From contig PKRI01000005.1 in assembly GCA_017577485.1 (NCBI GenBank), positions 1 through 64,000 of the forward strand: a DNA stretch of 64,000 nt, read 5' to 3'. Positions within the stretch are counted from its first letter, which is position 1, and each line of letters begins with the position of its first letter. The DNA comes from Bacillota bacterium (GTDB lineage Bacteria; Bacillota; Sulfobacillia; Thermaerobacterales; RSA17). Both the position numbers and the translations under genes were made by a program. Below are positions 1-64,000 of this stretch, one piece after another. The notes beneath the pieces are model-generated. The model saw only the letters and a list, made by a program, of their open reading frames with translations. It was not told the origin of the DNA and did no database searches.

Positions 1-1095
1 GTTGAGCTCGATCCACTTGTCGCGGCGCTGCTCGCGCGTGTGCGAGGGGTTCGTGTAGATCCAGTGCTGGAACTGGTCGATGGTCGCGATCCACGGCAGG
101 AGCGTGGCGAGCTGCTCGAGGTGGACGCGGACGGCCCGGGCGGCGTCCTCGGGGTTCTGGTAGTACTCGCCGAGGAAGTCGTGCGTGGTCAGCTCCATGC
201 TCATGGAGGCGACCTCGCAGAACTCCAGCGGGATCTCCGAGCGGTACGCCAGCAGCGGATCCTTGCGGCACAGCAGGGAGTGGAAGGCGTGGCCCGCCTC
301 GTGAATGGTGGAAAAGATGGACTGCGCCAGGTACTCCTCGTTGATGCGGGTGGTGATCCGCACGTCGTCCACCGAGAAGGCGATGGTGAACGGGTGCTCG
401 GAGCGGTCCTGGCGCCCGCGCTTGAAGTCGAAACCGATGGCCTCCAGCAGTTCCACGGTGAACTCCCACTGCTGGTCGGCGGGGTACCCCCGCCGCAGCA
501 CCGAGTCGTCCACGGCGTCCAGGCGCTCGCGGATGGCGCCCAGCAGGGGGACCAGCTGGTCCCGCAGGATGCTGAAGGTCCGCTCCACGTCGGCCGTCTT
601 CATGCCGGGCTCGAACAGGTCCAGCAGGGCGTCGTAACGACGGTCCCGCCAGCCCAGGGCGTCGGCCTTCTGCCGCTGCAGTTCCACCAGGCGCTCCAGC
701 TTCGGACGGAACACGGCGAAATCGTTGCTGCGGCGGGCCTCGATCCAGGCGTTGAACCCTTCGGAGCTGGCCCGGGACAGGGCCTCCACCAGATCAGCCG
801 GCAGCTTGACGGCCTGATCGTACTGGCGGCGCGCCAGGCGCACCACGGCGGCCTCGTCGCTGTCCGGGGGCAGGTCCCGGACGTCTTCGGCCAGTTGATC
901 CAGCAGTTCCCCGACTTCAGGGCTGGTGAACAGCGAGTGGATCAGCCGGCTGAGGGTGGCCTGCTGGTCGGCCCGGGCCCGGGCACCCCCCGTCGGCATG
1001 TACGTCTGTTCATCCCAGGCCAGCACCGCCGCGGCTTTGGACAGGTCGCTCACCTGGCGTAACCGGGCAAGCAACTGCTCGTATCGGGGATTCAA
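1..1095 (-). CDS. M3/M32-type zinc metallopeptidase (oligoendopeptidase-like), C-terminus outside window
   Basis: Cytoplasmic metallopeptidase expected to trim imported oligopeptides. 365 codons are visible; the gene runs off the left edge. The zinc motif HEAGH is at residues 265-269, with a downstream E-V-A-S-M-S-M-E helix that supplies the third ligand in family M3. The N-terminal 250 residues look like M32 carboxypeptidase Taq (AWDEQTYMPTGGA, then a QYDQAVKLP segment), whereas the part after HEXXH (PLEFCEVASMSMELTTHDFL, PWIATIDQFQHW) is M3/PepF-like. The start is TTG at 1095, preceded by GGTGG ten bases upstream; no better start is seen. It lies 78 bp behind the DppC-like permease on the same strand, so it is probably the last gene of a peptide uptake and degradation unit. 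Confidence 0.85.
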   Translation of the reverse strand, partial: MNPRYEQLLARLRQVSDLSKAAAVLAWDEQTYMPTGGARARADQQATLSRLIHSLFTSPEVGELLDQLAEDVRDLPPDSDEAAVVRLARRQYDQAVKLPADLVEALSRASSEGFNAWIEARRSNDFAVFRPKLERLVELQRQKADALGWRDRRYDALLDLFEPGMKTADVERTFSILRDQLVPLLGAIRERLDAVDDSVLRRGYPADQQWEFTVELLEAIGFDFKRGRQDRSEHPFTIAFSVDDVRITTRINEEYLAQSIFSTIHEAGHAFHSLLCRKDPLLAYRSEIPLEFCEVASMSMELTTHDFLGEYYQNPEDAARAVRVHLEQLATLLPWIATIDQFQHWIYTNPSHTREQRRDKWIELN

Positions 1096-1173
1096 GGGCC
1101 TACACCCACCTTGCACCAGGATGGACACGCCAGTTAGATTGTCACCGGCCGGTGCAAATCCTGCCCCGGCGCT

Positions 1174-1998
1174 TCACCGCCGGGTGCGGGGGTCCAGCAG
1201 GTCGCGCAGGCCGTCGCCCAGCAGGTTGAAGCCCAGGACCGCCAGGGCCACGAACAGCCCCGGGAACAGGCCGAACCACGGGGCCACCCCCAGGTAGCCC
1301 TGGGCCTCGTCCAGCATCCTCCCCCACGACGGCTGCGGCGGCTGCGTGCCCAGGCCCAGGTAGCTCAGGGCCGCCTCGGCCAGGATGGCCGAGGCCATGG
1401 TGACGCTGGACTGCACGATCAGCGGCGCCGACAGGTTGGGCAGGAGATGCCGGGTGAACAGCCGGCCCGGCCCGGCGCCCACGGCCCGGGCGGCCTCCAC
1501 GAAGGCCCGCTGGCGCAGGGTGAGCAGGCCGGCCCGGGTGAGCCGGGCGAACACGGGCGCCGCCGCCACGCCGATGGCCAGCATGGCGTTGAAAATGCCC
1601 GGTCCCAGGGCCGCCACCACCAGCAGCGCGAACAGCAGGCCCGGGAAGGCGTACAGGGCGTCGGCCAGGCGCATCAGCACCTCGTCCAGCCACCCGCCCG
1701 CCAGGCCGGCCAGGGCGCCCATGGTGACGCCCAGCGTCAGGGCAACACCCAGGGACACCAGGGCCACCCCCAGGGCCGTGCCCGTGGCGGCCAGCACGCG
1801 GCTCAGGATGTCCCGCCCCAGATGGTCGGTGCCGAAGGGGTGCTTGGCCGAAGGGGGCTGCAGGCGGTTGTCGATGTCGATGGCGGTGACGTCGTAAGGC
1901 AGCCAGATCTGGCCAAGCAGCGCCAGCGCCGCCAGGGCCGCCGTGATCCCTACTCCCAGGGCCAGGCTCCGGTGCCGCCGCCACAACCCCGCCATCAC
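1174..1998 (-). CDS. Dipeptide/oligopeptide ABC transporter permease, DppC/OppC type
   Basis: Inner-membrane permease subunit of a peptide/nickel-class ABC importer, 274 aa, the normal DppC length. One N-terminal membrane segment (about residues 13-31) precedes the binding-protein-dependent transport domain. The family motif FGTDHLGRDI and an EAA loop (EAARAVGAGP...LLPN) are clear. Its GTG start overlaps the stop of the DppB-like gene by 4 bp (GTGA), so the pair is translationally coupled. No ATPase (DppD/DppF) gene follows; ATPase subunits would have to come from elsewhere. The substrate cannot be read from sequence; the peptidase downstream favours peptides. Confidence 0.9.
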   Translation of the reverse strand: MMAGLWRRHRSLALGVGITAALAALALLGQIWLPYDVTAIDIDNRLQPPSAKHPFGTDHLGRDILSRVLAATGTALGVALVSLGVALTLGVTMGALAGLAGGWLDEVLMRLADALYAFPGLLFALLVVAALGPGIFNAMLAIGVAAAPVFARLTRAGLLTLRQRAFVEAARAVGAGPGRLFTRHLLPNLSAPLIVQSSVTMASAILAEAALSYLGLGTQPPQPSWGRMLDEAQGYLGVAPWFGLFPGLFVALAVLGFNLLGDGLRDLLDPRTRR

Positions 1999-2951
1999 TG
2001 CCGCACCCTCGGGTCTACCATGGCGTAAACGGCGTCCACCACGAAATTGACCAGGACCACCGCCAGGGCCGCGAAGGCCACGGCGCCCTGCACCACCGGC
2101 AGGTCCCGGGCGGCGATGGCGTTCAGCAGCAGCTGACCCAGGCCCGGCAGTGCGAAGACCGTCTCCACCACGATGCTGCCGGCCAGCAGCTGTCCTACCT
2201 GCAGGCCCAGCACCGTCAGCGGCGGGATCAGGGCGTTGCGCAGCGCGTGGCGGTAAAGGACCACCCGCTCGCTCAGGCCTTTGGCCCGGGCGAAGCGCAC
2301 GTAGTCTTGCTCCAGCACCTCCAGCACCGACGACCGCACCAGGCGCGTCAGCACCGCCGCCTGGGGCAGGGCCAGGGCCAGTACCGGCAGCACCAGGCTT
2401 CGGGCCCAGGTGACCGGGTCCTGGGTGAAGGGCACGTAGCCCGCCGCCGGCACCCAGCGCAGCCGCACCGAGAAAACCAGGATCAGCAGCATGCCCACCC
2501 AGAAGGACGGCACCGCCAGTCCCGCCTGGCTGAAGACCACGGCGGCGGCGTCGCCCAGGCGGCCGCGGCGGGTGGCCGCAAAGATGCCCAGGGGGCCCGC
2601 CGTCAGCACCGCCAGCAGGGTGGCGCCGGCGGTCAGCGCCAGCGTCACGTCCAGGCGGCCGGCGATCAACTGGAGCACCGGCAGGTCATAGCGCAGCGAC
2701 GTGCCCAGGTCTCCCCGCACCAGGCCGCCCAGCCAGTCCCACAGCTGCACCAGCACCGGCCGGTCGTAGCCCAGCAGGGCGCGGATCCGCTCCACGGCGG
2801 CCGGGTCGCCGTCGGTCCCCACGATCAACCGGGCCGGGTCGCCGGGCAGGACGCGCAGGGCCAGGAAAGTGATGGTGCTGACCAGGAGGGCCGTGACCAG
2901 CAGGCTGGCCAGGCGGCGCAGCAGCCGGGCCCTCAGTTCCCGCCCTTTCAA
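1995..2951 (-). CDS. Dipeptide/oligopeptide ABC transporter permease, DppB/OppB type
   Basis: 318-aa inner-membrane permease, partner of the DppC-like protein. The N-terminal membrane helix is followed by the DppB hallmark FLALRVLPGDPA and an extracytoplasmic segment with GYDRPVLVQ...GDLGTSL, then five further membrane segments. The EAA loop reads YVRFARAKGLSER...HALRNALIP. The start is TTG at 2951, which shares bases with the stop of the binding-protein gene (TTGA), so the order of translation is binding protein, DppB, DppC. Family assignment is secure; the substrate is inferred from context only. Confidence 0.9.
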   Translation of the reverse strand: MKGRELRARLLRRLASLLVTALLVSTITFLALRVLPGDPARLIVGTDGDPAAVERIRALLGYDRPVLVQLWDWLGGLVRGDLGTSLRYDLPVLQLIAGRLDVTLALTAGATLLAVLTAGPLGIFAATRRGRLGDAAAVVFSQAGLAVPSFWVGMLLILVFSVRLRWVPAAGYVPFTQDPVTWARSLVLPVLALALPQAAVLTRLVRSSVLEVLEQDYVRFARAKGLSERVVLYRHALRNALIPPLTVLGLQVGQLLAGSIVVETVFALPGLGQLLLNAIAARDLPVVQGAVAFAALAVVLVNFVVDAVYAMVDPRVRQ

Positions 2952-4564
2952 CGTTCCGCCAGGTATACGTCGCGCAGGTCGACCACGTACACCGGGTAGA
3001 TCTTGTAGCCTTCCACCGCCGCGGCCATCCCGGCCAGCACGTGGGGATCCTGGATGAACAGGTTGGCCGCGTCCCGGGTGATCAGCATCTGGATCTCGTC
3101 ATAGATCCGCTTCCGTTCGTCGAAGCTGACGGCCCGGCGCCCTTCCACCAGCAGCCGGTCGACCTGCGGGTTGTTGTAGCTGAAGTAGTTGCTGCCGTGA
3201 TCGGAGGCGTAGCGCCCCAGCAGGGCGTCGGGGTCCAGGCGCCCCGTATGCCCGATGATGGTCAACTGGAACTGCCGGTCGCCGTAGACCCGTTCCAGCC
3301 AGGTTCCCCACTCCACCACCTCCAGTCGGAGCCGGATGCCGACCGCCTCCAGCTGCTCGGCGATGATCTCGCCGGACTGGATGTGCAGGGAGTAGGGCTC
3401 GGGCAGGGTCAGGACCGCCTCCAGGCCCTGCTCGTAGCCGGCTTCCCGCAGCAGCGCCCGGGCCCGGTCCGGGTCGTGGGGATAAACCTGCTCGGTGGCC
3501 GGATTGTAGAAGGGCAGCACCGGCGTCATGTGGGTGGCGATGGGCGTCCCGAAGCCCCAGGAGGCGCCGGCGATGATGGCCTGGCGGTCCACGGCGTGGA
3601 GGATGGCCTGCCGCACCCGCGGGTCGTCGAAGGGCTCCGCCGCGTTGTTGATGGCCATCAACTGGACCAGGTTCTGGGGACCCGACACCACCTTGAAGGC
3701 CGGGTCCGCCTCCAGCATGAGGGCGTCGCTGCCGGTCATGCGGGGAATCAGGTGGATGTCGCCGGCCTGCAGCGCCGCCAGGGCCGTGGCCGGGTTGTCG
3801 ATGAACCGGAACTCCACCCGGTCCAGGTACGGCAGGTCGCCGTCCCAGTAGTCGTCGAACCGCTCCAGGATGATCCGTGAGCCGGGTTCCCAGGCGGCGA
3901 AGCGGAAGGGCCCGCTGCCCACGGGCCGGTTGGACAGCGTGTCCACCGCCTCTTCCGGCACGACGGCGGCGTTGAGGTTGGCCAGGTTGGCCAGCAGCGC
4001 CGCGTCGTAGTCGGCGGTGCGCAGGACCAGCGTGCGGTCGTCGGGCGTCTCGATCTCGACGATGGAGGCGTAATCGGCCCGGCGCGGGGCGCCGGTGGCC
4101 TCGTCCAGGATGCGCCGGAGGCTGAAGGCCGCGTCGCGGGACGTCACCGGCCGGCCGTTGTGGAAGCGGGCGTTGTCACGAAGGATGAAGGTATAAGTCC
4201 TCCCGTCCTCGGATACTTCCCACCATTCCGCCAGGCCCGGCACGATCCGGCCGTCGGGCGACGCCCGGACCAGCGTGTCGAAAAAGTTGACGGCGATCTC
4301 GAAGGCGGCGGCGGCCTCCACCTTGTGGGGATCGAACCCGTTGGGCGGCTCCACGGGCACCGCCACCACCAGCGTCCCCCCGTGGCGGGGTTCCGCCGCG
4401 GCCGGGCCGGGGTCCGCCGGAGCCGCTCCCGGGCCGCCGGCGCTCCCGCCCCCGGGGCCGGAGCCGGGAGTACCGCAGGCGGCCAGCCACAGCGCCGCCG
4501 CGGTCACCGCCGCTGCCGCCGTCCGGCGCCGGCCGGCCCTCGTGGCAAGACTCCTCGCGCGCAT
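2948..4564 (-). CDS. Peptide/nickel-class ABC transporter substrate-binding lipoprotein (SBP_bac_5 family)
   Basis: 538-aa extracytoplasmic solute-binding protein. A basic N-terminus and hydrophobic stretch lead to a lipobox LAACG, so it should be lipid-anchored, followed by a Gly/Pro/Ala-rich linker of about 45 residues. The mature part has the SBP_bac_5 features GTLVVAVPVEPPNGFDPH, LAEWWEVSEDGRTYTF and LRDNARFHNGRPVTSRDA. ATG at 4564 has GGAGGTG nine bases upstream; the longer upstream reading frame lacks a signal sequence. First gene of the binding protein-dppB-dppC overlap set, 26 bp behind the HAD gene on the same strand. Confidence 0.92.
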   Translation of the reverse strand: MRARSLATRAGRRRTAAAAVTAAALWLAACGTPGSGPGGGSAGGPGAAPADPGPAAAEPRHGGTLVVAVPVEPPNGFDPHKVEAAAAFEIAVNFFDTLVRASPDGRIVPGLAEWWEVSEDGRTYTFILRDNARFHNGRPVTSRDAAFSLRRILDEATGAPRRADYASIVEIETPDDRTLVLRTADYDAALLANLANLNAAVVPEEAVDTLSNRPVGSGPFRFAAWEPGSRIILERFDDYWDGDLPYLDRVEFRFIDNPATALAALQAGDIHLIPRMTGSDALMLEADPAFKVVSGPQNLVQLMAINNAAEPFDDPRVRQAILHAVDRQAIIAGASWGFGTPIATHMTPVLPFYNPATEQVYPHDPDRARALLREAGYEQGLEAVLTLPEPYSLHIQSGEIIAEQLEAVGIRLRLEVVEWGTWLERVYGDRQFQLTIIGHTGRLDPDALLGRYASDHGSNYFSYNNPQVDRLLVEGRRAVSFDERKRIYDEIQMLITRDAANLFIQDPHVLAGMAAAVEGYKIYPVYVVDLRDVYLAER

Positions 4565-4590
4565 CGCTGCACCTCCAGGCTGGGCGGCGG

Positions 4591-5331
4591 TCAGCGGGCG
4601 GCCCCCGCGGCGGGGCCGCCGCCCCGTCCCTCCTCCAGGTATCGCACCACGCCCCACAGGTCATGGACCACGGGGCAGTCCCAGGTCTCCCCGCAGTCCA
4701 CGTGGGGCAGCCGGTCGATCAGCACGAAGCGGAACCCCGCGGCCAGGGCGCCCGGGGCATCGTCGTGGTAGTTGTCGCCGACGTAGAGGATGCGGCCGGC
4801 GGGCAAGCCCAGGCGGCGGGCGGCCCGGCGGAAGATCTCGGGGTCGGGTTTGGCCACGCCCTCCAGGGCCGAAAACAGCGCCGCGTCCAGCAGCCGGTCC
4901 AGGCCCAGGCGCGCCACGGTGGCCGGCCCCGACGCGTCCCAGTTGGACACCAGCCCCAGGCGGTAGCCCCGGGCACGCAGGTCCTCCAGCACCGCGCGGG
5001 TTTCGGGGTAAGGCTCCCAGTCGGCCCGGGGCCGCGGCTGGGAGAACATCATCTCCGCCACCCGGCGGGGATCCAGGTCCAGGTCCAGTTCAGCGAACAG
5101 CCGCTCCAGGTAACGGGAATAGTAGGTGCGGGGGTCCTGGGCCAGCAGGCCGGGATGTTCCCGCATGAAGTACTTGTCCGTCCGGTAGTAGGCGGCCGCC
5201 AGGCGTCCGGCTTCCACGGGACGGCCCAGGCGCTCGAGCAGGCCGCCCATGATCTGCTCCCGGGGATAGCGGATCAGCGTGAGGCCCAGGTCGAAGACGA
5301 CAGCCTCGAAGGCGTGCTCCCCGCCCCTCAC
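4591..5331 (-). CDS. HAD superfamily hydrolase
   Basis: 246-aa soluble haloacid-dehalogenase-like phosphohydrolase. Motif I is VVFDLGLTL: the nucleophile Asp is present but the +2 position is Gly rather than Asp, as in a subset of HAD proteins. Motif II is VSNWD, motif III lies in GVAKPDPEIF and motif IV is GDNYHDD. A helical cap lies between residues of motif I and II. GTG at 5331 is preceded by GGGGGAGG at good spacing; a longer start at 5376 is possible but has a poor ribosome site. It sits between the metallo-hydrolase and peptide transporter genes in one codirectional series. The substrate is unknown. Confidence 0.85.
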   Translation of the reverse strand: MRGGEHAFEAVVFDLGLTLIRYPREQIMGGLLERLGRPVEAGRLAAAYYRTDKYFMREHPGLLAQDPRTYYSRYLERLFAELDLDLDPRRVAEMMFSQPRPRADWEPYPETRAVLEDLRARGYRLGLVSNWDASGPATVARLGLDRLLDAALFSALEGVAKPDPEIFRRAARRLGLPAGRILYVGDNYHDDAPGALAAGFRFVLIDRLPHVDCGETWDCPVVHDLWGVVRYLEEGRGGGPAAGAAR

Positions 5332-5430
5332 GTCCCAACCCTCCCCCGGGGCCTGGCTCTCTAACGAGTATAGCAACGAGCACAGCGGCTTGGCGCGGGG
5401 TGCGGGCGCGGCGGGCAGGCGGCGGGCGGC

Positions 5431-6231
5431 TCAGACCGGGTAGGTCTCCAGCGGCCGGGCCGGCTCCACGGGGACGGGCCCGGCGGCGGCCGCAGCGGCC
5501 GCGAACCGGTCGGGGTCGAAGCCCATGGCGATGTGGGTCAGCAGCAGGCGGCGGGCGCCGGCCTCGGCGGCGGCCTGGGCGGCCAGGGCCGGCGTCAGGT
5601 GGCCGATGTGGCCGGCCCGATCGGCCATCTCGTCGGGCAGGGTCGCCTCGCACACGAACAGGTCGGCTTCCCGGGCCAGGCCGGCCAGCGCGGGCGTGGG
5701 GCCGGTGTCGGCGCTGAAGACGAAGGACGCGCCGCCGTGCTCCAGCCGCACCGCCCACGTCTCCACCGGGTGCTCCACCCGGGCGCAGCGGACGGCCAGG
5801 TCGCCGATGCCGCGGGCCTCGGCGGCGGCCAGGGGGTGCACTTCCAGGGTGGGGTCATCCAGGAGCCGCTCCAGGGCGGCGGCGGTCTCCGGCGCCGCGT
5901 AGACCGGCAGCGGCCGGCGCTGGGACAGGCGCCGCCAGGCCACCCACTCGATCAGGTGGGGCAGCACCACCAGGTCGCTGACGTGGTCCGGATGGGCGTG
6001 GGTCAGGATCAGGGCCGCCAGGCGCCAGGGCGGCAGCACCCGCAGCAGGTTGGCCAGCACGCCGGCGCCGCAGTCCACCAGCACGTGGGTGGTGCCGGTG
6101 GAAACCAGGTAGCCCGTGGTGGCCTCGCCCGGCGCCGGGTACGAACCGGCCCGGCCCAGGCAGGTGACCCGGAAGCCCCGGCCCGGCGGCTCGAGGTCGT
6201 CGGGCGGCATGACCAGGCCGGGAGCCAGCAC
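5431..6231 (-). CDS. MBL-fold metallo-hydrolase (RNase Z/arylsulfatase-like subgroup)
   Basis: 266-aa metallo-beta-lactamase fold protein. The di-metal motif THAHPDH is at residues 77-83 after a short CGAG strand, with the later SADTG block that carries the bridging Asp and a C-terminal LLTHIAMGFD histidine segment. The spacing resembles the ribonuclease Z/ElaC-like hydrolases, but an RNase Z exosite arm is not obvious, so RNA processing is not claimed. GTG at 6231 follows AAGGGGAGG; the ATG seven codons later is an alternative. It lies 23 bp after the class II aldolase and is probably cotranscribed with it. Confidence 0.85.
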   Translation of the reverse strand: MLAPGLVMPPDDLEPPGRGFRVTCLGRAGSYPAPGEATTGYLVSTGTTHVLVDCGAGVLANLLRVLPPWRLAALILTHAHPDHVSDLVVLPHLIEWVAWRRLSQRRPLPVYAAPETAAALERLLDDPTLEVHPLAAAEARGIGDLAVRCARVEHPVETWAVRLEHGGASFVFSADTGPTPALAGLAREADLFVCEATLPDEMADRAGHIGHLTPALAAQAAAEAGARRLLLTHIAMGFDPDRFAAAAAAAGPVPVEPARPLETYPV

Positions 6232-6254
6232 CGCCGCCTCCCCTTCCCTGCCGT

Positions 6255-7337
6255 TCAGGTCATCGGCACCTCGCGCTGGATGCGGCCCTCGATGCGCTCG
6301 AAGATGTCGTCCAGGCTGCGCCCTGTGATGGTCAGGCCGTGGTTGCGCAGGCCGATCACCGCCCGCGACGGGTCAGGCGCCTGCCGCACCAGTTCGGCCA
6401 CCGCCGTGGCCAGTTCGTAGGTACCGCAGGGGTAGTTGATCTGGGTGGACGGCACGCCGTCCATCCAGGCGTGCACGTGGACGATGGCGCCCACCTCGGG
6501 ATGCTCCCGGTAGATCATGTAGTGCTCGATGGCGTCCACCGACACCCGCCGCGGCTCCCGGTCGGCCGGCACGCTGAGGACCATGGCCTGCTTCTCGGCG
6601 TCATAGTCCACCACCAGCAGGATGTCGCGGCCGATGACCTCCAGGTTGGACTTGTCGACGCCGCTGGCGCTCATCCAGAAGGTCTTCTCGTCGCGGCGGA
6701 CGCTGAGGTTTCCGTAGGACAGGCCCCCGATGCCGTAGAGCCTGCGCAGGTGCCGCAGTTCCCGCGGGGGCAGGTACTTGTCCAGAGGGAAGGGCGCGGG
6801 CAGCAGGTCCAGCGCCTGCAGCCGCTTGCCGGCTTCCCGCAGGGCCCGGGTGTGCTCGTCGCCGTCCCACAACTCCCGCGGCAGGTCGGGCACGAAAATG
6901 TTGTCCAGCACGAACCGGGAGGTGGCCAGCGGGCTCAAGCGCTGGTAGACCTCCTGGAAAAACTCCATCTCGTGGTCGGGATCGTAGGTGACGGTGTAGT
7001 GGCCCAGCTCCGGCGTGACGAAGTGCATGGTGCGGCCCTCGGCCTCGTCGGCCACGTAGATGAACAGGTTGGAGAGGGTCCGGACCAGCATGGGATAGCA
7101 GTTTTCCAGCACGCGGTCCACCGGAGGCCCCTCGACGACGGTCACCACGAAGGTGCCCCGCGACTTGCGGCGGAAGGGCTTGAGGTCGCCGGGGTCAAGG
7201 AACTGGACGGCCAGGCCCAGATCTTCGTCGTCGGGAGCGACCGGTTCATGACCGTGAAGCTGAAGCACCATGCGCAAACCTTCCTGAAGTTGACGGGCAA
7301 AACCGGCAGGCGCGTCGCCAGTGATGGTGTAGCGCAA
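6255..7337 (-). CDS. Class II aldolase/adducin-family protein with extra N-terminal domain
   Basis: 360 aa. The C-terminal ~200 residues are a class II aldolase domain: YGNLSVR, a DKSNLE segment, the zinc histidine pair in IVHVHAWMDG and the closing block GLRNHGLTITG. These enzymes split or epimerise sugar phosphates or related ketols using zinc. The first ~140 residues (including FVVTVVEGPP and ELGHYTVTYDP) are not part of the usual aldolase and I do not recognise them. TTG at 7337 has GGAGGTG six bases upstream, a better site than the ATG at 7352. It heads the minus-strand unit and is divergent from the gene at 7460. The substrate is unknown. Confidence 0.8.
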   Translation of the reverse strand: MRYTITGDAPAGFARQLQEGLRMVLQLHGHEPVAPDDEDLGLAVQFLDPGDLKPFRRKSRGTFVVTVVEGPPVDRVLENCYPMLVRTLSNLFIYVADEAEGRTMHFVTPELGHYTVTYDPDHEMEFFQEVYQRLSPLATSRFVLDNIFVPDLPRELWDGDEHTRALREAGKRLQALDLLPAPFPLDKYLPPRELRHLRRLYGIGGLSYGNLSVRRDEKTFWMSASGVDKSNLEVIGRDILLVVDYDAEKQAMVLSVPADREPRRVSVDAIEHYMIYREHPEVGAIVHVHAWMDGVPSTQINYPCGTYELATAVAELVRQAPDPSRAVIGLRNHGLTITGRSLDDIFERIEGRIQREVPMT

Positions 7338-7459
7338 TACCGGCACCTCCATTCCCTCTGCTCCCAACCTTAACGCAGGGCGGCGGCCCAGGCAATCGCC
7401 GGTAGGGTTGTGGAGCCCACCGCCTAAGAGAAGAAGACGAACCCTCAGGGAGGGAGTCC

Positions 7460-8704
7460 GTGACCAGCAAGGACCAGGCCCGGCGCCGGGTGTACGCGGA
7501 ACTGAGGCGGCTGGGCGCCGCCCGGTTCCCCTTCCCCATCGAGGGCCGCATCCCCAACTTCCGGGGAGCCGAGGCGGCGGCCCGGCGCCTGCGCCAGCTG
7601 GACGTGTACCGCCGGGCACGGGGCGTCAAGGTCAACCCCGACGCGCCGCAGCTGCCGGTCCGCCGGGCGGCGCTGGCCGACGGCAAGACCCTGTACATTC
7701 CTACGCCCCGGCTGCGGGGCGCCTTCCTGCGCATCCGTCCCCAGGACGTGCCCCCGGGCGAACTGGCGCGAGCCGCATCGCTGAGCCACGCCGCCCGCTA
7801 CGGCCGGCCGGTAACCCTGGCGGAACTGGCCCGGGAGCGGCCGCCCATCGACCTGATCGTCACCGGCTCGGTGGCGGTGACCCGCGGCGGCGACCGGGCC
7901 GGCAAGGGCGAAGGATACGGCGACCTGGAGTACGCCATCCTGCGCGAACTGGGCTACCCCCACATTCCCGTGGCCACCACGGTGCATCCCGCCCAGATCG
8001 TGGAGGACCTGGAGGCCGGCGACCACGACCTGGTGGTGGACTACGTGGTCACCCCGGACGAGGTCATCGTCACCGGCAGCCGGCGGCCGCGGCCCGAAGG
8101 CATTGACTGGGACCGGCTTCCCGCCCGGGCCCTGGAGGAGATGCCGGTGCTGGCGGAACTGCGGGCGCTGACCTGGCAGCGGCAGTCGGTCCCCGACGTG
8201 CTGGCGCCGGGCCTGGCGGTGGTGTTCGTGGGCCTCAACCCCGGGCGCCACAGCGCCGCCGCCGGCCATCATTTCGCCGGACCCGCCAACCACTTCTGGC
8301 GGCTCCTGGCCGAGGCCGGCTTCACGCCCCGTCAACTGGCCCCTTCGGATGACCGCCTGCTGCCGCGCTGGGGCATCGGCATCACCAACCTGGTCAGCCG
8401 GCCCACCCGCGGTGAGGCCGACCTGGACTGGGACGAGATGCTGGCGGCGGCCCGGGACCTGCGGCGGAAGATGGCCGATTACCGCCCGCGGGTGGTGGCC
8501 CTCCTGGGCAAGCAGGTGTACCGGGCCTACGCCGGGCTTGCCCGGTCGGCGCCCGTGGCCTGGGGGCTGCAGCCGCGGCAGACCGTGGCCGGCATCCTGG
8601 AGTTCCTGGCTCCCAACCCGTCGCCCCGCAGCACCGTGCCCTATGAGGAGCGGCTGCGGCTGTTCCGCGACCTGCGGCGTTTGGGCCTGGAGGCGGGACC
8701 GTGA
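7460..8704 (+). CDS. Fusion: 5-formyltetrahydrofolate cyclo-ligase-like domain + mismatch-specific DNA glycosylase (Mug/TDG family)
   Basis: 414-aa two-domain protein. Residues ~1-215 match the 5-FCL-like (MTHFSD/archaeal) fold, with PTPRLRG, VTGSVAVTRGG and the phosphate-binding stretch GKGEGYGDLEY. Residues ~235-414 are a uracil-DNA glycosylase of the Mug/TDG class: FVGLNPG at about residue 256 (the first catalytic motif) and LAPNPSPRS near 390 (the second). Mug removes U or T mispaired with G. GTG at 7460 follows GGGAGGGAG. The stop overlaps the GTG of the permease by 4 bp. Each half is clear; a joint role, for example keeping folate and dTMP supply tied to uracil repair, is only a guess. 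Confidence 0.85.
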   Translation: MTSKDQARRRVYAELRRLGAARFPFPIEGRIPNFRGAEAAARRLRQLDVYRRARGVKVNPDAPQLPVRRAALADGKTLYIPTPRLRGAFLRIRPQDVPPGELARAASLSHAARYGRPVTLAELARERPPIDLIVTGSVAVTRGGDRAGKGEGYGDLEYAILRELGYPHIPVATTVHPAQIVEDLEAGDHDLVVDYVVTPDEVIVTGSRRPRPEGIDWDRLPARALEEMPVLAELRALTWQRQSVPDVLAPGLAVVFVGLNPGRHSAAAGHHFAGPANHFWRLLAEAGFTPRQLAPSDDRLLPRWGIGITNLVSRPTRGEADLDWDEMLAAARDLRRKMADYRPRVVALLGKQVYRAYAGLARSAPVAWGLQPRQTVAGILEFLAPNPSPRSTVPYEERLRLFRDLRRLGLEAGP

Positions 8705-10479
8705 CCTCGTGGGCCATGTGGTACGTGTTCGCGGTGATCCTGGCGGTGCTGGCGGCCATGGCCGCGGGACGCTGGCGCTACGACATGATCGGCCTGGCCG
8801 GCCTTCTGGCCCTGGCGGCGGCCGGCATCCTGTCGCCTGCCGAGGCGGTGGCCGGCTTCGGCCACCCGGCGGTGGTGACGGTGGCGGCGGTGCTGGTGGT
8901 GGGCGAGGCGCTGCAGGCCTCGCGGGCCGTGGACCTGGTCGCGGGCCTGCTGGACCGGGTGCGGCGCCCCTGGCTGCGGGTGCCGGCGCTGGTGGGCACG
9001 GTGACCGCCATCTCCGGCTTCATGAACGACACCGGCGCCCTGGCGGCCATGATGCCGGCGGTGGTCCGCACCGCACGCCGGCTGAAACTGCCGGCCTCAC
9101 GGCTGCTGATGCCCGTGGCCTACGGGTCGCTGCTGGGCGGCATGATCACCCTGATCGGCACCCCCGCCAACATCATCATCGCCTCGCTGCGGGCCGAGGC
9201 CGTGGGACGCCCCTTCGCCCTCTTCGACTACACCTGGGTGGGGCTGCCCGTGGCGCTGGCCGGCGCCCTGTTCCTGGGCCTGGTGGGGTGGCGCCTGGCG
9301 CCCGCCCGGGAAGCCGCCGGAGACCGGGCCGACTCCTTCGACATCCGCGACTACGTGACCGAGGTGCGGGTAACGCCGTCATCGCCCCTGGCGGGCCGGC
9401 CGCTGGCCTACGCGGGCACCCTGGCCGAGGCCGAGGTGACCGTCATCGGCCTGGTGCGGGACGGGCAGGTCCAACCCATGCCGGCGCCTTACCAGGAGAT
9501 CCGTCCCGGCGACCTGCTGGTGATCACCGCCGACTCCCAGCAGTTGACCCGCTTCGTGGACCAGGCCGGCGTGGAACTGGTGCCCCAGAAGGACGTGGAG
9601 CAGACGCTGCGGGGCGGTCCCGTGGACCTGGCCGAGGTGGTGGTGGGCCCGGGGTCGGGGGTCGTGGACCAGACGGTCCGCGACCTGAACCTGCGGCAGC
9701 GCTTCGGCGTCAACCTGCTGGCGGTGTCCCGGCTGGGCGCGCGGCCGGCGGCCCGGGTGGCCAGCATCCGCTTCCAGCCCGGCGACGTGCTGCTGCTGCA
9801 GGGCCGGCCTGAGGCCCTGCGGCAGGTCGTCCGCCGGTTCGACCTGCTCCCGCTGCCGGACCGCGGTGTCCGGCTGGGCACCGCGGCCCCGGCGGCCCTG
9901 ACGCTGGGCGTGTTGGTGGGCGCCGTGGCGGCCATCGTCGCCGGCATCCTGCCCTTCGAGATCGCCTTCCTGGCCGCCGCCCTGCTGATGGTGGCCCTGG
10001 GCGTGGTGTCGCCCCGGCGGGCCTACGCCGCCGTGGACTGGCCGGTGCTGGTGCTGATCGGGTCGATGCTGCCTTACGGGACCGCCCTGGAAGCCAGCGG
10101 CGGCGCGGCATACCTGGGCCGGCTGCTGTCGGAGGCGGCGGCCGGCGCGGGAGGCTGGCAGGCGGTGGCGCTGTTTTTCGCGGCCACCACCCTGCTGACC
10201 AACCTGATCGGCGCCAAACCCGCCGCCGTGCTGGCAGGGTCGGTGGCCATCCATACCGCCGCCGGGATGGAGGTGGCTCCCGATCCCCTGCTGATGGCGG
10301 TGGCCGTCGCCGCCTCCAGCGCCTTCCTCACCCCGGTGGGCCACCAGGTCAACGTCATCGTCATGGGCCCCGGGGGATACCGGTTTGCCGACTACCTGCG
10401 GGTCGGTCTGCCCCTGACGCTGCTGACGGGGCTGATGGCCGTGCCCCTGCTCCTGCACTTCTGGCCGCTGGTTCCCTGA
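8701..10479 (+). CDS. SLC13/DASS-family permease with central TrkA-C (RCK_C) domains
   Basis: 592-aa integral membrane transporter. N-terminal membrane half with GFGHPAVVTVAAVLVVGEAL and FMNDTGALAAMMP, two cytoplasmic TrkA-C type domains at about residues 215-385 (each with a GDLLVI or GDVLLL strand), then a C-terminal membrane half ending in SSAFLTPVGHQVNV, typical of divalent-anion:Na+ symporters of the SAC1/YbiR group. Likely substrates are sulfate, dicarboxylates or similar anions; sequence does not decide. The GTG start overlaps the preceding stop (GTGA), so it is coupled to the glycosylase fusion. Followed by an independent small transcription unit. Confidence 0.85.
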   Translation: MTSWAMWYVFAVILAVLAAMAAGRWRYDMIGLAGLLALAAAGILSPAEAVAGFGHPAVVTVAAVLVVGEALQASRAVDLVAGLLDRVRRPWLRVPALVGTVTAISGFMNDTGALAAMMPAVVRTARRLKLPASRLLMPVAYGSLLGGMITLIGTPANIIIASLRAEAVGRPFALFDYTWVGLPVALAGALFLGLVGWRLAPAREAAGDRADSFDIRDYVTEVRVTPSSPLAGRPLAYAGTLAEAEVTVIGLVRDGQVQPMPAPYQEIRPGDLLVITADSQQLTRFVDQAGVELVPQKDVEQTLRGGPVDLAEVVVGPGSGVVDQTVRDLNLRQRFGVNLLAVSRLGARPAARVASIRFQPGDVLLLQGRPEALRQVVRRFDLLPLPDRGVRLGTAAPAALTLGVLVGAVAAIVAGILPFEIAFLAAALLMVALGVVSPRRAYAAVDWPVLVLIGSMLPYGTALEASGGAAYLGRLLSEAAAGAGGWQAVALFFAATTLLTNLIGAKPAAVLAGSVAIHTAAGMEVAPDPLLMAVAVAASSAFLTPVGHQVNVIVMGPGGYRFADYLRVGLPLTLLTGLMAVPLLLHFWPLVP

Positions 10480-10492
10480 CAGGGCACCCCCC

Positions 10493-10521
10493 TTGCCCGG
10501 CAGCCGGGAACCCGGTAGAAT
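10493..10521 (+). promoter_or_regulatory. Putative sigma-A promoter of the 39-codon gene
   Basis: TTGCCC (10493-10498) and TAGAAT (10516-10521) are separated by exactly 17 bp. It lies just after the permease stop and about 40 bp ahead of the small reading frame at 10560. Sequence match only. Confidence 0.5.
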
Positions 10522-10559
10522 TCTCCCCGTCACCAACCCGGAAGGGGGGCCGCTTCACG

Positions 10560-10679
10560 GTGGATATGGGCAACATCAGCGGCGGTAAGATGCCGGCCGG
10601 CGGCCGGATGATCACCGCCCTCGCCGTGGGCGTCGGGTCTGCCCCGGGTTGGGACCCCTGCTGCCTGTCGCACCGTTAG
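10560..10679 (+). CDS. Small protein, 39 aa, unrecognised
   Basis: Small reading frame with all the marks of a free-standing gene: a promoter at 10493-10521, ribosome site GGAAGGGGGG ten bases before the GTG at 10560, a TAG stop at 10677, and a hairpin terminator 26 bp later. The product begins VDMGNISGGKM, has a small-residue hydrophobic middle (ITALAVGVG) and ends GWDPCCLSHR with adjacent cysteines. ATG at 10566 is an alternative start. I recognise no family. It could be a peptide, or the transcript could be a small RNA with a chance frame. Confidence 0.45.
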   Translation: MDMGNISGGKMPAGGRMITALAVGVGSAPGWDPCCLSHR

Positions 10680-10704
10680 AACTCCGTCCCACACCGGAAC
10701 CGAG

Positions 10705-10746
10705 ACCCGCCGTCCATTCACCGCCGGGCGGCGGGTTTGCTTTTTC
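10705..10746 (+). terminator. Rho-independent terminator
   Basis: Stem ACCCGCCG (10705-10712) pairs with CGGCGGGT (10729-10736) and is followed by TTGCTTTTTC. It ends the transcription unit that contains the 39-codon gene. Confidence 0.8.
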
Positions 10747-10782
10747 ACCCGCTGCCCGGCCGGGGCGGCACAACAGCCGCCC

Positions 10783-10802
10783 TTGACACGAACATGTGTT
10801 CG
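10783..10802 (+). promoter_or_regulatory. Perfect Gram-positive LexA (SOS/DinR) box abutting a -35 hexamer
   Basis: TTGACA at 10783-10788 is followed directly by CGAACATGTGTTCG at 10789-10802, a perfect 14-bp palindrome that fits the Bacillus/Clostridium SOS consensus CGAAC-N4-GTTCG. LexA bound here would cover the promoter. A -10 at normal distance is weak (TATCAG at 10803 is only 14 bp away). The only downstream gene on this strand is the 55-aa frame at 10886. Confidence 0.75.
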
Positions 10803-10885
10803 TATCAGGCTGGACCCGGAAAGGCTAGGCAGGATTCCAGGAAGCCGCGCGGCGGCGCGGCAGCGGGAAAGGAGTTTCACGCGCC

Positions 10886-11053
10886 ATGTGGCGCCAGCAC
10901 GACCCCCGGAACCGGCAAGACCGAGCCCGACCGGAAAGGAGTCCCGAGACCCTGGAACGGGCGCTGAACCGCTGGCTGCTGAACCGCCAGTGGCGGCGCG
11001 AGCGCGACCTGGAGGAACGCCGGTACTGGATGCTGCGCGGCTTCCTGGGCTAG
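10886..11053 (+). CDS. Small arginine-rich protein, 55 aa, probably SOS-controlled
   Basis: ATG at 10886 with ribosome site GGAAAGGAG eleven bases upstream; the frame starts MWRQHDPRN and ends WMLRGFLG. About a quarter of residues are Arg, with several Trp; the second half (ETLERALNRWLLNRQWRRER) should be one amphipathic helix. No signal peptide or LysM domain is seen, so it is not a YneA homologue in any recognisable sense. It lies 83 bp behind a perfect LexA box after an upstream terminator, so damage induction is inferred. Its TAG overlaps the stop of the convergent MFS gene. No family recognised. Confidence 0.55.
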   Translation: MWRQHDPRNRQDRARPERSPETLERALNRWLLNRQWRRERDLEERRYWMLRGFLG

Positions 11054-12336
11054 GCCCGTGCCCGGCCTGCGCCTCCAGCCGCCCCGGCGGCGGCCGCCGC
11101 CAGCAGGTTGACTGCAGCCGCCAGCAGCAGGGCCGGCGTGTAGCCGCCCCAGTGGTCGATGATCAGGCCGCCGATGCTGGGGCCCACCGCCTGCCCCACG
11201 CCGAACCCCACGGTCAGCACGCCCAGGGCGGCCGCCGCCCGGGCCGGACCGGCATAGTCGCCGGCGGCGGCCGCCACCAGGCCGGGAACGCCCCAGGCCG
11301 TCAACCCGTAGAGCACCGCCGACAGGCGGTACCAGGCCAGGCCTGTGCCGAGGGCCAGGGCGGCAAAGCCCACGGCCTGCACCGCCAGCACCACCGCCAG
11401 GGCCCGGTGCCTCCCCCAGCGGTCCGACGCGGCGCCGGCCAGGATGCCGCTGAGGATGCTGACCAGGCCCGCCTCGGCCCACAGGCGGCCCGCGGCGGCT
11501 TCCGCCAGCCCGCGGCCTTCCACCAGCGCCGCCGCGAAGAAGGTAACGTAAATGATGTAAGCGCCGCCCCACAGCGTGTAGGCCAGGCCGATCCAGCGCA
11601 GCGCCGAGATCCCTGCCGCCGGCCCGGCGGCCGCGGCGGCCGCACCCGCCGGGGCGGCGGATTCGTCGGAACCGCCGCCCAGAGGCGTGAGCCCCAGGTC
11701 TTCCGGCCTGTCGCGCACCGCCACCGCCGCCAGCAGCGTGATGACCGCGGCCGCCCCGGCCAGCGCGAACCACGCCGTGCGCCAGCCGTCCACATCGGCC
11801 CCCAGCACGGGCGGCAGCAGGAAGCCGGAAACCGTCAGGCCCAGGCCGTTGCCGGCCACCACCACGCCGGTGGCCGCCCCGCGGCGCTGGGCGGCAAACC
11901 AGGCCGACACCAGGCTGGCGGCGGGAATGTAGGCCGCCCCGCTGCCCAGGCCCGTCAGGGTGCGGCCCAGCAGCGCCCCGGCAAAATCGCCGGCGGCGCC
12001 CGTCAGCAGCATGCCGGCGGCGGCTGCCGCCAGCCCCGCCAGGATCACCCTCCGGGAACCCCACCGCGAGGCCGCCAGCCCCCCCAGCAGGGCCAGGCCC
12101 AGGTAGCCGGTCAGGTTGCCGGTGGCCACGAAGCCCATCTGGCTGCGGGTGAGGTTCAGGCCCTCGCGCATGGACGGCAGGATGACGGTGTAGGCGAAGC
12201 GGCCGAACCCCACGGCGGCCATGGTCACCAGCATCAGCGCCGCCAGCACCAGGTAGCCCCGGTGCAGGCGGGCTGCGGCGGCCGGGGCGGTGGGATGCCC
12301 GCCGGCGCCGCCGCCTCGAGGGACGTCCACGCTCAC
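11050..12336 (-). CDS. MFS transporter, YbfB/YjiJ-like
   Basis: 428-aa, 12-segment major facilitator. It begins with the helix block GFGRFAYTVILPSMREGLNL, has the MFS signature LAASRWGSRRVI after helix 2, and GRTLTGLGSGAAYIP in helix 4. The Gly-rich N-terminal cytoplasmic tail and an Ala/Gly-rich central loop are low complexity. GTG at 12336 follows AGGTG; reading further upstream only enters the thioesterase gene in another frame. It is 7 bp after the thioesterase and PaaK genes on the same strand, so an aromatic acid substrate or product is possible but unproven. Confidence 0.85.
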   Translation of the reverse strand: MSVDVPRGGGAGGHPTAPAAAARLHRGYLVLAALMLVTMAAVGFGRFAYTVILPSMREGLNLTRSQMGFVATGNLTGYLGLALLGGLAASRWGSRRVILAGLAAAAAGMLLTGAAGDFAGALLGRTLTGLGSGAAYIPAASLVSAWFAAQRRGAATGVVVAGNGLGLTVSGFLLPPVLGADVDGWRTAWFALAGAAAVITLLAAVAVRDRPEDLGLTPLGGGSDESAAPAGAAAAAAGPAAGISALRWIGLAYTLWGGAYIIYVTFFAAALVEGRGLAEAAAGRLWAEAGLVSILSGILAGAASDRWGRHRALAVVLAVQAVGFAALALGTGLAWYRLSAVLYGLTAWGVPGLVAAAAGDYAGPARAAAALGVLTVGFGVGQAVGPSIGGLIIDHWGGYTPALLLAAAVNLLAAAAAGAAGGAGRARA

Positions 12337-12343
12337 GCCCGCT

Positions 12344-12904
12344 TCACACCTGGCTCGCCGGCCCGTGGGGAGCCCCGGGGCCGGCACCCGGTGCACCGGG
12401 TGCCGCCTGGCCGGCGGATGGACCTCCGGCCTGCTGCTCCGACGGCCACGGGACCGGCGCGACCCCGTCCTGCAGCGCGTCTTTCGGCGGGGAATCCACC
12501 AGCGGCCGCTCGCTGCGGTGGACCACGCCCAGGCAGTGGGCGATTTCCTGGCCGGAACCGTCCAGCACCCGCATTTCGTAGAACCCGGCGGACCGGCCGG
12601 CCCGAAGCCGGCGGGCCTCGGCCACCAGCCTGTCACCTGCCGACGCCGCCCGCATGAACTGGATGGACACGCTGGTGGCCACCGCCACGCGGCCGTGGCT
12701 GTTGCTGGCCACGGCAAAGGCGTAGTCGGCCAGGCTGAACACGAAACCCCCGTGGGGCACGCCGGCGAAGTTGAACACGTCGGGGGTCACCCGGGCCTCC
12801 ACCCGGGCATAGCCGGGCCCTGCCGCCACCAGTTCGAAGCCCATGAAGCGGGCGTAGGGATCGGACCGGAACCGCTCCACCAGCGGCGCGGGCAGCGAGA
12901 TCAT
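12344..12904 (-). CDS. PaaI-family hotdog-fold thioesterase
   Basis: 186 aa. The first ~130 residues are a single hotdog domain of the acyl-CoA thioesterase type seen in Paa[26 protein letters not shown], where the GVxHGG and D residues line the thioester site, followed by [10 protein letters not shown]. The last ~50 residues are a Pro/Gly/Ala-rich tail without structure. The ATG overlaps the PaaK stop (ATGA), so ligase and thioesterase are coupled. In phenylacetate metabolism PaaI releases stalled CoA esters; that role fits here, although no other paa genes are present. Confidence 0.85.
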
Positions 12905-14232
12905 GACGCCTGCTGCCGCCGCAGGTCGACGATGCGGACGGCCTTCCCCTCGCTGCGCGGCACCGTGCGCGGCGGCTTCAGGTCCACCCGGACCCGCACC
13001 GTCAGTTCCTGCAGCAGCCGGTGCTCCAGGCGCTGCTGCAGCCGGCGCAGGCCCTCCGACCCGGCGCCGTCGTCGTCGCCGATCTCGGCCCAGACGGCGG
13101 GCGTCACCTCCACCTGGACCGTCAACTGGTCCAGGCTGCCCTGCCGGTCCACCACCACCTGGTAGTGGGGGGCCACCTCGGGCACCCCCAGCAGCACCCG
13201 CTCGATCTCCGAGGGGAAGACGTTGACGCCGCGGATGATCAGCATGTCGTCGGCCCGCCCCTTGACCCGGGTCATGCGGCGGAAGGTGCGGCCGCAGGCG
13301 CAGGGCTCCGACACCAGCGCAGCGATGTCGCCGGTGCGGTAGCGGATGACGGGGAAGGCTTCCTTGGTGAGGGTCGTGAAGACCAGCTCGCCGTCCTCGC
13401 CGTCGGGCACCGGCTCGCCGGTCTCAGGGTTGATGACCTCCACCAGGAAGTGATCCTCGAAGATGTGGGCGCCCCGCTTTTCTTCCCAGCACTCGCAGGC
13501 CACGCCCGGACCGATGACCTCGCTGAGGCCGTAGATGTCCACGGCGTGCAGGTGCAGTTCGTCCTCGATCTGCCGGCGCAGTTCCTCGGTCCAGGGTTCG
13601 GCGCCGAAGATGCCGTAGCGCAGGCTGAGCCTGGAGGTGTCCACCCCCGCCTCCCGCATGTGCTCCGCCAGGTTCAGGGCGTAGGACGGCGTGCAGCAGA
13701 TGCCGTGGGGCTGGAAGTCCTGCAGCAGGGTGATCTGCCGCTGGGTGAAGCCGCCCGAGGCGGGAACCACCGTCACGCCCATCTTCTCGGCGCCGTAGTG
13801 CATGCCCAGGCCGCCGGTGAAGAGGCCGTAGCCGTAGGCGTTATGCAGGATGTGCCCGGGCTCGGCGCCGGCGCAGCCCAGCGAGCGGGCGCAGACTTCA
13901 GCCCAGACGTCCAGGTCGTTGCGGGTGTAGCCGACCACCGTCGGCTTGCCCTTGGTGCCGCTGGAGCCGTGGATGCGGGCCACGTTGCTGAGGGGTTCCG
14001 CGAAAAGCCCGAAGGGGTAATTGTCGCGCAGGTCCTGTTTAACCGTGAAGGGGAAACGGGCCAGGTCCTCGAGGCTGCGCAGGTCGTCCGGCGTGACCCC
14101 GGCTTCCTCGAACCGGCGCCGGTAGAAGGGAACTCGATGATAAGTCCGTTCCAGCACCTGCCGCAGCCGCTCCAACTGCAGGCGTTGGAGCTGTGTGCGA
14201 TCCATGGTTTCGCATTCGGGATTCCAGATCAC
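12901..14232 (-). CDS. paaK: Phenylacetate-CoA ligase
   Basis: 443 aa, the usual length. Activates phenylacetate (or a close aryl acid) with ATP and CoA. The N-terminus [11 protein letters not shown] matches the family start. The AMP-binding P-loop is [15 protein letters not shown]; other blocks are [15 protein letters not shown] and the C-terminal hinge with [13 protein letters not shown] at 14232 is preceded by AGGAGG seven bases upstream; a start 27 codons earlier would add a non-homologous tail. Cotranscribed with the thioesterase. It is 77 bp downstream of znuB on the same strand; the intervening DNA shows no clear terminator. Confidence 0.95.
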
Positions 14233-14309
14233 CTGCCACCCTCCTCGACAACACAGCCTCCTTTCGTATCGGATTCCTCGATGCAGGCCGCTCTTCCTTT
14301 CGAAAGCCG

Positions 14310-15152
14310 TCACGAAGCCCGGCGCCCGGCGGCAGCCGAAACGAGGGCCCAGGCGGCGGCACAGGTCACGACGATCATGGCGCCGGCCGGCACGTCCAGG
14401 TAGTAAGCCAGGGTCAGCCCCGCCAGCACGCTGGCCGTGCTGAAGGCCGCCGCGTAAAGCAGGGTGCGGCCGAGGCCGCGGGCCACCTGCAGCGCCGCCG
14501 TCACCGGCAGCACCATCAGCGCCGCCACCAGCAGCACACCCACCACGCGCATGGCCACCACCACCGTCACCGCCGCCAGCACGGCCAGGCCCCGGTTGAG
14601 CCAGGCCACCGGCAGGCCCGAGGCCAGCGCGGTCTCCTCGTCCACCACCAGCGCCAGCAGTTCCTTGTAGAAGGCGGCCACTCCGGCCACGACCAGGGCG
14701 CCCATGGCCGCCAGCAGCGCCGCGTCGCCGGGCCGCACCGTGACCAGCGACCCGAAGAGGTACCCGAACAGGTCGATATTGCCGGCGCCGGCCAGCCTGG
14801 CCAGCACCAGGCCGGCGCCCAGACCCAGGGAGGCGTAAATGGCCACGGCGGCGTCGCCTGGAGCGCGGCCGGCGGACCGCAGCCGCTCGATGCCCAGGGA
14901 CCCCAGCACCGCCGCGGCCAGCGCGCCCAACACCGGGTTGGCGCCCAGCAGCAGGGCGCCGGCCACCCCCGCAAAGGCCGCGTGGCCCAGGCCGTCGGCC
15001 AGCAGCGACAGGCGGCGCAGCACCAGGAAGGTCCCGATGACCGGGGCGGCCACCCCGGCCACCAGGCCGGCCAGGTAGGCCCGCTGCATGAAGTCCAGGC
15101 CCAGCGGTCCGGGCAGGGACGCCGCCGCCTGCAGCAGCCCGTCCACCGTCAC
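14310..15152 (-). CDS. znuB: Zinc/manganese-type ABC transporter permease (ZnuB-like)
   Basis: 280-aa ABC-3 family permease with about eight membrane segments; motifs [25 protein letters not shown] and [11 protein letters not shown] at the N-terminal end are typical of ZnuB/MntB/AdcB. The GTG start overlaps the ATPase stop by 4 bp. It is the last gene of a zinc-type uptake operon ordered znuA, regulator, znuC, znuB. Metal choice between zinc and manganese cannot be fixed from this subunit; the Fur-like regulator and the binding protein favour zinc. Confidence 0.88.
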
Positions 15153-15940
15153 GACGCCTCCCCGTGGCTGTGGGCGATCAAACGCAGGTCGCCGAAAGTG
15201 CGGCTCAGGGCCTGGGGATCGCCGGCCACGTCGGTCACCGGTCCCTGGCAGATGAGCCGGCGGTTGAGGCAGGCCAGGTGGGTGACGCGCCCGGTGATGG
15301 CGGCCAGGTCGTGGGAAACCATCATCACCGTCCGGCCCGTTTCCCGCTGGAGGCGGGCCAGCAGGTCGTAGAACCGCTCCTGGGCGGCGGCGTCGATGCC
15401 CGCCATGGGCTCGTCCAGCAGCAGGACCTCCGCGTCGGCCGCCAGGGCCCGGGCGATGAAGGCCCGCTGCTGCTGCCCGCCCGACAGGTCGCTGAGCCGC
15501 GCCTCGGCCCGGTCCTCCATGCCCACCGCCGCCAGGGCCCGGTCCACCGCGTCCCGGTCGGCGCGGTTCAGGGGGCGCAGCAGTCCCCGCCGCGGGACCC
15601 GGCCCGCCAGCACCAGTTCCCGGACCGTGATGGGAAACGGCCGGACATAGGCCTGGGACAGTTGGGGCACGTAGGCGATGCGCGCCCCGAACTGGCCCGG
15701 GCGCACCAGGGGCCGGCCGAACCAGCGCACCGTGCCCTGCTGGGGACGGAGCAGGCCCAGGGCGATCTTGAGCAGCGTGGTCTTGCCGCTGCCGTTGGGC
15801 CCGATCAGGCCCAGGAACATCCCCCGCTCCAGGCGCAGGCTGACGGCCTCCAGCACCGGCTGCCCGCCGTAGCTGAAATGGATGTCCTCCAGCGAAAGGA
15901 CCGGGCCGGCGTCTTCAGCCCTCACCGGCTTCACCCCCAT
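15149..15940 (-). CDS. znuC: Zinc/manganese-type ABC transporter ATP-binding protein (ZnuC-like)
   Basis: 263-aa ATPase. Walker [11 protein letters not shown]-loop AYVPQLSQ, signature [15 protein letters not shown], Walker B VLLLDEP and switch HD in MVSHDLA are all intact. ATG at 15940 overlaps the end of the Fur-family gene by 26 bp; GTG at 15925, behind GGGGGTG, is a plausible shorter start. Supplies energy to the ZnuB-like permease in the same operon. Confidence 0.9.
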
Positions 15941-16385
15941 CCCGCCGGCAGTCGCCGCAGTAGCCGTAGATCTCCAGGGCGTGCCCGGTGAGGGCGAAGC
16001 CGTGGCGCCGGGCCACCTGGGCCAGCGACGCCTGCACGGCGCACTCGGCGAACTCCACCGAGCGGCCACAGTGGATGCAGATCAGGTGATGGTGGTGGTC
16101 GCCGGCCGCCGCCAGCGAGAAGCGGTGGGCGTGGCGCGTGTGCAGGTGCGACTGGCAGGCGATGCCGAGCTGGGCCAGGGTGCGCAGGGTCCGGTAGACG
16201 GTGTCCAGGCTCAGGTCGGGGAAGGAGTCCCGCACCTGGTTGAACACCTCCTGGGCCGTCAGGTGCCGCGGCGAGGCCAGCAGCACCTGGAGGATGGCCC
16301 GCCGCTGGGGCGTGCCCCTGAAGCCGGCCGCCCGCAGCCGGGCCATGAGGTCGTCGAGCCGCTGGTCACCCATGGGGACGGTCAT
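15915..16385 (-). CDS. Fur-family metalloregulator (probably Zur)
   Basis: 156-aa DNA-binding repressor. Winged-helix part with RGTPQRRAILQVLLASPRH and LSLDTVYRTLRTL, then a dimer/metal part with a His cluster HHHHLICIHCG and a second CxxC in YGYCGDC that make the structural zinc site. The location inside the zinc importer operon makes Zur the most likely member, with autoregulation of the znuA promoter. ATG at 16385 has GAGGAG directly abutting it; ATG at 16373 is an alternative. Metal specificity is inference. Confidence 0.88.
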   Translation of the reverse strand: MTVPMGDQRLDDLMARLRAAGFRGTPQRRAILQVLLASPRHLTAQEVFNQVRDSFPDLSLDTVYRTLRTLAQLGIACQSHLHTRHAHRFSLAAAGDHHHHLICIHCGRSVEFAECAVQASLAQVARRHGFALTGHALEIYGYCGDCRRDGGEAGEG

Positions 16386-16389
16386 CTCC

Positions 16390-17490
16390 TCACCGGCTGG
16401 CGCAGTCCAGGCCCTGCGCCAGCGCTTCCAGGTTCCGCTCCATGACGGCCAGGTACGCTTCCCCCGGGGCTTCCGCCGCGGCGCCGGGGGTGGCTCCCGC
16501 CCCCGCCCGAGCTGCGGCTCCCGCTCCGGCCCCAACCGCGGCTGCCGCCCCCGGCGTTTCCAGAGGGTCCAGCAGCAGGACCCGGGCCCCCGTTTCGGCG
16601 GCCAGGGCCTCGGCAACGCCGGTCGTCGAGCCCGGTTCCCGGTAGACGACGCCGATGCCCCGCTCCGCCATCAACGCGGCGATCTCGGCCAGGCGCCGGG
16701 GCGTGGGGTCCTGGTCCGAGGCCAGGCCCGTCACCGCCACCTGCCGCAGGCCGTAGCGATCCGCCAGGTACCCGTAGGCGCCGTGCTCGGCGACAAAGTC
16801 GCGCACCCGGCAGCCCTCCAGGGCAGCCGCCCACCGGCGGTCCAGTTCTTCCAGCCGCCGGACGTAAGCATCTCTGTTGGCCCGGTACGCCGCCGCGCCG
16901 GCGGGGTCGACGGCGGCCACGGCGTCGGCGATCACGGACACCTGCCGGGCGGCCCGCAGCGGGTCCAGCCAGACGTGGGGATCCACGGCCCCGCCGGCCA
17001 CACCGGTGCCGCCGGTGCCGCTTCCCCCGCCGGCTTCGTCCGGCTCGCCGGCTTCAAGGCCCCCCGCCTCCAGCAGGTCGATACCCTGACTGGCATCGAC
17101 GGCCCGGACGCGGGCGCCCTGCACCCGGGCGAGCATGTGCTCCACCCACGGCTCGAAACCCGCCCCGTTGTAAAGAAAAATGTCGGCGTCCAGGATCCGC
17201 TCCAGGTCCCGGGGCGTCGGTTCAAACTCGTGGGCGTGCCCACCGGCCGGGACCAGGTATTCCACAGCCACCCGGTCCCCGCCCACGGCGCCGGCAAACT
17301 CGCCCAGGGCGAAAACCGTAGTCACGATGCGCACCCGTCCGCCAGAGGCCGGCCCTTCCGGCGATTCCCGGCCCCCGGGGGCTTCGCGGTCCCCGGGCGA
17401 ACGCAGGTTTCCGCAGCCCGCCGCAGCCAGCACCGCCGCCAGGACCACCGCCAGCATCGCCGCCGGAACGGCACGCCGCGCTGAACCCAC
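16390..17490 (-). CDS. znuA: Zinc ABC transporter substrate-binding lipoprotein (ZnuA/AdcA-like)
   Basis: 366 aa. Lipoprotein signal with lipobox AAAGC and a Gly/Pro-rich linker. Cluster A-1 metal ligands are visible: GGHAHEFEP, DPHVWLDP, FVAEHGAYGYLADRYGL and the acidic VYREPGS block. Between the first two there is a Gly/Glu-rich insert in place of the usual His-rich loop, and an Ala/Gly-rich stretch near the C-terminus. GTG at 17490 follows GGAGGACGAAC. First gene of the operon; a promoter and an imperfect palindrome lie at 17547-17576. Confidence 0.92.
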   Translation of the reverse strand: MGSARRAVPAAMLAVVLAAVLAAAGCGNLRSPGDREAPGGRESPEGPASGGRVRIVTTVFALGEFAGAVGGDRVAVEYLVPAGGHAHEFEPTPRDLERILDADIFLYNGAGFEPWVEHMLARVQGARVRAVDASQGIDLLEAGGLEAGEPDEAGGGSGTGGTGVAGGAVDPHVWLDPLRAARQVSVIADAVAAVDPAGAAAYRANRDAYVRRLEELDRRWAAALEGCRVRDFVAEHGAYGYLADRYGLRQVAVTGLASDQDPTPRRLAEIAALMAERGIGVVYREPGSTTGVAEALAAETGARVLLLDPLETPGAAAAVGAGAGAAARAGAGATPGAAAEAPGEAYLAVMERNLEALAQGLDCASR

Positions 17491-17546
17491 GTTCGTCCTC
17501 CCCCTCCCGTCCGGCGCCGCCGGCGATCTTGCGAATTTTCTTATCT

Positions 17547-17576
17547 ACTATGGTGCGCAATTATTGGCGCCGTCAA
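17547..17576 (-). promoter_or_regulatory. Promoter and candidate Zur operator of the znu operon
   Basis: On the minus strand TTGACG (17576-17571), an 18-bp spacer and CATAGT (17552-17547). The spacer holds GCGCCAATAATTGCGC, an imperfect palindrome (12 of 16 positions symmetric) in an otherwise A/T-poor genome. Position between -35 and -10 suits a Fur-type repressor site. Sequence inspection only. Confidence 0.4.
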
Positions 17577-17602
17577 GCCCGGTGCGGCGGCGGGCGGGTG
17601 GC

Positions 17603-17631
17603 TTGGACGGGGCCTCCTCCCGTGGTAGTCT
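17603..17631 (+). promoter_or_regulatory. Putative promoter of the bdbD-bdbC operon
   Basis: TTGGAC (17603-17608) and TAGTCT (17626-17631) with 17-bp spacing, 70 bp before the bdbD start. Moderate match; divergent from the znu promoter. Confidence 0.35.
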
Positions 17632-17701
17632 TCGACGTGGTAGGCTTCGAAAAGGAATTCAGTTACGAAAGAGAACCTGGTCACATCCGGGAGGTAGGCC
17701 C

Positions 17702-18442
17702 ATGGCCGCACGGACTGGCAAGCAGCAGGCGCAGCGCCGGCAGGAGGCGATGATCCGCCGCCGCATGGTGATCGGCACGGTGGTGGTGGCGGCGATCGTA
17801 GCGCTGTTTGTGGTGGGATACATCACCCAGCAGCCCCCGGTGGGCGCGGACGGCGACCCCTTCGTCCTGGAGTCGCAGCCCATGGCGGGCGATCCCTCGG
17901 CCCCCGTGGCCGTGGTGGAGTTCGGCGACTTCAAGTGCCCCTACTGCGCCCAGTTCGCCAGGGAGGTTTATCCCGGGCTGAAGGAGGCCTACATCGACAC
18001 GGGCAAGGCCCGGTTCTACTTTATCAACTACGCCTTCATCGGACCCGATTCGTACACGGCGGCGGCAGCGGCCGAGGCCGTCTACGACCAGGACCCGGAA
18101 GCCTTCTGGGCCTTTTATGAAGCCCTGTACCAGCGCCAGGGGCCGGAGAGCCAGCAGTGGGCCACCAAGGAATTCCTCCTGGATCTGGCGCGGGAAGTGG
18201 CGCCGCATCTGGACTTCGAGGCGCTGGAAGAGGCCATCGACAGCCGCACGTACCGGGACCGGGTCCAGACAGACCTTCAGATTGGCCGGCGCCTCGGTGT
18301 CAACGCGGTGCCCACCGTGTTCGTCAACGGGCAAGAGGTGACGTGGTCGCTGGAAGCCATCAGCGCAGCCATCGACGCGGCCCTGGCCGAGCAGGGACAG
18401 CAGCCGCAGGAACCACAGGGATCCGAACAGGGTGACGGTTGA
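17702..18442 (+). CDS. bdbD: DsbA-family thiol:disulfide oxidoreductase (BdbD-like), membrane anchored
   Basis: 246 aa. A basic N-terminus (RRQEAMIRRR) and one membrane anchor at about residues 22-41 leave the rest outside the cell. The thioredoxin-fold active site CPYC is at residues 79-82 after VVEFGDFK, and the cis-proline loop GVNAVPTVFVNG is present. Oxidises cysteines in exported proteins. ATG at 17702 follows GGGAGGTAGGCCC. Overlaps bdbC by 4 bp, its expected reoxidising partner. The C-terminal tail is Gln-rich. Confidence 0.92.
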   Translation: MAARTGKQQAQRRQEAMIRRRMVIGTVVVAAIVALFVVGYITQQPPVGADGDPFVLESQPMAGDPSAPVAVVEFGDFKCPYCAQFAREVYPGLKEAYIDTGKARFYFINYAFIGPDSYTAAAAAEAVYDQDPEAFWAFYEALYQRQGPESQQWATKEFLLDLAREVAPHLDFEALEEAIDSRTYRDRVQTDLQIGRRLGVNAVPTVFVNGQEVTWSLEAISAAIDAALAEQGQQPQEPQGSEQGDG

Positions 18443-18933
18443 GCGTGGTGACCTGGCAGGAACGGCTCCAGCCTTACGCGCTGTACCTGGCGTGGCTGTT
18501 TTCCCTGGTGGCCACCCTGGGCAGCCTGTACCTGAGCGAGGTTGCGGGGTTCGTTCCCTGCGTCCTGTGCTGGTTCCAGCGGATCTTCATGTACCCGCTG
18601 GCGGTGATGCTGGGCATCGCCGCCTACCGCGGCGACGAGGGCGTCGCGCCCTACAGCCTGACCCTGGCCGGCATCGGCGGAAGCATCTCGATTTACCACT
18701 ACCTGCTGCAGAAGGTGCCGGCCCTGCACGACGCGGCCATGTGCAGCGGCGGGGTCCCGTGCACCGACGATCCCCTCAACTGGTTGGGCTTCGTGACCGT
18801 GCCCTTCCTGGCCCTGATCGCCTTCGCGGCGGTGGTGTTCTTCTCGTGGACGGTGCTGCGGGCTGCGGGCAGGGGAGGAGTCGCCCCCACTGCAGGCCGG
18901 AAGGACGGCGCCGCCAGGGGTCAGGCCCGCTGA
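18439..18933 (+). CDS. bdbC: Disulfide bond formation protein B (BdbC/DsbB family)
   Basis: 164-aa membrane protein with four membrane segments. The first periplasmic-side cysteine pair CVLC is at 41-44 and the second pair at C102 and C108 (AMCSGGVPC), both needed to pass electrons from BdbD to quinone. Conserved [10 protein letters not shown] follows the first pair. TTG start overlaps the bdbD stop (TTGA). The two genes form a complete oxidative folding pair. Confidence 0.92.
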
Positions 18934-18978
18934 AGGGCGGTATTACGGGCCTGGATGGCCGGCGGGAGGAGGCAACCC

Positions 18979-19371
18979 ATGTCCGACAGCGAACGCAGCG
19001 GCAGCGGGGACATCGACCCCGGCGGGCAGCTGGCGGCGGGGCGCTGCGTGCCCTGCCAGGCGGGTGCGCCGGCGGTGACCGCCGAGGAACTGGCGCGGTA
19101 CCGGTCCCAGATCCCTGACTGGACCGTGCTGGTGGACGGCGGTTCTCGCAGGCTGCGCCGGATCTTCACCTTCAAGGACTTCGCCGAGGCGCTGGACTTC
19201 ACCAACCGCGTGGCGGAACTGGCCGAGCGGGAGGGTCACCACCCCCGCCTGGTGCTGGAATGGGGGCGCGTGACCGTGGACTGGTGGACGCACAAAATCC
19301 AGGACCTGCACATGAACGACCTCATCATGGCCGCCAAGACCGACGCCATGTACGGCAACGGGCCCGCCTGA
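18979..19371 (+). CDS. Pterin-4a-carbinolamine dehydratase family protein
   Basis: 130 aa. The C-terminal 95 residues are the PCD fold, with EGHHPRLVLEWGRVTVDWWTH carrying the catalytic histidines, and an N-terminal CVPCQAG segment as in many bacterial PhhB-like proteins. The enzyme dehydrates 4a-hydroxytetrahydropterin after aromatic hydroxylation; in bacteria lacking phenylalanine hydroxylase it is also linked to molybdopterin enzymes. ATG at 18979 follows GGGAGGAGG. 45 bp after bdbC, possibly in the same transcript, and followed by a strong terminator. Confidence 0.88.
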   Translation: MSDSERSGSGDIDPGGQLAAGRCVPCQAGAPAVTAEELARYRSQIPDWTVLVDGGSRRLRRIFTFKDFAEALDFTNRVAELAEREGHHPRLVLEWGRVTVDWWTHKIQDLHMNDLIMAAKTDAMYGNGPA

Positions 19372-19406
19372 CGCCCACCGTGCACGATACGACCACAAAC
19401 GCTGTA

Positions 19407-19504
19407 AACGGGGCCGAAGCGCCCCGTTCTGTGCACAATAAGGTCCGTTCTGCCGTTAAAACCGGGTCCCGCCCGACCCTTGCCCTGGGGGGCGGGCGAT
19501 TTTT
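19407..19504. terminator. Tandem hairpins, bidirectional terminator between convergent genes
   Basis: Two hairpins lie between the pterin dehydratase and hpaB. AACGGGGC/GCCCCGTT at 19407-19428 has no U-run. CCCGCCC (19468-19474) with GGGCGGG (19490-19496) is followed by CGATTTTT on the plus strand, and its complement is followed within a few bases by TTTT on the minus strand, so it can end both units. The rest of 19505-19611 shows nothing I recognise. Confidence 0.7.
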
Positions 19505-19611
19505 GGGGCACAAGGGCCCTTACAATGCACGGGGCGGGCCGCTTCCTCGGACTTTAGAGCCGAATGGCCCGTATATTGCACAGGCCCGCCGCTGGAAGGT
19601 CGAAAGGAGCC

Positions 19612-21069
19612 TTACCACCCGTCCCCGGCCAGGAACTCCCGCACCCGCTCCATGTACGGCTTGCGGTCGTAGCTGTTGACCAGGGCGCCGGCCATCCGCA
19701 CCGGGTCGCCGAAGAAGAAGTACTCGTAAAGGGCCTGGCGGTTGCCGAAGGCCGAGATGGCCACGTCCCAGGCCAGCCGGAACAGCTTGACCCGCTCCAC
19801 GCCGCCCAGGGTCGCCGCCTGCATGTAGCGCTCCACGTCGTCCCGGGCGTCCCCGAAGACGTCGGCCTCCGTGGGGATCTGCATCAGGCCGCTGGCGCCC
19901 AGCTGCTTGATGATCTCCACGAAACGCGGGTAGATCTTCGGGTACCAGTTGCGGGCCGCATTGAGGGGCGGCCAGGCCGGCGTCATCACGCCCCAGCGGT
20001 TGGGAGCCGCGTCCACCTCGGCCCGCCGCAGGGCCGACCGCAGGAACTCCAGCGCGATGATGACCTCGGCGATCTTCTCCTGGACGTGCTGGAACCTCTC
20101 AATTTGAATGGCGTCGGTCAGCAGCGACACCAGGCCCAGGATGAACTCGGTCTTGGCGATGTTCTTGACCACTACCTGGTGGGTCATGTGCACCACGGCG
20201 GTGGTCTCGCTGTAGAGCGCGTTGCACAGTTCGGGGTGCCCGATCATGAAGCAGCGCTCGTAGGGCACCTCGACGTCGTCGAAGATGACCACCGCGTCGT
20301 TCTCGTCGAAACGGGACCCCAGCGGGTGGTCGAAGGTGCCCCGGCCGTAGTCGAAGGACTCGCGGCAGATGAAGCGCAGGCCCGGCGTGTCGCACGGGAT
20401 GGCGAAGGCGTAGGAGTAGGGCGCGTCCTCGGGCCGGGCCTTCAGCAGTGTCGAGGGGAAGACCATGATCTCGTCGGCGATGGGCCCCAGGGTGGCCAGC
20501 ATCCGCGCCCCGCGGATCACGATGCCGCGGTCGGTCTCCCGCACGATGCGGGCCGCCAGGTAGGGATCGGCCTGGCCCGACGGCCCCTGCGACCGGTTGG
20601 CCTGGGGATTGATCAGCGTGTGGGTCAGCAGCAGGTCGTTCTCGCGGATGTACTCGTAATACTTCCGGATGTTCTCGCCGAAGCGGCGGTCGGCGGCGGC
20701 GAACCAGTCGGCGGCACCGGCCATGGCCATGACGGCGGCGTTGAGGTAGTCGGCGGTGCGGCCCAGCATGCCGAAGCTGTGGTCGGCCCACACCTTGATC
20801 ATGCGGCTGCGCTTTTCCAGGTCCTCACGGGTCTGGGGCATCAGGAACGACACGCCCACCGGCTCGCCGCTGGTGGGCGACGGGTAGGTCATGATGTCGC
20901 GCAGCGCGGGCTCGTGCTGCAGGTCGTAGAGCCGCGCGTACGACCGGACCAGGCTGCGGAAGGCCGGGTGGTCGGCGATGCCGCTGCGCAGCCGCTCCCC
21001 GTGGACCTGCACATCTCGGGGCGCCGTCCGCAGGTTCTCGATAAACTCCGCGCCCGTTCGCACCGCCAT
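19612..21069 (-). CDS. hpaB: 4-hydroxyphenylacetate 3-monooxygenase oxygenase component, HpaB family
   Basis: 485 aa, normal for the two-component FADH2-dependent hydroxylase family. Family blocks include NPQANRSQGPSGQADPYL, GARMLATLGPIADEIMVFPS, and VPYERCFMIGHPEL; an acyl-CoA-dehydrogenase-like fold is expected. It should turn 4-hydroxyphenylacetate, or a related phenol, into the catechol using reduced flavin from a separate reductase (HpaC), which is not in this window. ATG at 21069 follows CGAGGAGGGG. Last gene of an operon with the decarboxylase/isomerase, a DapA-type aldolase and GntR regulator. Confidence 0.9.
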   Translation of the reverse strand: MAVRTGAEFIENLRTAPRDVQVHGERLRSGIADHPAFRSLVRSYARLYDLQHEPALRDIMTYPSPTSGEPVGVSFLMPQTREDLEKRSRMIKVWADHSFGMLGRTADYLNAAVMAMAGAADWFAAADRRFGENIRKYYEYIRENDLLLTHTLINPQANRSQGPSGQADPYLAARIVRETDRGIVIRGARMLATLGPIADEIMVFPSTLLKARPEDAPYSYAFAIPCDTPGLRFICRESFDYGRGTFDHPLGSRFDENDAVVIFDDVEVPYERCFMIGHPELCNALYSETTAVVHMTHQVVVKNIAKTEFILGLVSLLTDAIQIERFQHVQEKIAEVIIALEFLRSALRRAEVDAAPNRWGVMTPAWPPLNAARNWYPKIYPRFVEIIKQLGASGLMQIPTEADVFGDARDDVERYMQAATLGGVERVKLFRLAWDVAISAFGNRQALYEYFFFGDPVRMAGALVNSYDRKPYMERVREFLAGDGW

Positions 21070-21070
21070 G

Positions 21071-21820
21071 CTACCCCTCCTCGGCGATGACCGGGTTTTC
21101 CAGCGCGCCGAGGCCGTCGATCTCCAGGCGCATCACGTCGCCCGGCCGCACGTGGGAGATGCCCTTCGGCGTGCCGGTCAGGATCACGTCGTCGGGGTCC
21201 AGGGTCATGAAACTGGTGATGAAGGCGATCAACTCCGGGATCTTGCGCAGCATCTGCGCGGTGTTCCCTTCCTGCCGCAGTTCACCGTTGACGTAGGCCC
21301 GGAGGCCCAGCCGGTGGGGATCCTCGACCTCGTCGGCCGTGACCAGGTAGGGCCCCATGGGGCCGAAGGTGTCGAACCCCTTGGCCCGTACCGGCGGCCG
21401 GTAGAAGTTGTGTACGAAATCGCGAACCGTGACGTCGTTGGCGATGGTGTAGCCCTTGACCACATCGAAGGCCCGCGACTCGTCCACCCGGCGGCAGCGG
21501 CAGCCGATGACCACCGCCAGTTCCACCTCGTAATGCATGAACTGGACGCCCCGGGGATAGACCACCGGGGCGCGGTGGCCCACCAGGGTGTTGCCCGGCT
21601 TGAAGAAGAGGGCCGGTTCCTCGGGGGACTGCATGTTCAGTTCCGCGGCGTGGTCGGCGAAGTTCAGCGCCAGGCCGATGACCTTGCCGGGCTCCACCGG
21701 CGGCAGGAAGGTGACGTCGTCCTCCCGGTGGGCCCGTCCCCCCTCGTCCACCAGGACGCCGGGCTCCACCAGCCGGCCCATGTGAAGCCGCCCGCGGGAC
21801 AGGAAACGGGCCTGCTTCAT
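21071..21820 (-). CDS. Fumarylacetoacetate hydrolase-family protein, HpaG-like decarboxylase/isomerase
   Basis: 249 aa. FAH-fold: GLALNFADHAAEL, PALFFKPGNTLVG, the metal-ligand stretch HYEVELAVVIG and a closing TGTPKGISHVRPGD. In homoprotocatechuate degradation this family decarboxylates and isomerises the ring-opened product; the neighbouring hpaB makes that the best reading. Related enzymes hydrate or hydrolyse other 2-oxo acids. ATG at 21820 overlaps the aldolase stop (ATGA). Divalent metal dependence is expected from the E-x-E ligands. Confidence 0.85.
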   Translation of the reverse strand: MKQARFLSRGRLHMGRLVEPGVLVDEGGRAHREDDVTFLPPVEPGKVIGLALNFADHAAELNMQSPEEPALFFKPGNTLVGHRAPVVYPRGVQFMHYEVELAVVIGCRCRRVDESRAFDVVKGYTIANDVTVRDFVHNFYRPPVRAKGFDTFGPMGPYLVTADEVEDPHRLGLRAYVNGELRQEGNTAQMLRKIPELIAFITSFMTLDPDDVILTGTPKGISHVRPGDVMRLEIDGLGALENPVIAEEG

Positions 21821-22815
21821 GCCCGACCACCCTCGCCGCCCGTGCCGGCCGCGCCGCCGGCCCGGCCGTCGCCGCCGGCCTGCGCCGCGCTGCCCGCAGC
21901 GTCCCCCGGCGCCGCCGGCAGCAGCCCGTACGACGCCATCACCGCCCGGATCCGCTGCTGGTTCTCCGGGGACGGCTCGCACAGCGGCGGCCGCCAGACC
22001 GGCTTGATCTTGCCCATCTGGGCCAGGACCCACTTTAGGGGTCCCGGGTTGGTCTCCAGGAACAGCGCCTCGTTCATGGGCAGCAGGAAATAATGAAGGT
22101 CGATGGCCTCGGCCCAGCGCCCGGCAGCCACCAGGTTGTAGAGGTCCGCCACCTCGCGGGGGAAGACGTTGCCCGTGGCGCTGACGTGCCCCGCGCCGCC
22201 GATGGCCAGCATCGGGTAGCACAGCAGCTCGATGCCGCTGTAAACCAGGAAGTCCCGCCCGCACTGGTGGAGCACCTTGCTGACGTGCTCGAAGTCCTTG
22301 TTGGACTCCTTGGCCCCGATGATCCTGCGGCAGTCCCGGCGCAGCCGGGCCATGGTCGCCGGCTCCATGTTGACGGCGGTGCGCCCGGGGATGTTGTAGA
22401 TGATGATGGGGATCTCCACCGCGTCGTGAAGTGCCCGGAAGTAGCGGTAGAGCCCCTCCTGGGAAGGCCGGTTGTAATAAGGGACGATCACCAGGGCCGC
22501 GTCGGCGCCCAGCTTCTCGGCCACCCGCGTCAGGCGGATGGTTTCGTCCAGGTTGTTGGTGCCGGTACCGGGCACGAAAGGCACCCGGCCGGCCACGGCC
22601 CGGGCCGCCACCTCCATGACGTGTTCCCGTTCCTCCAGCGACAGCGAACTGGGCTCACCGGTGGTGCCCGTGACCGAGATGCCGTGGCTCCCGCTCTCGA
22701 TCTGCCATTCGATCAGGTCCACCAGCGTCCGGTCGTCGATGCTCCCGTCCTCGCGGAACGGGGTCACCATGGGCACGATGGACCCCCGCAGGCGGGAGGG
22801 ATCCCTGCGCTGCAA
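21817..22815 (-). CDS. DapA-family aldolase (dihydrodipicolinate synthase/N-acetylneuraminate lyase superfamily)
   Basis: 332-aa TIM-barrel Schiff-base aldolase. MVTPF at the start, TGTTGEPSSLS (phosphate/carboxylate loop), PYYNRPSQEGLY with the catalytic Tyr, and IIGAKESN with the Schiff-base Lys. The last ~30 residues are a Gly/Ala tail. TTG at 22815 has AGGAG ten bases upstream. True DapA makes lysine precursors, but the location between gntR and hpaG/hpaB suggests it acts in place of HpaI, cleaving the last intermediate to pyruvate and a semialdehyde. That reassignment is inference. Confidence 0.85.
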   Translation of the reverse strand: MQRRDPSRLRGSIVPMVTPFREDGSIDDRTLVDLIEWQIESGSHGISVTGTTGEPSSLSLEEREHVMEVAARAVAGRVPFVPGTGTNNLDETIRLTRVAEKLGADAALVIVPYYNRPSQEGLYRYFRALHDAVEIPIIIYNIPGRTAVNMEPATMARLRRDCRRIIGAKESNKDFEHVSKVLHQCGRDFLVYSGIELLCYPMLAIGGAGHVSATGNVFPREVADLYNLVAAGRWAEAIDLHYFLLPMNEALFLETNPGPLKWVLAQMGKIKPVWRPPLCEPSPENQQRIRAVMASYGLLPAAPGDAAGSAAQAGGDGRAGGAAGTGGEGGRA

Positions 22816-22817
22816 GC

Positions 22818-23492
22818 TCAGTCGTCTCCTTTCCCGGCCTGGATGGCGGCGGTGGGCGCCCCCGCCCTCCGGCGATAAGCCTCGACGGTCTGCTGCTTGT
22901 GCTGGCGCACCACGCGCTCGATCTCTTCGGCCGGCGCCCCCGCCGCCAGCAGGTCGATGATCTGCTGGTGCTCGAGGCACGAAGCCCGGCCGCGGCTGGG
23001 GATGATGTGGAAGATGGTGCGGCGCATCTGGTCCAGGCGGTCCCAGGCCTGGGTGAGCACATCCACCAGGTACTGGTTGGGGCACCGCCGGTAGATGGTG
23101 AAATGGAAGCGGCGATTGAGATCGCTGAAGGCCTGCAGGTCGTGGCCGTCCAGCGCCGCCAGCATCGCGTCGTTGATCTGCCGCAGCCGGTCCACGTCGC
23201 CGGGCGTGATGTGGGGCGCCGCCGCGGAGGTGGCCGCCCCCTCCAGCACGGCCAGGACCTCCATGGTTTCCACCCACTGCTGGGGGTCCACCGGCGCCAC
23301 CTGGGCGCCGGCATTGGGGCGGAAGACCACCCATCCCTCGGCCTCCAGGCGGCGGATGGCCTCGCGGACCGGCAGGGCGCTGACGCCCAGTTCCCGGGCC
23401 AGCTGGTCGATCACCAGGCGGTACCCCGGACCGTAGACCCCTTCGATGATGCGCTCGCGGATGACGGCGTAGGCCCGTTCCTGCTTGTTCAT
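22818..23492 (-). CDS. GntR-family transcriptional regulator with FCD effector domain
   Basis: 224 aa. N-terminal winged helix (ERIIEGVYGPGYRLVIDQLARELGVS split at its turn; then PVREAIRRLEAEG) followed by an all-helical FCD domain with metal-binding Asp/His residues (D-x-x-R-R-F-H and later H). It should sense an organic acid such as a ring-cleavage intermediate. It heads the aldolase-hpaG-hpaB operon. No ribosome site precedes ATG 23492, and a -10-like TATGAT ends 7 bp before it, so leaderless translation is possible; an in-frame ATG at 23504 also exists. Its likely operator recurs at 29862-29885. Confidence 0.88.
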   Translation of the reverse strand: MNKQERAYAVIRERIIEGVYGPGYRLVIDQLARELGVSALPVREAIRRLEAEGWVVFRPNAGAQVAPVDPQQWVETMEVLAVLEGAATSAAAPHITPGDVDRLRQINDAMLAALDGHDLQAFSDLNRRFHFTIYRRCPNQYLVDVLTQAWDRLDQMRRTIFHIIPSRGRASCLEHQQIIDLLAAGAPAEEIERVVRQHKQQTVEAYRRRAGAPTAAIQAGKGDD

Positions 23493-23514
23493 ACATGAAA
23501 TCATATACGACTCG
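23491..23514 (-). promoter_or_regulatory. Candidate GntR operator, copy 1 (promoter/start of gntR operon)
   Basis: On the minus strand CGAGTCGTATATGATTTCAT followed by GTAT. It matches the element at 29862-29885 at 22 of 24 positions. The core TCGTATAYGA resembles the TTGTATACAA-like palindromes bound by FCD-type GntR proteins. It overlaps the start region of gntR, which suits autorepression. Confidence 0.65.
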
Positions 23515-23624
23515 GCCGGGCTGCTTCCCTGCCCGGACCCGCCCGGCCCGCCAGGTGGATACGCCGCCAGAGCCGCCGGATCACGACCAGGAACGATACC
23601 CCAGCCGACCGGCCAGCACCGACC

Positions 23625-24614
23625 TCACGCCAGATCCTGCTGGTACAGCACGAAGAGCGTGCCGCCCCGTTCCGTCAGGGCTTCAGGGGACGTGCCCAGC
23701 AGCGCCGCCGCGTGGACGGCGGGCAGGCTGGCCACCAGGCGGCCGGTGTCCAGGGACCGGAGCCATGCGCGCAGCGCGGCCACGGCAGCTTCGTCGGCCC
23801 CAACGAACAGCCGCAGGATCGGGCCCCATCCCTCCGAAGGCGTCAGCAGGGCCAGGCCCCGGGGCGCCGACGGCGGCCCTGCCACCGCCAGGGTGGAACC
23901 GGCCCGCAGCGCTTCCTCCAGTTCCTGGGGGCCGAAGCCGGCCAGCGTGTAGGGATCGTCCAGGGTGGCCCAAAGGCCCCAGCAGGGCTGCTCGGGGCGC
24001 TCACCCCCCTGCTGCGGGTCGTCCAGGCCGCAGGCCCCGGCGTGCCTGGCCAGCAGCGGCCCCAGGCCGGCCAGGGCCTTCGCCGCGTCCCCGTCGGCGG
24101 GACGGCCGGGCGCCAGCACCGCCACCGCCGGGGCGCCGGGTTCGGTGCCCGTCCGGCCCAGCGCGGCGGGGTTCAGCCCCTCCGCCACCCACCAGCGGCC
24201 CATGTCCCGAAAGCCCAGTTTCTCCCGCATCATGCGGTGGACGGCGGCGTTGCCCACCTCCGTGATCAGCCGGGCCACCCGGGCACCCAGCCGGCGGGCT
24301 TCCTCCATTTCAAAGACCGCCGTAGCCGTGCCGATGCCCTTGCCCTCGAAGCCCAGGGCGATGCGCTTGCCCCGCAGCCAGGCCTCCCCGGGGCGCGGGA
24401 TGTGGATGCTGCAGAGGCCGCAGAGTTGGTCCTCATAGTAGTAGGCGTAAACGCCGCCGGGGCTGTCCCTGAGCCAGTCCGGCAGCGCGTCCGGCAGGTA
24501 GTCCTGCTGCAGCCGGGTCTTGAGTTCCAGGAGCATGTCCAGCGCCTCCGGCCCCACCCGCCTGCACGACACGCCCGGAAAGCGCGGATCGGTCCATACC
24601 GTGCCCGTCGTCAC
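23625..24614 (-). CDS. GNAT-family N-acetyltransferase, two-domain
   Basis: 329 aa. The first ~170 residues form a GNAT domain with the acetyl-CoA loop GFEGKGIGTATA and later LITEVGNAAVHRMMREKLGF. The second half (from about residue 175) has weak GNAT character with strands such as LALLTPSEGWGPILRLFV and may be a degenerate repeat. Acceptor unknown. GTG at 24614 follows GGAGGT nine bases upstream. It is separated from the importer genes upstream by a strong hairpin at 24685-24722 and from gntR downstream by 132 bp, so it may be transcribed alone. Confidence 0.75.
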   Translation of the reverse strand: MTTGTVWTDPRFPGVSCRRVGPEALDMLLELKTRLQQDYLPDALPDWLRDSPGGVYAYYYEDQLCGLCSIHIPRPGEAWLRGKRIALGFEGKGIGTATAVFEMEEARRLGARVARLITEVGNAAVHRMMREKLGFRDMGRWWVAEGLNPAALGRTGTEPGAPAVAVLAPGRPADGDAAKALAGLGPLLARHAGACGLDDPQQGGERPEQPCWGLWATLDDPYTLAGFGPQELEEALRAGSTLAVAGPPSAPRGLALLTPSEGWGPILRLFVGADEAAVAALRAWLRSLDTGRLVASLPAVHAAALLGTSPEALTERGGTLFVLYQQDLA

Positions 24615-24684
24615 GCCATTCCTACCTCCGTCCCGCACGCCCTGCCTCCCCGGCAGCGCCCACCCCAGCGCACCCGGCAAAGGA

Positions 24685-24722
24685 CACCGGGCCCCTGCCG
24701 CCGGTGGGCAGGGGCCCGGGTG
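24685..24722 (-). terminator. Strong hairpin after the LIV-type importer operon
   Basis: CACCGGGCCCCTGCC pairs with GGCAGGGGCCCGGGTG around a short loop; about 15 G/C pairs. The minus-strand side is followed by GTCCTTTGCC, so the U-run is poor; it may be an attenuating hairpin or RNA stabiliser. Confidence 0.5.
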
Positions 24723-24738
24723 CCGCGGCAGGTTCCCG

Positions 24739-26025
24739 TCAGGGGAGAATCTGCCAGTTCCCGTTCTGGATGGTGATCATGGTGCCGGCCCTGTGGTCCA
24801 GGCCGTGATGATCGCCGGCGCTGTAGTTGAAAATGCCGGAGATGCCCACGAACTCCTGCACCCGCTCCAGCTCGTCGCGGATGGCCGCCCGGAAGGCGGG
24901 CAGGTCGGCCGGATCACCGCCGGCGTTCAGGACGTTCTCGATCACGTGGGCCAGGATGGCCATGGCGTCCCAGGCGTGGCCGCCGAAGGTGTTGGCCGTC
25001 CCCTGGCCGTAGCGGGCCTCGTACCGGTCGCGGTAAGCCAGCAGCAGTTCCTTCTGCGGGTCATCGTCGGGCAGCTGGTCGGCCACCAGCAGCTTGCCCG
25101 CCGGCATCAGCGTCCCTTCCACCGAGTCGCCGCCCAGTTCAATGAACTGGCGGTTGGCCACGCCGTGGCTCTGGTAAATGGGCTGGGGCAGCTGCAGGTC
25201 ATAGATGTTCCGGTGCGCCACGTTGGCCCCGGGCGGGATGGCCCAGACCAGGAAAGCGTCGGGATTCTGGGCGGCCATGCGGGTGACCTGGGCGGTGGTG
25301 TCGGTGTCATCGCGGGCGAAGGACTCCACCGCCACGATCTCGAGGCCCTTGCCCGGAGCCAGCCGCTCCAGCTCAACGCGGCCCCCATCGCCGTAGGCGT
25401 CGTTGAAGCCGATGAAGGCGATGCGGCGGTGCCCCTGGGCCACCATGTAATCCGTCATGATGTCGATCATCAGCGCGTCGTTCTGCGGCGTCTTAAACAC
25501 CCAGTAGCGCTCGTTGACGGGCTCGACGATGGCGGCCGAAGCGGCCACCGAGATGTTGGGCACGCCGGCCTGCTGGACCACGTCCAGGATGGCCATGCTG
25601 GACGGGCTGATGGTGCAGCAGACCACCGCCGCCACCTGGTCCTCTTCGATCAGCCTCTGGACCGTCACCACGGCCTGGGTGGGATCCGACTGGTCGTCCT
25701 CGATGATCCACTCGATGGGATGGCCGTTGATCTCGGTCCAGTCGCCCTTGAACAATTCCGCCGTATTCCGCTCGGGCTCACCCAGCGAGCTGGAGTTCCC
25801 GGTGATCGAGAACACCAGGCCGATGCGGATCGGCGTGGCGCTGCCGGTCCCCTGGCCGCCCTGGTCGCCGCCGGAGCCGCCGGTCCCACCGGAGCTGCCC
25901 GTACCGCCGGTGCTCCCGCCGCCGGAACCACCGGTCCCGCCGCCACCGCCGCCGCAGGCGGTGAGGATCAGCGCCAGGATCAGGAGACAGACCCCGAAAA
26001 CCTTTCGCCAGACTGTCCTCCGCAA
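24739..26025 (-). CDS. LIV-type ABC transporter substrate-binding lipoprotein (LivK family)
   Basis: 428 aa. Lipoprotein signal with lipobox LTAC followed by about 40 residues of almost pure Gly/Ser/Thr/Gln, an extreme flexible tether. The mature part is a periplasmic-binding-protein type I fold: IRIGLVFSITGNSSSLG, the ligand-contact ISPSSMAI and SVAASAA blocks, and NTFGGHAWDAMAIL near the end. Such proteins bind branched-chain amino acids, amides or aromatic acids. TTG at 26025 has AGGGGGG eight bases upstream; GTG at 26046 is an alternative. The operator shared with the aromatic operon suggests an aromatic acid ligand. Confidence 0.88.
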   Translation of the reverse strand: MRRTVWRKVFGVCLLILALILTACGGGGGGTGGSGGGSTGGTGSSGGTGGSGGDQGGQGTGSATPIRIGLVFSITGNSSSLGEPERNTAELFKGDWTEINGHPIEWIIEDDQSDPTQAVVTVQRLIEEDQVAAVVCCTISPSSMAILDVVQQAGVPNISVAASAAIVEPVNERYWVFKTPQNDALMIDIMTDYMVAQGHRRIAFIGFNDAYGDGGRVELERLAPGKGLEIVAVESFARDDTDTTAQVTRMAAQNPDAFLVWAIPPGANVAHRNIYDLQLPQPIYQSHGVANRQFIELGGDSVEGTLMPAGKLLVADQLPDDDPQKELLLAYRDRYEARYGQGTANTFGGHAWDAMAILAHVIENVLNAGGDPADLPAFRAAIRDELERVQEFVGISGIFNYSAGDHHGLDHRAGTMITIQNGNWQILP

Positions 26026-26098
26026 AGGCGGTACCCCCCTCGACACGATTACCGGCGCTGGCGCACAGCGCTACGACGGTCACCGTTCAGGAACCGGA

Positions 26099-28921
26099 TC
26101 AGCGTCTCACCTCCCCGCCCACTGCCCCGCCCAGGAACACGGCCTGGAGTTCCGGGGCGCGACGGAGCCTCCGGGCCTCGCCCGACAGGGCGATGCGCCC
26201 GGCCTCCAGGACATAGGCCCGGTCGCAGATGGGCAGAACCGTGGCTGCGTTCTGCTCCACCAGCACCACCGCCAGGCCGTCATCACGCATGCGGCGGATG
26301 ACGTTGAGGATGTCGGCCACCACCAGAGGCGCCAGGCCCAGCAGCGGCTCATCCAGCAGCAGCACCCGCGGCCTGGCCATCAGGGCCCGCCCGATGGCCA
26401 GCATCTGCTGCTGCCCGCCTGACAGCGACCGGGCCGGCTGGTGGCGCTTCTCGTGAAGGATCGGGAACAGGTCGTAAACATGCCGGAGGTCCCGCGCAAC
26501 GGCGGCGGCGCCGGGGTCGGTTCCGCGGCCCCGGAACCTGGTGTAGGCGCCCAGGATCAGGTTGTCCTCCACCGACATGGTGTCGAACAACTGCCGGCGC
26601 TCCGGCACCAGGGCGATGCCCAGTTCCGAGATGCGCTCCGCCGGCAGCCCCAGCACTTCCCGGCCCTCGTACCGGACGCTGCCGGTGGCGGGCAGCAGGC
26701 CGCAGACGGCCCGCATCAGCGTGGTCTTACCGGCCCCGTTGGCGCCCAGCACCGCCACGATCTCGCCGGCGCCCACCTGGAAGGACACGTCCCGCAGCAC
26801 GGGCACCCGGCCGTACCCGGCCGACAGGCTCGAAACTTCCAGGATCGCGTCGGGAGCCTTCGCCTCGGCGGCCCCGTCCAGAGGCGCCCCGTCGTCGCCG
26901 CCGCCCTGCTCGTCGCCCAGGTACGCGGCGATCACCCGTGGGTCGCGGCGAACCTGCCCCGGCAGGCCCTGGGCGATGGCCTCCCCGTGGTGGACCACCA
27001 GCACGCGGTCGGCCAGCTGCATCAGGAAAGGCACATCGTGCTCCACCAGGATGACGGTGACGCCGGCATCCCTCACCTGGCGGATCAGCCGGGCCAGTTC
27101 CTGGCGCTCGGCACCGGTGAGGCCTGACGCCGGCTCATCCAGCAGCAGCAGGCGGGGCCGAGCCGCCAGCGCCCGCGCCAGCTCGATCATGCGGTGGGCG
27201 CCGAAGGGCAGTGCATCCACCGGCTGCGGCGCCAGTTCCGGGCTGCCCACCTGGACCAGGGCGTCCAGAGCCCGGGACCGGGCCGCGGCCTCTTCACGCC
27301 CAGTCATGCGCAGCGCGGAAACGGCGAAGCCCGCGCGCAGGTGCTGGTGCAGGCCCACCATCACGTTCTCGGCCGCGTCCAGCAGCGGGAAAAGCCTCGG
27401 GGTCTGGAACGTGCGGGCCACGCCCAGGGCAGCCACGCGGTGGGCCGGCAGGCCGTCGATGGGGCGGCCGTCCAGCAGGATGCGGCCCGAGGTGGGCCTG
27501 AGCACGCCCGAAATCATGTTGAAGAGCGTGGTCTTGCCGGCGCCGTTGGGGCCCATGATGGCAAAGATCTCGCCGGGGTACACCTCGAAGGACAGGTCGC
27601 GGACCGCCACCAGGCCGCCGAAGCGCCGGGTCAACCCTTCCACCTTCAGCAGCGGCTCGCGGGAGCCGGCGGGCCCGCCGCCCGGGTTCCCGGCAGCCGT
27701 GCTCGCAGCCGCCGGGTTGGCGGCACCCGGGTTGGCGGCCGTGTTCGCCGCGGGACCCGGCAGCACGCGCACCGGCGCAGGGTTGGCGGCAGCGGGGTTC
27801 GCCGGCGCCGGGCTGCCGTGCGGGGCGGCGGCCCGGGCGGCCGCATCCTGGGGCAGGCGGACCACGTTCCCCATCGGGGGCACGGGCTGGCGGGCAGGGA
27901 CACCGGACCCGGCCCCGGCGGCCGCCGGGCGCCCGGCCAGAACCCGGTCCAGCCAGCGGCTGATCCGCGGCCAGAGCCCCTCGGGGCTCAGGATCACCAC
28001 GGCCGCCAGCAGCACGCCGAAGACCACGATCTCGTACTCGGCGGCGCTGGCGCCCACCAGCAGCGGGATCACGCTGCGCAGCCCTTCCCGCAGCAGCACG
28101 GCCAGCGCCGCGCCCAGGACGGCGCCCGGCACCGAGGCGATGCCGCCGATGACCGCCATCATCAGAAGCTGCACGGAGAACTCAAAGCCGAAGGGCGAGG
28201 GACTGATGAACCCGACGTAATGGGCGTACATGGCCCCGGCCGCCGCCGCCAGCACCGCGCTCCACACGAAGACCAGAAGCTTGTGACGGGTGGGATCGAT
28301 GCCGGCGCTCTCGGCGGCCGTCTCGCTGGCGTGGATGGCCTGCAGCGCGCGGCCGAAGCGGGAACGGATCAGGTTGGACGACATCCAGGCCGCCGCCAGC
28401 ATCAAGAGGCCCGAGGCGTAGTAATAGACCACGTTGCCCCGCAGGACCACGTCACCGATGCTGAAGGGCAGGATGCCGGTCAGGCCGCTGGGACCGCCGG
28501 TGAGCCCGTACAGCTGGCGGAACAGCACGGTGACCACGATGTTGAGGCCCAGGGTCCCCACCACCAGGTAGTGGCCCCGCAGCATCAGGATCGGCGCGCC
28601 CACCACGTAGGCCAGCAGGCCGGTGCCCAGCACCGCGGCGGGGAACGACAGCCAGGGCGACAGGCCGGCGTGGACGGTCAGGATGCCGGTGATGTAGGCG
28701 CCCAGCCCGTAGAAGGCGGCCTGGCCCAGGGACACCTGGCCGGCGTACCCGGCCAGCAGGCTGAGCCCGATGGCGATGGTGGCGTACAGGTAGATGAGGA
28801 TGAAGATCGACAGCGACAGCCGGCCGGCCAGCAGCAGCGGCAGGACGGCCCACAGCACCAGGCCGGCGGCGGCCAGCCACCGGTAATGCCGGCCCGGCGC
28901 GGCGGCTGTTGAGCCCGTCAT
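26099..28921 (-). CDS. LivM-LivG-LivF triple fusion: permease and two ATPases of a LIV-type ABC importer
   Basis: 940 aa in one frame. Residues ~1-335 are a LivM permease (GYAGQVSLGQAAFYGLGAY; GGPSGLTGI). A Pro/Ala/Asn-rich linker runs to ~425. Residues ~425-680 are LivG: Walker A GPNGAGKTT near 450, GVARTFQTPRLF, signature variant LPFGAHRMIELARAL, Walker B LLLLDEP. A short acidic linker precedes LivF at ~700-940: GANGAGKTT near 722, LVPERRQLF, LSGGQQQMLAIGRAL, LLLDEPLLGL. ATG overlaps the LivH stop (ATGA). LivM-LivG fusions are known; adding LivF in the same chain is less usual. Stoichiometry would then be fixed at one of each. Confidence 0.92.
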   Translation of the reverse strand: MTGSTAAAPGRHYRWLAAAGLVLWAVLPLLLAGRLSLSIFILIYLYATIAIGLSLLAGYAGQVSLGQAAFYGLGAYITGILTVHAGLSPWLSFPAAVLGTGLLAYVVGAPILMLRGHYLVVGTLGLNIVVTVLFRQLYGLTGGPSGLTGILPFSIGDVVLRGNVVYYYASGLLMLAAAWMSSNLIRSRFGRALQAIHASETAAESAGIDPTRHKLLVFVWSAVLAAAAGAMYAHYVGFISPSPFGFEFSVQLLMMAVIGGIASVPGAVLGAALAVLLREGLRSVIPLLVGASAAEYEIVVFGVLLAAVVILSPEGLWPRISRWLDRVLAGRPAAAGAGSGVPARQPVPPMGNVVRLPQDAAARAAAPHGSPAPANPAAANPAPVRVLPGPAANTAANPGAANPAAASTAAGNPGGGPAGSREPLLKVEGLTRRFGGLVAVRDLSFEVYPGEIFAIMGPNGAGKTTLFNMISGVLRPTSGRILLDGRPIDGLPAHRVAALGVARTFQTPRLFPLLDAAENVMVGLHQHLRAGFAVSALRMTGREEAAARSRALDALVQVGSPELAPQPVDALPFGAHRMIELARALAARPRLLLLDEPASGLTGAERQELARLIRQVRDAGVTVILVEHDVPFLMQLADRVLVVHHGEAIAQGLPGQVRRDPRVIAAYLGDEQGGGDDGAPLDGAAEAKAPDAILEVSSLSAGYGRVPVLRDVSFQVGAGEIVAVLGANGAGKTTLMRAVCGLLPATGSVRYEGREVLGLPAERISELGIALVPERRQLFDTMSVEDNLILGAYTRFRGRGTDPGAAAVARDLRHVYDLFPILHEKRHQPARSLSGGQQQMLAIGRALMARPRVLLLDEPLLGLAPLVVADILNVIRRMRDDGLAVVLVEQNAATVLPICDRAYVLEAGRIALSGEARRLRRAPELQAVFLGGAVGGEVRR

Positions 28922-29817
28922 TCGCGGACCGCCTCCTCACTGTAGAGCACGCCGTGACGCAGCGCGGGCAGCGCCCGCCAGAGCAGGACGGCGATGAGCA
29001 TGATGAAGGCCACGGCATCCCGGTAACCCGAAGGCAGCAGGCCGGCCGCCATGGCTTCGACCACACCCAGGAACAGGCAGCCCAGCACCGTGACCGGGTA
29101 ATTGTGCAGGCCGGCCAGGACCGCGCCCACGAAGCCCTTGAGGCCCAGCATGAAGCCCATGTCGTAGGTGGCCAGGGACAGCGGCGTGATCATGACGCCG
29201 CTCAGGGCCGCCAGGCCCGCGCTCAGGGCGAAGGCCGCCCCGCCCATGGCCATGACGGGGATGCCCATGAGCCGCGCGCCCACCGGGTTGACCGCCGACG
29301 CCCGCAGCGCCCGCCCCCGCACCGTGTAGTTGAACCCCAACCACAGGGCCAGCATCACCAGCGCGGCCAGCCCCAGGATCCAGAGGTGCTGCTTCTGCAG
29401 CACCGCCAGGGAGATCCTGACGGTGCCCGGCGTGAACGCCGGCAGGGTGTAGGACCGGGTGCCCCAGAGGATCAGGGCGACGCCCTTGAGGGCCAGGTGC
29501 AGGGCGATGCTGATGATCAGCAGCGTCAGGCCCCCGGCGCTCTTCTGCCGGGCCGGCTGCAGGGCCACCCGGTACACGCCGGCGGCCAGCACCATCACCG
29601 CCGCCAGCGCCGCCGGGATGGCCACCGGGAAGGGCACGCCGGCCGCCAGCAGGCTGACGGTGATCAGGGCGCCGAAGGTGGCGAACTCGCCGATGGCCAC
29701 GTTGACGATGCGGGTGGTGCTGTAGACCACCACCAGGCCCAGGCCCAGCAGGGCGTAGATGGCCCCGTTGCTGATGCCGGTGGCAAGAAGCTGGATGAGC
29801 CTCTGCTCAAGTGACAT
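28918..29817 (-). CDS. LIV-type ABC transporter permease, LivH family
   Basis: 299-aa permease with about eight membrane segments. Family hallmarks are GISNGAIYALLGLGLVVVYS, IVNVAIGEFATFGA and, in the EAA-like region, GRALRASAVNPVGARLMGI. ATG at 29817 follows GCAGGGGATTGCGT. First gene of the importer operon, ahead of the LivMGF fusion and the binding protein. Its leader of about 47 nt starts from the element at 29862-29885 shared with the gntR operon. Confidence 0.92.
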   Translation of the reverse strand: MSLEQRLIQLLATGISNGAIYALLGLGLVVVYSTTRIVNVAIGEFATFGALITVSLLAAGVPFPVAIPAALAAVMVLAAGVYRVALQPARQKSAGGLTLLIISIALHLALKGVALILWGTRSYTLPAFTPGTVRISLAVLQKQHLWILGLAALVMLALWLGFNYTVRGRALRASAVNPVGARLMGIPVMAMGGAAFALSAGLAALSGVMITPLSLATYDMGFMLGLKGFVGAVLAGLHNYPVTVLGCLFLGVVEAMAAGLLPSGYRDAVAFIMLIAVLLWRALPALRHGVLYSEEAVRE

Positions 29818-29861
29818 ACGCAATCCCCTGCTTCGTCTTGATGCTGAGCCGAAAAAACTTC

Positions 29862-29885
29862 GTACATGAAATCGTATACGACTCG
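29862..29885 (-). promoter_or_regulatory. Candidate GntR operator, copy 2 (promoter of LIV-type importer)
   Basis: On the minus strand CGAGTCGTATACGATTTCAT then GTAC; 22 of 24 bases equal copy 1 at 23491-23514. Contains the perfect palindrome TCGTATACGA. A -10-like TACGAT sits inside it, about 50 bp before the livH start. Confidence 0.65.
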
Positions 29886-30017
29886 TTTCGAAATTCACCT
29901 GCAGGGTGGGGGTGGGTGTTCCGGCGGTCGTGGTGTTCGCCCCGGCCGGGCCCCATCCCATGCCATGAGGGGTCGGGTGGGCGGCGAAGGTCTCAGTCCC
30001 AGGCTGGCCGCAGGGGG

Positions 30018-30731
30018 TCACGGCGCCGGGTCCCGACGGTAACCGTCCCCGGGCCGGGAACCATCCCCGGCGGCCGCCCGCCACAGGCGGGCCAGGCTGA
30101 CGCCCTGGAGGGTTTCCAGGACCACCTGGTGCTCGGGGAAGGACAGCAGCGCCGTCACCTGGTTGGGAACCACCACGCAGGGCAGGCCCGCCGACCGCGC
30201 GGCCATCGCGCCGTTGGGCGAGTCCTCGATGGCCAGGGCCAGGGACGGCTCCACCCCCAGGCGCCGGCACGCCAGCTGGTAGAGGTCGGGAGCGGGCTTG
30301 GCAGGGACCCCGTCGTCGATGGTGCAGATCACCGGGAAGTACCGCTCCAGGCCCAGCCGGGCCAGGTGCTCATCCACCCAGGATCGCGGCGAACTGGAGG
30401 CGATGGCTGCGGGAATGCCGTGCTGCGCCATCTCGGCCAGCAGATCCAGGATGCCGGGACGGACGCCCTCGGCCAGGATCAGCTGCCGGTCCCGCTGCGC
30501 CCGCCACGCGGCCACCGCCTCGCGGTCCAGGGCGGTGCCCAGGCGCCGCTCCAGGTCGTCCAGGGGATCGAAGATGCCCCAGGCGGCGCCCACGCCCTGG
30601 GCCCAGCGGTCCAGCGGCAGTTCCAGCCCGAAGCGGCGGTAGACCTCGGACCAGGACCGGTACTCGGGGCTCTCGGTGTCGATGATGGTGCCGTCGAAGT
30701 CGAAGACGACGGCCCTGGGCAGCACCGTCAC
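30018..30731 (-). CDS. HAD-superfamily phosphatase/phosphoglucomutase-like
   Basis: 237 aa. All HAD motifs are intact: nucleophile and acid/base in VVFDFDGTIIDTES, motif II ASSSPRSW, Lys in VPAKPAPDLY and acidic EDSPNGAMAA. The four-helix cap after motif I places it with beta-phosphoglucomutase and small sugar-phosphate phosphatases. The C-terminal 20 residues are a loose Gly/Arg tail. Divergent from the protease at 30901. The 130 bp between it and the importer promoter hold nothing I recognise. Substrate not predictable. Confidence 0.85.
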   Translation of the reverse strand: MTVLPRAVVFDFDGTIIDTESPEYRSWSEVYRRFGLELPLDRWAQGVGAAWGIFDPLDDLERRLGTALDREAVAAWRAQRDRQLILAEGVRPGILDLLAEMAQHGIPAAIASSSPRSWVDEHLARLGLERYFPVICTIDDGVPAKPAPDLYQLACRRLGVEPSLALAIEDSPNGAMAARSAGLPCVVVPNQVTALLSFPEHQVVLETLQGVSLARLWRAAAGDGSRPGDGYRRDPAP

Positions 30732-30900
30732 ACTTCCCTGCTACGCCGCCGGGCGGCCCAGGCCTGCCGCAGCCGCCGGCCCCGCCTCCGGGACGGGCCC
30801 GGCTCCGCCCGGGATCCGGCCCGAAAGTCCTTTAGAGGCCCAGGGCCCGTCCTGGCGTTGGCAGCCAGGTGGGACGATAATGCTGGTGGAGGGTGATCCG

Positions 30901-31752
30901 ATGGACCTGGCCAGCCTCATCTGGCTGTTTTTCCTGTTCTCCGTGCTGACCCCCATGCTGCAGCAGCGGATCCGCCAGTCTCAGCGCCTGGCCATCATCC
31001 GGCAGCTTGAGCGCAAGCGCGGCAGCCGCGTGATCACCCTCATCCACCGCCAGGAGTCGGTGTCGCTGCTGGGCATCCCGGTCACCCGCTACATCGACAT
31101 CGACGACTCGGAGCGGGTGCTGCGGGCCATCAAGCTGACGCCGCCCGAGATGCCCCTGGACCTGGTCCTGCACACGCCCGGAGGCCTGGTGCTGGCCGCC
31201 GAGCAGATCGCCCAGGCCCTGGTCCGGCACCGGGGGAAGGTGACGGTGTTCATCCCCCACTACGCCATGAGCGGTGGGACGCTGCTGGCGCTGGCCGCCG
31301 ACGAGATCGTCATGGACGACAACGCCGTGCTGGGCCCCGTGGACCCGCAGATCGGCGGCTACGCCGCGGCCGACATCCTCAGGGTGCTGGAGGCCAAGCC
31401 CATCGCCGAGGTATCCGACGAGACGGTGATCCGGGCGGAAATGGCGCGCAAGGCCCTGGCGCAGGTGCGCCAGCTGGTGGTCGAGATCACCACCGCCAAC
31501 GGCATGCCCAGGGAGAAAGCGGAAACGGTGGCCTCGGTCCTGGCCAGCGGGCGGTGGACCCACGACTACCCCATCAGCGTGGAGGAGGCCCAGCGCATGG
31601 GCCTGCCCGTCAGCACCGGCATGCCCCCGGAAGTCTACACGCTGATGGACCTGTATCCCCAACCGGCCCAGCAGCGGCCGTCGGTGCAGTACATCCCCAT
31701 CCCCTACGAGCGCGAGCCGCAGCCCGGACCGGCCCGGCCGCGCGGCCGCTGA
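30901..31752 (+). CDS. Membrane-anchored SDH-family (ClpP-crotonase fold) serine protease
   Basis: 283 aa. One N-terminal membrane helix (SLIWLFFLFSVLTPML), then a ClpP/crotonase-fold domain of the serine dehydrogenase proteinase family: DLVLHTPGGLVLAAEQIA, the nucleophile Ser in HYAMSGGTLLALAADEI and AVLGPVDPQIGG. Related to SppA-like signal peptide peptidases. ATG at 30901 is preceded by GGAGGGTGATCCG; the ATG at 30880 is less likely. Probably cleaves membrane-associated peptides; the target is unknown. Next gene, a YHS protein, is 59 bp downstream. Confidence 0.85.
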   Translation: MDLASLIWLFFLFSVLTPMLQQRIRQSQRLAIIRQLERKRGSRVITLIHRQESVSLLGIPVTRYIDIDDSERVLRAIKLTPPEMPLDLVLHTPGGLVLAAEQIAQALVRHRGKVTVFIPHYAMSGGTLLALAADEIVMDDNAVLGPVDPQIGGYAAADILRVLEAKPIAEVSDETVIRAEMARKALAQVRQLVVEITTANGMPREKAETVASVLASGRWTHDYPISVEEAQRMGLPVSTGMPPEVYTLMDLYPQPAQQRPSVQYIPIPYEREPQPGPARPRGR

Positions 31753-31811
31753 GGACCGCTTCCCCGGCCGGGACCCCGGAGGCCGGCAGCGCGGGCGGGA
31801 GGTGACGGACG

Positions 31812-31994
31812 GTGGCCGTGGACCCGGTGTGCGGCATGGAGATCGACGAGGCCCTGGCCGAGGACCTGGGCGCCGAGCGCCTGGAGTACCGGGGCCGGGT
31901 GTACTGGTTCTGCTGCCCCCACTGCCGCCGGCAGTTCGAGGCCGACCCGGAGCGCTACCTGCAGCCCGGCGGGCCGCCGCGGCACGACCACTGA
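31812..31994 (+). CDS. YHS-domain protein, 60 aa
   Basis: Single YHS domain: DPVCGMEID at residues 4-12, then YRGRVYWFCCPHCRRQFEADPERYL. The cysteines (DPVCGM, CCPHC) can bind a metal; YHS domains often occur with copper or heavy-metal ATPases. GTG at 31812 follows GGAGGTGACGGACG. Here it stands alone between the SDH protease and an RnfC-like protein, so its partner is not evident. The C-terminus HDH may add metal ligands. Confidence 0.85.
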   Translation: MAVDPVCGMEIDEALAEDLGAERLEYRGRVYWFCCPHCRRQFEADPERYLQPGGPPRHDH

Positions 31995-32150
31995 CGCCGG
32001 CGCCCCGGGCCGGCCAGCGGCCGCCGGGCGGCTTGGTTGCAAGCCCCAAAGGCTTTTGCGAAAATGGCCTTGGCCCGCGGGCGGGTCCTTTCTGCGCCGG
32101 TTTCACCCGGTTTCCGAACGAACTTCGGAGCACTGGCTGACAGGGAGATG

Positions 32151-33266
32151 ATGGCGGTGGCAGTGACCAGGTCGCTGCAGGTGGTCGAGAGCCTGCGGGG
32201 ACGCCCCCTGGCGGAGGTCCTGAAGGAAGGCGGCGTGGCCGGCTCCGGCGGCGCCGGGTTCCCCACCTACGCCAAGTACGTCAAGCCCCTTCCCTACCAC
32301 ATCACCAACGCCCAGGAGAGCGAACCCGGCTACTACATCGACAAGTGGCTGCACAAGGCGCACCCCGAGGAGTTTGCGGAACTCTACAACTTCCTGCTGG
32401 AGTGGGGCTTCCAGAAGATCATCATCGCACCCAAGTGGAAGGACCGCGAGTGGTTCCTGCCGCTGGAGGAGGCCACCGGCGCCCGGGTGTTCGACGTGCG
32501 GGGAAGGGGCAACGTGGTCAACCTGTCCGAGGTGGAGGAGAAGATCCTCTTCGCCTACACCGACGACCAGTACGCCTTCGGCAAGGAGCAGGCGCTGATC
32601 CTCAACACCTGCGGCGTCAGGCTGGCCGCCCGCGACCTGGCCACGGACCACGGCTTCGTGGTCAGCAACACCGAAACCCTCTGGAACATGTACAAGCTCC
32701 TGACCCGGGGCGAGCCGGTGACCATGAAGTACGTCCACGTGTACGGCGAGACCCCGAAGCATATCTTCGTGGATGTGCCCGTGGGCACGCCGGCCGCCGA
32801 CCTGTTTGAAGAGGCGGGCATGCCCCTGGACGAGATCCAGGAGCGGGGCTTCGTGGTGGTGGACGGCGGGCCGGGGTGGTTCTCGATCATCGAGGATCCC
32901 CGCTCCTACTCGGTGACCAAGCGCACCAACTCGCTGCTGGTCATCGACCCCAACTACGCCGACCCCAAGCGCGGCGACGTGCGCACCATCGGCAACCGGC
33001 AGGGTTATCCCAAGGAGCCCAAGGAGCAGCACCAGCAGGCGCCCAGCAAGGTGCTGGAGCCGGCGGTGGTGCGGGTGCGCCTGCAGGACAACCCGGACTT
33101 CGCCATCGTCAAGCCGGCGGTGCCGGTGGTGGAGGTGGGCCAGGCCGTGAAGAAGGGCGATCTCATCGCCCGGCCGGCGGCCGAAGGCTTCTCCAACTCC
33201 TTCCACGCCTCCATCGACGGCACCGTCACCGAGATCACCGAGCAGTGGATCGAGATCCGGCGCTGA
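32151..33266 (+). CDS. RnfC/PduS-like SLBB-domain protein lacking iron-sulfur motifs
   Basis: 371 aa. The start GVAGSGGAGFPTYAKYVKP is the flavin/NADH-type glycine-rich segment of RnfC, PduS and Nqo1-like proteins, followed by NAQESEPGY. An SLBB domain lies around residues 205-275 (VHVYGETPKHIFVDVPVGT) and a biotinyl-like sandwich at the C-terminus (FSNSFHASIDGTVTEI). Unlike RnfC and PduS there are no CxxCxxCxxxC clusters; I see one cysteine in the whole chain. It may be a flavoprotein electron adaptor or non-redox relative. Start uncertain: ATG 32148, ATG 32151 or GTG 32157, all behind AGGGAG. TTGCAA-17-GAAAAT near 32035 could be its promoter. Confidence 0.75.
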   Translation: MAVAVTRSLQVVESLRGRPLAEVLKEGGVAGSGGAGFPTYAKYVKPLPYHITNAQESEPGYYIDKWLHKAHPEEFAELYNFLLEWGFQKIIIAPKWKDREWFLPLEEATGARVFDVRGRGNVVNLSEVEEKILFAYTDDQYAFGKEQALILNTCGVRLAARDLATDHGFVVSNTETLWNMYKLLTRGEPVTMKYVHVYGETPKHIFVDVPVGTPAADLFEEAGMPLDEIQERGFVVVDGGPGWFSIIEDPRSYSVTKRTNSLLVIDPNYADPKRGDVRTIGNRQGYPKEPKEQHQQAPSKVLEPAVVRVRLQDNPDFAIVKPAVPVVEVGQAVKKGDLIARPAAEGFSNSFHASIDGTVTEITEQWIEIRR

Positions 33267-33327
33267 GGCCGGTACCCCCGGGGCGGCCCGCCGGGCCGGG
33301 CCGCCCCTGCCGGCAGCCGGCGCATCG

Positions 33328-33371
33328 ACGGCGGCACCTCGCAGGCGGCGGGGTGCCGCCGTCTTCTTCTC
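33328..33371 (+). terminator. Rho-independent terminator after the RnfC-like gene
   Basis: GACGGCGGCACC (33328-33339) pairs with GGTGCCGCCGTC (33352-33363), then TTCTTCTC. A second very stable G/C hairpin without U-run lies just upstream at about 33280-33308. Confidence 0.7.
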
Positions 33372-33435
33372 GGGCCGCAGGCCCCACCTGGACCGGACGC
33401 CAGGGGCATACAGATCCCGCGGGAGGTGGGAGTCC

Positions 33436-33717
33436 ATGGACGCGCGCGCTGTGGTGCGGCTGCTGCGGCGGCTGAACCTGGCGGCAGCCCTGGCCCTGGC
33501 GGCGGTGGCCGTCCTGCGCCTGCTTCACCAGGGCGCCGTGGTGCCCATGCTGCTGCTGGCCGGCCTGCTGATCGTGGGCCCCGTGGAGGACTGGCTCAAG
33601 CGGCGGGTAGTCAGCCGCCCCGTGGACCCGGGCCCGCCGGCGGCCCAGGTGGTCGACCAGGCCACCAGCCTGGCGTTGATCCTGATCCTGGTGGCCGCGG
33701 CCCTGCTGGCCCGCTAG
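33436..33717 (+). CDS. Small membrane protein, 93 aa, unknown
   Basis: Three hydrophobic stretches: about residues 13-28 (LNLAAALALAAVAVL), 35-49 (VVPMLLLAGLLIVGP) and 75-92 (TSLALILILVAAALLA), with basic segments RLLRRL and KRRVV between. ATG at 33436 follows GGGAGGTGGGAGTCC, an excellent ribosome site. No recognised domain. Its last 107 bp overlap, in antisense, the 3' end of pxpC, which is unusual; at least the 3' tail of pxpC here is low-complexity. Confidence 0.65.
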   Translation: MDARAVVRLLRRLNLAAALALAAVAVLRLLHQGAVVPMLLLAGLLIVGPVEDWLKRRVVSRPVDPGPPAAQVVDQATSLALILILVAAALLAR

Positions 33718-34915
33718 CCCCCGCCGGCACCATGGTCATCAGCACCTGGCCGGCGGCCACCCGCTCACCGTCGGCGACCCGCAGGTTCCCGACGGTGCCG
33801 GCGAACCCGGCCCGCACATCGAAGAACGTCTGCATTACCTCCACGACGCCCACCACGGTTCCCGGCTCCACCGGGTCGCCAGGCCTCACGAAGGGCGCCG
33901 CGCCGCGGTAAGGGCGGCTGTAGAAAGTGCCGTCCAGCGGCGAGCGGACGGCGGCATCCCGCTCCACCACCACCTCGCCGCTCATCAGCTGCCGCCACCA
34001 GTCCCGGTAGACGGCCACCGCCTCGGCGGGGTCGATGGGCGCGAAGCGGATGGTGTCGCCCGGCCGGGCCTGGCCCAGCAGCGCCACGTCGGGGGTGATC
34101 ACCACGCCCAGCTTGGGATAGCCGCCCACGGTGGCCCGGCCCGCCAGCAGCACGATGGGCTGGCCGTCGGGCGGGATCTGGACGGCGCCCAGGGCCTGGC
34201 CTTCCGAAAGGATCTCCCCCGCCGCCCGGGGCACGGCGGGGCCCGACAGGCGCAGCCCGGTGCGGTCCGACGCCGGCGTCACCGTGTACTCGCTGCCGAA
34301 GAACGTTTCCAGCGCTCCGGCGCTGAAGTGGTCGCGGTGGGGTCCCACCACCACCCGCGCCACGAAGCGGTCCGGCACGAAGCGCCAGCGGGCCTGGCGC
34401 ACCACGGTGTCCGGGCCCCGGAAGCCCCCTGCGCCCACCGCCAGGCGGTCGCCGGCCCGCAGCGGCCGGCCCTGCCCGTCGGGCCCGCCCAGGCGGCCCA
34501 CCAGATCGGTGGAGCGACTGCCCAGCACCGGGGGCACGTCGATGCCCCCGGCCACGCACACGTACGCGCGGCAGCCCCGGGTCCCGCCCCGGAAGCGCAG
34601 CACCTGACCCGCCCGGACCGGCACCGCCGTGCCCGGGGGCAGCGGGTGCCGGTCCAGGACCGCCCCCAGGTCGGCGCCGGTGACGGCCACCCAGGCGTCC
34701 ACGTCGAAGCGCAGCGCGGGTCCTACCAGCGTGACCTCAAGGCCCGCGGCGTCGATGGGGTTGCCCACCAGCCGGTTGCCCAGGATCAGGGCGGCGGGGT
34801 CGGCGGCGCCGGCGGGCGAGACACCCAGGTCCTGGCGCCCGTGGCGGCCCAGGTCCTGAACGGTGGTCTGCAGGCCCGGCTCCAGCACCTGGATGCCCGG
34901 GGTTCCCGGGGTCAC
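33611..34915 (-). CDS. pxpC: 5-oxoprolinase subunit C (biotin-dependent carboxyltransferase family) fused to a lysine-less biotinyl-like domain
   Basis: 434 aa. Residues ~5-300 are the KipA/PxpC domain: GLQTTVQDLGRHGRQDLGVS, GNRLVGNP, AYVCVAGGIDVPPVLGS, DRTGLRLSGP and GGYPKLGVVITPD. Residues ~325-400 are a biotinyl/lipoyl sandwich (RSPLDGTFYSRP...GTVVGVVEVMQTFFDV...GTVGNLRVADGERV), but the biotin-lysine position (EAMKM in carriers) is Q362. PxpABC hydrolyses 5-oxoproline to glutamate with ATP. GTG at 34915 overlaps the pxpB stop. The last 35 residues are Pro/Gly-rich and lie antisense to the small membrane gene. Confidence 0.88.
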   Translation of the reverse strand: MTPGTPGIQVLEPGLQTTVQDLGRHGRQDLGVSPAGAADPAALILGNRLVGNPIDAAGLEVTLVGPALRFDVDAWVAVTGADLGAVLDRHPLPPGTAVPVRAGQVLRFRGGTRGCRAYVCVAGGIDVPPVLGSRSTDLVGRLGGPDGQGRPLRAGDRLAVGAGGFRGPDTVVRQARWRFVPDRFVARVVVGPHRDHFSAGALETFFGSEYTVTPASDRTGLRLSGPAVPRAAGEILSEGQALGAVQIPPDGQPIVLLAGRATVGGYPKLGVVITPDVALLGQARPGDTIRFAPIDPAEAVAVYRDWWRQLMSGEVVVERDAAVRSPLDGTFYSRPYRGAAPFVRPGDPVEPGTVVGVVEVMQTFFDVRAGFAGTVGNLRVADGERVAAGQVLMTMVPAGASGPAGPRPPGSGSTPGWWPGRPPGPPAGPGPRGG

Positions 34916-35793
34916 CGGGACTCCTCCTCCCGCCCCCGGCCCGCCGCGTCCCCGGCGGCCGCCCCGCCGGGCGCGGCGTCACCGGTCGCCGCATCCCCGG
35001 CTGCGTCATGCACCGCCCGGCCGCCGGATCCGACGGGTTCGGGCCGGAGTTGGTACGCGCCGGCCGCCGCGGCCGCCTCGATCTCCCGGTAGACGTCGGG
35101 GCTCACCGGCTCGAAGCGCACGTAATCCCCGGCGGCCAGCAGCGCCGGCGGGTCGCGGTCGGGGTGGAACAGGGCCACCGGCGTACGGCCGATCAGGTTC
35201 CAGCCGCCGGGGCTGTCCACGGGGTAGATGCCGGTCTGCCGGCCGGCGATGCCCACCGAGCCGGCCGGCACCCGGGTTCGGGGCGTAACCCGCCGCGGCA
35301 CCGCCAGGCGCGGCGACATCCCGCCCAGGAAGGGGAAACCCGGCGAGAAGCCGGTGAAGTAAACGAAATAGTCGGTGCCGGCGTGCAGCCGCACCACCTG
35401 GTCCGGCGTGAGCCCGGTGTGGCGGGCCACGACCTCCAGGTCGGGGCCGTACCGGCCGCCGTAGACCACGGGGATCCGGAAGCGCCGGGCCGGCGGCTCC
35501 TGGCCGCCGGCGTCCCCGGCCAGCAGGCGCCGGCAGTACCGGGCCACCTGCCGGTGGTCGGTCTGGAGCGGGTCGAAGATCACGTACACCGATGCGTAGG
35601 CCGGCACCGCCTCGCGGATGCCGCGCCGCCGGGCCTCCGGCTGCCGCAGCGCCTGGGCCAGGCGCCGCACCCGCCGGCTCACCTCGGGATCGATGCGCTG
35701 CGGGAAGTAGACGTAGACGCCCTGGTCGCCGGCCGGCGCCACGCGGACGCCGCCGGGGTCCTCCCCCGCCCGGCCCGACCGGCCCGCCGTCAT
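34912..35793 (-). CDS. pxpB: 5-oxoprolinase subunit B (KipI/PxpB family)
   Basis: 293 aa. The carboxyltransferase domain 1 family signature is plain: VYFPQRIDPEVSRRV, PAYASVYVIFDPL, FVYFTGFSPGFPFLGG, PRVRVPAGSVGIAGRQTGIY-like block and DSPGGWNLIGRTP. The last ~50 residues are an Ala/Gly/Asp-rich tail. ATG at 35793 overlaps the pxpA stop (ATGA), and the 3' end overlaps the pxpC start, giving a coupled pxpA-pxpB-pxpC set. PxpB and PxpC form the ATP-using half of prokaryotic 5-oxoprolinase. Confidence 0.92.
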   Translation of the reverse strand: MTAGRSGRAGEDPGGVRVAPAGDQGVYVYFPQRIDPEVSRRVRRLAQALRQPEARRRGIREAVPAYASVYVIFDPLQTDHRQVARYCRRLLAGDAGGQEPPARRFRIPVVYGGRYGPDLEVVARHTGLTPDQVVRLHAGTDYFVYFTGFSPGFPFLGGMSPRLAVPRRVTPRTRVPAGSVGIAGRQTGIYPVDSPGGWNLIGRTPVALFHPDRDPPALLAAGDYVRFEPVSPDVYREIEAAAAAGAYQLRPEPVGSGGRAVHDAAGDAATGDAAPGGAAAGDAAGRGREEESR

Positions 35794-36566
35794 CCCCGGA
35801 CCCGGCCCATGGGCGCCACCCGGACCCCCGCTTCCTCCAGGCGGCGCCGCACGGCCCGCGCCAGGGCCACGGCCTCGGGGTTGTCGCCGTGGATGCACAC
35901 GGTGTGGACGGGGTGCGGGATGACGGTGCCGTCGACGGCCTCCACCACCCCTTCGGTGACCATGCGGACCACCCGCCGGGCGGCCAGGCCTGCGTCGGCG
36001 ATGACGGCGTCGGGGCGGGAGCGGTCCACCAGCGTGCCGTCGGGATTGTAGTTGCGGTCGGCAAAACCCTCGTAGGCCACCGGCAGGCCGGCCCGTTCTC
36101 CCGCCAGGGCCAGTTCCGAGCCCTTCGGGGCCACCAGGATCAGGTCCCGGTCGAAGGCGGCCACGGCCTGGGCCACGGCCTCGGCCAGCGCCCGGTCCCG
36201 GAGGGCCATGTTGTAGAGGGCTCCGTGGGGCTTGACGTGCTGCAGCGGCACCCCGAGGGCCCGGCAGAAGGCGAACACCGCCCCCACCTGGTACAGGACG
36301 TCGGTGCGCACCTCGGCCGCCGAGGCGGCCAGCGGCCTCCGGCCGAAGCCCACCAGATCCGGGAAGCCCACGTGGGCCCCGATGCCCACGCCCCGCTCGG
36401 CGGCGCGGGTCACCGTGCGCTCCATGACCCGGGGGTCGCCGGCGTGGAAGCCGCAGGCGATGTTGGCCGAGGTGATGAGTTCCAGCATCTCGTCGTCCCG
36501 GCCCAGCCCGTAGGCGCCGAAACTCTCGCCCATGTCGCAGTTGAGGTCGACCCAACGCTCCGCCAT
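35790..36566 (-). CDS. pxpA: 5-oxoprolinase subunit A (LamB/YcsF family)
   Basis: 258 aa, the standard length. It starts WVDLNCDMGESFGAYGLGRD, then SANIACGFHAGDP, GIGAHVGFPDLVGFGRR, VKPHGALYN and YEGFADRNYNPDGTLV, all diagnostic for the family. With PxpB and PxpC it opens 5-oxoproline (pyroglutamate), a spontaneous damage product of glutamine. ATG at 36566 follows GGGGTGAGGG. First gene of the pxp set; the MFS gene upstream is 61 bp away on the same strand. Confidence 0.95.
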   Translation of the reverse strand: MAERWVDLNCDMGESFGAYGLGRDDEMLELITSANIACGFHAGDPRVMERTVTRAAERGVGIGAHVGFPDLVGFGRRPLAASAAEVRTDVLYQVGAVFAFCRALGVPLQHVKPHGALYNMALRDRALAEAVAQAVAAFDRDLILVAPKGSELALAGERAGLPVAYEGFADRNYNPDGTLVDRSRPDAVIADAGLAARRVVRMVTEGVVEAVDGTVIPHPVHTVCIHGDNPEAVALARAVRRRLEEAGVRVAPMGRVRG

Positions 36567-36627
36567 GGCGATCCCTCACCCCGGCTCTACGACGGCGGCG
36601 CTGCCGGACCCTGGCGCCCGGGGGTCA

Positions 36628-37875
36628 TCACGCCGTGTGGGCCGCCGGCTCCGGCTGCGGCTCGGGCAGCCGCACGGCCAGCACCGTGGCGATGACCGGC
36701 AGGACCGACATGCCCATCAGCGTCGGCACCAGTCCCACGGCGTCGGCGATCCACCCGGCCGTGGCGGCGCCGATGCCGCCCACGGTGATGCCCAGGCCCA
36801 CGTTGAGACCCGAAACCAGCGCCAGGTGATTGGGCACGTAAAGCTGGTTCAGCACCACGCTGACGGCGTACTGGGACACCAGGAAAAAGCCCTGCAGCGC
36901 CAGGAACAGCAGCATCCAGCTGCCCGGCGTCGCCAGGGTGGCCAGGTGCAGCACCGGCAGCAGGGCCATGGCCAGCGCCATGTAGCGGCGGGGACCGATG
37001 CGGTCGGCGATGGGCCCCGTCACCAGGGTGCCCAGGGCGCCCACCAGCAGGTAGAGAGACAGCACCAGGCCCGAGCGGGCAGGGTCGCCGCCCCGGACCT
37101 CCACGTAGTAGATGGGAAGGAACGTGGTCAGGCCGAACTGGAAGGCAGCCCGCAGGGCCACCACCGTCAGCACCATGGCGGCGGGACCCCAGCGGTCCTG
37201 GGACGGGGCGGAAGGCTGCCCGGCACGGCTCGGGGCCGGCTTACCGCGCCCCGTGAGATCCCCGGGTTCCCCGCTCTCCCCGGCGCCCGCCGTCGAGGCC
37301 GCCGCGGCGACCGCCGCGCGGCGCTCCCACAGGGCCCGGACCGCCGGCAGGCTGACGATCATCACCAGCGCCCACAGCAGCGGCGGCACGGCGATCCAGG
37401 TCATGCCCGCCAGGCCTGCCGCGGCGATGGCGGCCCCGGCCGCCGCCGGGCCCAGGCCGTAGCCGGCGTTGCCGCCCACCTGGAAGATGGACATGCCCGT
37501 GGTGCGGCCTCCCGAAGCGTAGTGGGCCGCCCGCATCCCTTCGGGGTGGAAGGTGGCCACGCCCACACCCGTCAGCGCCACGAAGAACAGCTGCCAGGCA
37601 TAGGTGGAGGCGTGGGCCAACCCCCAGACCCCGGCGCCCACCGCCGCCAGGCCCAGGGGGATCATCCAGCCGTTGCGGGCCCGGTCGCTGTAGATGCCCA
37701 CCAGCGGCTGGACCACCGCCGAAAGCAGGGAACTGACCAGCGTGAGGGTGCCCACCTGGCTCAGGGTGAGCCCGGCCGTATCCCGCAGGTACTGGCCCAC
37801 GATGGGGATGGATCCCTGTCCGAAATCGGTAAGCAGGTGCGCCATGAACAGCAGCAGCAGCACGCGAATGTTCAT
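36628..37875 (-). CDS. MFS transporter, fosmidomycin-resistance (Fsr)-like
   Basis: 415 aa, 12 predicted membrane segments with a charged, Gly/Ser-rich central loop. The N-terminus LLLFMAHLLTDFGQGSIPIVGQYL and VQPLVGIYSDR resemble Fsr-type exporters; FHPEGMRAAHYASGGRTTGMSIFQVGGNAGY is the most telling stretch. ATG at 37875 has AGAGAGGG eight bases upstream. It lies between tlyA and pxpABC on the same strand. Substrate unknown; the nearby isoprenoid gene ispA does not by itself imply a drug role. Confidence 0.82.
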   Translation of the reverse strand: MNIRVLLLLFMAHLLTDFGQGSIPIVGQYLRDTAGLTLSQVGTLTLVSSLLSAVVQPLVGIYSDRARNGWMIPLGLAAVGAGVWGLAHASTYAWQLFFVALTGVGVATFHPEGMRAAHYASGGRTTGMSIFQVGGNAGYGLGPAAAGAAIAAAGLAGMTWIAVPPLLWALVMIVSLPAVRALWERRAAVAAAASTAGAGESGEPGDLTGRGKPAPSRAGQPSAPSQDRWGPAAMVLTVVALRAAFQFGLTTFLPIYYVEVRGGDPARSGLVLSLYLLVGALGTLVTGPIADRIGPRRYMALAMALLPVLHLATLATPGSWMLLFLALQGFFLVSQYAVSVVLNQLYVPNHLALVSGLNVGLGITVGGIGAATAGWIADAVGLVPTLMGMSVLPVIATVLAVRLPEPQPEPAAHTA

Positions 37876-37965
37876 CGACCGAACCCTCTCTTCTGCGGGG
37901 GTCGCCGCCGTTACCGGGGCGCATTCGACGGGGGCCCGGGTCACCCTCTCCGGAGGCCTGGGATC

Positions 37966-38021
37966 ACCCGCTCGGGAATCCTCAGGCCGACCCGCTCACG
38001 AGCCCTCAGGTTACCCGCTCC
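37966..38021. repeat. Short imperfect tandem repeat, period 23-24 bp
   Basis: ACCCGCTCGGGAATCCTCAG plus GCCG at 37966-37989, then ACCCGCTCACGAGCCCTCAG plus GTT at 37990-38012, then ACCCGCTCC. It spans the 3' end of tlyA into the gap before the MFS gene. Confidence 0.5.
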
Positions 38022-38863
38022 CAGCCTTCCCGGACGGCACGGCGCGCCTCCTCCTCCAGCGCCGGCCCCTCAAGGCCGCCGGCGGCGTCCAGGGACCACC
38101 ACTGGAAGAATTCCAGGTTGCCGGCGCCGCCCCGCACCGGCGACCAGGTCATGGCCCGCACGGCAAAGCCCTGGGACCGGGCCTCCCGGGCCAGGCGCAC
38201 CATCACCTCCAGGTGGACCCCGGCGTCGCGGACCACGCCGCCCTTGCCCACCCGCTCAGGACCGGCCTCGAACTGGGGCTTGACCAGCGACACCACGTCG
38301 CCGGGCGGCACCAGCACCCGCGCCAGGGCGGGCAGGATCTTGGCCACCGAGATGAAGCTGACGTCCACCACGGCCAGGTCCGGCCGCTCCGGGAACATCT
38401 CCGGCGCCAGGTGACGGGCGTTGGTGCGGTCCATGACCGTCACGCGGGGATCGCTGCGGAGGCGCCAGGCCAGCTGGCCGTAGCCCACGTCCACGGCGTA
38501 AACACGGCGGGCGCCGCGCTGCAGCAGCACGTCGGTGAAACCGCCCGTGGACGCCCCCACGTCCACCGCCACCCGCCCCGCCGCGTCGATGCCGAACACG
38601 TCCAGCGCGTGGGCCAGCTTGAGGCCGCCGCGGCTGGCGTAGGGCACCGGGTCGCCGCGCACCTCCAGGTGGGCGCCGGCGGCCACCATCTCGCCGGGCT
38701 TGGAGGCAGGGCGACCGTCCACGTACACATGCCCGGCCAGCACCGCCGCCTGGGCCCGGGCCCGCGACGGGAACAGCCCCCGCTCCACCAGCAGCACATC
38801 CAGGCGCCGGCGGTGGGAACGCGGCGCCGGCGACTCCGGCGGGCCGCCCCGGGACCCGTCCAT
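38006..38863 (-). CDS. tlyA: TlyA-family rRNA (cytidine-2'-O)-methyltransferase
   Basis: 285 aa. Residues ~20-80 are an S4 RNA-binding domain (RLDVLLVERGLFPSRARAQ), and ~85-275 an FtsJ-type SAM methyltransferase: VDVGASTGGFTDVLLQRGA is the SAM loop, DVSFISV and LVKPQFE the catalytic region. Methylates ribosomal RNA ribose. It ends the sporulation/isoprenoid/OLE block, 3 bp after oapA, so the two are cotranscribed. The extra ~18 N-terminal residues are Pro/Arg-rich. nadK, argR and recN, which often follow tlyA in Bacillota, are absent here. Confidence 0.92.
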   Translation of the reverse strand: MDGSRGGPPESPAPRSHRRRLDVLLVERGLFPSRARAQAAVLAGHVYVDGRPASKPGEMVAAGAHLEVRGDPVPYASRGGLKLAHALDVFGIDAAGRVAVDVGASTGGFTDVLLQRGARRVYAVDVGYGQLAWRLRSDPRVTVMDRTNARHLAPEMFPERPDLAVVDVSFISVAKILPALARVLVPPGDVVSLVKPQFEAGPERVGKGGVVRDAGVHLEVMVRLAREARSQGFAVRAMTWSPVRGGAGNLEFFQWWSLDAAGGLEGPALEEEARRAVREGWERVT

Positions 38864-38866
38864 GGC

Positions 38867-39466
38867 TCAGTGGGCGTTGCGCGCCGGCCGCCGCGACCGG
38901 CGCACCTGCAGCCGCACCAGGCCGGCCTTCTCCAGGATGTGAAGCACCCGGGCCGCCGCGTAGACGATGTTGGTGGACTGGTTCAGGGCGAAGCCCTTGC
39001 CGGCGGCTTTGCCGCCCACCGTCAGCGCCGCCACCAGTCCCACCATCAGCACCGACATGAGCGTCTCGTCCAGCCCGGGCCGCAGCGCCAGGACCCGCAC
39101 CACGATGGCGGCGCCGGCGGCACCGCTCAAGGTACCCGCCACGTCGCCCACCACGTCGTTGCAGAACGACACCACCGCGTCGGCGTTGCGGACGATCCAG
39201 ATGGCCTGGCGGGCGCCGGGCCGGTCGGCCGCCGCCATGGCGTGGAAGGGCTTCTCGTCGGCCGCCGCCGCCGCCACGCCCACGATGTCGAAGGCGATGC
39301 CCACCAGGATGATCACCAGCAGCGTCAGGACCGCCGGGAACAGGCCCAGGGTTTCCGTGGCCCGGCCCGAGGGAAAGGCGAAGGCGACGGCCACAAAAAA
39401 GGTCAGCACGCCGATGGTTACGGCGCGCCGCCAATCCACGTTGGACTTGCTGTTGGAGCGCTTCAT
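38867..39466 (-). CDS. oapA: OLE-associated membrane protein OapA
   Basis: 199 aa with about four membrane segments: residues ~15-30, 42-65, 105-125 and 135-150. FDIVGVAAAAADEKPFHAMA and FCNDVVGDVAGTLSGAAGAAIV resemble the transmembrane part of CNNM/DUF21 magnesium-transport proteins, a likeness reported for OapA. Ends with a basic tail (RLQVRRSRRPAR), as expected for an RNA-binding membrane protein. It follows directly behind the OLE RNA gene and precedes tlyA, the same order as in other OLE-bearing Bacillota. ATG at 39466 follows GGAAGGG. OapA binds OLE RNA and carries it to the membrane. Confidence 0.8.
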   Translation of the reverse strand: MKRSNSKSNVDWRRAVTIGVLTFFVAVAFAFPSGRATETLGLFPAVLTLLVIILVGIAFDIVGVAAAAADEKPFHAMAAADRPGARQAIWIVRNADAVVSFCNDVVGDVAGTLSGAAGAAIVVRVLALRPGLDETLMSVLMVGLVAALTVGGKAAGKGFALNQSTNIVYAAARVLHILEKAGLVRLQVRRSRRPARNAH

Positions 39467-39495
39467 TCAGGCCCTTCCAGCGTGACGACCCATTG

Positions 39496-40179
39496 AAAAA
39501 AGGATGCAGGTGGTGCGCCTGCCGGGTAGACGCTGTGGCTTAGGTCTAGCAGGCTTTCCCGCGCGGTCACCGGGCGTTGCCGACCCGGCGGTTTCCCTTT
39601 CAGACCGCGCCCCTCCCGTCGCCGTTCCGGTCCCGCCGGCCGGAGCCGGCGTTCCCGGTACTTAGAGGGGGCTAGATTACCACTTAGCACACACTTTAAT
39701 CCCCGGCAGACGACCCGTTGCGGGACAGCCTAGAGGTTTTCCCCGGCCGGCTCACCATTCCCTAGCCCGTTTTGCAGGACGGGTTTCGGCCCAAACGCGC
39801 CTTCCGCGGGCCCTGCGGTCGGCGCGCTTCACGGGTCCATCCGCCACGCCCCACTCAGGGCAGGCTACGCTGCACACAGTCATCCCGCGTGCAGGTTCAT
39901 ACCCCAAGCCATAGCCTCGGGTCCGCGGCCGGCGGCCGGACGCCGCCGTGACCGCGGCCGTCGGCTACGCACTTGGGCCTCCGCGAGGGTAGGGTCAACG
40001 CCTGCATGCCTTTGCAGATCGCCCCACCCTCTTAACTCCCAGCACCGACCCCCGACTGGGCGTCAGCGGCCGGCACCAGGAACTTCATCGATGTGCCCGA
40101 CGGCGGATTTTTAGGCCCGCCTTCAGGAAGGCGGCCGGACTAGGATACTGCCACCACCTGCCGTCAAACCCGGTTGTCA
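39496..40179 (-). ncRNA. ole: OLE RNA (ornate, large, extremophilic RNA)
   Basis: About 690 bp without a plausible gene between ispA and the OapA-like gene, on the same strand. A consensus TATAAT (40191-40186) sits just after the ispA stop, and the transcript would end at a GCAGG/CCTGC hairpin and a run of six U (39501-39496) immediately before oapA. The interior is rich in paired G/C segments and has A-rich unpaired stretches such as GGGGAAAACC, GCAAAACGGGC and GAUUAAAGUG on the RNA strand, typical of a structured RNA. OLE RNA is known from exactly this place (xseB-ispA-ole-oapA). Function in other species: a membrane RNP tied to magnesium, alcohol and energy stress. Ends are approximate. 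Confidence 0.82.
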
Positions 40180-40185
40180 GTGTCC

Positions 40186-40191
40186 ATTATA
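40186..40191 (-). promoter_or_regulatory. -10 element ahead of OLE RNA
   Basis: Perfect TATAAT in CGTGTATAATGG on the minus strand, 45 bp past the ispA stop. No good -35 at 16-18 bp is seen, so OLE may also depend on read-through from ispA. Confidence 0.5.
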
Positions 40192-40235
40192 CACGGTCGC
40201 GGCCTCGTTCCCGGACGCAAGTGCTGCCCGGCCCG

Positions 40236-41156
40236 TCAGCCGCTGCGGCTGACGGCGAAAAACGCCAGGTCGCGCAGGAAGCCGGCCCGGGCGCCGAAAG
40301 GTTCCAGTTCCGCCGCCGCCCGCTGCGCCGCCTCCACCGCCAGGCGCCGCGCCGTCTCCACGCCGTACAGGCTGGCGAAGGTGGTCTTGCCGCGGCGCTC
40401 ATCGCTGCCGGCGGGTCGGCCGGTGGCCGCCTCGTCGCCCACCACGTCCAGGATGTCGTCGGTGATCTGGAAAGCCAGGCCGAATTCGTCGGCAAAACGG
40501 GAGAGCCGCTCCACGTCGGCCGGTCCGGCGCCGGCGGCGATGGCGCCGATCCGGGCGCAGGCCCGGAACAGCGCCCCCGTCTTGTGGCGGTGGATGCGCT
40601 CCAGCTCCCGGCCGTCGACGGCGGCACCCTCGGCGGCCAGATCGGCCACCTGCCCGGCGATGAGCCCGGCGGTGCCGGCGGCGGTACCCAGCTCGAACGC
40701 GATGCGCAGGGCAACGGCGGGCGTCAGCGGGCCGTCCGGGTCGGCCAGGACGGTGAAGGCCAGGGTCAGCAGGGCGTCGCCCGCCAGGATGGCGGTGGCC
40801 TCATCGTAGGCCACGTGCACCGTCGGCCGGCCGCGCCGCATGTCGTCGTCGTCCATGGCCGGCAGGTCGTCGTGGACCAGCGAGTACGTGTGCACCAGTT
40901 CCACGGCGCAGGCCGCCGGCAGCGCCGCCTCGACGCTGCCCCCGGCCAGCTCGCAGGCGGCCAGCGTCAGCACCGGCCGCAGCCGCTTGCCGCCCGAAAA
41001 CACCGCGTAGCGCATGGCCTCGTGGATGGGCTCGGGCCAGCGGGACGCCGCCGGCAGCAGCCGCTCCAGGCCGTCCTCCACCCGCCGCCGGTAAGCCTCG
41101 TAGCGCGCCTGGAACGTCTCGCTCAGGTCAAGCCGGGGAATCCTGGGCTCGCTCAT
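40236..41156 (-). CDS. ispA: Short-chain polyprenyl (farnesyl/geranyl) diphosphate synthase
   Basis: 306 aa. First aspartate-rich motif [14 protein letters not shown] (D96, D97, D102) with the two-residue insertion typical of bacterial FPP synthases, GGKRLRPVL for IPP binding, and second motif [11 protein letters not shown]. Condenses IPP with DMAPP/GPP in the cytoplasm. ATG at 41156, behind GAGGTGAGCG, overlaps xseB by 29 bp. Part of the nusB-folD-xseA-xseB-ispA-ole-oapA series; dxs, often next in related genomes, is missing. Confidence 0.94.
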
Positions 41157-41412
41157 CGCTCACCTCGAACTCGGGCGCGGCGGCCAGGATGACCTGGCCG
41201 TGCTGCTCCACCAGGAGTTCGATCTTGCGCTCGGCCTCGTCCAGGCGCTGGGAACAGAACCGGGCCAGGCCGATGCCCTCCTCGAACAGGGCCAGCGCCT
41301 GCTCCAGGCTCAGATCCTCGCGCTCCAGGCGGTCCACGATCTTTTCCAGCGCCGCCAGCGCCTGCTCGAAGTCAGGCGCCTGCCCGGCGGCGTTCATGGC
41401 TCCCGCGTCCAT
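41128..41412 (-). CDS. xseB: Exodeoxyribonuclease VII small subunit
   Basis: 94 aa. The XseB core [34 protein letters not shown] is fully recognisable, followed by [18 protein letters not shown]. Forms a coiled helical hairpin that binds XseA. ATG at 41412 or the in-frame ATG at 41397; the start overlaps the xseA end by about 40 bp, so the subunits are coupled. Confidence 0.93.
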
Positions 41413-42649
41413 CGCCCGCCTCCCTCACCCCGGGCAGCGGCCTCTGCACGACCCCCGCCACCCTGCAGTCGATGATCCCGTCGGCCACCCACAGGTCCAG
41501 CGCGTCCCCGGCCGAAACCGCCGCCACCGACTTCACCACCGCCCCGTCCGTCCGCCGGTGGGCGATGCTGTAGCCGCGGCCCAGCACCGCCAGCGGGCTC
41601 AGGGCGTCCAGGCGCCCGGCGGCGCCGGCCAGGCGTTCCCGCCGCCGTTCGATGCCGCGGATCACGGCGGCCTGCGCGCGGCGCACCAGATCGTCCAGCC
41701 GCTGGCGCTCCTGATACACCCGGTCGAAGGGCCGGCGGAAGACCCGCGACGACGTGATCCGCCGCCAGCGCTCACGGTTCAGGCGCCGCCGGTGGTGCAG
41801 CGCGCCCACCAGACGGCTGGCCAGGCCCGCCACCGTCCCGGCCAGTTCCGCCCGGCTGGGGACCACCAGTTCCGCGGCCGCCGAGGGCGTCGGCGCCCGC
41901 ACGTCGGCGACGAAGTCCGCAATGGTGAAGTCGGTCTCGTGGCCCACCGCCGACACCACCGGCACCGCCGAGGCGGCAATGGCCCGGGCCACGCCTTCGT
42001 CGTTGAAAGCCCACAGATCCTCCAGGGAACCGCCGCCGCGGCCCACGATGATGACGTCTACGCGCCCGTGCTGGTTGAGCAGTTCAATGGCGCGGATCAC
42101 CTGGGGCGGCGCCTCGTCGCCCTGGACCAGCACCGGCGCCACCACCAGCGTGATGTTGGGGAAGCGGCGGCGGGCCACCCGGATGATGTCGCGCAGGGCG
42201 GCGCCGGTGGGCGACGTCACGATGCCCACGCGGCGCGGCAGCCGCGGCAGCGGCCGCTTGCGGGCCGGGTCGAAGAGTCCCTCGGCTTCCAGGCGCGCCT
42301 TCAACTGCTCGAAGGCCACGTGCAGCGCGCCCACGCCCCGGGGCTCCATCACCTGCACGTAAAGCTGGTACTGGCCGTCGCGCTCGTAGACGCTGACCTG
42401 CCCGCGGGCGATGACCTCCATGCCGTTCTCGGGCACAAAGCGCAGCCGCATGTTGGCGCTGCGGAACATGACGCAGCGGATCTGGGCGCGGTCATCCTTG
42501 AGCGTGAAGTACATGTGGCCCGAGGTGTGGTGCTTGAAGTTGGAGATCTCGCCCTGCACCCACACGTCCCGCAGGCCGGGGTCGGACTCCAGCAGGCCCT
42601 TCACATACCGGGTGAGTTCGTGGACGGTGAGGATCCTTGCGTGATCCAT
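41372..42649 (-). CDS. xseA: Exodeoxyribonuclease VII large subunit
   Basis: 425 aa. N-terminal OB-fold (LTRYVKGLLESDPGLRDVWVQGEISN, KHHTSGHMYFTLKD), catalytic domain with VGIVTSPTGAALRDI, IIVGRGGGSLEDLWAFND and SAVGHETDFTIADFVAD, then coiled coil and C-terminal GRGYSIAHR segment. Degrades single-stranded DNA with XseB. The tail after VQRPLP is Arg/Gly-rich and overlaps xseB. ATG at 42649 follows GAGGCGG; the start overlaps folD by 49 bp. Confidence 0.95.
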   Translation of the reverse strand: MDHARILTVHELTRYVKGLLESDPGLRDVWVQGEISNFKHHTSGHMYFTLKDDRAQIRCVMFRSANMRLRFVPENGMEVIARGQVSVYERDGQYQLYVQVMEPRGVGALHVAFEQLKARLEAEGLFDPARKRPLPRLPRRVGIVTSPTGAALRDIIRVARRRFPNITLVVAPVLVQGDEAPPQVIRAIELLNQHGRVDVIIVGRGGGSLEDLWAFNDEGVARAIAASAVPVVSAVGHETDFTIADFVADVRAPTPSAAAELVVPSRAELAGTVAGLASRLVGALHHRRRLNRERWRRITSSRVFRRPFDRVYQERQRLDDLVRRAQAAVIRGIERRRERLAGAAGRLDALSPLAVLGRGYSIAHRRTDGAVVKSVAAVSAGDALDLWVADGIIDCRVAGVVQRPLPGVREAGDGRGSHERRRAGA

Positions 42650-43488
42650 CGCGCCGCCTCGCAGGTGTTGTGCAGCAGCATGGCCACCGTCATGGGACCG
42701 ACCCCGCCCGGCACCGGGGTGATCCACCCGGCCACGTCCCGCACCGCCTCGAAGTCCACGTCGCCCACCAGGCGCCCGCCCGGCAGGCGATTGATGCCCA
42801 CGTCGATGACGGCGGCGCCGGGTTTGACGTGCTGGGGACCGATGAGCCCCGGCCGCCCCACGGCCACCACCAGCACGTCGGCCTGGCGGGTGAACGACGC
42901 CAGGTCCGGGGTCTTCGAATGGCAGATGGTGACGGTGGCGTCGTGGGCCAGAAGCAGCGCAGCCATGGGCCGGCCGACGATGGGCGAGCGGCCCACCACC
43001 ACCGCGTGCCGTCCCGCCACCGGGATGTCGTAGGCTTCCAGCAGCCGCAGGATACCCAGCGGCGTGCAGGGCACGAAGCGCGGCCGGCCCTCCAGCAGGC
43101 GCCCGGCGTTGACCGGATGGAAGCCGTCCACGTCCTTGATGGGGGCGATGGCCTCGATCAACTGGCCGTAGTCCAGCCCGGACGGGACCGGCCACTGCAG
43201 CAGGATGCCGTGGACGTCGGGGTCGCTGTTCAACTCGCGGAGCTTGGCCTCCACCGCATCCTGGCGGGCGTCGGCGGGCAGGTGGTGCAGTTCGGCCCGC
43301 AGGCCCGCGCGCTCGCACTCCCGCATCTTGGCGCGGATGTAGACCTGGGACGCCGGGTCGTCGCCCACCAGGACCACGGCCAGTCCCGGGGTGATGCCGG
43401 TGGACGAGCGGAAGTCGGCCACCCGGGCGGCCACCTCCTGGCGGACGCGGTCGGCCAGCGCCCGGCCGTCAAGGATCTGGGCGGCCAT
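42601..43488 (-). CDS. folD: Bifunctional methylenetetrahydrofolate dehydrogenase/cyclohydrolase
   Basis: 295 aa. Active-site Tyr/Lys in ASQVYIRAKMRECERAG, PSGLD block, KDVDGFHPVNAG, PCTPLGILRLLE, the Rossmann VVVGRSPIVGRPMAALL and closing TPVPGGVGPMTVAML. Interconverts methylene- and formyl-tetrahydrofolate with NADP. ATG at 43488, behind AGGAG, overlaps nusB by 20 bp. The tail after NTCEAA runs over the xseA start. Confidence 0.96.
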   Translation of the reverse strand: MAAQILDGRALADRVRQEVAARVADFRSSTGITPGLAVVLVGDDPASQVYIRAKMRECERAGLRAELHHLPADARQDAVEAKLRELNSDPDVHGILLQWPVPSGLDYGQLIEAIAPIKDVDGFHPVNAGRLLEGRPRFVPCTPLGILRLLEAYDIPVAGRHAVVVGRSPIVGRPMAALLLAHDATVTICHSKTPDLASFTRQADVLVVAVGRPGLIGPQHVKPGAAVIDVGINRLPGGRLVGDVDFEAVRDVAGWITPVPGGVGPMTVAMLLHNTCEAARWITQGSSPSTNSPGM

Positions 43489-43939
43489 GGGACTCAACTC
43501 CTTCGCTGGTTCCGGCATCCCCGGCGGTTACAGGCTCCCTGACCCTCCGGCGGGCCAGCTCGCCCAGGATGCCGTTGACGAACCTGGCTGCCTCGGGGTT
43601 GCTGTAGACCTTGGCCAGTTCCACGGCTTCGTTGATGGCCACGTTGACGGGCACGTCGCCGCTGTAGACCAGTTCGGCCACGCCCATGCGCAGGATGTTG
43701 CGGTCCACCACCGCCATCCGCTCCACCCGCCAGCCGATGGCCAGCTGGGCGATGAGGCGGTCGATGGCTGCCCGGTGGTCGCGGACGGTGAAGGCCAGGC
43801 GCCGGGCGAACTCGGCGGCCTCGCCGGAGAGCCCCGCTGCCGCCAGGGATTCGGCCAGCGCTGCGTCCAGGTCTTGTCCAACCAGATCCCATTGGTAGAG
43901 GGCGGCCAGTACGGCGGCCCTGGCCCGGCGGCGGTGCAT
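43469..43939 (-). CDS. nusB: Transcription antitermination protein NusB
   Basis: 156 aa. HRRRARAAVLAALYQWDLVG at the start and DRNILRMGVAELVY...VAINEAVELAKVYS...FVNGILGEL are the standard NusB helices. Binds boxA RNA with NusE in rRNA antitermination. The C-terminus (from RRRV) is an acidic, loose extension that overlaps folD. 16 bp after DUF2273. Confidence 0.95.
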   Translation of the reverse strand: MHRRRARAAVLAALYQWDLVGQDLDAALAESLAAAGLSGEAAEFARRLAFTVRDHRAAIDRLIAQLAIGWRVERMAVVDRNILRMGVAELVYSGDVPVNVAINEAVELAKVYSNPEAARFVNGILGELARRRVREPVTAGDAGTSEGVESHGRPDP

Positions 43940-43955
43940 GGCGTTCCCTCCGGGA

Positions 43956-44198
43956 TCAGCGTCGGGTGCGGGCCCTGATCCGTTCCCACCATTCGGAAGC
44001 GTCCAGGGTTCCGTCGTCGAGGCGGGCGCCCAGGCTGTAGCCTATCCAGGTGGTGGCGGCGATGAACAGGGTCCAGAACAACCCGACCCATTTTACCAGC
44101 ACGCCGAAGATCAGGCCCAGGGCCGCGCCGGTGATCTTGCCGGCGTGCCGGGGCCACACGTCCTCCCAGAGGGCCTTCAGGTCCTCTCGCCGGTCCAT
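43956..44198 (-). CDS. DUF2273-family small membrane protein
   Basis: 80 aa with two close membrane segments: GKITGAALGLIFGVLVKWVG and LFWTLFIAATTWIGYSLG. This family is regularly coded between Asp23-type proteins/AmaP and nusB in Bacillota, as here. It probably sits in the membrane with AmaP and Asp23; its own task is unknown. ATG at 44198. Confidence 0.85.
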   Translation of the reverse strand: MDRREDLKALWEDVWPRHAGKITGAALGLIFGVLVKWVGLFWTLFIAATTWIGYSLGARLDDGTLDASEWWERIRARTRR

Positions 44199-44222
44199 GG
44201 CCTCATCCCGCTCCCGGCGGCG

Positions 44223-44765
44223 TTAATCCAGCCGGCGCCTGCGCCCTTCGGCGCCGATGTCGGCCACGGTCACCGCCACCTGCTCGACCTCGACGCCGAC
44301 CACCTGCCGCACCTGCTGCTGGACCACCCGCTGCATCTCGGCAGTGAGGTGGGGGACGGCGGCGCTGCCGGCCACCGCGGCCCGGATGCGGATGCGCACC
44401 CCGCTGTCGCCGGCCTCGACCCGGGCCGTCAGGTCGCGCACGCCCTCGACCTGCCGGCCCACCCGGTTCACCAGGTTCTCCACGGCGGTCAGGGCGATGG
44501 CCACCTGGCCCAGTTCGGTCTCACGCACCAGGGTCTGGCCCGGTCCCCGCCGGCGGAACACCAGGCCCAGCAGCCGCACGCTGGAGACAAAGAACAGCGC
44601 TGCCAGGATCCCCGTGGCCCACCGGCCCTCGGGCACCCGCAGCGCCTCGTTGACGAACCGTTCCAGCGGCACCTGCCAGCCCAGCGCCGCCAGGACCACC
44701 AGCGCCGACACCGCGGCCAGGCAGATCGTGTAGACGGCCAGGATGATCTGGTCGAACACGCCCAT
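44223..44765 (-). CDS. amaP: Alkaline shock response membrane anchor protein AmaP
   Basis: 180 aa. Two N-terminal membrane segments (ILAVYTICLAAVSALVVLAAL and GILAALFFVSSVRLLGLVF), then a cytoplasmic alpha/beta domain with GQVAIALTAVENLVNRVGRQVEGV that resembles the Asp23 fold. AmaP tethers Asp23 to the membrane. Lies directly after asp23 on the same strand. Confidence 0.85.
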   Translation of the reverse strand: MGVFDQIILAVYTICLAAVSALVVLAALGWQVPLERFVNEALRVPEGRWATGILAALFFVSSVRLLGLVFRRRGPGQTLVRETELGQVAIALTAVENLVNRVGRQVEGVRDLTARVEAGDSGVRIRIRAAVAGSAAVPHLTAEMQRVVQQQVRQVVGVEVEQVAVTVADIGAEGRRRRLD

Positions 44766-44800
44766 GCCGCGCTTCCCCCCATCGCACCGGCGGCACGTCC

Positions 44801-45367
44801 TCAGCGCACCCGTGTCTCATGTCCCTTTTCTTCGCTGGGAAACGCCACCCCTTGAATATGAATGTTCACGCTGACCACTTCGAGCCCGGTCATGCTCTCG
44901 ACGGCCCGCTTGACGTTCTCCTGGACCCGCTGGGCCACCCGCGGGATCCGCACCCCGTACTCGACGATGATGTAGAGGTCGATGGCCGCCTCGCGCTCGC
45001 CCACCTCGACGCGGACGCCCTTGGCCAGGTTGCGGCGCCCCAGCATCTCGGTGATGCCGCCCACCAGGCCGCCCGCCATGCCCACGACGCCTTCCACCTC
45101 GGTGGCGGCGATCCCGGCGATGACCCCCACCACCTCGTCGCTGATGCGCACGTGGCCCACGTCGCCGGATGCGTCGAAGCCCGGCAGCGGGACCTCCCGG
45201 GGCGGGGCCTCCTCCACGGCGGCGGCTTCGCCGGCCACGTCGCCCTCGGCCCCGGCGGCCGACGCCCCGAGAACATCGGCCTCGGCCTCGCCGGCAGCCG
45301 CGGGCACGTCGCCCTGGGCCCCGCCGGACGCGTCACCGCCCGGCAGACGGTCGCGCTCTTCGCTCAA
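44801..45367 (-). CDS. Asp23/Gls24-family envelope stress protein
   Basis: 188 aa. The Asp23 domain is residues ~70-180: GHVRISDEVVGVIAGIAATEVEGV, GRRNLAKGVRVEVGEREAAID and IIVEYGVRIPRVAQRVQENVKRAVE. The first ~65 residues are Ala/Glu/Gly-rich and acidic with near-repeats of GDV, absent from most homologues. TTG at 45367 has GAGGTGAT five bases upstream; ATG at 45373 abuts that site. Works with AmaP at the membrane in cell-envelope homeostasis. Confidence 0.88.
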   Translation of the reverse strand: MSEERDRLPGGDASGGAQGDVPAAAGEAEADVLGASAAGAEGDVAGEAAAVEEAPPREVPLPGFDASGDVGHVRISDEVVGVIAGIAATEVEGVVGMAGGLVGGITEMLGRRNLAKGVRVEVGEREAAIDLYIIVEYGVRIPRVAQRVQENVKRAVESMTGLEVVSVNIHIQGVAFPSEEKGHETRVR

Positions 45368-45409
45368 GGCCATCACCTCGTCAGGCGAGCAGTCACCCTA
45401 TTATATAAG

Positions 45410-46042
45410 TCACGGGCCGGGACGGGCCATGACGCTGATGGACGACACCGGCACCGAAGCCACCCGGTGCACCGCGTCGGCCACCTGCGCCACCTGGGCT
45501 TCGGTCAACTGGGCGGCGTTGACGATGACCACCGCCGCCTCGTCGTAGAGGTACACCAGCACCTCCTCGAATCCCCGGGCGCGGATCAGGCTCTCGATCT
45601 CGGCTTCCTGGCTGATGCGCCGGCTGAGGGTCACCAGTTCCTCCTCGGCCCGCCGTCGGGTCTCCTCGTTGACCTCCGGGTTGGCGACCAGGCCCTCCAG
45701 GAGCTCGATGCGGCGGCTGCGGGCCTGCTCCCGCTCGATGCGGGCGTCCACGAAGAAGGCCGGGTCCTGGACGCTGCGCACGTCGGTGGACAAGGCGGGG
45801 GATGTGTCGCCTCCGGCCGCCTCTTCCCCGGTCCCGCCGGGCGCAGCCTCTCCCGCCGTGCCGCCCGCCGCCTCGCCGTCGCCGGGCACCACCACCACCG
45901 TCTCCGGGTCCCAGAAGTTGTCCAGCAGGGTCTGCTGCTGCCAGTCGGTCCACTGGGTGACGACGTAGGCCACCAGCGCCGCCACCAGGGCCAGGAACAG
46001 GATCAACCGCAGGGGGGACCTGCGCGACATCACCATGGTCAA
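45410..46042 (-). CDS. spoIIIAH: Stage III sporulation protein AH (SpoIIIAH)
   Basis: 210 aa. One N-terminal membrane anchor (RLILFLALVAALVAYVVT), an acidic Gly-rich linker, then the YscJ/FliF-like ring domain from about residue 75 (FFVDARIEREQARSRRIELLEGL ... ALIRARGFEEVLVYLYD). In the mother cell membrane its ring domain meets SpoIIQ to form the feeding-tube channel. TTG at 46042 overlaps the spoIIIAG stop (TTGA). Last gene of the operon. Confidence 0.9.
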   Translation of the reverse strand: MTMVMSRRSPLRLILFLALVAALVAYVVTQWTDWQQQTLLDNFWDPETVVVVPGDGEAAGGTAGEAAPGGTGEEAAGGDTSPALSTDVRSVQDPAFFVDARIEREQARSRRIELLEGLVANPEVNEETRRRAEEELVTLSRRISQEAEIESLIRARGFEEVLVYLYDEAAVVIVNAAQLTEAQVAQVADAVHRVASVPVSSISVMARPGP

Positions 46043-46701
46043 CCGTCATCCTTTCCGCTGAGGACTTGCACGCGGTGGGCGGGCACCCCCAGGACCGCTT
46101 CCACCGCCCTCTGCAGCCGCATCCGGACCAGGGGGTCCCCCGCCCCCTCGGCCACCACCAGCACGCCCCGGATCTGACCGGCCCGGACCGAGATCACCGG
46201 CGGGTCGCCGCCGCCGGCGGCGGCGGTGGCCAGCTGGGAGCGGCTGGTGGTCTCCTCCACCTCCCGCTGCCCGCCCTGGGCGTCGACCTCGCGGCTGAGC
46301 CGCCGGGTGTCGTCGCTTTCGCGGGCAAAGACCCGCTCGGCACCAGCAACCACCGTCACCCAGGCGTGGACCCGGCCGGCGCCCTCGACCCGCGACAGCA
46401 CCTCCGCCAGGCGCGCCGACAGGGCCGCTTCCAGTTGAGCCAGGTCGGCGTAGGCGTCCGGCAGCGGCGCGCCGCTGAGGACGGCGCCGGGCGGCGGGGT
46501 GTCGGTCGTGGTGCCGGCCCCGGGCTTGACGCCGGCGCCGTCCAGGAACTGGGCCGCCATCAGCAGCGCCACTCCCAGCAGCCCCGCCGCGACGATCCAC
46601 ACCAGGCGCCGGCGCTCGGCCGGCGACAGCCGCTGCAGGGCCGGCAGCAGGCCCGCCAGGCCCGCCGGGCCCGCACTGCCCGGCCCGCGGCGTTCGGTCA
46701 C
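46039..46701 (-). CDS. spoIIIAG: Stage III sporulation protein AG (SpoIIIAG)
   Basis: 220 aa. Membrane helix at about residues 33-50 (LVWIVAAGLLGVALLMAAQF), then LEAALSARLAEVLSRVEGAGRVHAWVTV and IRGVLVVAEGAGDPLVRMRLQRAVEAVLGVPAHRVQVL, the ring-building motif. Forms the large channel ring in the forespore envelope. GTG overlaps the spoIIIAF stop. Confidence 0.9.
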   Translation of the reverse strand: MTERRGPGSAGPAGLAGLLPALQRLSPAERRRLVWIVAAGLLGVALLMAAQFLDGAGVKPGAGTTTDTPPPGAVLSGAPLPDAYADLAQLEAALSARLAEVLSRVEGAGRVHAWVTVVAGAERVFARESDDTRRLSREVDAQGGQREVEETTSRSQLATAAAGGGDPPVISVRAGQIRGVLVVAEGAGDPLVRMRLQRAVEAVLGVPAHRVQVLSGKDDG

Positions 46702-47450
46702 GGTCCCACCTCCTCGGCCGTCACGGTCACCTGGCCGGGGTCGATGCCCAGAACGCCGGCCACCCAGGCGCGGATGCGGTCAGCCGCTGAGGCGCCGCCC
46801 GCGGTCGCGGCGCCGCCCTCCGTACCCTCGCCCGGCTGCACCGCTGCGGGCACCGGCGCCGGGTCCTGCCCCGGGGCCTCCCCGGGCGTTCCGGCCGCGG
46901 CGGGAACCCGCACCCGGATCGGCTCCACCTGCACCGGCGCGGGACCGGCGGCGCTGATGGCGGCGGTGCCGCTGCCGGTCCGGGCGTCCCCCGCCGCCGC
47001 GCCGGTCACGCGCACCACCACCCGCTCCAGGGGCGGCGGGTCCCAGCCGGCGCCGGCCCCGGAGGCGGGGTCCGCGGCCAGTTCCACGGCCACTTCCGCC
47101 TGGATCCCGAGGTCCCGCGCCAGGCCCTGGCGAACCGCCGCCGCCACCCGCCCGGCGAACTCCTCCCGGACTGCCTGCCGCCAGCGAGCCTCGCCCGGGC
47201 CCCGGAGCTCGGCGCCGGGCGTGCCGGTCAGGCCCTGCTCCAGCCACACCTCGGCGGCGGCGATGTCGGCCTGGAGGTCGGCGCCCAGCCAGTCCAGCAC
47301 CGGCTGCAGCACCGTCACCAGCACCACGAGGCCCACCACCACGTCCACGTACCGGCGGAGGCTGCCCGAGGGCAGGGCCAGGTCCACCACGGCGGCGGCC
47401 ACCAGCACCACCACCACCCGCCCCACCCAGGCGGCCAGCGCAGCCGTCAC
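46698..47450 (-). CDS. spoIIIAF: Stage III sporulation protein AF (SpoIIIAF)
   Basis: 250 aa. Two membrane segments (VGRVVVVLVAAAVVDLALPSG and YVDVVVGLVVLVTVLQPVL) with the family run GSLRRYVDVVVGL, then a soluble extracytoplasmic domain. A long Pro/Ala/Gly insert precedes the last 35 residues (IRAWVAGVLGIDPGQVTVT), so it is longer than typical homologues. GTG overlaps the spoIIIAE stop (GTGA). Confidence 0.85.
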   Translation of the reverse strand: MTAALAAWVGRVVVVLVAAAVVDLALPSGSLRRYVDVVVGLVVLVTVLQPVLDWLGADLQADIAAAEVWLEQGLTGTPGAELRGPGEARWRQAVREEFAGRVAAAVRQGLARDLGIQAEVAVELAADPASGAGAGWDPPPLERVVVRVTGAAAGDARTGSGTAAISAAGPAPVQVEPIRVRVPAAAGTPGEAPGQDPAPVPAAVQPGEGTEGGAATAGGASAADRIRAWVAGVLGIDPGQVTVTAEEVGP

Positions 47451-48703
47451 CGCAGCATCACGGCGGCGTTGCCGACCCCCACCAGCACCGCCAGGGCCAG
47501 GAAGAACATCAGGGCCACGGCGCCGGCCGTCACCCCGGCCAGGACCAGGCCGTCGCTCATGGCCGCCAGGGCCTGCACGAAGGAGCCGTCGGCCACCGGC
47601 TGCACCAGCGCCGCCGCCAGCCGGAACACCAGCACCAGGGCCAGGACCTTGAGCAGCGGCACCGCCGCCACGGCCCCCACCGCCACCAGGCCGAAGATCC
47701 CCAGGGCGTTCTTGAGCAGCAGGGAAGAGCCGATGACCAGCTCCACCGCATCGGCGAACATGCCGCCCAGGACGGGGATGAAGGTGCCGGCGCCGAACTT
47801 GGCGGTCCGCAGCAGGACGCCGTCGGCCACACCCGCCGCGGCCCCCTGAACGCTCATGACGCCCAGGAACACCACGAAGGCCAGGCTCAGCAGGACCACG
47901 CCCGCCTGCCGCACCAGCGCCGCCAGCCGCTCGATGCGTATGCGGCCGGGCAGGTGGTTGACCACCTGCAGGACGGTCCCCGTGAAGATCAGGGGCAGCA
48001 CCCACTGGGACGCCACCATGCCGACGCCGTTGACCATGACCACGGAGACGGGGCTGAGCAGGCCGGCCGACACGAAGGCGCCGGTGCCGGCCATGAGCGT
48101 GACCAGGGTCGGCAGCATGGCCAGCATGAAGTCCACCAGGTCGTTGATGACGCCGGCCGCGGTGGCGAAGGCGTCCCGCAGCGCCACCAGGCCCAGGGCC
48201 ACCATGGCCAGGAAGACGGCGGCGTTGGCGGCGGCAGCCACGGCCTCGCCGGCGAAGGCGGTCTGCAGCAGCCTGAGCACCGCCATCAGCACCGCCAGCA
48301 GCACCAGCTGCCCCAGCAGGGCGGCGTTGTCGACCACCGCGCCCAGGAAGACCCTGGCGGCGGCCGCCGCCAGTTCACCGGCCTCCAGGGGCAGCCCCTC
48401 GCCCCGGATGACGGACCGGATCAACTCGGGCCCCAGGGCCGGCAGGTCCTGGCCCGCGCGCTCCTGCAGCCGCCGCACCACCTGGAACATCTCGGCGGTG
48501 TCCAGGTCCTGGTACTGTTCCTGGGCCAGGCGGCGGACCTCGTCGGCCAGCCCGGCCCACGACGCGCCGGCGCCTGGGAGCACCGGAGCCGGCGCTTGGG
48601 CCCGCGCCTGGCGGGGAAGCGCGCAGACCATGGCTGCCGGGCAGCCCGGGACCCCGGCCAGAACCAGCGCCGCCGCCAGCACGACCACGGCGCCCCGCCT
48701 CAT
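47447..48703 (-). CDS. spoIIIAE: Stage III sporulation protein AE (SpoIIIAE)
   Basis: 418 aa. N-terminal signal-like segment (VVVLAAALVLAGVPG), then about eight membrane segments; conserved VDFMLAMLPTLVTLMAGTG, LSPVSVVMVNGVG, GTFIPVLGGMFADAVELVIGSS and KNALGIFG. A polytopic channel component. ATG at 48703 overlaps the spoIIIAD stop (ATGA). Confidence 0.92.
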   Translation of the reverse strand: MRRGAVVVLAAALVLAGVPGCPAAMVCALPRQARAQAPAPVLPGAGASWAGLADEVRRLAQEQYQDLDTAEMFQVVRRLQERAGQDLPALGPELIRSVIRGEGLPLEAGELAAAAARVFLGAVVDNAALLGQLVLLAVLMAVLRLLQTAFAGEAVAAAANAAVFLAMVALGLVALRDAFATAAGVINDLVDFMLAMLPTLVTLMAGTGAFVSAGLLSPVSVVMVNGVGMVASQWVLPLIFTGTVLQVVNHLPGRIRIERLAALVRQAGVVLLSLAFVVFLGVMSVQGAAAGVADGVLLRTAKFGAGTFIPVLGGMFADAVELVIGSSLLLKNALGIFGLVAVGAVAAVPLLKVLALVLVFRLAAALVQPVADGSFVQALAAMSDGLVLAGVTAGAVALMFFLALAVLVGVGNAAVMLR

Positions 48704-49089
48704 GCCGGCAGCAGCCGCAGCAGGGTTTCCACCACGGCCAGGATGATGGGGACAGCCAGCAGCAGGATGAACACCTTGCCCGCAAGCTCGACCTTGGCGG
48801 CCAGGGCCCCCTCCCCCGCGTCGCGGCAGACCTGGGCGCCGAACTCGGCCAGATAGGCGATGCCGATGATCTTCAGCAGGCTGGCGGCGTACCGGGATTC
48901 GATGCGGGCCCGGTCCGCCAGGTCCTGGATCAGGCCCACCACAGCGCCCACGCGGGTCAGCACGAACATCAGCAGGGCCGCCCCCGCCAGCAGGCTCAGG
49001 GGAACAGCCATCTCGGGACGGGCCTGGCGCACCACCACCAGGACCACCGCTGCCAGCAGGGCGACGGCGACGACCTGGACGATCCCCAC
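48700..49089 (-). CDS. spoIIIAD: Stage III sporulation protein AD (SpoIIIAD)
   Basis: 129 aa, normal size. Membrane protein with GIVQVVAVALLAAVVLVVVR, ESRYAASLLKIIGIAYLAEFGAQ and LAGKVFILLLAVPIILAVVETL, all diagnostic. GTG at 49089 follows GGGGGGAG; 18 bp after spoIIIAC. Confidence 0.93.
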   Translation of the reverse strand: MGIVQVVAVALLAAVVLVVVRQARPEMAVPLSLLAGAALLMFVLTRVGAVVGLIQDLADRARIESRYAASLLKIIGIAYLAEFGAQVCRDAGEGALAAKVELAGKVFILLLAVPIILAVVETLLRLLPA

Positions 49090-49107
49090 GGCGGCTCCCC
49101 CCAGGGG

Positions 49108-49305
49108 TCACTGGAGCTGAAAGATGGTGGTGACGGCCCGGAACAGGTCCCGCAGCGCGTTGACCACCAGCCAGAACACGATGATCACGCCGGCCACGGT
49201 GACGACGTGGCCGTACTCTTCCTTGCCCGCCTGCCGGAGGACGCTGTGGAGCACGGCCACCAGCAGGCCGACCCCGGCGATCTGCAGGATGATCTTGAGC
49301 TCCAA
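49108..49305 (-). CDS. spoIIIAC: Stage III sporulation protein AC (SpoIIIAC)
   Basis: 65 aa, the family size. ELKIILQIAGVGLLVAVLHSVLRQAGKEEYGH and a second membrane segment VAGVIIVFWLVV. TTG at 49305 with GGGGGT six bases upstream; a longer frame adds unrelated residues. The 135 bp before it contain a repeated CCGTCCTGCGGG (about 49317 and 49348) but no gene. Confidence 0.92.
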   Translation of the reverse strand: MELKIILQIAGVGLLVAVLHSVLRQAGKEEYGHVVTVAGVIIVFWLVVNALRDLFRAVTTIFQLQ

Positions 49306-49440
49306 CGGGTTACCCCCGTCCTGCGGGCTGCGCCCGTCCCTCGGATCAGCCCGTCCTGCGGGTGGCGCCGGTCCGGGTTCGTCCACCCGGCCGGCAGCTG
49401 CCGTGCGCCGTCCTCCCGCGGCCGGCGGCCGGCGGCACCC

Positions 49441-49968
49441 CTACAGCAGCGCCACCGCCAGCAGCGCCCCGCCCAGGGTCCCCAGGTAGACCGCCACCCG
49501 GCTGCGGTCTTCCCAGCCCTGGCGGGCACGGCGCTCGGCGGCATCCAGGCGGGCCGCCGCCAGCTGCAGGTGGCGGCGCTGATCCTGCCGGTCGGACCGT
49601 CCGAGACAGGCTCCCAGGCCGGCCAGGATGTCCCAGTCCTCGGCGTTCAGGGCCAGGAGCGGCGCCGCTTCGTCCAGCGCCCGCCGCCAGGCCTCGGCGC
49701 CGGTGATGCCCCGGCCGCCGGCCAGGGCCCCGCGGGCCGCGTCGAACAGGGCGGCCACCGGGTACCCCACCGCCGCCCCTGCCCGGGCCAGGGCCTCGGG
49801 CAGGGGGGTCAGGCCCACGTCGATCTCGGTCAGCAGCACCTGGACGGCGGTCCGCAGGGCCGCCAGTTCCTGGGGACGCCTCCGGTGACGCTGGGCAGCC
49901 GCCGCCCCCAGGGCCCAGCCGGCGCCCACCAGCAGGACCGCGCCGGCCAGGCGCAGCCAGGCGCTCAC
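49441..49968 (-). CDS. spoIIIAB: Stage III sporulation protein AB (SpoIIIAB)
   Basis: 175 aa. N-terminal membrane segment (LAGAVLLVGAGWALGAAAA), helical body with the family pattern ELAALRTAVQVLLTEIDVGLTPLPEAL and LGRSDRQDQRRHLQLAAARLDAAE, and a C-terminal segment VAVYLGTLGGALLAVALL. Resembles GspF-type proteins. GTG at 49968 overlaps the spoIIIAA stop (GTGA). Confidence 0.92.
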   Translation of the reverse strand: MSAWLRLAGAVLLVGAGWALGAAAAQRHRRRPQELAALRTAVQVLLTEIDVGLTPLPEALARAGAAVGYPVAALFDAARGALAGGRGITGAEAWRRALDEAAPLLALNAEDWDILAGLGACLGRSDRQDQRRHLQLAAARLDAAERRARQGWEDRSRVAVYLGTLGGALLAVALL

Positions 49969-51149
49969 GGCAGCCCCCGGCCCTCGAGGCTGATGCGGCG
50001 GACGAGCCACGCATCCCGGGATCGGGTCCCCGGCACCCGGGGAGGCCCGGCATACCGCACGGTCCCCGGCCGCGGCCTGCTGGTCAGCACCACCACCCGC
50101 TGGAACAGCCCCTGCCGGACCAGCCGGGCCAGGGAAGGGCGCCGGGCCAGGTCCACCTCGTCGGCGGCGTGGGCGGTGGCCAGCACCCGCACGCCGGCAT
50201 GGGCGGCCTCCTCCACGGCCAGGGCGTCCCGGGCCCCGCCCAGTTCGTCAAAGGCCACCACCTGGGGGTTGAGGGCCCGCACGGCCATCTCGATGCCCGC
50301 CGCTTTGGGACAGCCGTCCAGCACATCGGTGCGGGGCCCGACGTCGCGGGTGGGCACACCGTCCCGGCAGGCGGCCAGCTCGCCCCGCTCGTCGACCACG
50401 CTGACCCGCAGCCCGGGAATGCCCCGTGCCGGCACGCCCCGCGAAAGCTGGCGCACCAGGTCCCGCAGCAGCGTGGTCTTCCCGGCCCCGGGCGGCGAGA
50501 GGATCAGGGTGTGGCGGGGCAGTGCGGCGGCGGCCTCCCAGACGGCATCAAGGACCGGGTCGGCGCATCCGGGCCGCTCCCGGGCCAGGCGGAAATTCAG
50601 GCCTCCCACGTGGCGCAGGCGCCGGATACGCCCGTCCTCCACCAGCAGGCGCCCGGACACGCCCACCCGGTGCCCCCCCGGCAGGGTGAGGTAGCCGTGC
50701 CGGGTTTCGTCGACGCGGCTGTAGACCGACGCCTCGCAGGCAATCTGCCAGGTCTGCTCGAGCAGGCCGGGCGTGACCGGCAGGGCCTCGTCCTCCTCGT
50801 CGACGGTCTGCCCGTCGGGCGCCACGAACCGGCCGCCTGCAGCCGTCACCACTTCCAGGGGGCGTCCGGCGCGGAGCCGCACCTCTTCCACACCGGCCCT
50901 GACGTCCGGCGACAGGCCCGCCAGGGCCCGCGCCACGGGCGGGGCCAGCCACGGCAGCAGTTCCGCCAGATCGTCGCGCACCGGCGGGTTGTCGACCGCG
51001 GCGCCGGGGTGGAGCGCACCACCGTCCTGCCGGCGCTTGGGCACGGGTTGTACCGGCGGGCGGTCTGTTGCCGGGCCTGGGACCCCGTGGGTCCCCGCCG
51101 GGACCGCGGGGCTGTCAAGCCTGCTGTCAACGCGCCGGGCCATCGCCAC
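49965..51149 (-). CDS. spoIIIAA: Stage III sporulation protein AA (SpoIIIAA), ATPase
   Basis: 394 aa. Secretion-type ATPase: Walker A SPPGAGKTTLLRDLVRQL near residue 218, Asp box VSVVDERGELAAC, VGPRTDVLDGCPKAAG and Walker B VVAFDELGG. Powers the SpoIIIA-SpoIIQ complex during engulfment. The first ~55 residues are Pro/Arg-rich and specific to this protein. GTG at 51149 follows GGAGGGACAGGTCCG. First gene of the eight-gene operon; a sigma-E-like promoter lies about 25 bp upstream. Confidence 0.94.
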   Translation of the reverse strand: MAMARRVDSRLDSPAVPAGTHGVPGPATDRPPVQPVPKRRQDGGALHPGAAVDNPPVRDDLAELLPWLAPPVARALAGLSPDVRAGVEEVRLRAGRPLEVVTAAGGRFVAPDGQTVDEEDEALPVTPGLLEQTWQIACEASVYSRVDETRHGYLTLPGGHRVGVSGRLLVEDGRIRRLRHVGGLNFRLARERPGCADPVLDAVWEAAAALPRHTLILSPPGAGKTTLLRDLVRQLSRGVPARGIPGLRVSVVDERGELAACRDGVPTRDVGPRTDVLDGCPKAAGIEMAVRALNPQVVAFDELGGARDALAVEEAAHAGVRVLATAHAADEVDLARRPSLARLVRQGLFQRVVVLTSRPRPGTVRYAGPPRVPGTRSRDAWLVRRISLEGRGLP

Positions 51150-51173
51150 CGGACCTGTCCCTCCGTCCGGTGC

Positions 51174-51204
51174 ATGCCTATGGGTCGTCCGCAGGCTTTA
51201 TGAC
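51174..51204 (-). promoter_or_regulatory. Candidate sigma-E promoter of the spoIIIA operon
   Basis: On the minus strand GTCATAA (51204-51198), 15 bp, then CATAGGCAT (51182-51174). This fits the sporulation mother-cell sigma-E pattern (CATA-type -35, CATACA-T-type -10) reasonably, and spoIIIA is a known sigma-E operon in Bacillus. Confidence 0.45.
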
Positions 51205-51601
51205 GGGGGTTCGGGAGGGTCGGACGGGGACCGCGGCGGTTAAGGCCGCCGGCTTCGGTCCAATCCGCGGAGGCCAGTGCCGATTTTGGACCTGCTCCGT
51301 GGCGGCAGGGGCCTGAGCGCGGGATGTGGTCCACAATCGGACCTGCGAGTTTACGGAAAGCGGCAGGCTGGGGTCAGGTTAACAGAAGTAGGGCGAAGGT
51401 CGGTATTGTTCGGCGCCTTCGGGACCCAGGAACTGTGAACTGTACCAAGAGTGGAACAACGAACTCCAGATAAGGACCCTGCCCCGTCCCTAAGCGGCGA
51501 CCCAGGCGCCCCCCGGCGCGGAGGGCACTGCGGAGGAGACCGCAGAGGACACCGGCCCGGCCGTTCCCCCGGCCCGGCTGCCCCGCATCACCCCGGCCCG
51601 G
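51205..51601. other. Intergenic region, no gene recognised
   Basis: About 400 bp between the spoIIIA promoter and the aminotransferase stop. No frame with a ribosome site, no tRNA fold and no U-run terminator was found. Two similar pieces, one with GGACCTGCTCC (about 51288) and one GGACCTGCGAG (about 51339), follow ATTTT or AATCG and may form hairpins such as GGTCC/GGACC. Confidence 0.5.
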
Positions 51602-52729
51602 CTACCCCTTCCCGGCCAGGTACCGGCTCACCCGCTCCAGCCCGGAGGCCACCACGCCGGGATCCTCGCCCATGCCGATCCGCACGCGATCGGGCATCTC
51701 GAAGGCGCTGCCGGGCACCAGCAGCACCCCCTCCTGCTCCATCAGGCCGCGGCAGAACGCCTCGGAATCGGCGGTGCGGCGCAGCCGGGGGAAGCAGACG
51801 ATGCCGCCGCGGGGCGCCACCCATTCGAAGTCCCCGGCGTGCCGTTCCATCCAGACCTCGATCTGCGCCAGGTTCCGAGCCACGATGGCCCGGGCGCGCT
51901 CCAGCAACTGCGGCCGCAGGTCCAGGGCCAGGCAGGCCAGGGCGTCGCTCAGGCGCGACACCGAAATGGTGACGTAATCGCGGTAGCCCCAGCACCGCTC
52001 CACGATGGGCCGCGTGGCCGCCAGCCAGCCGATGCGCAGCCCCGCCAGCCCCATGGTCTTGGACAGCGTCGACACCGACACGGCCCTGGGACTCAGGGTC
52101 CGGGCCGCCGGCGGGACTGTCCCGCCCCCGTGGACGATACCGTGGTAAGCCTCGTCGCACAGCACCAGGGCGTCGATGTCCTCGGCCCAGGCCAGGATGG
52201 TCCGCAGCGCGGCCTCGTCCAGCACGGTGCCCGTGGGATTGTGGGGCGTGTTGATGACGATCAGGCGCACCCGCCGGTCCAGCAGGCGCTCCAGGGCCCG
52301 CAGGTCGGGCACGAACCCGTCCTCCGGCCGCAGCCGCCACAGCCGCACCTCGGCCCCCGCCATGGCGGCGGCGCTGTAAAGCTGCTGGTAGGCCGGGAAC
52401 ATGCTGACCACCGCGTCGCCCGGCTCCACCAGCGCTCGGAACAGCAGGTAGTTGGCCTCGATGGCGCCCTGGGTGATCAGCACCTCTTCCGGTTCGATCC
52501 CGTACAGGGCCGCCACCCGCCGCCGCAATTCCAGGGTGCCCGGGGTTTCGTCGTAGGTCAGCACCAGTTCATCCAGTTCCCGGCGGGCCCCGGTGCGGCC
52601 CGCAGCCTCGGCCAGGGCCAGCAGTTCACCCAGGCGCAGGGGCTGCACGCCGCTCTCGCCCAGGTTGAAGCGGGCCCGCTGCTCGTGGGCCGACATCCAG
52701 CGCTCGACCAGAAAGGGAGTGTAGGCCAT
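51602..52729 (-). CDS. PLP-dependent aminotransferase, class I/II fold
   Basis: 375 aa. Fold-type I aminotransferase: LTYDETPGTLELRRRVAALY, ITQGAIEANYLLFRALVEPGD, NTPHNPTGTV (Asn contact to PLP), LCDEAYHGI, and the Schiff-base Lys in STLSKTMGLAGLRIGWL. The closest group by feel is that of capreomycidine synthase-like/aspartate-type enzymes; substrate unknown. ATG at 52729 has only a weak ribosome site (TGGAACACC). Divergent from spoVB, with a 180-bp shared upstream region. Confidence 0.85.
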   Translation of the reverse strand: MAYTPFLVERWMSAHEQRARFNLGESGVQPLRLGELLALAEAAGRTGARRELDELVLTYDETPGTLELRRRVAALYGIEPEEVLITQGAIEANYLLFRALVEPGDAVVSMFPAYQQLYSAAAMAGAEVRLWRLRPEDGFVPDLRALERLLDRRVRLIVINTPHNPTGTVLDEAALRTILAWAEDIDALVLCDEAYHGIVHGGGTVPPAARTLSPRAVSVSTLSKTMGLAGLRIGWLAATRPIVERCWGYRDYVTISVSRLSDALACLALDLRPQLLERARAIVARNLAQIEVWMERHAGDFEWVAPRGGIVCFPRLRRTADSEAFCRGLMEQEGVLLVPGSAFEMPDRVRIGMGEDPGVVASGLERVSRYLAGKG

Positions 52730-52908
52730 GTCTATCGGTGTTCCAGGGCTGATCGGGGGTTCCTGCCGCTGCGGGCGGCGCCGCCTACCCCGCGCAAGGC
52801 GTCCGGCGGGGCGCGCCGGCGCCGGATCCCGAGGCGGATCCCGGCGCCGGGCGGGCGTCCACCCGCGCATACACATTAGGGATTCCGTCCCGCAGCGGGA
52901 GGACGACG

Positions 52909-54639
52909 ATGAGGATGCCCCCCATCCACCTGCTGTTCCGGCTGCCGGCCTGGAGGCGGCCTCGGCCTCCCATCCGGACCGCGGCCGGTCCTTCCCCGGC
53001 CGGCCCGCCGCCGGCCGGGCCGCATCGCCGCACCCCTCCCCGATCGCTGGTGCGGTCCACCGGCCTGCTGGCGCTGGGCAACGCCGTCAACCGTGCCGTG
53101 GGACTGGTCTACCGGATGGTCCTCAGCCGCTTCCTGGGCGCCGAGGCCCTGGGCCTCTTTCAGATGGCCATGTCGCTGTACTTCGCGGTGCTGCTGCCCT
53201 TCATCGCGGGGCTGCCCAGCGCCCTGTCCCGGGTGGTGGCCGGCCGGCGCAGCGAAGGGGTCCCCGCCGACACCCGCCGGCTCGTGGTGCAGGTCATCGC
53301 CCTGACGCTGGCCTTGCTGGCGGTGGTCTTGGGCGCCATTCTCACCACCGGGTGGAGCCCGCCCGGCGCCGGTTGGGACCTGGCCAGGCAGCTGGTGCCC
53401 CTGCCGCTGCTGGCGCCGGCGGTGGCCCTGGCCGTGGTGTCGGCCGCCCTCCGCGGCGTGTTCTTCGGGCAGCAGCGGGTGCTGCCGGTAGTCTCGGCCC
53501 AGGTGGGCGAGCAGATGCTGCGGCTGCTGGTGCTGGCGGCGCTGCTGGGCTGGGCGGGGATGGGCTGGGCCGGCGTGGGCGGATCGGGGGCGGCTTCGGC
53601 GGGCGCGGCGGGGGCCGAGGCCCGGCTCAGGATCGTCATGATCAACCTCATCATCGGGGAGGGCGTGGGCTGCCTGCTGCTGTGGACCGCCTACCGCCGG
53701 CTGCTGGCCGAGCCCTGGGTCCTGCGGCCGCTGGGCGCACCGCGGCCGGCGGCCGGCGGTGAGCCCCAAACCCTGAGCCGGGTCGTCCGCATGGCGGTGC
53801 CCATGGGGTTGCAGCGGGCGGCCTGGAGCCTGGAACGGCTGGCCGAGGCCACCCTGATCCCGGCGGCCCTGCAGCGGTCCGGCGCCACCCTGGGCGCAGC
53901 GGTGGCAGCCTACGGCGAGTTGACGGCCATGGCCTCGCCTCTCATCTTCCTGCCCAACGTGGTGGTCCACGCCCTGACCCACACCCTGGTGCCCGGCGTG
54001 GCCGAGGTGACCGACCGGCCGGCCCTCCTCCACCACCGGGTGCGGCGGGCCCTGACCCTGACGGCGGACCTGGGGGTCCTCACCACCCTGGTGCTGGCCT
54101 TTGCCGGCGGGTGGCTCACCGCCGTCCTCTTCGGCTTCACAGGCGACGGCGCGGGATACCCCTCCGCCGGGCGGCTGGCGGAGCGGCTGGCACTGCTGGC
54201 GGCCGTGGTGTACGTGGACCACGTGGCCGCGGCGGTCCTCCGGGGACTGGAACGGGCCACCGAGCCCATGGTGGTGGACTTCGCCACGATGGGCCTGAGG
54301 CTCGGCCTGCTGGTGGTACTGGGCAGCCGCATGGGCCTGGGGATCGATGCCGTGGTGATCTCGCTGACGGCGGCGGCGGCCGCGGCCGCCCTGCTGGACC
54401 TGGCCCTGGCCGGGTACTACAGCGGGCTGGGCCTGGGCATCCTGGCGCCGGTGGTGCCCGCCTGGGTGGCCGGCGCGGCGGGGCTGGCCGCCGGCGGTGC
54501 GGTCCGCCTGGCCCTGGCGCCGCTGGCCGGGCCCGGCACCGTCCGGGCGGCGGCGCTGGCGGCTGCCCTGGCCTGCTACGCCGTGGTGCGGCTGGGGGCG
54601 GTGGTGTCGGCGGCCGGCTCCGGAGCCCGCCGTTCGTGA
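52909..54639 (+). CDS. spoVB: Stage V sporulation protein B-like flippase (MVF/MATE polysaccharide transporter)
   Basis: 576 aa, about 14 membrane segments. After a Pro/Arg-rich leader of 45 residues comes TGLLALGNAVNRAVGLVYRMVLSR and GAEALGLFQMAMSLYF, the SpoVB/MurJ-family opening; LFFGQQRVLP-like and IFLPNVVVHALTHTLVPGV blocks follow. SpoVB is thought to flip lipid II for spore cortex. ATG at 52909 follows GGGAGGACGACG. CATACACAT at 52868 resembles a sigma-E -10, but no matching -35 is seen. Its last 64 bp overlap the 3' end of the convergent P-type ATPase gene. Confidence 0.88.
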   Translation: MRMPPIHLLFRLPAWRRPRPPIRTAAGPSPAGPPPAGPHRRTPPRSLVRSTGLLALGNAVNRAVGLVYRMVLSRFLGAEALGLFQMAMSLYFAVLLPFIAGLPSALSRVVAGRRSEGVPADTRRLVVQVIALTLALLAVVLGAILTTGWSPPGAGWDLARQLVPLPLLAPAVALAVVSAALRGVFFGQQRVLPVVSAQVGEQMLRLLVLAALLGWAGMGWAGVGGSGAASAGAAGAEARLRIVMINLIIGEGVGCLLLWTAYRRLLAEPWVLRPLGAPRPAAGGEPQTLSRVVRMAVPMGLQRAAWSLERLAEATLIPAALQRSGATLGAAVAAYGELTAMASPLIFLPNVVVHALTHTLVPGVAEVTDRPALLHHRVRRALTLTADLGVLTTLVLAFAGGWLTAVLFGFTGDGAGYPSAGRLAERLALLAAVVYVDHVAAAVLRGLERATEPMVVDFATMGLRLGLLVVLGSRMGLGIDAVVISLTAAAAAAALLDLALAGYYSGLGLGILAPVVPAWVAGAAGLAAGGAVRLALAPLAGPGTVRAAALAAALACYAVVRLGAVVSAAGSGARRS

Positions 54640-56813
54640 CCGGCGGGGGCCCGCAGCAGGCGCAGCCCGTTGGCGACGACCACCAGCGTCGCGCCGGTGT
54701 CGGCGGCGATGGCCAGCCACAGCGACAGGCGGCCGGCCGCCAGCAGGACCAGCGCCGCCGCCTTGACCGCCAGCGAGAACGCCACGTTCTGGCGGATGAC
54801 CCCCAGGGCCCGGCGGGCCAGGTCCAGGGCCCGCGGCAGCCGGTCCAGGTCGTCTCCCATCAGGACCACGCCGGCGGTTTCCACGGCGGCGGCGGTGCCG
54901 GCCGCGCCCATGGCCACCCCTACCGAGGCCCGGGCCAGGGCCGGCGCGTCGTTGATGCCGTCGCCCACGTAGAGGACCCCGCCGCCCTCTTCCGCCTCCA
55001 GGGCCTCGATTGCCCGCATCTTGCCCTCCGGCAGCAGCCGGCAGCGTACCTCGTCGATGCCCACCGCCGCCGCCACCCGGCGGGCGGCGGGCTCGGCGTC
55101 GCCGGTGAGCATGACGATGCGGCGGACCCCTGCCGCCCGCAGCCGGCTGATCAGCGCGGCCGCCCCGGGGCGGATCTCGTCGGCCAGGGCGATGAGGCCC
55201 AGCCAGCAGGCGGGACGCCCGGGGCTGGCCAGGCGGGCCACGGCCACCACGGTCTTGCCCCCGGCCTCCAGGGCGGAGGCGGGAGCGGCGGCAGCGGACG
55301 GGTCCAGGCCGGCCTGGGCGGCTGCGAAAGCCAGGGTGCCCACCACCACGTCCATGCCCTGGACGCGGGCCCGGACGCCCTGCCCCGGATAGACCTCAAA
55401 GGATTCCGGCGGCGCCGGCTCGAGGCCCCGGGCCCGCGCCGCGGCCACCACGGCCCGCCCCAGCGGGTGCTCCGACGGCATCTGGGCCGCAGCGGCCAGG
55501 GCCAGCAGGCGGTCGGTGGGGGCGCCGGGCGCGGCCCCGTCCAGCCGCGCCACGTCGTCCAGCGGCACCGCGTCCGTTACCTGGGGGCGGCCCAGGGTCA
55601 GCGTGCCGGTCTTGTCCAGGGCCACCACCCGCACGCGGCTCAGGGCCTCCAGGTGGGCACCGCCCTTGATCAGCACGCCCCAGCGGGCGGCGCGGCCGAT
55701 GGCGCTGACCACCGCCACCGGCGTCGAGATCACCAGCGCGCAGGGGCAGGCCAGGATCAGCAGCGCCAGTCCCCGGTAAAGCCAGGGTTCCCAGGGTGCC
55801 CCGCAAAGCGGCGGGACCACGGCCACCAGGGCAGCGGCCGCCACCACCGCCGGCGTGTAGCGCCGGGCGAAGTCGTCGATCCAGCGCTGGACCCGGGCGC
55901 GCCGCTGCTGGGCCTCCTCCACCATGTGGATGATGCGGCTCAGGGTGGTGTCGCCGGCCACCCGGAGGGCGTCCACTTCCAGGTAGCCGTTCTCGCTGAC
56001 GGTGCCGGCGAAGACCTCGTCGCCGGGTCCCTTGTCGACGGCCGCGGCCTCGCCGGTGATGGGGGCCTCGTTGAGGGCGGCCCGGCCGGCGGCGATGCGC
56101 CCGTCCACCGGCACGCGGCCGCCGGGCCGCACCAGCACCCGCTCGCCCACCCGGACTTCCGCCACCGGCACCGGCACGACCCGGCCGTCGCGCAGCACCT
56201 CGGCCTCGGGGGGCGTCAGGTTCATCAGGTGGCGGATGGACCGGCGGGTGCCGGCGACCGCGGCCTCCTCCAGCAGCTCTCCCAGGGAATACAGGAACAC
56301 CACGGCGGCGCCCTCGCTCCACTCGCCGATGGCCGCCGCGCCCACGACCGCCAGGGTCATGAGGACGTTCATGTCGATGTGCCGCTGGCGCAGCGCCGTC
56401 CAGGCACCCCGGGCGGGCCGCAGGCCGCCTACGACGATGGCCGCGGCCCAGGCCGTCACGGCCCAGGGCTGCCCGGCCTCCAGCGTCGAGGCCAGGAAGC
56501 CGCCGGCCGCCAGCAGCCCCGACAGCAGCGTCGCCAGCGCCCGGGACCCGCGCCACCAGGCCTCGCCGCCGTGCTCTGCGGCGGCACCGGCGCCGTCGAC
56601 CCGTTCCGCCCGGTAGCCGGCCCGCCGCACCGCCGCCACCACCTCCGCGTCAACGGGGCGGTGGTGAGCCACCCGCATCAGGCCGGTGGCGAAGGACACC
56701 TCCACCTCGTCCACGCCCTCCACGGCCGACACCGCCCGCCGCACCGTCTCGGCGCAGTCGGCGCAGGTGAGGCCCGCCACGCGGTAGCGGCTGACCACCA
56801 CGTCCTCAGCCAT
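54576..56813 (-). CDS. Zinc/cadmium/lead-type P1B ATPase (CadA/ZntA family)
   Basis: 745-aa metal exporter. N-terminal HMA domain with GLTCADCAETV (residues ~14-24), transmembrane CPC at C356-P-C358 (ACPCALVISTP), phosphorylated Asp in D400-KTGTLT, a SEHPLGRAVV block for nucleotide binding and VGDGINDAPAL. The CPC motif with this HMA type and absence of a His-rich loop fit Zn/Cd/Pb export. ATG overlaps the ArsR stop by 8 bp, so sensor and pump are coupled. The C-terminal tail (PEPAADTTAPSRTT) lies antisense to the spoVB end. Confidence 0.92.
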   Translation of the reverse strand: MAEDVVVSRYRVAGLTCADCAETVRRAVSAVEGVDEVEVSFATGLMRVAHHRPVDAEVVAAVRRAGYRAERVDGAGAAAEHGGEAWWRGSRALATLLSGLLAAGGFLASTLEAGQPWAVTAWAAAIVVGGLRPARGAWTALRQRHIDMNVLMTLAVVGAAAIGEWSEGAAVVFLYSLGELLEEAAVAGTRRSIRHLMNLTPPEAEVLRDGRVVPVPVAEVRVGERVLVRPGGRVPVDGRIAAGRAALNEAPITGEAAAVDKGPGDEVFAGTVSENGYLEVDALRVAGDTTLSRIIHMVEEAQQRRARVQRWIDDFARRYTPAVVAAAALVAVVPPLCGAPWEPWLYRGLALLILACPCALVISTPVAVVSAIGRAARWGVLIKGGAHLEALSRVRVVALDKTGTLTLGRPQVTDAVPLDDVARLDGAAPGAPTDRLLALAAAAQMPSEHPLGRAVVAAARARGLEPAPPESFEVYPGQGVRARVQGMDVVVGTLAFAAAQAGLDPSAAAAPASALEAGGKTVVAVARLASPGRPACWLGLIALADEIRPGAAALISRLRAAGVRRIVMLTGDAEPAARRVAAAVGIDEVRCRLLPEGKMRAIEALEAEEGGGVLYVGDGINDAPALARASVGVAMGAAGTAAAVETAGVVLMGDDLDRLPRALDLARRALGVIRQNVAFSLAVKAAALVLLAAGRLSLWLAIAADTGATLVVVANGLRLLRAPAGHERRAPEPAADTTAPSRTTA

Positions 56814-57150
56814 GGCGCACGTGCTCCAGGCCCTGGCGCAGCAGTTGGACCACGTGGTCGTCGTCCAGCGCGTAGTAGGCGTGGCGCCCCACGCGCCGCT
56901 TGCGCACCAGGCGCAGGTTGCGCAGCAGGCGAAGCTGGTGGGATACGGCCGACGGCGTCAGGCCCAGAAGCCGGGCCAGATCGCCGGCGGCCCGCTCGCC
57001 GGCGCTGAGGGCGGTCAGGATGCGGATCCGTGTGGGATCGGCGATGGCCCCGAAGATCTCGGCCAGGCGCTCCACCTCGTCGCCTGCGGGCCGGGGCTCC
57101 GGTTCCGCGGCGGCAGCCTTCACGGGATCGTCACACTCCTCCTCGTGCAC
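56806..57150 (-). CDS. ArsR/SmtB-family metal-sensing repressor
   Basis: 114 aa. Winged helix with DPTRIRILTAL, LGLTPSAVSHQLRLLRNL and VGRHAYYALDDDHV. The alpha-5 site is complete: D-x-H, ten residues, H-x-x-H (DDHVVQLLRQGLEHVRH), as in SmtB/CzrA zinc sensors. The alpha-3 ELCxCDL cysteines of CadC are absent (ERAAGDL). So zinc is the likeliest signal. It precedes and overlaps the P-type ATPase gene. Confidence 0.9.
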   Translation of the reverse strand: MHEEECDDPVKAAAAEPEPRPAGDEVERLAEIFGAIADPTRIRILTALSAGERAAGDLARLLGLTPSAVSHQLRLLRNLRLVRKRRVGRHAYYALDDDHVVQLLRQGLEHVRHG

Positions 57151-57237
57151 CTCATCAGGACTGGCATCCCATCGCTCGCGGCGCCGCGGTCCCGCCTGCG
57201 GCGGCCGCGTTCACGATGCGGACAAAGCGGCGAACAA

Positions 57238-57253
57238 TTGAGCAAATCTTCAA
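57238..57253 (-). promoter_or_regulatory. Candidate ArsR/SmtB operator
   Basis: TTGAGCAAATCTTCAA, an A/T-rich inverted repeat (TTGA-N8-TCAA) 88 bp before the arsR start, in a locally A/T-rich island (57232-57270) unlike its surroundings. The SmtB/CzrA class binds A/T-rich imperfect palindromes of this kind. Confidence 0.35.
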
Positions 57254-57261
57254 ATATCCAT

Positions 57262-57296
57262 TACAACAAAACGGCGCCGGGTTCCTGCCGGCGCCG
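57262..57296 (-). terminator. Terminator after the DUF456 gene
   Basis: On the minus strand CGGCGCCGG-CAGGAA-CCCGGCGCCG followed by TTTTGTTGT. Ends the efp-DUF456 transcript. Confidence 0.75.
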
Positions 57297-57365
57297 CCGG
57301 ATGACCGCCTGCTCACCGCAGGTTCGCCGCTTCGACCCATCCCGGGCCGTTCAAACCGCCCTCCG

Positions 57366-57818
57366 TCAGAACACCCGCACGGCCCAGAGCGTCACCATCA
57401 GCAGGCCGATGCCGATCTGCAGCAGGATGCCGATCCAGACGCCGGCGACCACGCGCCAGCCCACCTCGGCCGCCCGCTGGGTGCTCCGGCCGCTCAGCAA
57501 CTCGCCGGCCACCGCTCCCAGCAGCGGGCCCACCAGCAGCCCGATGGGTCCGAACACCAGCGTCCCCAGCACGCCGCCCAGGAAAGCGCCCCACACGCCC
57601 CAGCGCGAGGCGCCGGCCCGCCGGGCCATGACGGTGCCCGTCAGGTAGTCGGCGGCCATGGCCGCCACGGTCAGGGCCAGCATGCCCAGCACAAACCGGC
57701 CGCTGACCACGGTGAAGCCGGTCCCCCAGGCGTGGACCAGCACGCCGGCGAAGATCAGCGCCACGCCCGGCAGCGCCGGGACCACGGTCCCGATCAGGCC
57801 TACGGCCATCAGCACCAT
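57366..57818 (-). CDS. DUF456-family membrane protein
   Basis: 150 aa. Family pattern GLIGTVVPALPGVALIFAGVLVHAW, then AADYLTGTVMARRAGASRWGVWGAFLGG, FGPIGLLVGPLLGAVAGELL; four to five membrane segments with Gly-zipper-like repeats. Function unknown. ATG at 57818 has no good ribosome site and would cut the first membrane helix short; in frame upstream a CTG (about 57851) follows GGAGG, before an in-frame TGA, so a CTG start is possible. 51 bp after efp. Confidence 0.8.
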   Translation of the reverse strand: MVLMAVGLIGTVVPALPGVALIFAGVLVHAWGTGFTVVSGRFVLGMLALTVAAMAADYLTGTVMARRAGASRWGVWGAFLGGVLGTLVFGPIGLLVGPLLGAVAGELLSGRSTQRAAEVGWRVVAGVWIGILLQIGIGLLMVTLWAVRVF

Positions 57819-57869
57819 GGCGAGGCCGGTCCAGAACGTCTCGGCAGGCAGCCCGCCTCAACCTCCGGC

Positions 57870-58427
57870 TCAGACGCGCCCCAGGTAATGGCCGGTGCGG
57901 GTGTCGACCCGGATCACGTCGCCGGTGTTGACGAACAGCGGCACCTGGACCACGGCGCCGGTCTCCAGCTTGGCGGGCTTGGTGCCGCCGCTGACGGTGT
58001 CGCCCCGCACGCCCGGCTCGGTCTCGACCACCTGCAGTTCCACGGAGTTGGGCAGTTCCACGCCGATGATGCTGCCCTCGTACTCCAGGACCTGGACCAC
58101 CATGTTCTCCTTGAGGAACTTCAGCGCGTCGCCCAGCACTTCGGCGCGGATGGGGACCTGGTCGTAGGTCTCCGTGTCCATGAAGTAGTACTCGTCGCCG
58201 CTGGAGTAGAGGTACTGCATCTCGCGCTTCTGGATGACGGCCTGCTCGACCTTCTCGCCGGCCCTCAGCGTGCGGCTGATGGTGGCGCCGGTCTTGACGT
58301 TCCGCATGCGGACCCTGACGAAGGCGGAGCCCCGCCCCTGCTTGACGTGTTCGGCCTCGAGGATCATGTAAACGCCGTCTTCGAAGTTGATGGTCAGACC
58401 GCTGCGCAGGTCGTTGGTGGAAATCAC
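57870..58427 (-). CDS. efp: Elongation factor P, Arg-tip variant
   Basis: 185 aa, three-domain EF-P. It starts ISTNDLRSGLTI; the tip loop reads EHVKQGRGSAF, so the residue that enters the peptidyl-transferase centre is R32 where Bacillus and E. coli have Lys, and Gln replaces the usual Pro before it. Later blocks EYYFMDTETYDQVPI and VPLFVNTGDVIRVDTRTGHYLGRV are canonical. Rescues ribosomes stalled at polyproline. GTG at 58427 follows GGGGAGGT. No EarP, EpmA or YmfI-type modifier gene is seen nearby. Confidence 0.95.
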   Translation of the reverse strand: MISTNDLRSGLTINFEDGVYMILEAEHVKQGRGSAFVRVRMRNVKTGATISRTLRAGEKVEQAVIQKREMQYLYSSGDEYYFMDTETYDQVPIRAEVLGDALKFLKENMVVQVLEYEGSIIGVELPNSVELQVVETEPGVRGDTVSGGTKPAKLETGAVVQVPLFVNTGDVIRVDTRTGHYLGRV

Positions 58428-58587
58428 GTCGCTGTACCTCCCCGCCGGACCGCCCCGGCACCACCGGGCCTTCCCGGCTTAAGTAGAGCCGGAACGATAC
58501 TAACGTAAGGATTTTCGCCCTCGCAACCAGAAATCGCTAATCGTATTCCCCCGGCCGACCGACGACAAAGACAGGAGGTGGACCCCA

Positions 58588-59688
58588 TTGCGGCGGGGCA
58601 TGATCCTCAGCCTGGTGGGAGACCAGAAGCAGGGTCGCTGGCGCGGCCGGGTTGAGCTGCTGCTGGTGGCGGTGCTCCTGGCCGCGGCCACGTGGTTCGT
58701 CTACGCGACCGGCGGCACGCGCTACCCGTACCTGCACGTGCTTTACATTCCCGTGATCCTGGCCGCCTTTGCCGCCGGTCTCCCCGGCGGGATCCTGGCC
58801 GGCATCGCCGCCGGCCTGGCCGTCGGCCCCTGGATGCCCCTCGACGTCGCCTCCGGAACGCCGCAGACCACCGTGGGCTGGGTCTACCGCACCTTCTTCT
58901 TCGCCCTGGTTGGGGGCCTGACCGGCGGCCTGCGCACCCTGCTGCGCTCGCGGCTGGACGCCGTGGATTCCCTGGCCCGCAGCCTCCACCACGTCCATGC
59001 GCACACCCTGGAAGCCTTCGCCCGCTCGGTGGCCCTCCGGGACGAGGGCACCGGCGGCCACTGCGAGCGGGTGGCCCTGAACGCCTACACCATGGGCGAG
59101 GCGCTGGGCCTCGACCCCCATGAACTGCGCGACCTGTACTGGGCCGGGCTGCTCCACGACCTGGGGAAGATCGCCATCCCCGAAAACATCCTGCTCAAGC
59201 CCGGTCCCCTGACCGAGGACGAGATGGCCCTGGTGCGGCGGCACACCATCGTGGGCGCCGAACTGCTGGCGTCGGTGGCCGAGGACTACCGGCAGATCGC
59301 CCTGGGCGTGCGCCACCATCACGAGCGCTGGGACGGCACCGGCTACCCCGACGGCCTGGCCGGCCCGGCCATCCCCCTGATCGCCAGGATCCTGGCCGTG
59401 GTCGACGTCTTCGAAGCTCTGACCTGCGACCGGCCGTACCGCCAGGCCTGGGATCCCGAACGGGCGCTGGCCTACCTGCGGGAGCAGTCCGGCAGCCACT
59501 TCGACCCGGCCCTGGTGCCCGTGTTCGACAACCTGTTCCGCCAGGGGCGCATCTACACCGCCCGCGACCCGCTACCGTCCCCGAGGCAGGTGGTGCACCT
59601 GCCGTTCAACGGGGTGTCCGCGGTGGCCGGCGGCGCCGCCGCGGACGGGCGCCGGCAGCAGGTGCGCCGGCGCCTCTCCTTCGGCTGA
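58588..59688 (+). CDS. Membrane HD-GYP domain phosphodiesterase
   Basis: 366 aa. Four N-terminal membrane segments (residues ~20-110) and a short helical link, then an HD-GYP domain at ~125-330: EGTGGHCERVALNAY, HD in WAGLLHDLGKIAIPENIL (about 185-200), RRHTIVGAEL, HHHERWDGTGYPDGL (about 243-257) with the GYP motif, and DVFEALTCDRPYR. Such domains hydrolyse cyclic di-GMP or similar dinucleotides. TTG at 58588 follows ACAGGAGGTGG. The Arg-rich C-terminal 40 residues are outside the domain. Confidence 0.9.
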   Translation: MRRGMILSLVGDQKQGRWRGRVELLLVAVLLAAATWFVYATGGTRYPYLHVLYIPVILAAFAAGLPGGILAGIAAGLAVGPWMPLDVASGTPQTTVGWVYRTFFFALVGGLTGGLRTLLRSRLDAVDSLARSLHHVHAHTLEAFARSVALRDEGTGGHCERVALNAYTMGEALGLDPHELRDLYWAGLLHDLGKIAIPENILLKPGPLTEDEMALVRRHTIVGAELLASVAEDYRQIALGVRHHHERWDGTGYPDGLAGPAIPLIARILAVVDVFEALTCDRPYRQAWDPERALAYLREQSGSHFDPALVPVFDNLFRQGRIYTARDPLPSPRQVVHLPFNGVSAVAGGAAADGRRQQVRRRLSFG

Positions 59689-59712
59689 CGGCAGGGCCGC
59701 CGGCTCACCCGT

Positions 59713-61824
59713 TCACAGGGCCGCAGGTTCCTGCTGGGCTTCCGCCGCGGCCAGCGCCTCGTCCACCAGCTCCACGAAGTCCTTGACCGCCACCTGCTCG
59801 GCGGCGCCGACGCTGCGCAGCCCGTCCTCCATCATCTGCAGGCAGAAGGGACAGGCGGTGCAGATGGTACCGGCGCCGGTGGCCACGGCTTCCTCGACCC
59901 GGTTGCGGTTGATCTTGCCGCCGGCGTGGTCCTCGAAGAAGGCGTGGCCGCCGCCGGCGCCGCAGCAGAAGGAGCGCCGGCCCGCACGCGTCATCTCCAC
60001 CCGTTCGACGCCCAGGCGGTCCAGGACGGCGCGGGGTTCGTCGAACACGCCGTTGTAGCGGCCCAGGTAGCAGGGGTCGTGGTAGGTGATCTTTTCCTTA
60101 AGGGACGCCGGCAACTGGAGCCGCCCGCTGTCGATCAACTCCTGCACGAACTGGGTGTGGTGGACCACCTCGAAGAAGCCGCCAAGCTGCCGGTAGTCGC
60201 TGCCCAGGGTCTGCAGGCAGTGGGGGCAGTGGGCGACGATGCGCTTCACCTTGTACCGCTGCAGGGTCTCGATGTTGGCGCGCGCCAGCATGTCGTAGTG
60301 GAACTCGTTGCCGGTGCGCCGCGCCACGTCGCCGGTGCACTGCTCCTCGTCGCCCAGCACCGCGAACCTGACGCCGGCCCGGTTCATGACCCGCACCAGC
60401 GCCCGGGCGATGCGCTGCAGCCGCTCGTCGTAGGCGGCGGCGCAGCCCACCCAGTAGAGGATTTCGATCTCCTCGGGATCCTCCACCTCGGCCATCACCC
60501 GCACCGGCAGGTCCCGGTACCAGTCGGTGCGGCCCGTGGTGGCGCCGCGGATGGGGTGCTGCCGCACCTCCAGGCCCTGCACGGCCTCGGCCACGCCCTC
60601 GGGCATCTGGGCCTGTTCCATGGCCAGGTTCTGCCGCAGTTGCAGGATGAGCGGCACATGCTCGATCTCCACCGGGCAGATGTTCTCGCAGGCCCGGCAG
60701 GTGGTGCAGGCCCAGAGGGTCTCGGCCTTGATGACGTCGGGCGCCAGGGGCGGCATCTCGGCCATGATCTGCTCGAACACGTCCTGCTGGCCGGCGGCCC
60801 GGGCCCGGCCCGCCGCCAGGTAGCGGTCGGCGTTGGCCCGGATGTGGTCGCGCAGGTCCAGGATCACCCGCTTGGGCGACAGCGGCTTGCCCTCGGCATA
60901 GGCCGGGCACTGGGACTGGCACAACCCGCACTCGGTACAGGCGTCCAGGTCCATCAACTGCTTCCAGGTCATCTCGAAGGGCGTGCGGATCCCCAGGACG
61001 GCCACGGCCTGCTCGTCCTCGAAGTTCACCGGGTCGGGGATGCTGCGCGCCTCCAGGTTGGCGAAGAAGATGTTCAGGGGGCTGGTGACCAGGTGGGCCA
61101 GCTTGGTGAAGGGGACGGCCGCCAGCAGCACGTGCCAGGACAGCATGTGGGCCACCCACATCACCCGGTGGATCACCAGCAGCGTCGGCTCGTCCCAGAT
61201 GGACGCCAGGGCCAGGCCCGTCAGGTAGCCAAAAGGCGACCAGAGCGCCCAGATGTCGCCGGTGACCACCAGGCGAATCCCCTCGACGGGATAACCGCTG
61301 GCGACGATCACGAAGAACGCCGCCAGGATCAGCCCGTCCACGGGATTGCCGTGCTCCAGGCGGGGCACCCGGATCACGTAGCGGCGCCAGAGGGCGATGA
61401 TCAAGCCCACGCAGAACCACACGCCGGCCAGGTCCAGGACCAGGCTCTGGAAGTACAGATAGAAGTAGCCCCGCATGATGGGGATGCCCAGGTCGTGGTG
61501 GATGGCCACCACCATGGTCCCCACCAGCAGCAGCATGAACGAGAAGTACATGCTGATGTGCATGAAGCCGGCGATGCGGTCCCGGAAGAGGTTGGCCTGC
61601 AGCAGCGCCGCGCGGAACACCAGTTTGAGCCGGCGCCAGGGCTGGTCCCAGCGGATCTCCGGCTTGCCCAGGCGCCAGATCCGCAGCCGCCGCCAGAAGC
61701 CGTAGCAGCACACGGCCAGGGCCGCGGCCGCGGACAGGTACATCAGCCAGATCATGGCCGGGACGGTGTTCCACTGGACTTCCCGGGTCGCCTCACTGGC
61801 TGCCTGCGCCAGCGTCCACGTCAT
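59713..61824 (-). CDS. Membrane EtfAB:quinone oxidoreductase (EMO-type, heme b and Fe-S)
   Basis: 703 aa. N-terminal part with about six membrane segments and histidines suited to heme b (residues ~20-270; MHISMYFSFMLLLVGTM, HRVMWVAHMLSWH). Then two [4Fe-4S] motifs, CTECGLCQSQCP near 297 and CTTCRACENICP near 373, and two CCG domains (VGCAAAYDERLQ; HDPCYLGRYNGVF, RRSFCCGAGGGHAFF). It should take electrons from reduced EtfAB and reduce menaquinone. ATG at 61824 follows GGAGGGT; 51 bp after etfA. Confidence 0.88.
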   Translation of the reverse strand: MTWTLAQAASEATREVQWNTVPAMIWLMYLSAAAALAVCCYGFWRRLRIWRLGKPEIRWDQPWRRLKLVFRAALLQANLFRDRIAGFMHISMYFSFMLLLVGTMVVAIHHDLGIPIMRGYFYLYFQSLVLDLAGVWFCVGLIIALWRRYVIRVPRLEHGNPVDGLILAAFFVIVASGYPVEGIRLVVTGDIWALWSPFGYLTGLALASIWDEPTLLVIHRVMWVAHMLSWHVLLAAVPFTKLAHLVTSPLNIFFANLEARSIPDPVNFEDEQAVAVLGIRTPFEMTWKQLMDLDACTECGLCQSQCPAYAEGKPLSPKRVILDLRDHIRANADRYLAAGRARAAGQQDVFEQIMAEMPPLAPDVIKAETLWACTTCRACENICPVEIEHVPLILQLRQNLAMEQAQMPEGVAEAVQGLEVRQHPIRGATTGRTDWYRDLPVRVMAEVEDPEEIEILYWVGCAAAYDERLQRIARALVRVMNRAGVRFAVLGDEEQCTGDVARRTGNEFHYDMLARANIETLQRYKVKRIVAHCPHCLQTLGSDYRQLGGFFEVVHHTQFVQELIDSGRLQLPASLKEKITYHDPCYLGRYNGVFDEPRAVLDRLGVERVEMTRAGRRSFCCGAGGGHAFFEDHAGGKINRNRVEEAVATGAGTICTACPFCLQMMEDGLRSVGAAEQVAVKDFVELVDEALAAAEAQQEPAAL

Positions 61825-61875
61825 GGCTCGTTGACCCTCCAGTCGTCATGGTGTCGGCCTCAGGCCGGCGGGGCC

Positions 61876-62835
61876 TCAGGCCAGCTCGCGCTTCACCGCC
61901 TCGATCAGAGCCGGCAGCAGCTTTTCGTACTCCATGACGACCCCGAGCCTCGCGACCTTGAAGATGGGAGCATCCGGGTTCTTGTTGATGGCCACCACGG
62001 CCTTGGCCCCGCTGATCCCGGCCAGGTGCTGGCTGGCGCCGGAGATGCCCACGGCGAAGTAGACATCGGGCGCCACCATCTTGCCGGTCTGGCCCACCTG
62101 CCATTCGGGCGGGGCCCAACCCTCGTCCACCGCCGCCAGGGAGGCGCCGACGGCACCCCCCAGCAGTTCCGCCAACTCGGCCAGTCGCTGGAAGCCTTCG
62201 GGCCCGCCGAGGCCGCGCCCGCCCGAGACCACCACCCGGGCTTCCTCCAGGCGCGGGCCCTCCTGGCGGCCCTCCTCCCGCTGCACGACCCGGACGGCGG
62301 TATCGACGGCGACGGCCTCCAGCACGTCGACGGCCGCTTCGCCCGCGCCCTCCTCGGCAGCCTCGAAGGCGCCGGAGCGAACCGTCACCACCGCCGGGCT
62401 ACGCCGCAGAACCACGTCGGCCAGGGCCTTCCCGCCGAAGACCGGCCGGGTCCAGATCACGCGCCCGTCCTCGACCCGGACGTCGACCGCGTCGTTGAGG
62501 GCCGACCCGCCCAGGCGCGCCGCCAGGCGCGGCCCGGCCTGCACGCCCAGGTGATCGGCGGCCAGCAGCACCACCGACGCGCCCAGGCGCCGGGCACCCT
62601 GAGCCAGGTTCTCGATGATGGGTTCCACGGCACCGCTCGCATCGTTCAACTCGATGGCGACGGCCCGGCCGATGCCGAAGGCGCCGGCACGGCGGGCAGC
62701 CGCCTCGGCCTCCGGGCCCACCGCCAGGTAGGCCACCTGGCTGCCCAGATCGCCGGCCAGGCGCCGGGCGACCGTCACCAGTTCCCGCTGGGCCCTGGAG
62801 AGTTCTTGTCCACCACGACCTGCGATGACGATCAT
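61876..62835 (-). CDS. etfA: Electron transfer flavoprotein alpha subunit
   Basis: 319 aa. C-terminal FAD-binding domain: [44 protein letters not shown] and [15 protein letters not shown] are all present and intact. Accepts electrons from acyl-CoA dehydrogenases with EtfB and passes them to the downstream membrane enzyme. ATG at 62835 follows GGGGGTG; 25 bp after etfB. Confidence 0.95.
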
Positions 62836-62860
62836 CGACGGAACACCCCCAGCGCCTGGA

Positions 62861-63667
62861 TCACAGCAGTTTCAACTCTTTCAACCGGCGGACCAGCGTG
62901 GCGGCCACCTCGGCCGGGTCGTCGCCGGAGATGAATTCACACTGGCTCTCCCGCTCGGGGATCCGCAGCCGCAGCACCTCGCCGCCGGCCAGGTCCGCCA
63001 GGGCGGCGGCGTCCAGGCCCAGGTCCGCCGGCGACCATTGGGTGATGGGCTGGCGCCGGGAGGCCATCAGGTCCTGGACCCGCGGCAGCCGCAGCACGTT
63101 GCGCTCGTCGTTGGTGACGGTCACCACCAGCGGCGGCCGCGCCTCCACCACCTCGCGGCCGTCGGGGCCCTGCCGCGTCAGCCGCAGCACGCCGCCGTCC
63201 AGCTCCGCGCGCTGCACCAGGGAGACGCAGGGCCACCCCAACCGCTCCGCCACCAGGTAGCCCACCTGCCCATGGTCCCAGTCGCCCGCCTGGCGGCCGG
63301 CCACCACCAGGTCGACGCCGCCCAGTTTCTCGACGGCGCGGGCCAGGATCTCGGCGGTCTGGGCAGGGTCCAGGTCGTCGTGACCGGAGGTGTCCACCAG
63401 CACGGCCTGGTCGGCCCGGACGGCCAGCGCCTTGCGCAGCGACTCCACCGCCTCCTGCCCGTCGGCGGTGATCACCGAAACCTTCTCGGCCGCGCCGGCG
63501 TCCTTCAGCTGCAGGGCCACCTCCAGGGCGTTGCGCTCGTACGGACCCAGCACCTCGCCGGCGATGCCCGCGGCGGGCCGCTTGCCCGAGGCGTCGATCT
63601 GGAAGCGAGCGGCCGGGACTTCAGGGTCCAGCACCTGCTTGATCAGGACGGCCACATGGAGTCCCAA
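62861..63667 (-). CDS. etfB: Electron transfer flavoprotein beta subunit
   Basis: 268 aa. HVAVLIKQVLDPE at the start, YERNALEVALQLKD, LVVAGRQAGDWDHGQVGYLVAERLGWP and LVVTVTNDERNVLRLPRVQDLMASRR are standard EtfB segments. It binds AMP in most homologues. TTG at 63667 follows GGGGAGGTTGAACTC. First gene of etfB-etfA-EMO. No acyl-CoA dehydrogenase is in the window. Confidence 0.95.
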   Translation of the reverse strand: MGLHVAVLIKQVLDPEVPAARFQIDASGKRPAAGIAGEVLGPYERNALEVALQLKDAGAAEKVSVITADGQEAVESLRKALAVRADQAVLVDTSGHDDLDPAQTAEILARAVEKLGGVDLVVAGRQAGDWDHGQVGYLVAERLGWPCVSLVQRAELDGGVLRLTRQGPDGREVVEARPPLVVTVTNDERNVLRLPRVQDLMASRRQPITQWSPADLGLDAAALADLAGGEVLRLRIPERESQCEFISGDDPAEVAATLVRRLKELKLL

Positions 63668-63799
63668 GAGTTCAACCTCCCCAGGGTTGCTGCAACTGTG
63701 CTCCTAATCATCATGCGTTCCCGGCCCGGTGTGCAGGCTCCTGCCGACAAACCACGGCAGCGGTGCCGGACGCCGGGCAGGCTGCCGCCACGAAATACC

Positions 63800-64000
63800 T
63801 TAGTCGAAAATCACGGGCCGTCCCAGGTGGTCGTGAACAGGTGGGGTGGGGTGACCGGTTCCGGCCGGGCGCCGGCCGCCGGCCGGGTCACCGGGATGCA
63901 GGGGCGGCGGCGAGCCGGCGGGCGATCCGGGGGGAGAGCCGGCGGGCGATCCGGCCAGGTAGGTCCACAGGGCCGCGTCTCGGGAGCAGAAAGCGATCAA
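63800..64000 (-). CDS. C-terminal end of an unknown protein (partial, at window edge)
   Basis: An open frame enters from beyond the right edge and ends with TAA at 63800. Visible: IAFCSRDAALWTYLAGSP, then two GSPAGSPP-type repeats and a Pro/Gly-rich tail ending HDHLGRPVIFD. Too little to assign. The GTP-neutral, repeat-rich tail could also be chance reading; the gap 63668-63799 has no other frame. Confidence 0.3.
   Translation of the reverse strand: MIAFCSRDAALWTYLAGSPAGSPPGSPAGSPPPLHPGDPAGGRRPAGTGHPTPPVHDHLGRPVIFD
63912..63954. repeat. 24-bp-period tandem repeat
   Basis: GAGCCGGCGGGCGATCCGG occurs at 63912-63930 and again at 63936-63954, a period of 24 bp (eight codons), inside the partial frame at the right edge. 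Confidence 0.7.

Follow-up and report, generated by a model that had tools for sequence, protein, structure and literature searches.

A full-length OLE RNA gene and its partner gene oapA in a high-G+C genome of the Bacillota

The window analyzed here, a 64,000-nucleotide stretch from a member of the Thermaerobacterales (Bacillota), carries on its minus strand the gene order xseA-xseB-ispA-ole-oapA-tlyA (Table 1). The element designated ole was matched by cmscan to the Rfam OLE model, RF01071, with a score of 397.2 bits (E 4e-114; gathering score, 50 bits), and this is the sole RF01071 match in the genome (2.09 Mb, 71 contigs). OLE is a large structured bacterial RNA, among the largest conserved, whose biochemical task is, to our knowledge, not known. 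A preliminary description based on the DNA letters had proposed an OLE RNP locus at 38867-40191, a range that comprises oapA, OLE and a possible -10 box, and gene-free, structured DNA between ispA and a membrane-protein gene. The first proposal is supported by the covariance-model search it had called for, which returned a match over the full model, together with OapA homology. The second was confirmed by folding: the minus-strand minimum energy, -378.6 kcal/mol, is better than those of all 20 dinucleotide shuffles, which average -333.35 (z -8.77). All of these elements lie on the minus strand. The same description spoke of a spore former; family matches to Spo0A and SpoIVA in the genome make sporulation a supported prediction.

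Table 1. Genes and RNA elements of the OLE locus, in window coordinates
Feature	Position	Strand	Evidence or remark
xseA	41372..43318	minus	PF02601, E 3e-100
xseB	41128..41412	minus	PF02609, E 4.1e-21
ispA (farnesyl diphosphate synthase)	40236..41156	minus	NF045485, 338.4 bits (cut-off 275)
TATAAT, possible OLE -10 box	40186..40191	minus	sequence; -35 poor
OLE RNA gene	39494..40172	minus	full length, 679 nt; cmscan RF01071 1-616
P1, 5' strand	40154..40161	minus	covariation; partner 39506-39513
P2, 5' strand	40140..40150	minus	partner 39726-39733
P3/P3.1, 5' strand	40126..40138	minus	strong covariation; partner 39747-39761
L4 A-run, AAAAA	40108..40112	minus	published A-A dimer contact (PMC12286853, accessible text)
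L5 loop, GCCCA	40057..40061	minus	published kissing contact with L6 loop 40007-40012
P7	39903..39977	minus	75 nt; longest of 228, tied with same-family L168
L9.3 palindrome, GGGCCC	39808..39813	minus	published kissing-loop dimer contact
OLE 495 (39678) and 503 (39670)	39670..39678	minus	candidate coupled non-Watson-Crick positions
P12	39611..39669	minus	59 nt (usual 21); extra sequence 5' of GNRA tetraloop GCGA (39619-39622)
P13 hairpin, published OapB-binding region	39561..39610	minus	consensus set beside window; name mapping our own
P1, 3' strand	39506..39513	minus	end doubles as 3' arm of hairpin 39522-39506
oapA	38867..39466	minus	199 aa, CNNM-like membrane protein; 27 bases after OLE match
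tlyA (rRNA methyltransferase)	38006..38863	minus	TIGR00478, 257.4 bits (cut-off 185.8)

For comparison we collected 258 OLE matches, window included, of which 243 were full length with enough flanking DNA and 228 remained after exact duplicates were dropped. Sixty-two of the 228 were fetched through oapA; the others came from a set of related genomes and from the higher-scoring part of a phylum search, and the set therefore favors well-conserved copies. Aligned with MAFFT on sequence only, it amounts to an effective number of 175 sequences at 85% identity. The window RNA keeps 155 of the 156 near-invariant columns, defined as those at least 97% conserved in our own 228 sequences, window included, and forms standard pairs at 140 of 154 Rfam pairs. 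It is of the full-length type (P7, 75 nt; P8, 25 nt; P9, 97 nt), having neither the shortened P7, P8 and P9 of OLE variant 1 nor the missing P7 and P8 of variant 2. Set beside the full-length type as presented in the accessible text of Fernando and Breaker 2024 (PMC11332333), the window copy is alike in its full model length, conserved columns and P7-P9, and likewise in its dimer loops, adjoining oapA and the presence of OapB and OapC in the genome; it differs in the lengths of P7 and P12. We found no point against its identity as OLE, and a match to the sR60 snoRNA model inside the gene (19.8 bits; gathering score, 50) was set aside as chance. We thus count the window copy as a sound addition to an established RNA class, well preserved and full length, with partner genes in the same genome. 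By itself a single further copy adds little, because a sample of 398 genomes from the phylum contains OLE in 284.

The structure line that cmscan gives for RF01071 is without the pairs of P1, P2 and P3, though these are among the most strongly covarying of our set. Three long-range stems stand out, at OLE positions 12-19/660-667, 23-33/440-447 and 35-47/412-426 (position p corresponds to window base 40173 - p). We take these to be P1, P2 and P3/P3.1, names used in the accessible text of PMC12265935; the mapping is our own. A parsimony count on the tree returned 82 pairs at 10^-5, comprising 58 Rfam pairs, 18 in P1-P3, 2 nearby and 4 others. Pairing of the two OLE ends also appears in the minimum-energy fold. 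Within P2, covariation is seen at 29/444 and 24/446, and several other pairs are nearly invariant. P3/P3.1 of the window has 14 possible pairs; 43/416 is mismatched as aligned, and an alternative fold places a bulged U there. The P3 arms vary by 1-2 nt (the 5' arm is 15-16 nt in 223 of 228 sequences and 14 in the window). The notion that P3 acts as a membrane span of fixed length was dropped as non-discriminating, since the length of P1 is fixed too.

The loops described as dimer contacts in the cryo-EM structure of OLE (accessible text of PMC12286853) are all recognizable. L4 reads CUAAAAAU in 215 of the 228 RNAs and L5 reads GCCCA in 213, and the core tetranucleotide of L9.3 is palindromic in 190 of the 208 sequences with four letters there. 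As a control for loop-loop contacts we used positions 116 (L5) and 162 (L6): whenever 116 changes, eight times in all, 162 changes with it. The L6 loop of the window is AAGGCA, which makes 116/162 an A.A contact; 43 of the 228 sequences have this state, and 120 have A-U. P13 is the region bound by OapB according to the accessible text of PMC12054373 and PMC11332333.

What distinguishes this copy is the size of P7 and P12. P12 measures 21 nt in 198 of 228 sequences and exceeds 24 nt in four: the window, L168 (51 nt), L184 (82 nt) and L087 (49 nt). Apart from the window's own, the relatives set has a single genome of this family, the source of L168; in the four genomes of the same order that carry OLE, P12 is 21 nt and P7 is 44-47 nt. 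Enlargement of P7 and P12 is thus specific to a lineage and common to the window and L168. A general correlation between the two helices was rejected, as only the two family members among the four long-P12 sequences have a long P7. L184, an OLE RNA of 74.1% G+C, belongs to a different family of the class; P12 has therefore probably been enlarged more than once.

P12 has a GNRA tetraloop in 216 of the 228 RNAs, and all but one (197 of 198) of those with a P12 of usual length have it. In the window, GCGA could still form with two closing pairs, though the minimum-energy fold of the isolated helix is without that small hairpin. The insertions of L184 and L087 also lie on the 5' side with the GNRA kept; the aligned P12 columns of L168 are not GNRA, and a GCGA occurs nearby. 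Local folding, scored against 200 shuffles, gave z values for P7 of -5.14 (window) and -4.43 (L168). P12 folds better than shuffles in the window (-2.76), L184 (-2.18) and L087 (-2.31), and no better than shuffles in L168 (+1.23). The enlarged copies show that P7 and P12 tolerate large additions, so that both are places for tags or labels, and that the GNRA loop of P12 hardly varies. An analogy is offered by rRNA expansion segments, which are likewise lineage-specific arms on peripheral helices of a conserved RNA; they belong to a different RNA, and the arms added to OLE have no known function.

Both ends of the gene had been remarked on previously, for a perfect TATAAT at the start and for a hairpin with U6 at the finish, and both are there. 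The TATAAT has a poor upstream partner: the site scores 8 of 12 matches in a scan of 75 nt upstream, and a stricter scan found no promoter-like site at the window OLE. Across the set, a site with at least 10 of 12 matches lies in the 75 bases before P1 at 118 of 227 loci, compared with 7 of 227 single-base shuffles (one of the 228 is without enough upstream DNA), and many OLE genes of the set seem to have a promoter of their own. At the window OLE, the stricter scan returned 4 terminator-like sites against a shuffle mean of 0.9. At the 3' end of the window gene, a weak 5-bp stem (39522-39506) is followed by four bases and a T6 run (39501-39496). Because its 3' arm is the 3' strand of P1, this hairpin may, besides terminating transcription, close the RNA or take part in its processing.

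The membrane-protein gene had been taken for oapA with CNNM-like character, and both parts of that assignment hold. By tblastn we confirmed relatives in 464 stretches of public genomes, of which the best 80, Moorella and Halalkalibacter among them, were kept as OapA loci; identity to 18 other OapA proteins is 40-52%. At 0.001, the 199-aa product matches nothing in Pfam or NCBIfam. Its Pfam CNNM match falls below the cut-off (16.4 vs 28.4 bits), and 14 of 19 OapA proteins match CNNM at E <=0.01. In the PDB, the OapA profile matched no sequence and the window protein alone gave one match, at E 0.28. A Foldseek search with the AlphaFold2 model (pLDDT 85.2) put MtCorB, a CNNM protein from an archaeon, in the first four places (probability 0.96-1.00, E 0.096-0.65); the best has E 0.096 at probability 1.00, and the query TM score for 7M1T is 0.45-0.56. 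OapA thus resembles the transmembrane domain of CNNM proteins (MpfA/CorB) in its sub-cut-off CNNM match and MtCorB-like predicted fold, and differs in that no CBS or CorC domain was matched, the Pfam score is below cut-off and the Foldseek E value reaches only 0.096. On the strength of the model, the window OapA is predicted to have a CNNM-like transmembrane fold. No CNNM protein above cut-off was found in its own genome, where the sole match is OapA itself, below the cut-off; OLE hosts are reported to be typically without a CNNM protein (PMC11332333).

We surveyed the association of OLE with oapA in both directions. In the relatives set, 55 of the 61 genomes, own genome counted, carry an OLE match; this survey and that of the phylum used stricter filters, by which weak matches are lost. 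Of 257 OLE loci (window excluded), 253 have an oapA detectable by tblastn, always on the same strand, at a median gap of 51 bases; 249 have it within -50 to 700 bases. As 75 of the 257 had been fetched through oapA, the unbiased count is 178 of 182 loci, including two copies of the window's own locus. At five of the 80 OapA loci, the DNA covered, some of it short, has no OLE at the gathering score. In 12 genomes picked for contrast in OLE presence, an OapA profile search found oapA in 6 of 6 with OLE and in 0 of 6 without. At four loci, oapA and OLE share a strand but lie more than 700 bases apart or in reversed order, with gaps of -1296 (L051), -1288 (L062), 2351 (L073) and 2416 (L091). All three relatives-set genomes of one family (f8) have neither OLE nor an OapA match, a candidate lineage loss to be weighed against the occurrence of MpfA-type CNNM transporters. 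We found no literature joining OLE RNA and Thermaerobacter.

Two further partners are encoded elsewhere in the genome. OapB (107 aa), between map (M24 peptidase) and infA, has no Pfam match at 0.01; its residues 9-61 match PDB 7K9B, "OLE-associated protein B," at E 4.6e-8. OapC, an L7Ae-like protein of the YbxF type (match to YbxF 4LCK, E 1.7e-17), is encoded between rpoC and rpsL, as in Bacillus subtilis. Ribosomal protein bS21 (PF01165), considered as a further OLE partner, was not found in the genome. It is present in 51 of 61 relatives-set genomes, including the other one of the same family, so its absence is likely an assembly gap, and we dropped it as a lineage trait. P6 of Halalkalibacterium halodurans OLE is reported to carry an anti-Shine-Dalgarno mimic, CCUCCU. 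This motif is absent from P6 of the window (40031-39985); with CCUCCU in only 9 of 228 OLE RNAs (CCUCC in 49), a perfect mimic is the exception in this sample.

Taken together, the locus almost certainly encodes a full-length OLE RNA and its membrane partner OapA. The identity of the RNA, its structural elements and its partner genes are shown by these analyses; transcription, dimerization, membrane placement and stress function we infer. The RNA would be read leftward, as part of a transcript with the genes upstream or from the weak promoter of OLE itself. The RNA would fold into the published two-domain structure and most likely dimerize via L4, L5/L6 and L9.3. OapA would hold it at the membrane, with OapC (YbxF) at the kink turn and OapB (YbzG) at P13 completing the particle. 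By analogy with H. halodurans, the particle would help the cell to withstand stress from Mg2+, cold, alcohol or carbon source.

The locus might instead be a remnant, an OLE gene beside oapA that has decayed or lost its activity: a strong promoter is missing, P7 and P12 carry large insertions, and bS21 was not found in the genome. Decay is nevertheless hard to reconcile with the nearly complete set of conserved columns and Rfam pairs, with an OapA that is open and conserved, or with the presence of OapB and OapC; moreover, the insertion positions are shared with a same-family genome, though P12 of L168 folds no better than shuffles. We regard decay as very improbable. The position of OLE directly upstream of oapA, in the same direction, would equally suit a leader or riboswitch-like RNA that controls oapA alone, yet the match is to OLE over its full length. 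In addition, four of the 257 loci outside the window have dxs after OLE with no oapA detectable downstream, and all four genomes carry oapA elsewhere; the RNA is thus not tied to a leader position before oapA, and we give the leader reading next to no credence.

The locus also bears on base composition. The G+C content is 72.4% for the window and 67.35% for its OLE RNA. The genome had been described as very high in G+C, even extreme, and the first holds for the window; the RNA is not extreme for its class, as 8 of the 227 other OLE RNAs are higher (top, 74.1%). Over the 228 copies, with flanks from 24% to 80% G+C, the slope of G+C against flank is 0.53 for paired and 0.285 for unpaired columns. 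The hope that a high-G+C copy might show which loops must stay A/U-rich was realized in part: in 44 copies with flanks above 62% G+C, A/U is kept in at least 95% at 58 of 220 unpaired columns. These include UAU 26-28, A 61-65, AU 85-86, AA 88-89, AAA 387-389, AAA 433-435, AUU 473-475, AAA 616-618 and UAA 631-633. High-G+C and enlarged copies thus separate positions kept for function from drift in composition.

A tree-aware scan for coupled columns found the established helices again, together with one dimer contact from the literature. The first scan left 4 pairs unexplained and the second 7, with 495/503 in both lists; of the seven, we take 116/162 to be the published L5/L6 contact. The letters at 495/503 are AC in 144 sequences, AA in 37, GU in 24, AU in 12, GG in 8, CA in 2 and UG in 1. 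All 15 of 15 parsimony origins of G495 occurred where 503 is U or G, a state of 6.2% of nodes without G495. On a tree built with both columns, 14 changes are shared against 2.0 expected (10^-7.6; Bonferroni, 10^-6.58). On a tree without them, the shared changes number 12 or 10, depending on how ties are resolved. Column 569, a more changeable one, does equally well (12 and 11). The observed values are reached in 0 and 5 of 20,000 permutations, for which survival after correction for 190,653 pairs cannot be shown. With five columns of the region removed from the tree, 13 of 17 changes at 495 are shared with 503, matched by 0 of 248 columns of similar rate.

These comparisons are suggestive of a candidate non-Watson-Crick coupling. 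The two positions lie on the same strand, at opposite ends of a helix of 6 bp (497-502/623-628), so that contact inside a single molecule is improbable. It is possible, though in our view less likely than not, that they form a conserved non-Watson-Crick contact, which may join the two 3' domains of a dimer or mark two sites that a single protein reads. The pair is a modest structural lead, a contact to test in the 3' domain, which is not resolved in the published structures as given in the accessible text of PMC12286853 and PMC12265935. It goes unmentioned in the accessible text of these two papers and of PMC9723947, PMC12054373, PMC12191101 and PMC11332333; an R-scape analysis of OLE reported in the accessible part of PMC12286853 may already include it.

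Other couplings fared less well. Pyrimidine 494 tends to match 482 (UU in 124 and CC in 61 of 228; window 39679 and 39691, with 637 at 39536), and U494 also goes with U482-G637 (27 sequences). As a base triple, 494.(482-637) stays weak, with 9 changes common to 482 and 494 against a null mean of 3.2, equaled by 2 of 193 columns of similar rate. A pair between domains 1 and 2, 92/476, was rejected: its mutual information is high, yet it has 3 shared changes against 0.67 expected. Elsewhere in the window, beyond tlyA and MFS genes, positions 33611-36579 hold carboxyltransferase genes of the 5-oxoprolinase type (CT_A_B with a biotin-lipoyl domain, and CT_C_D).
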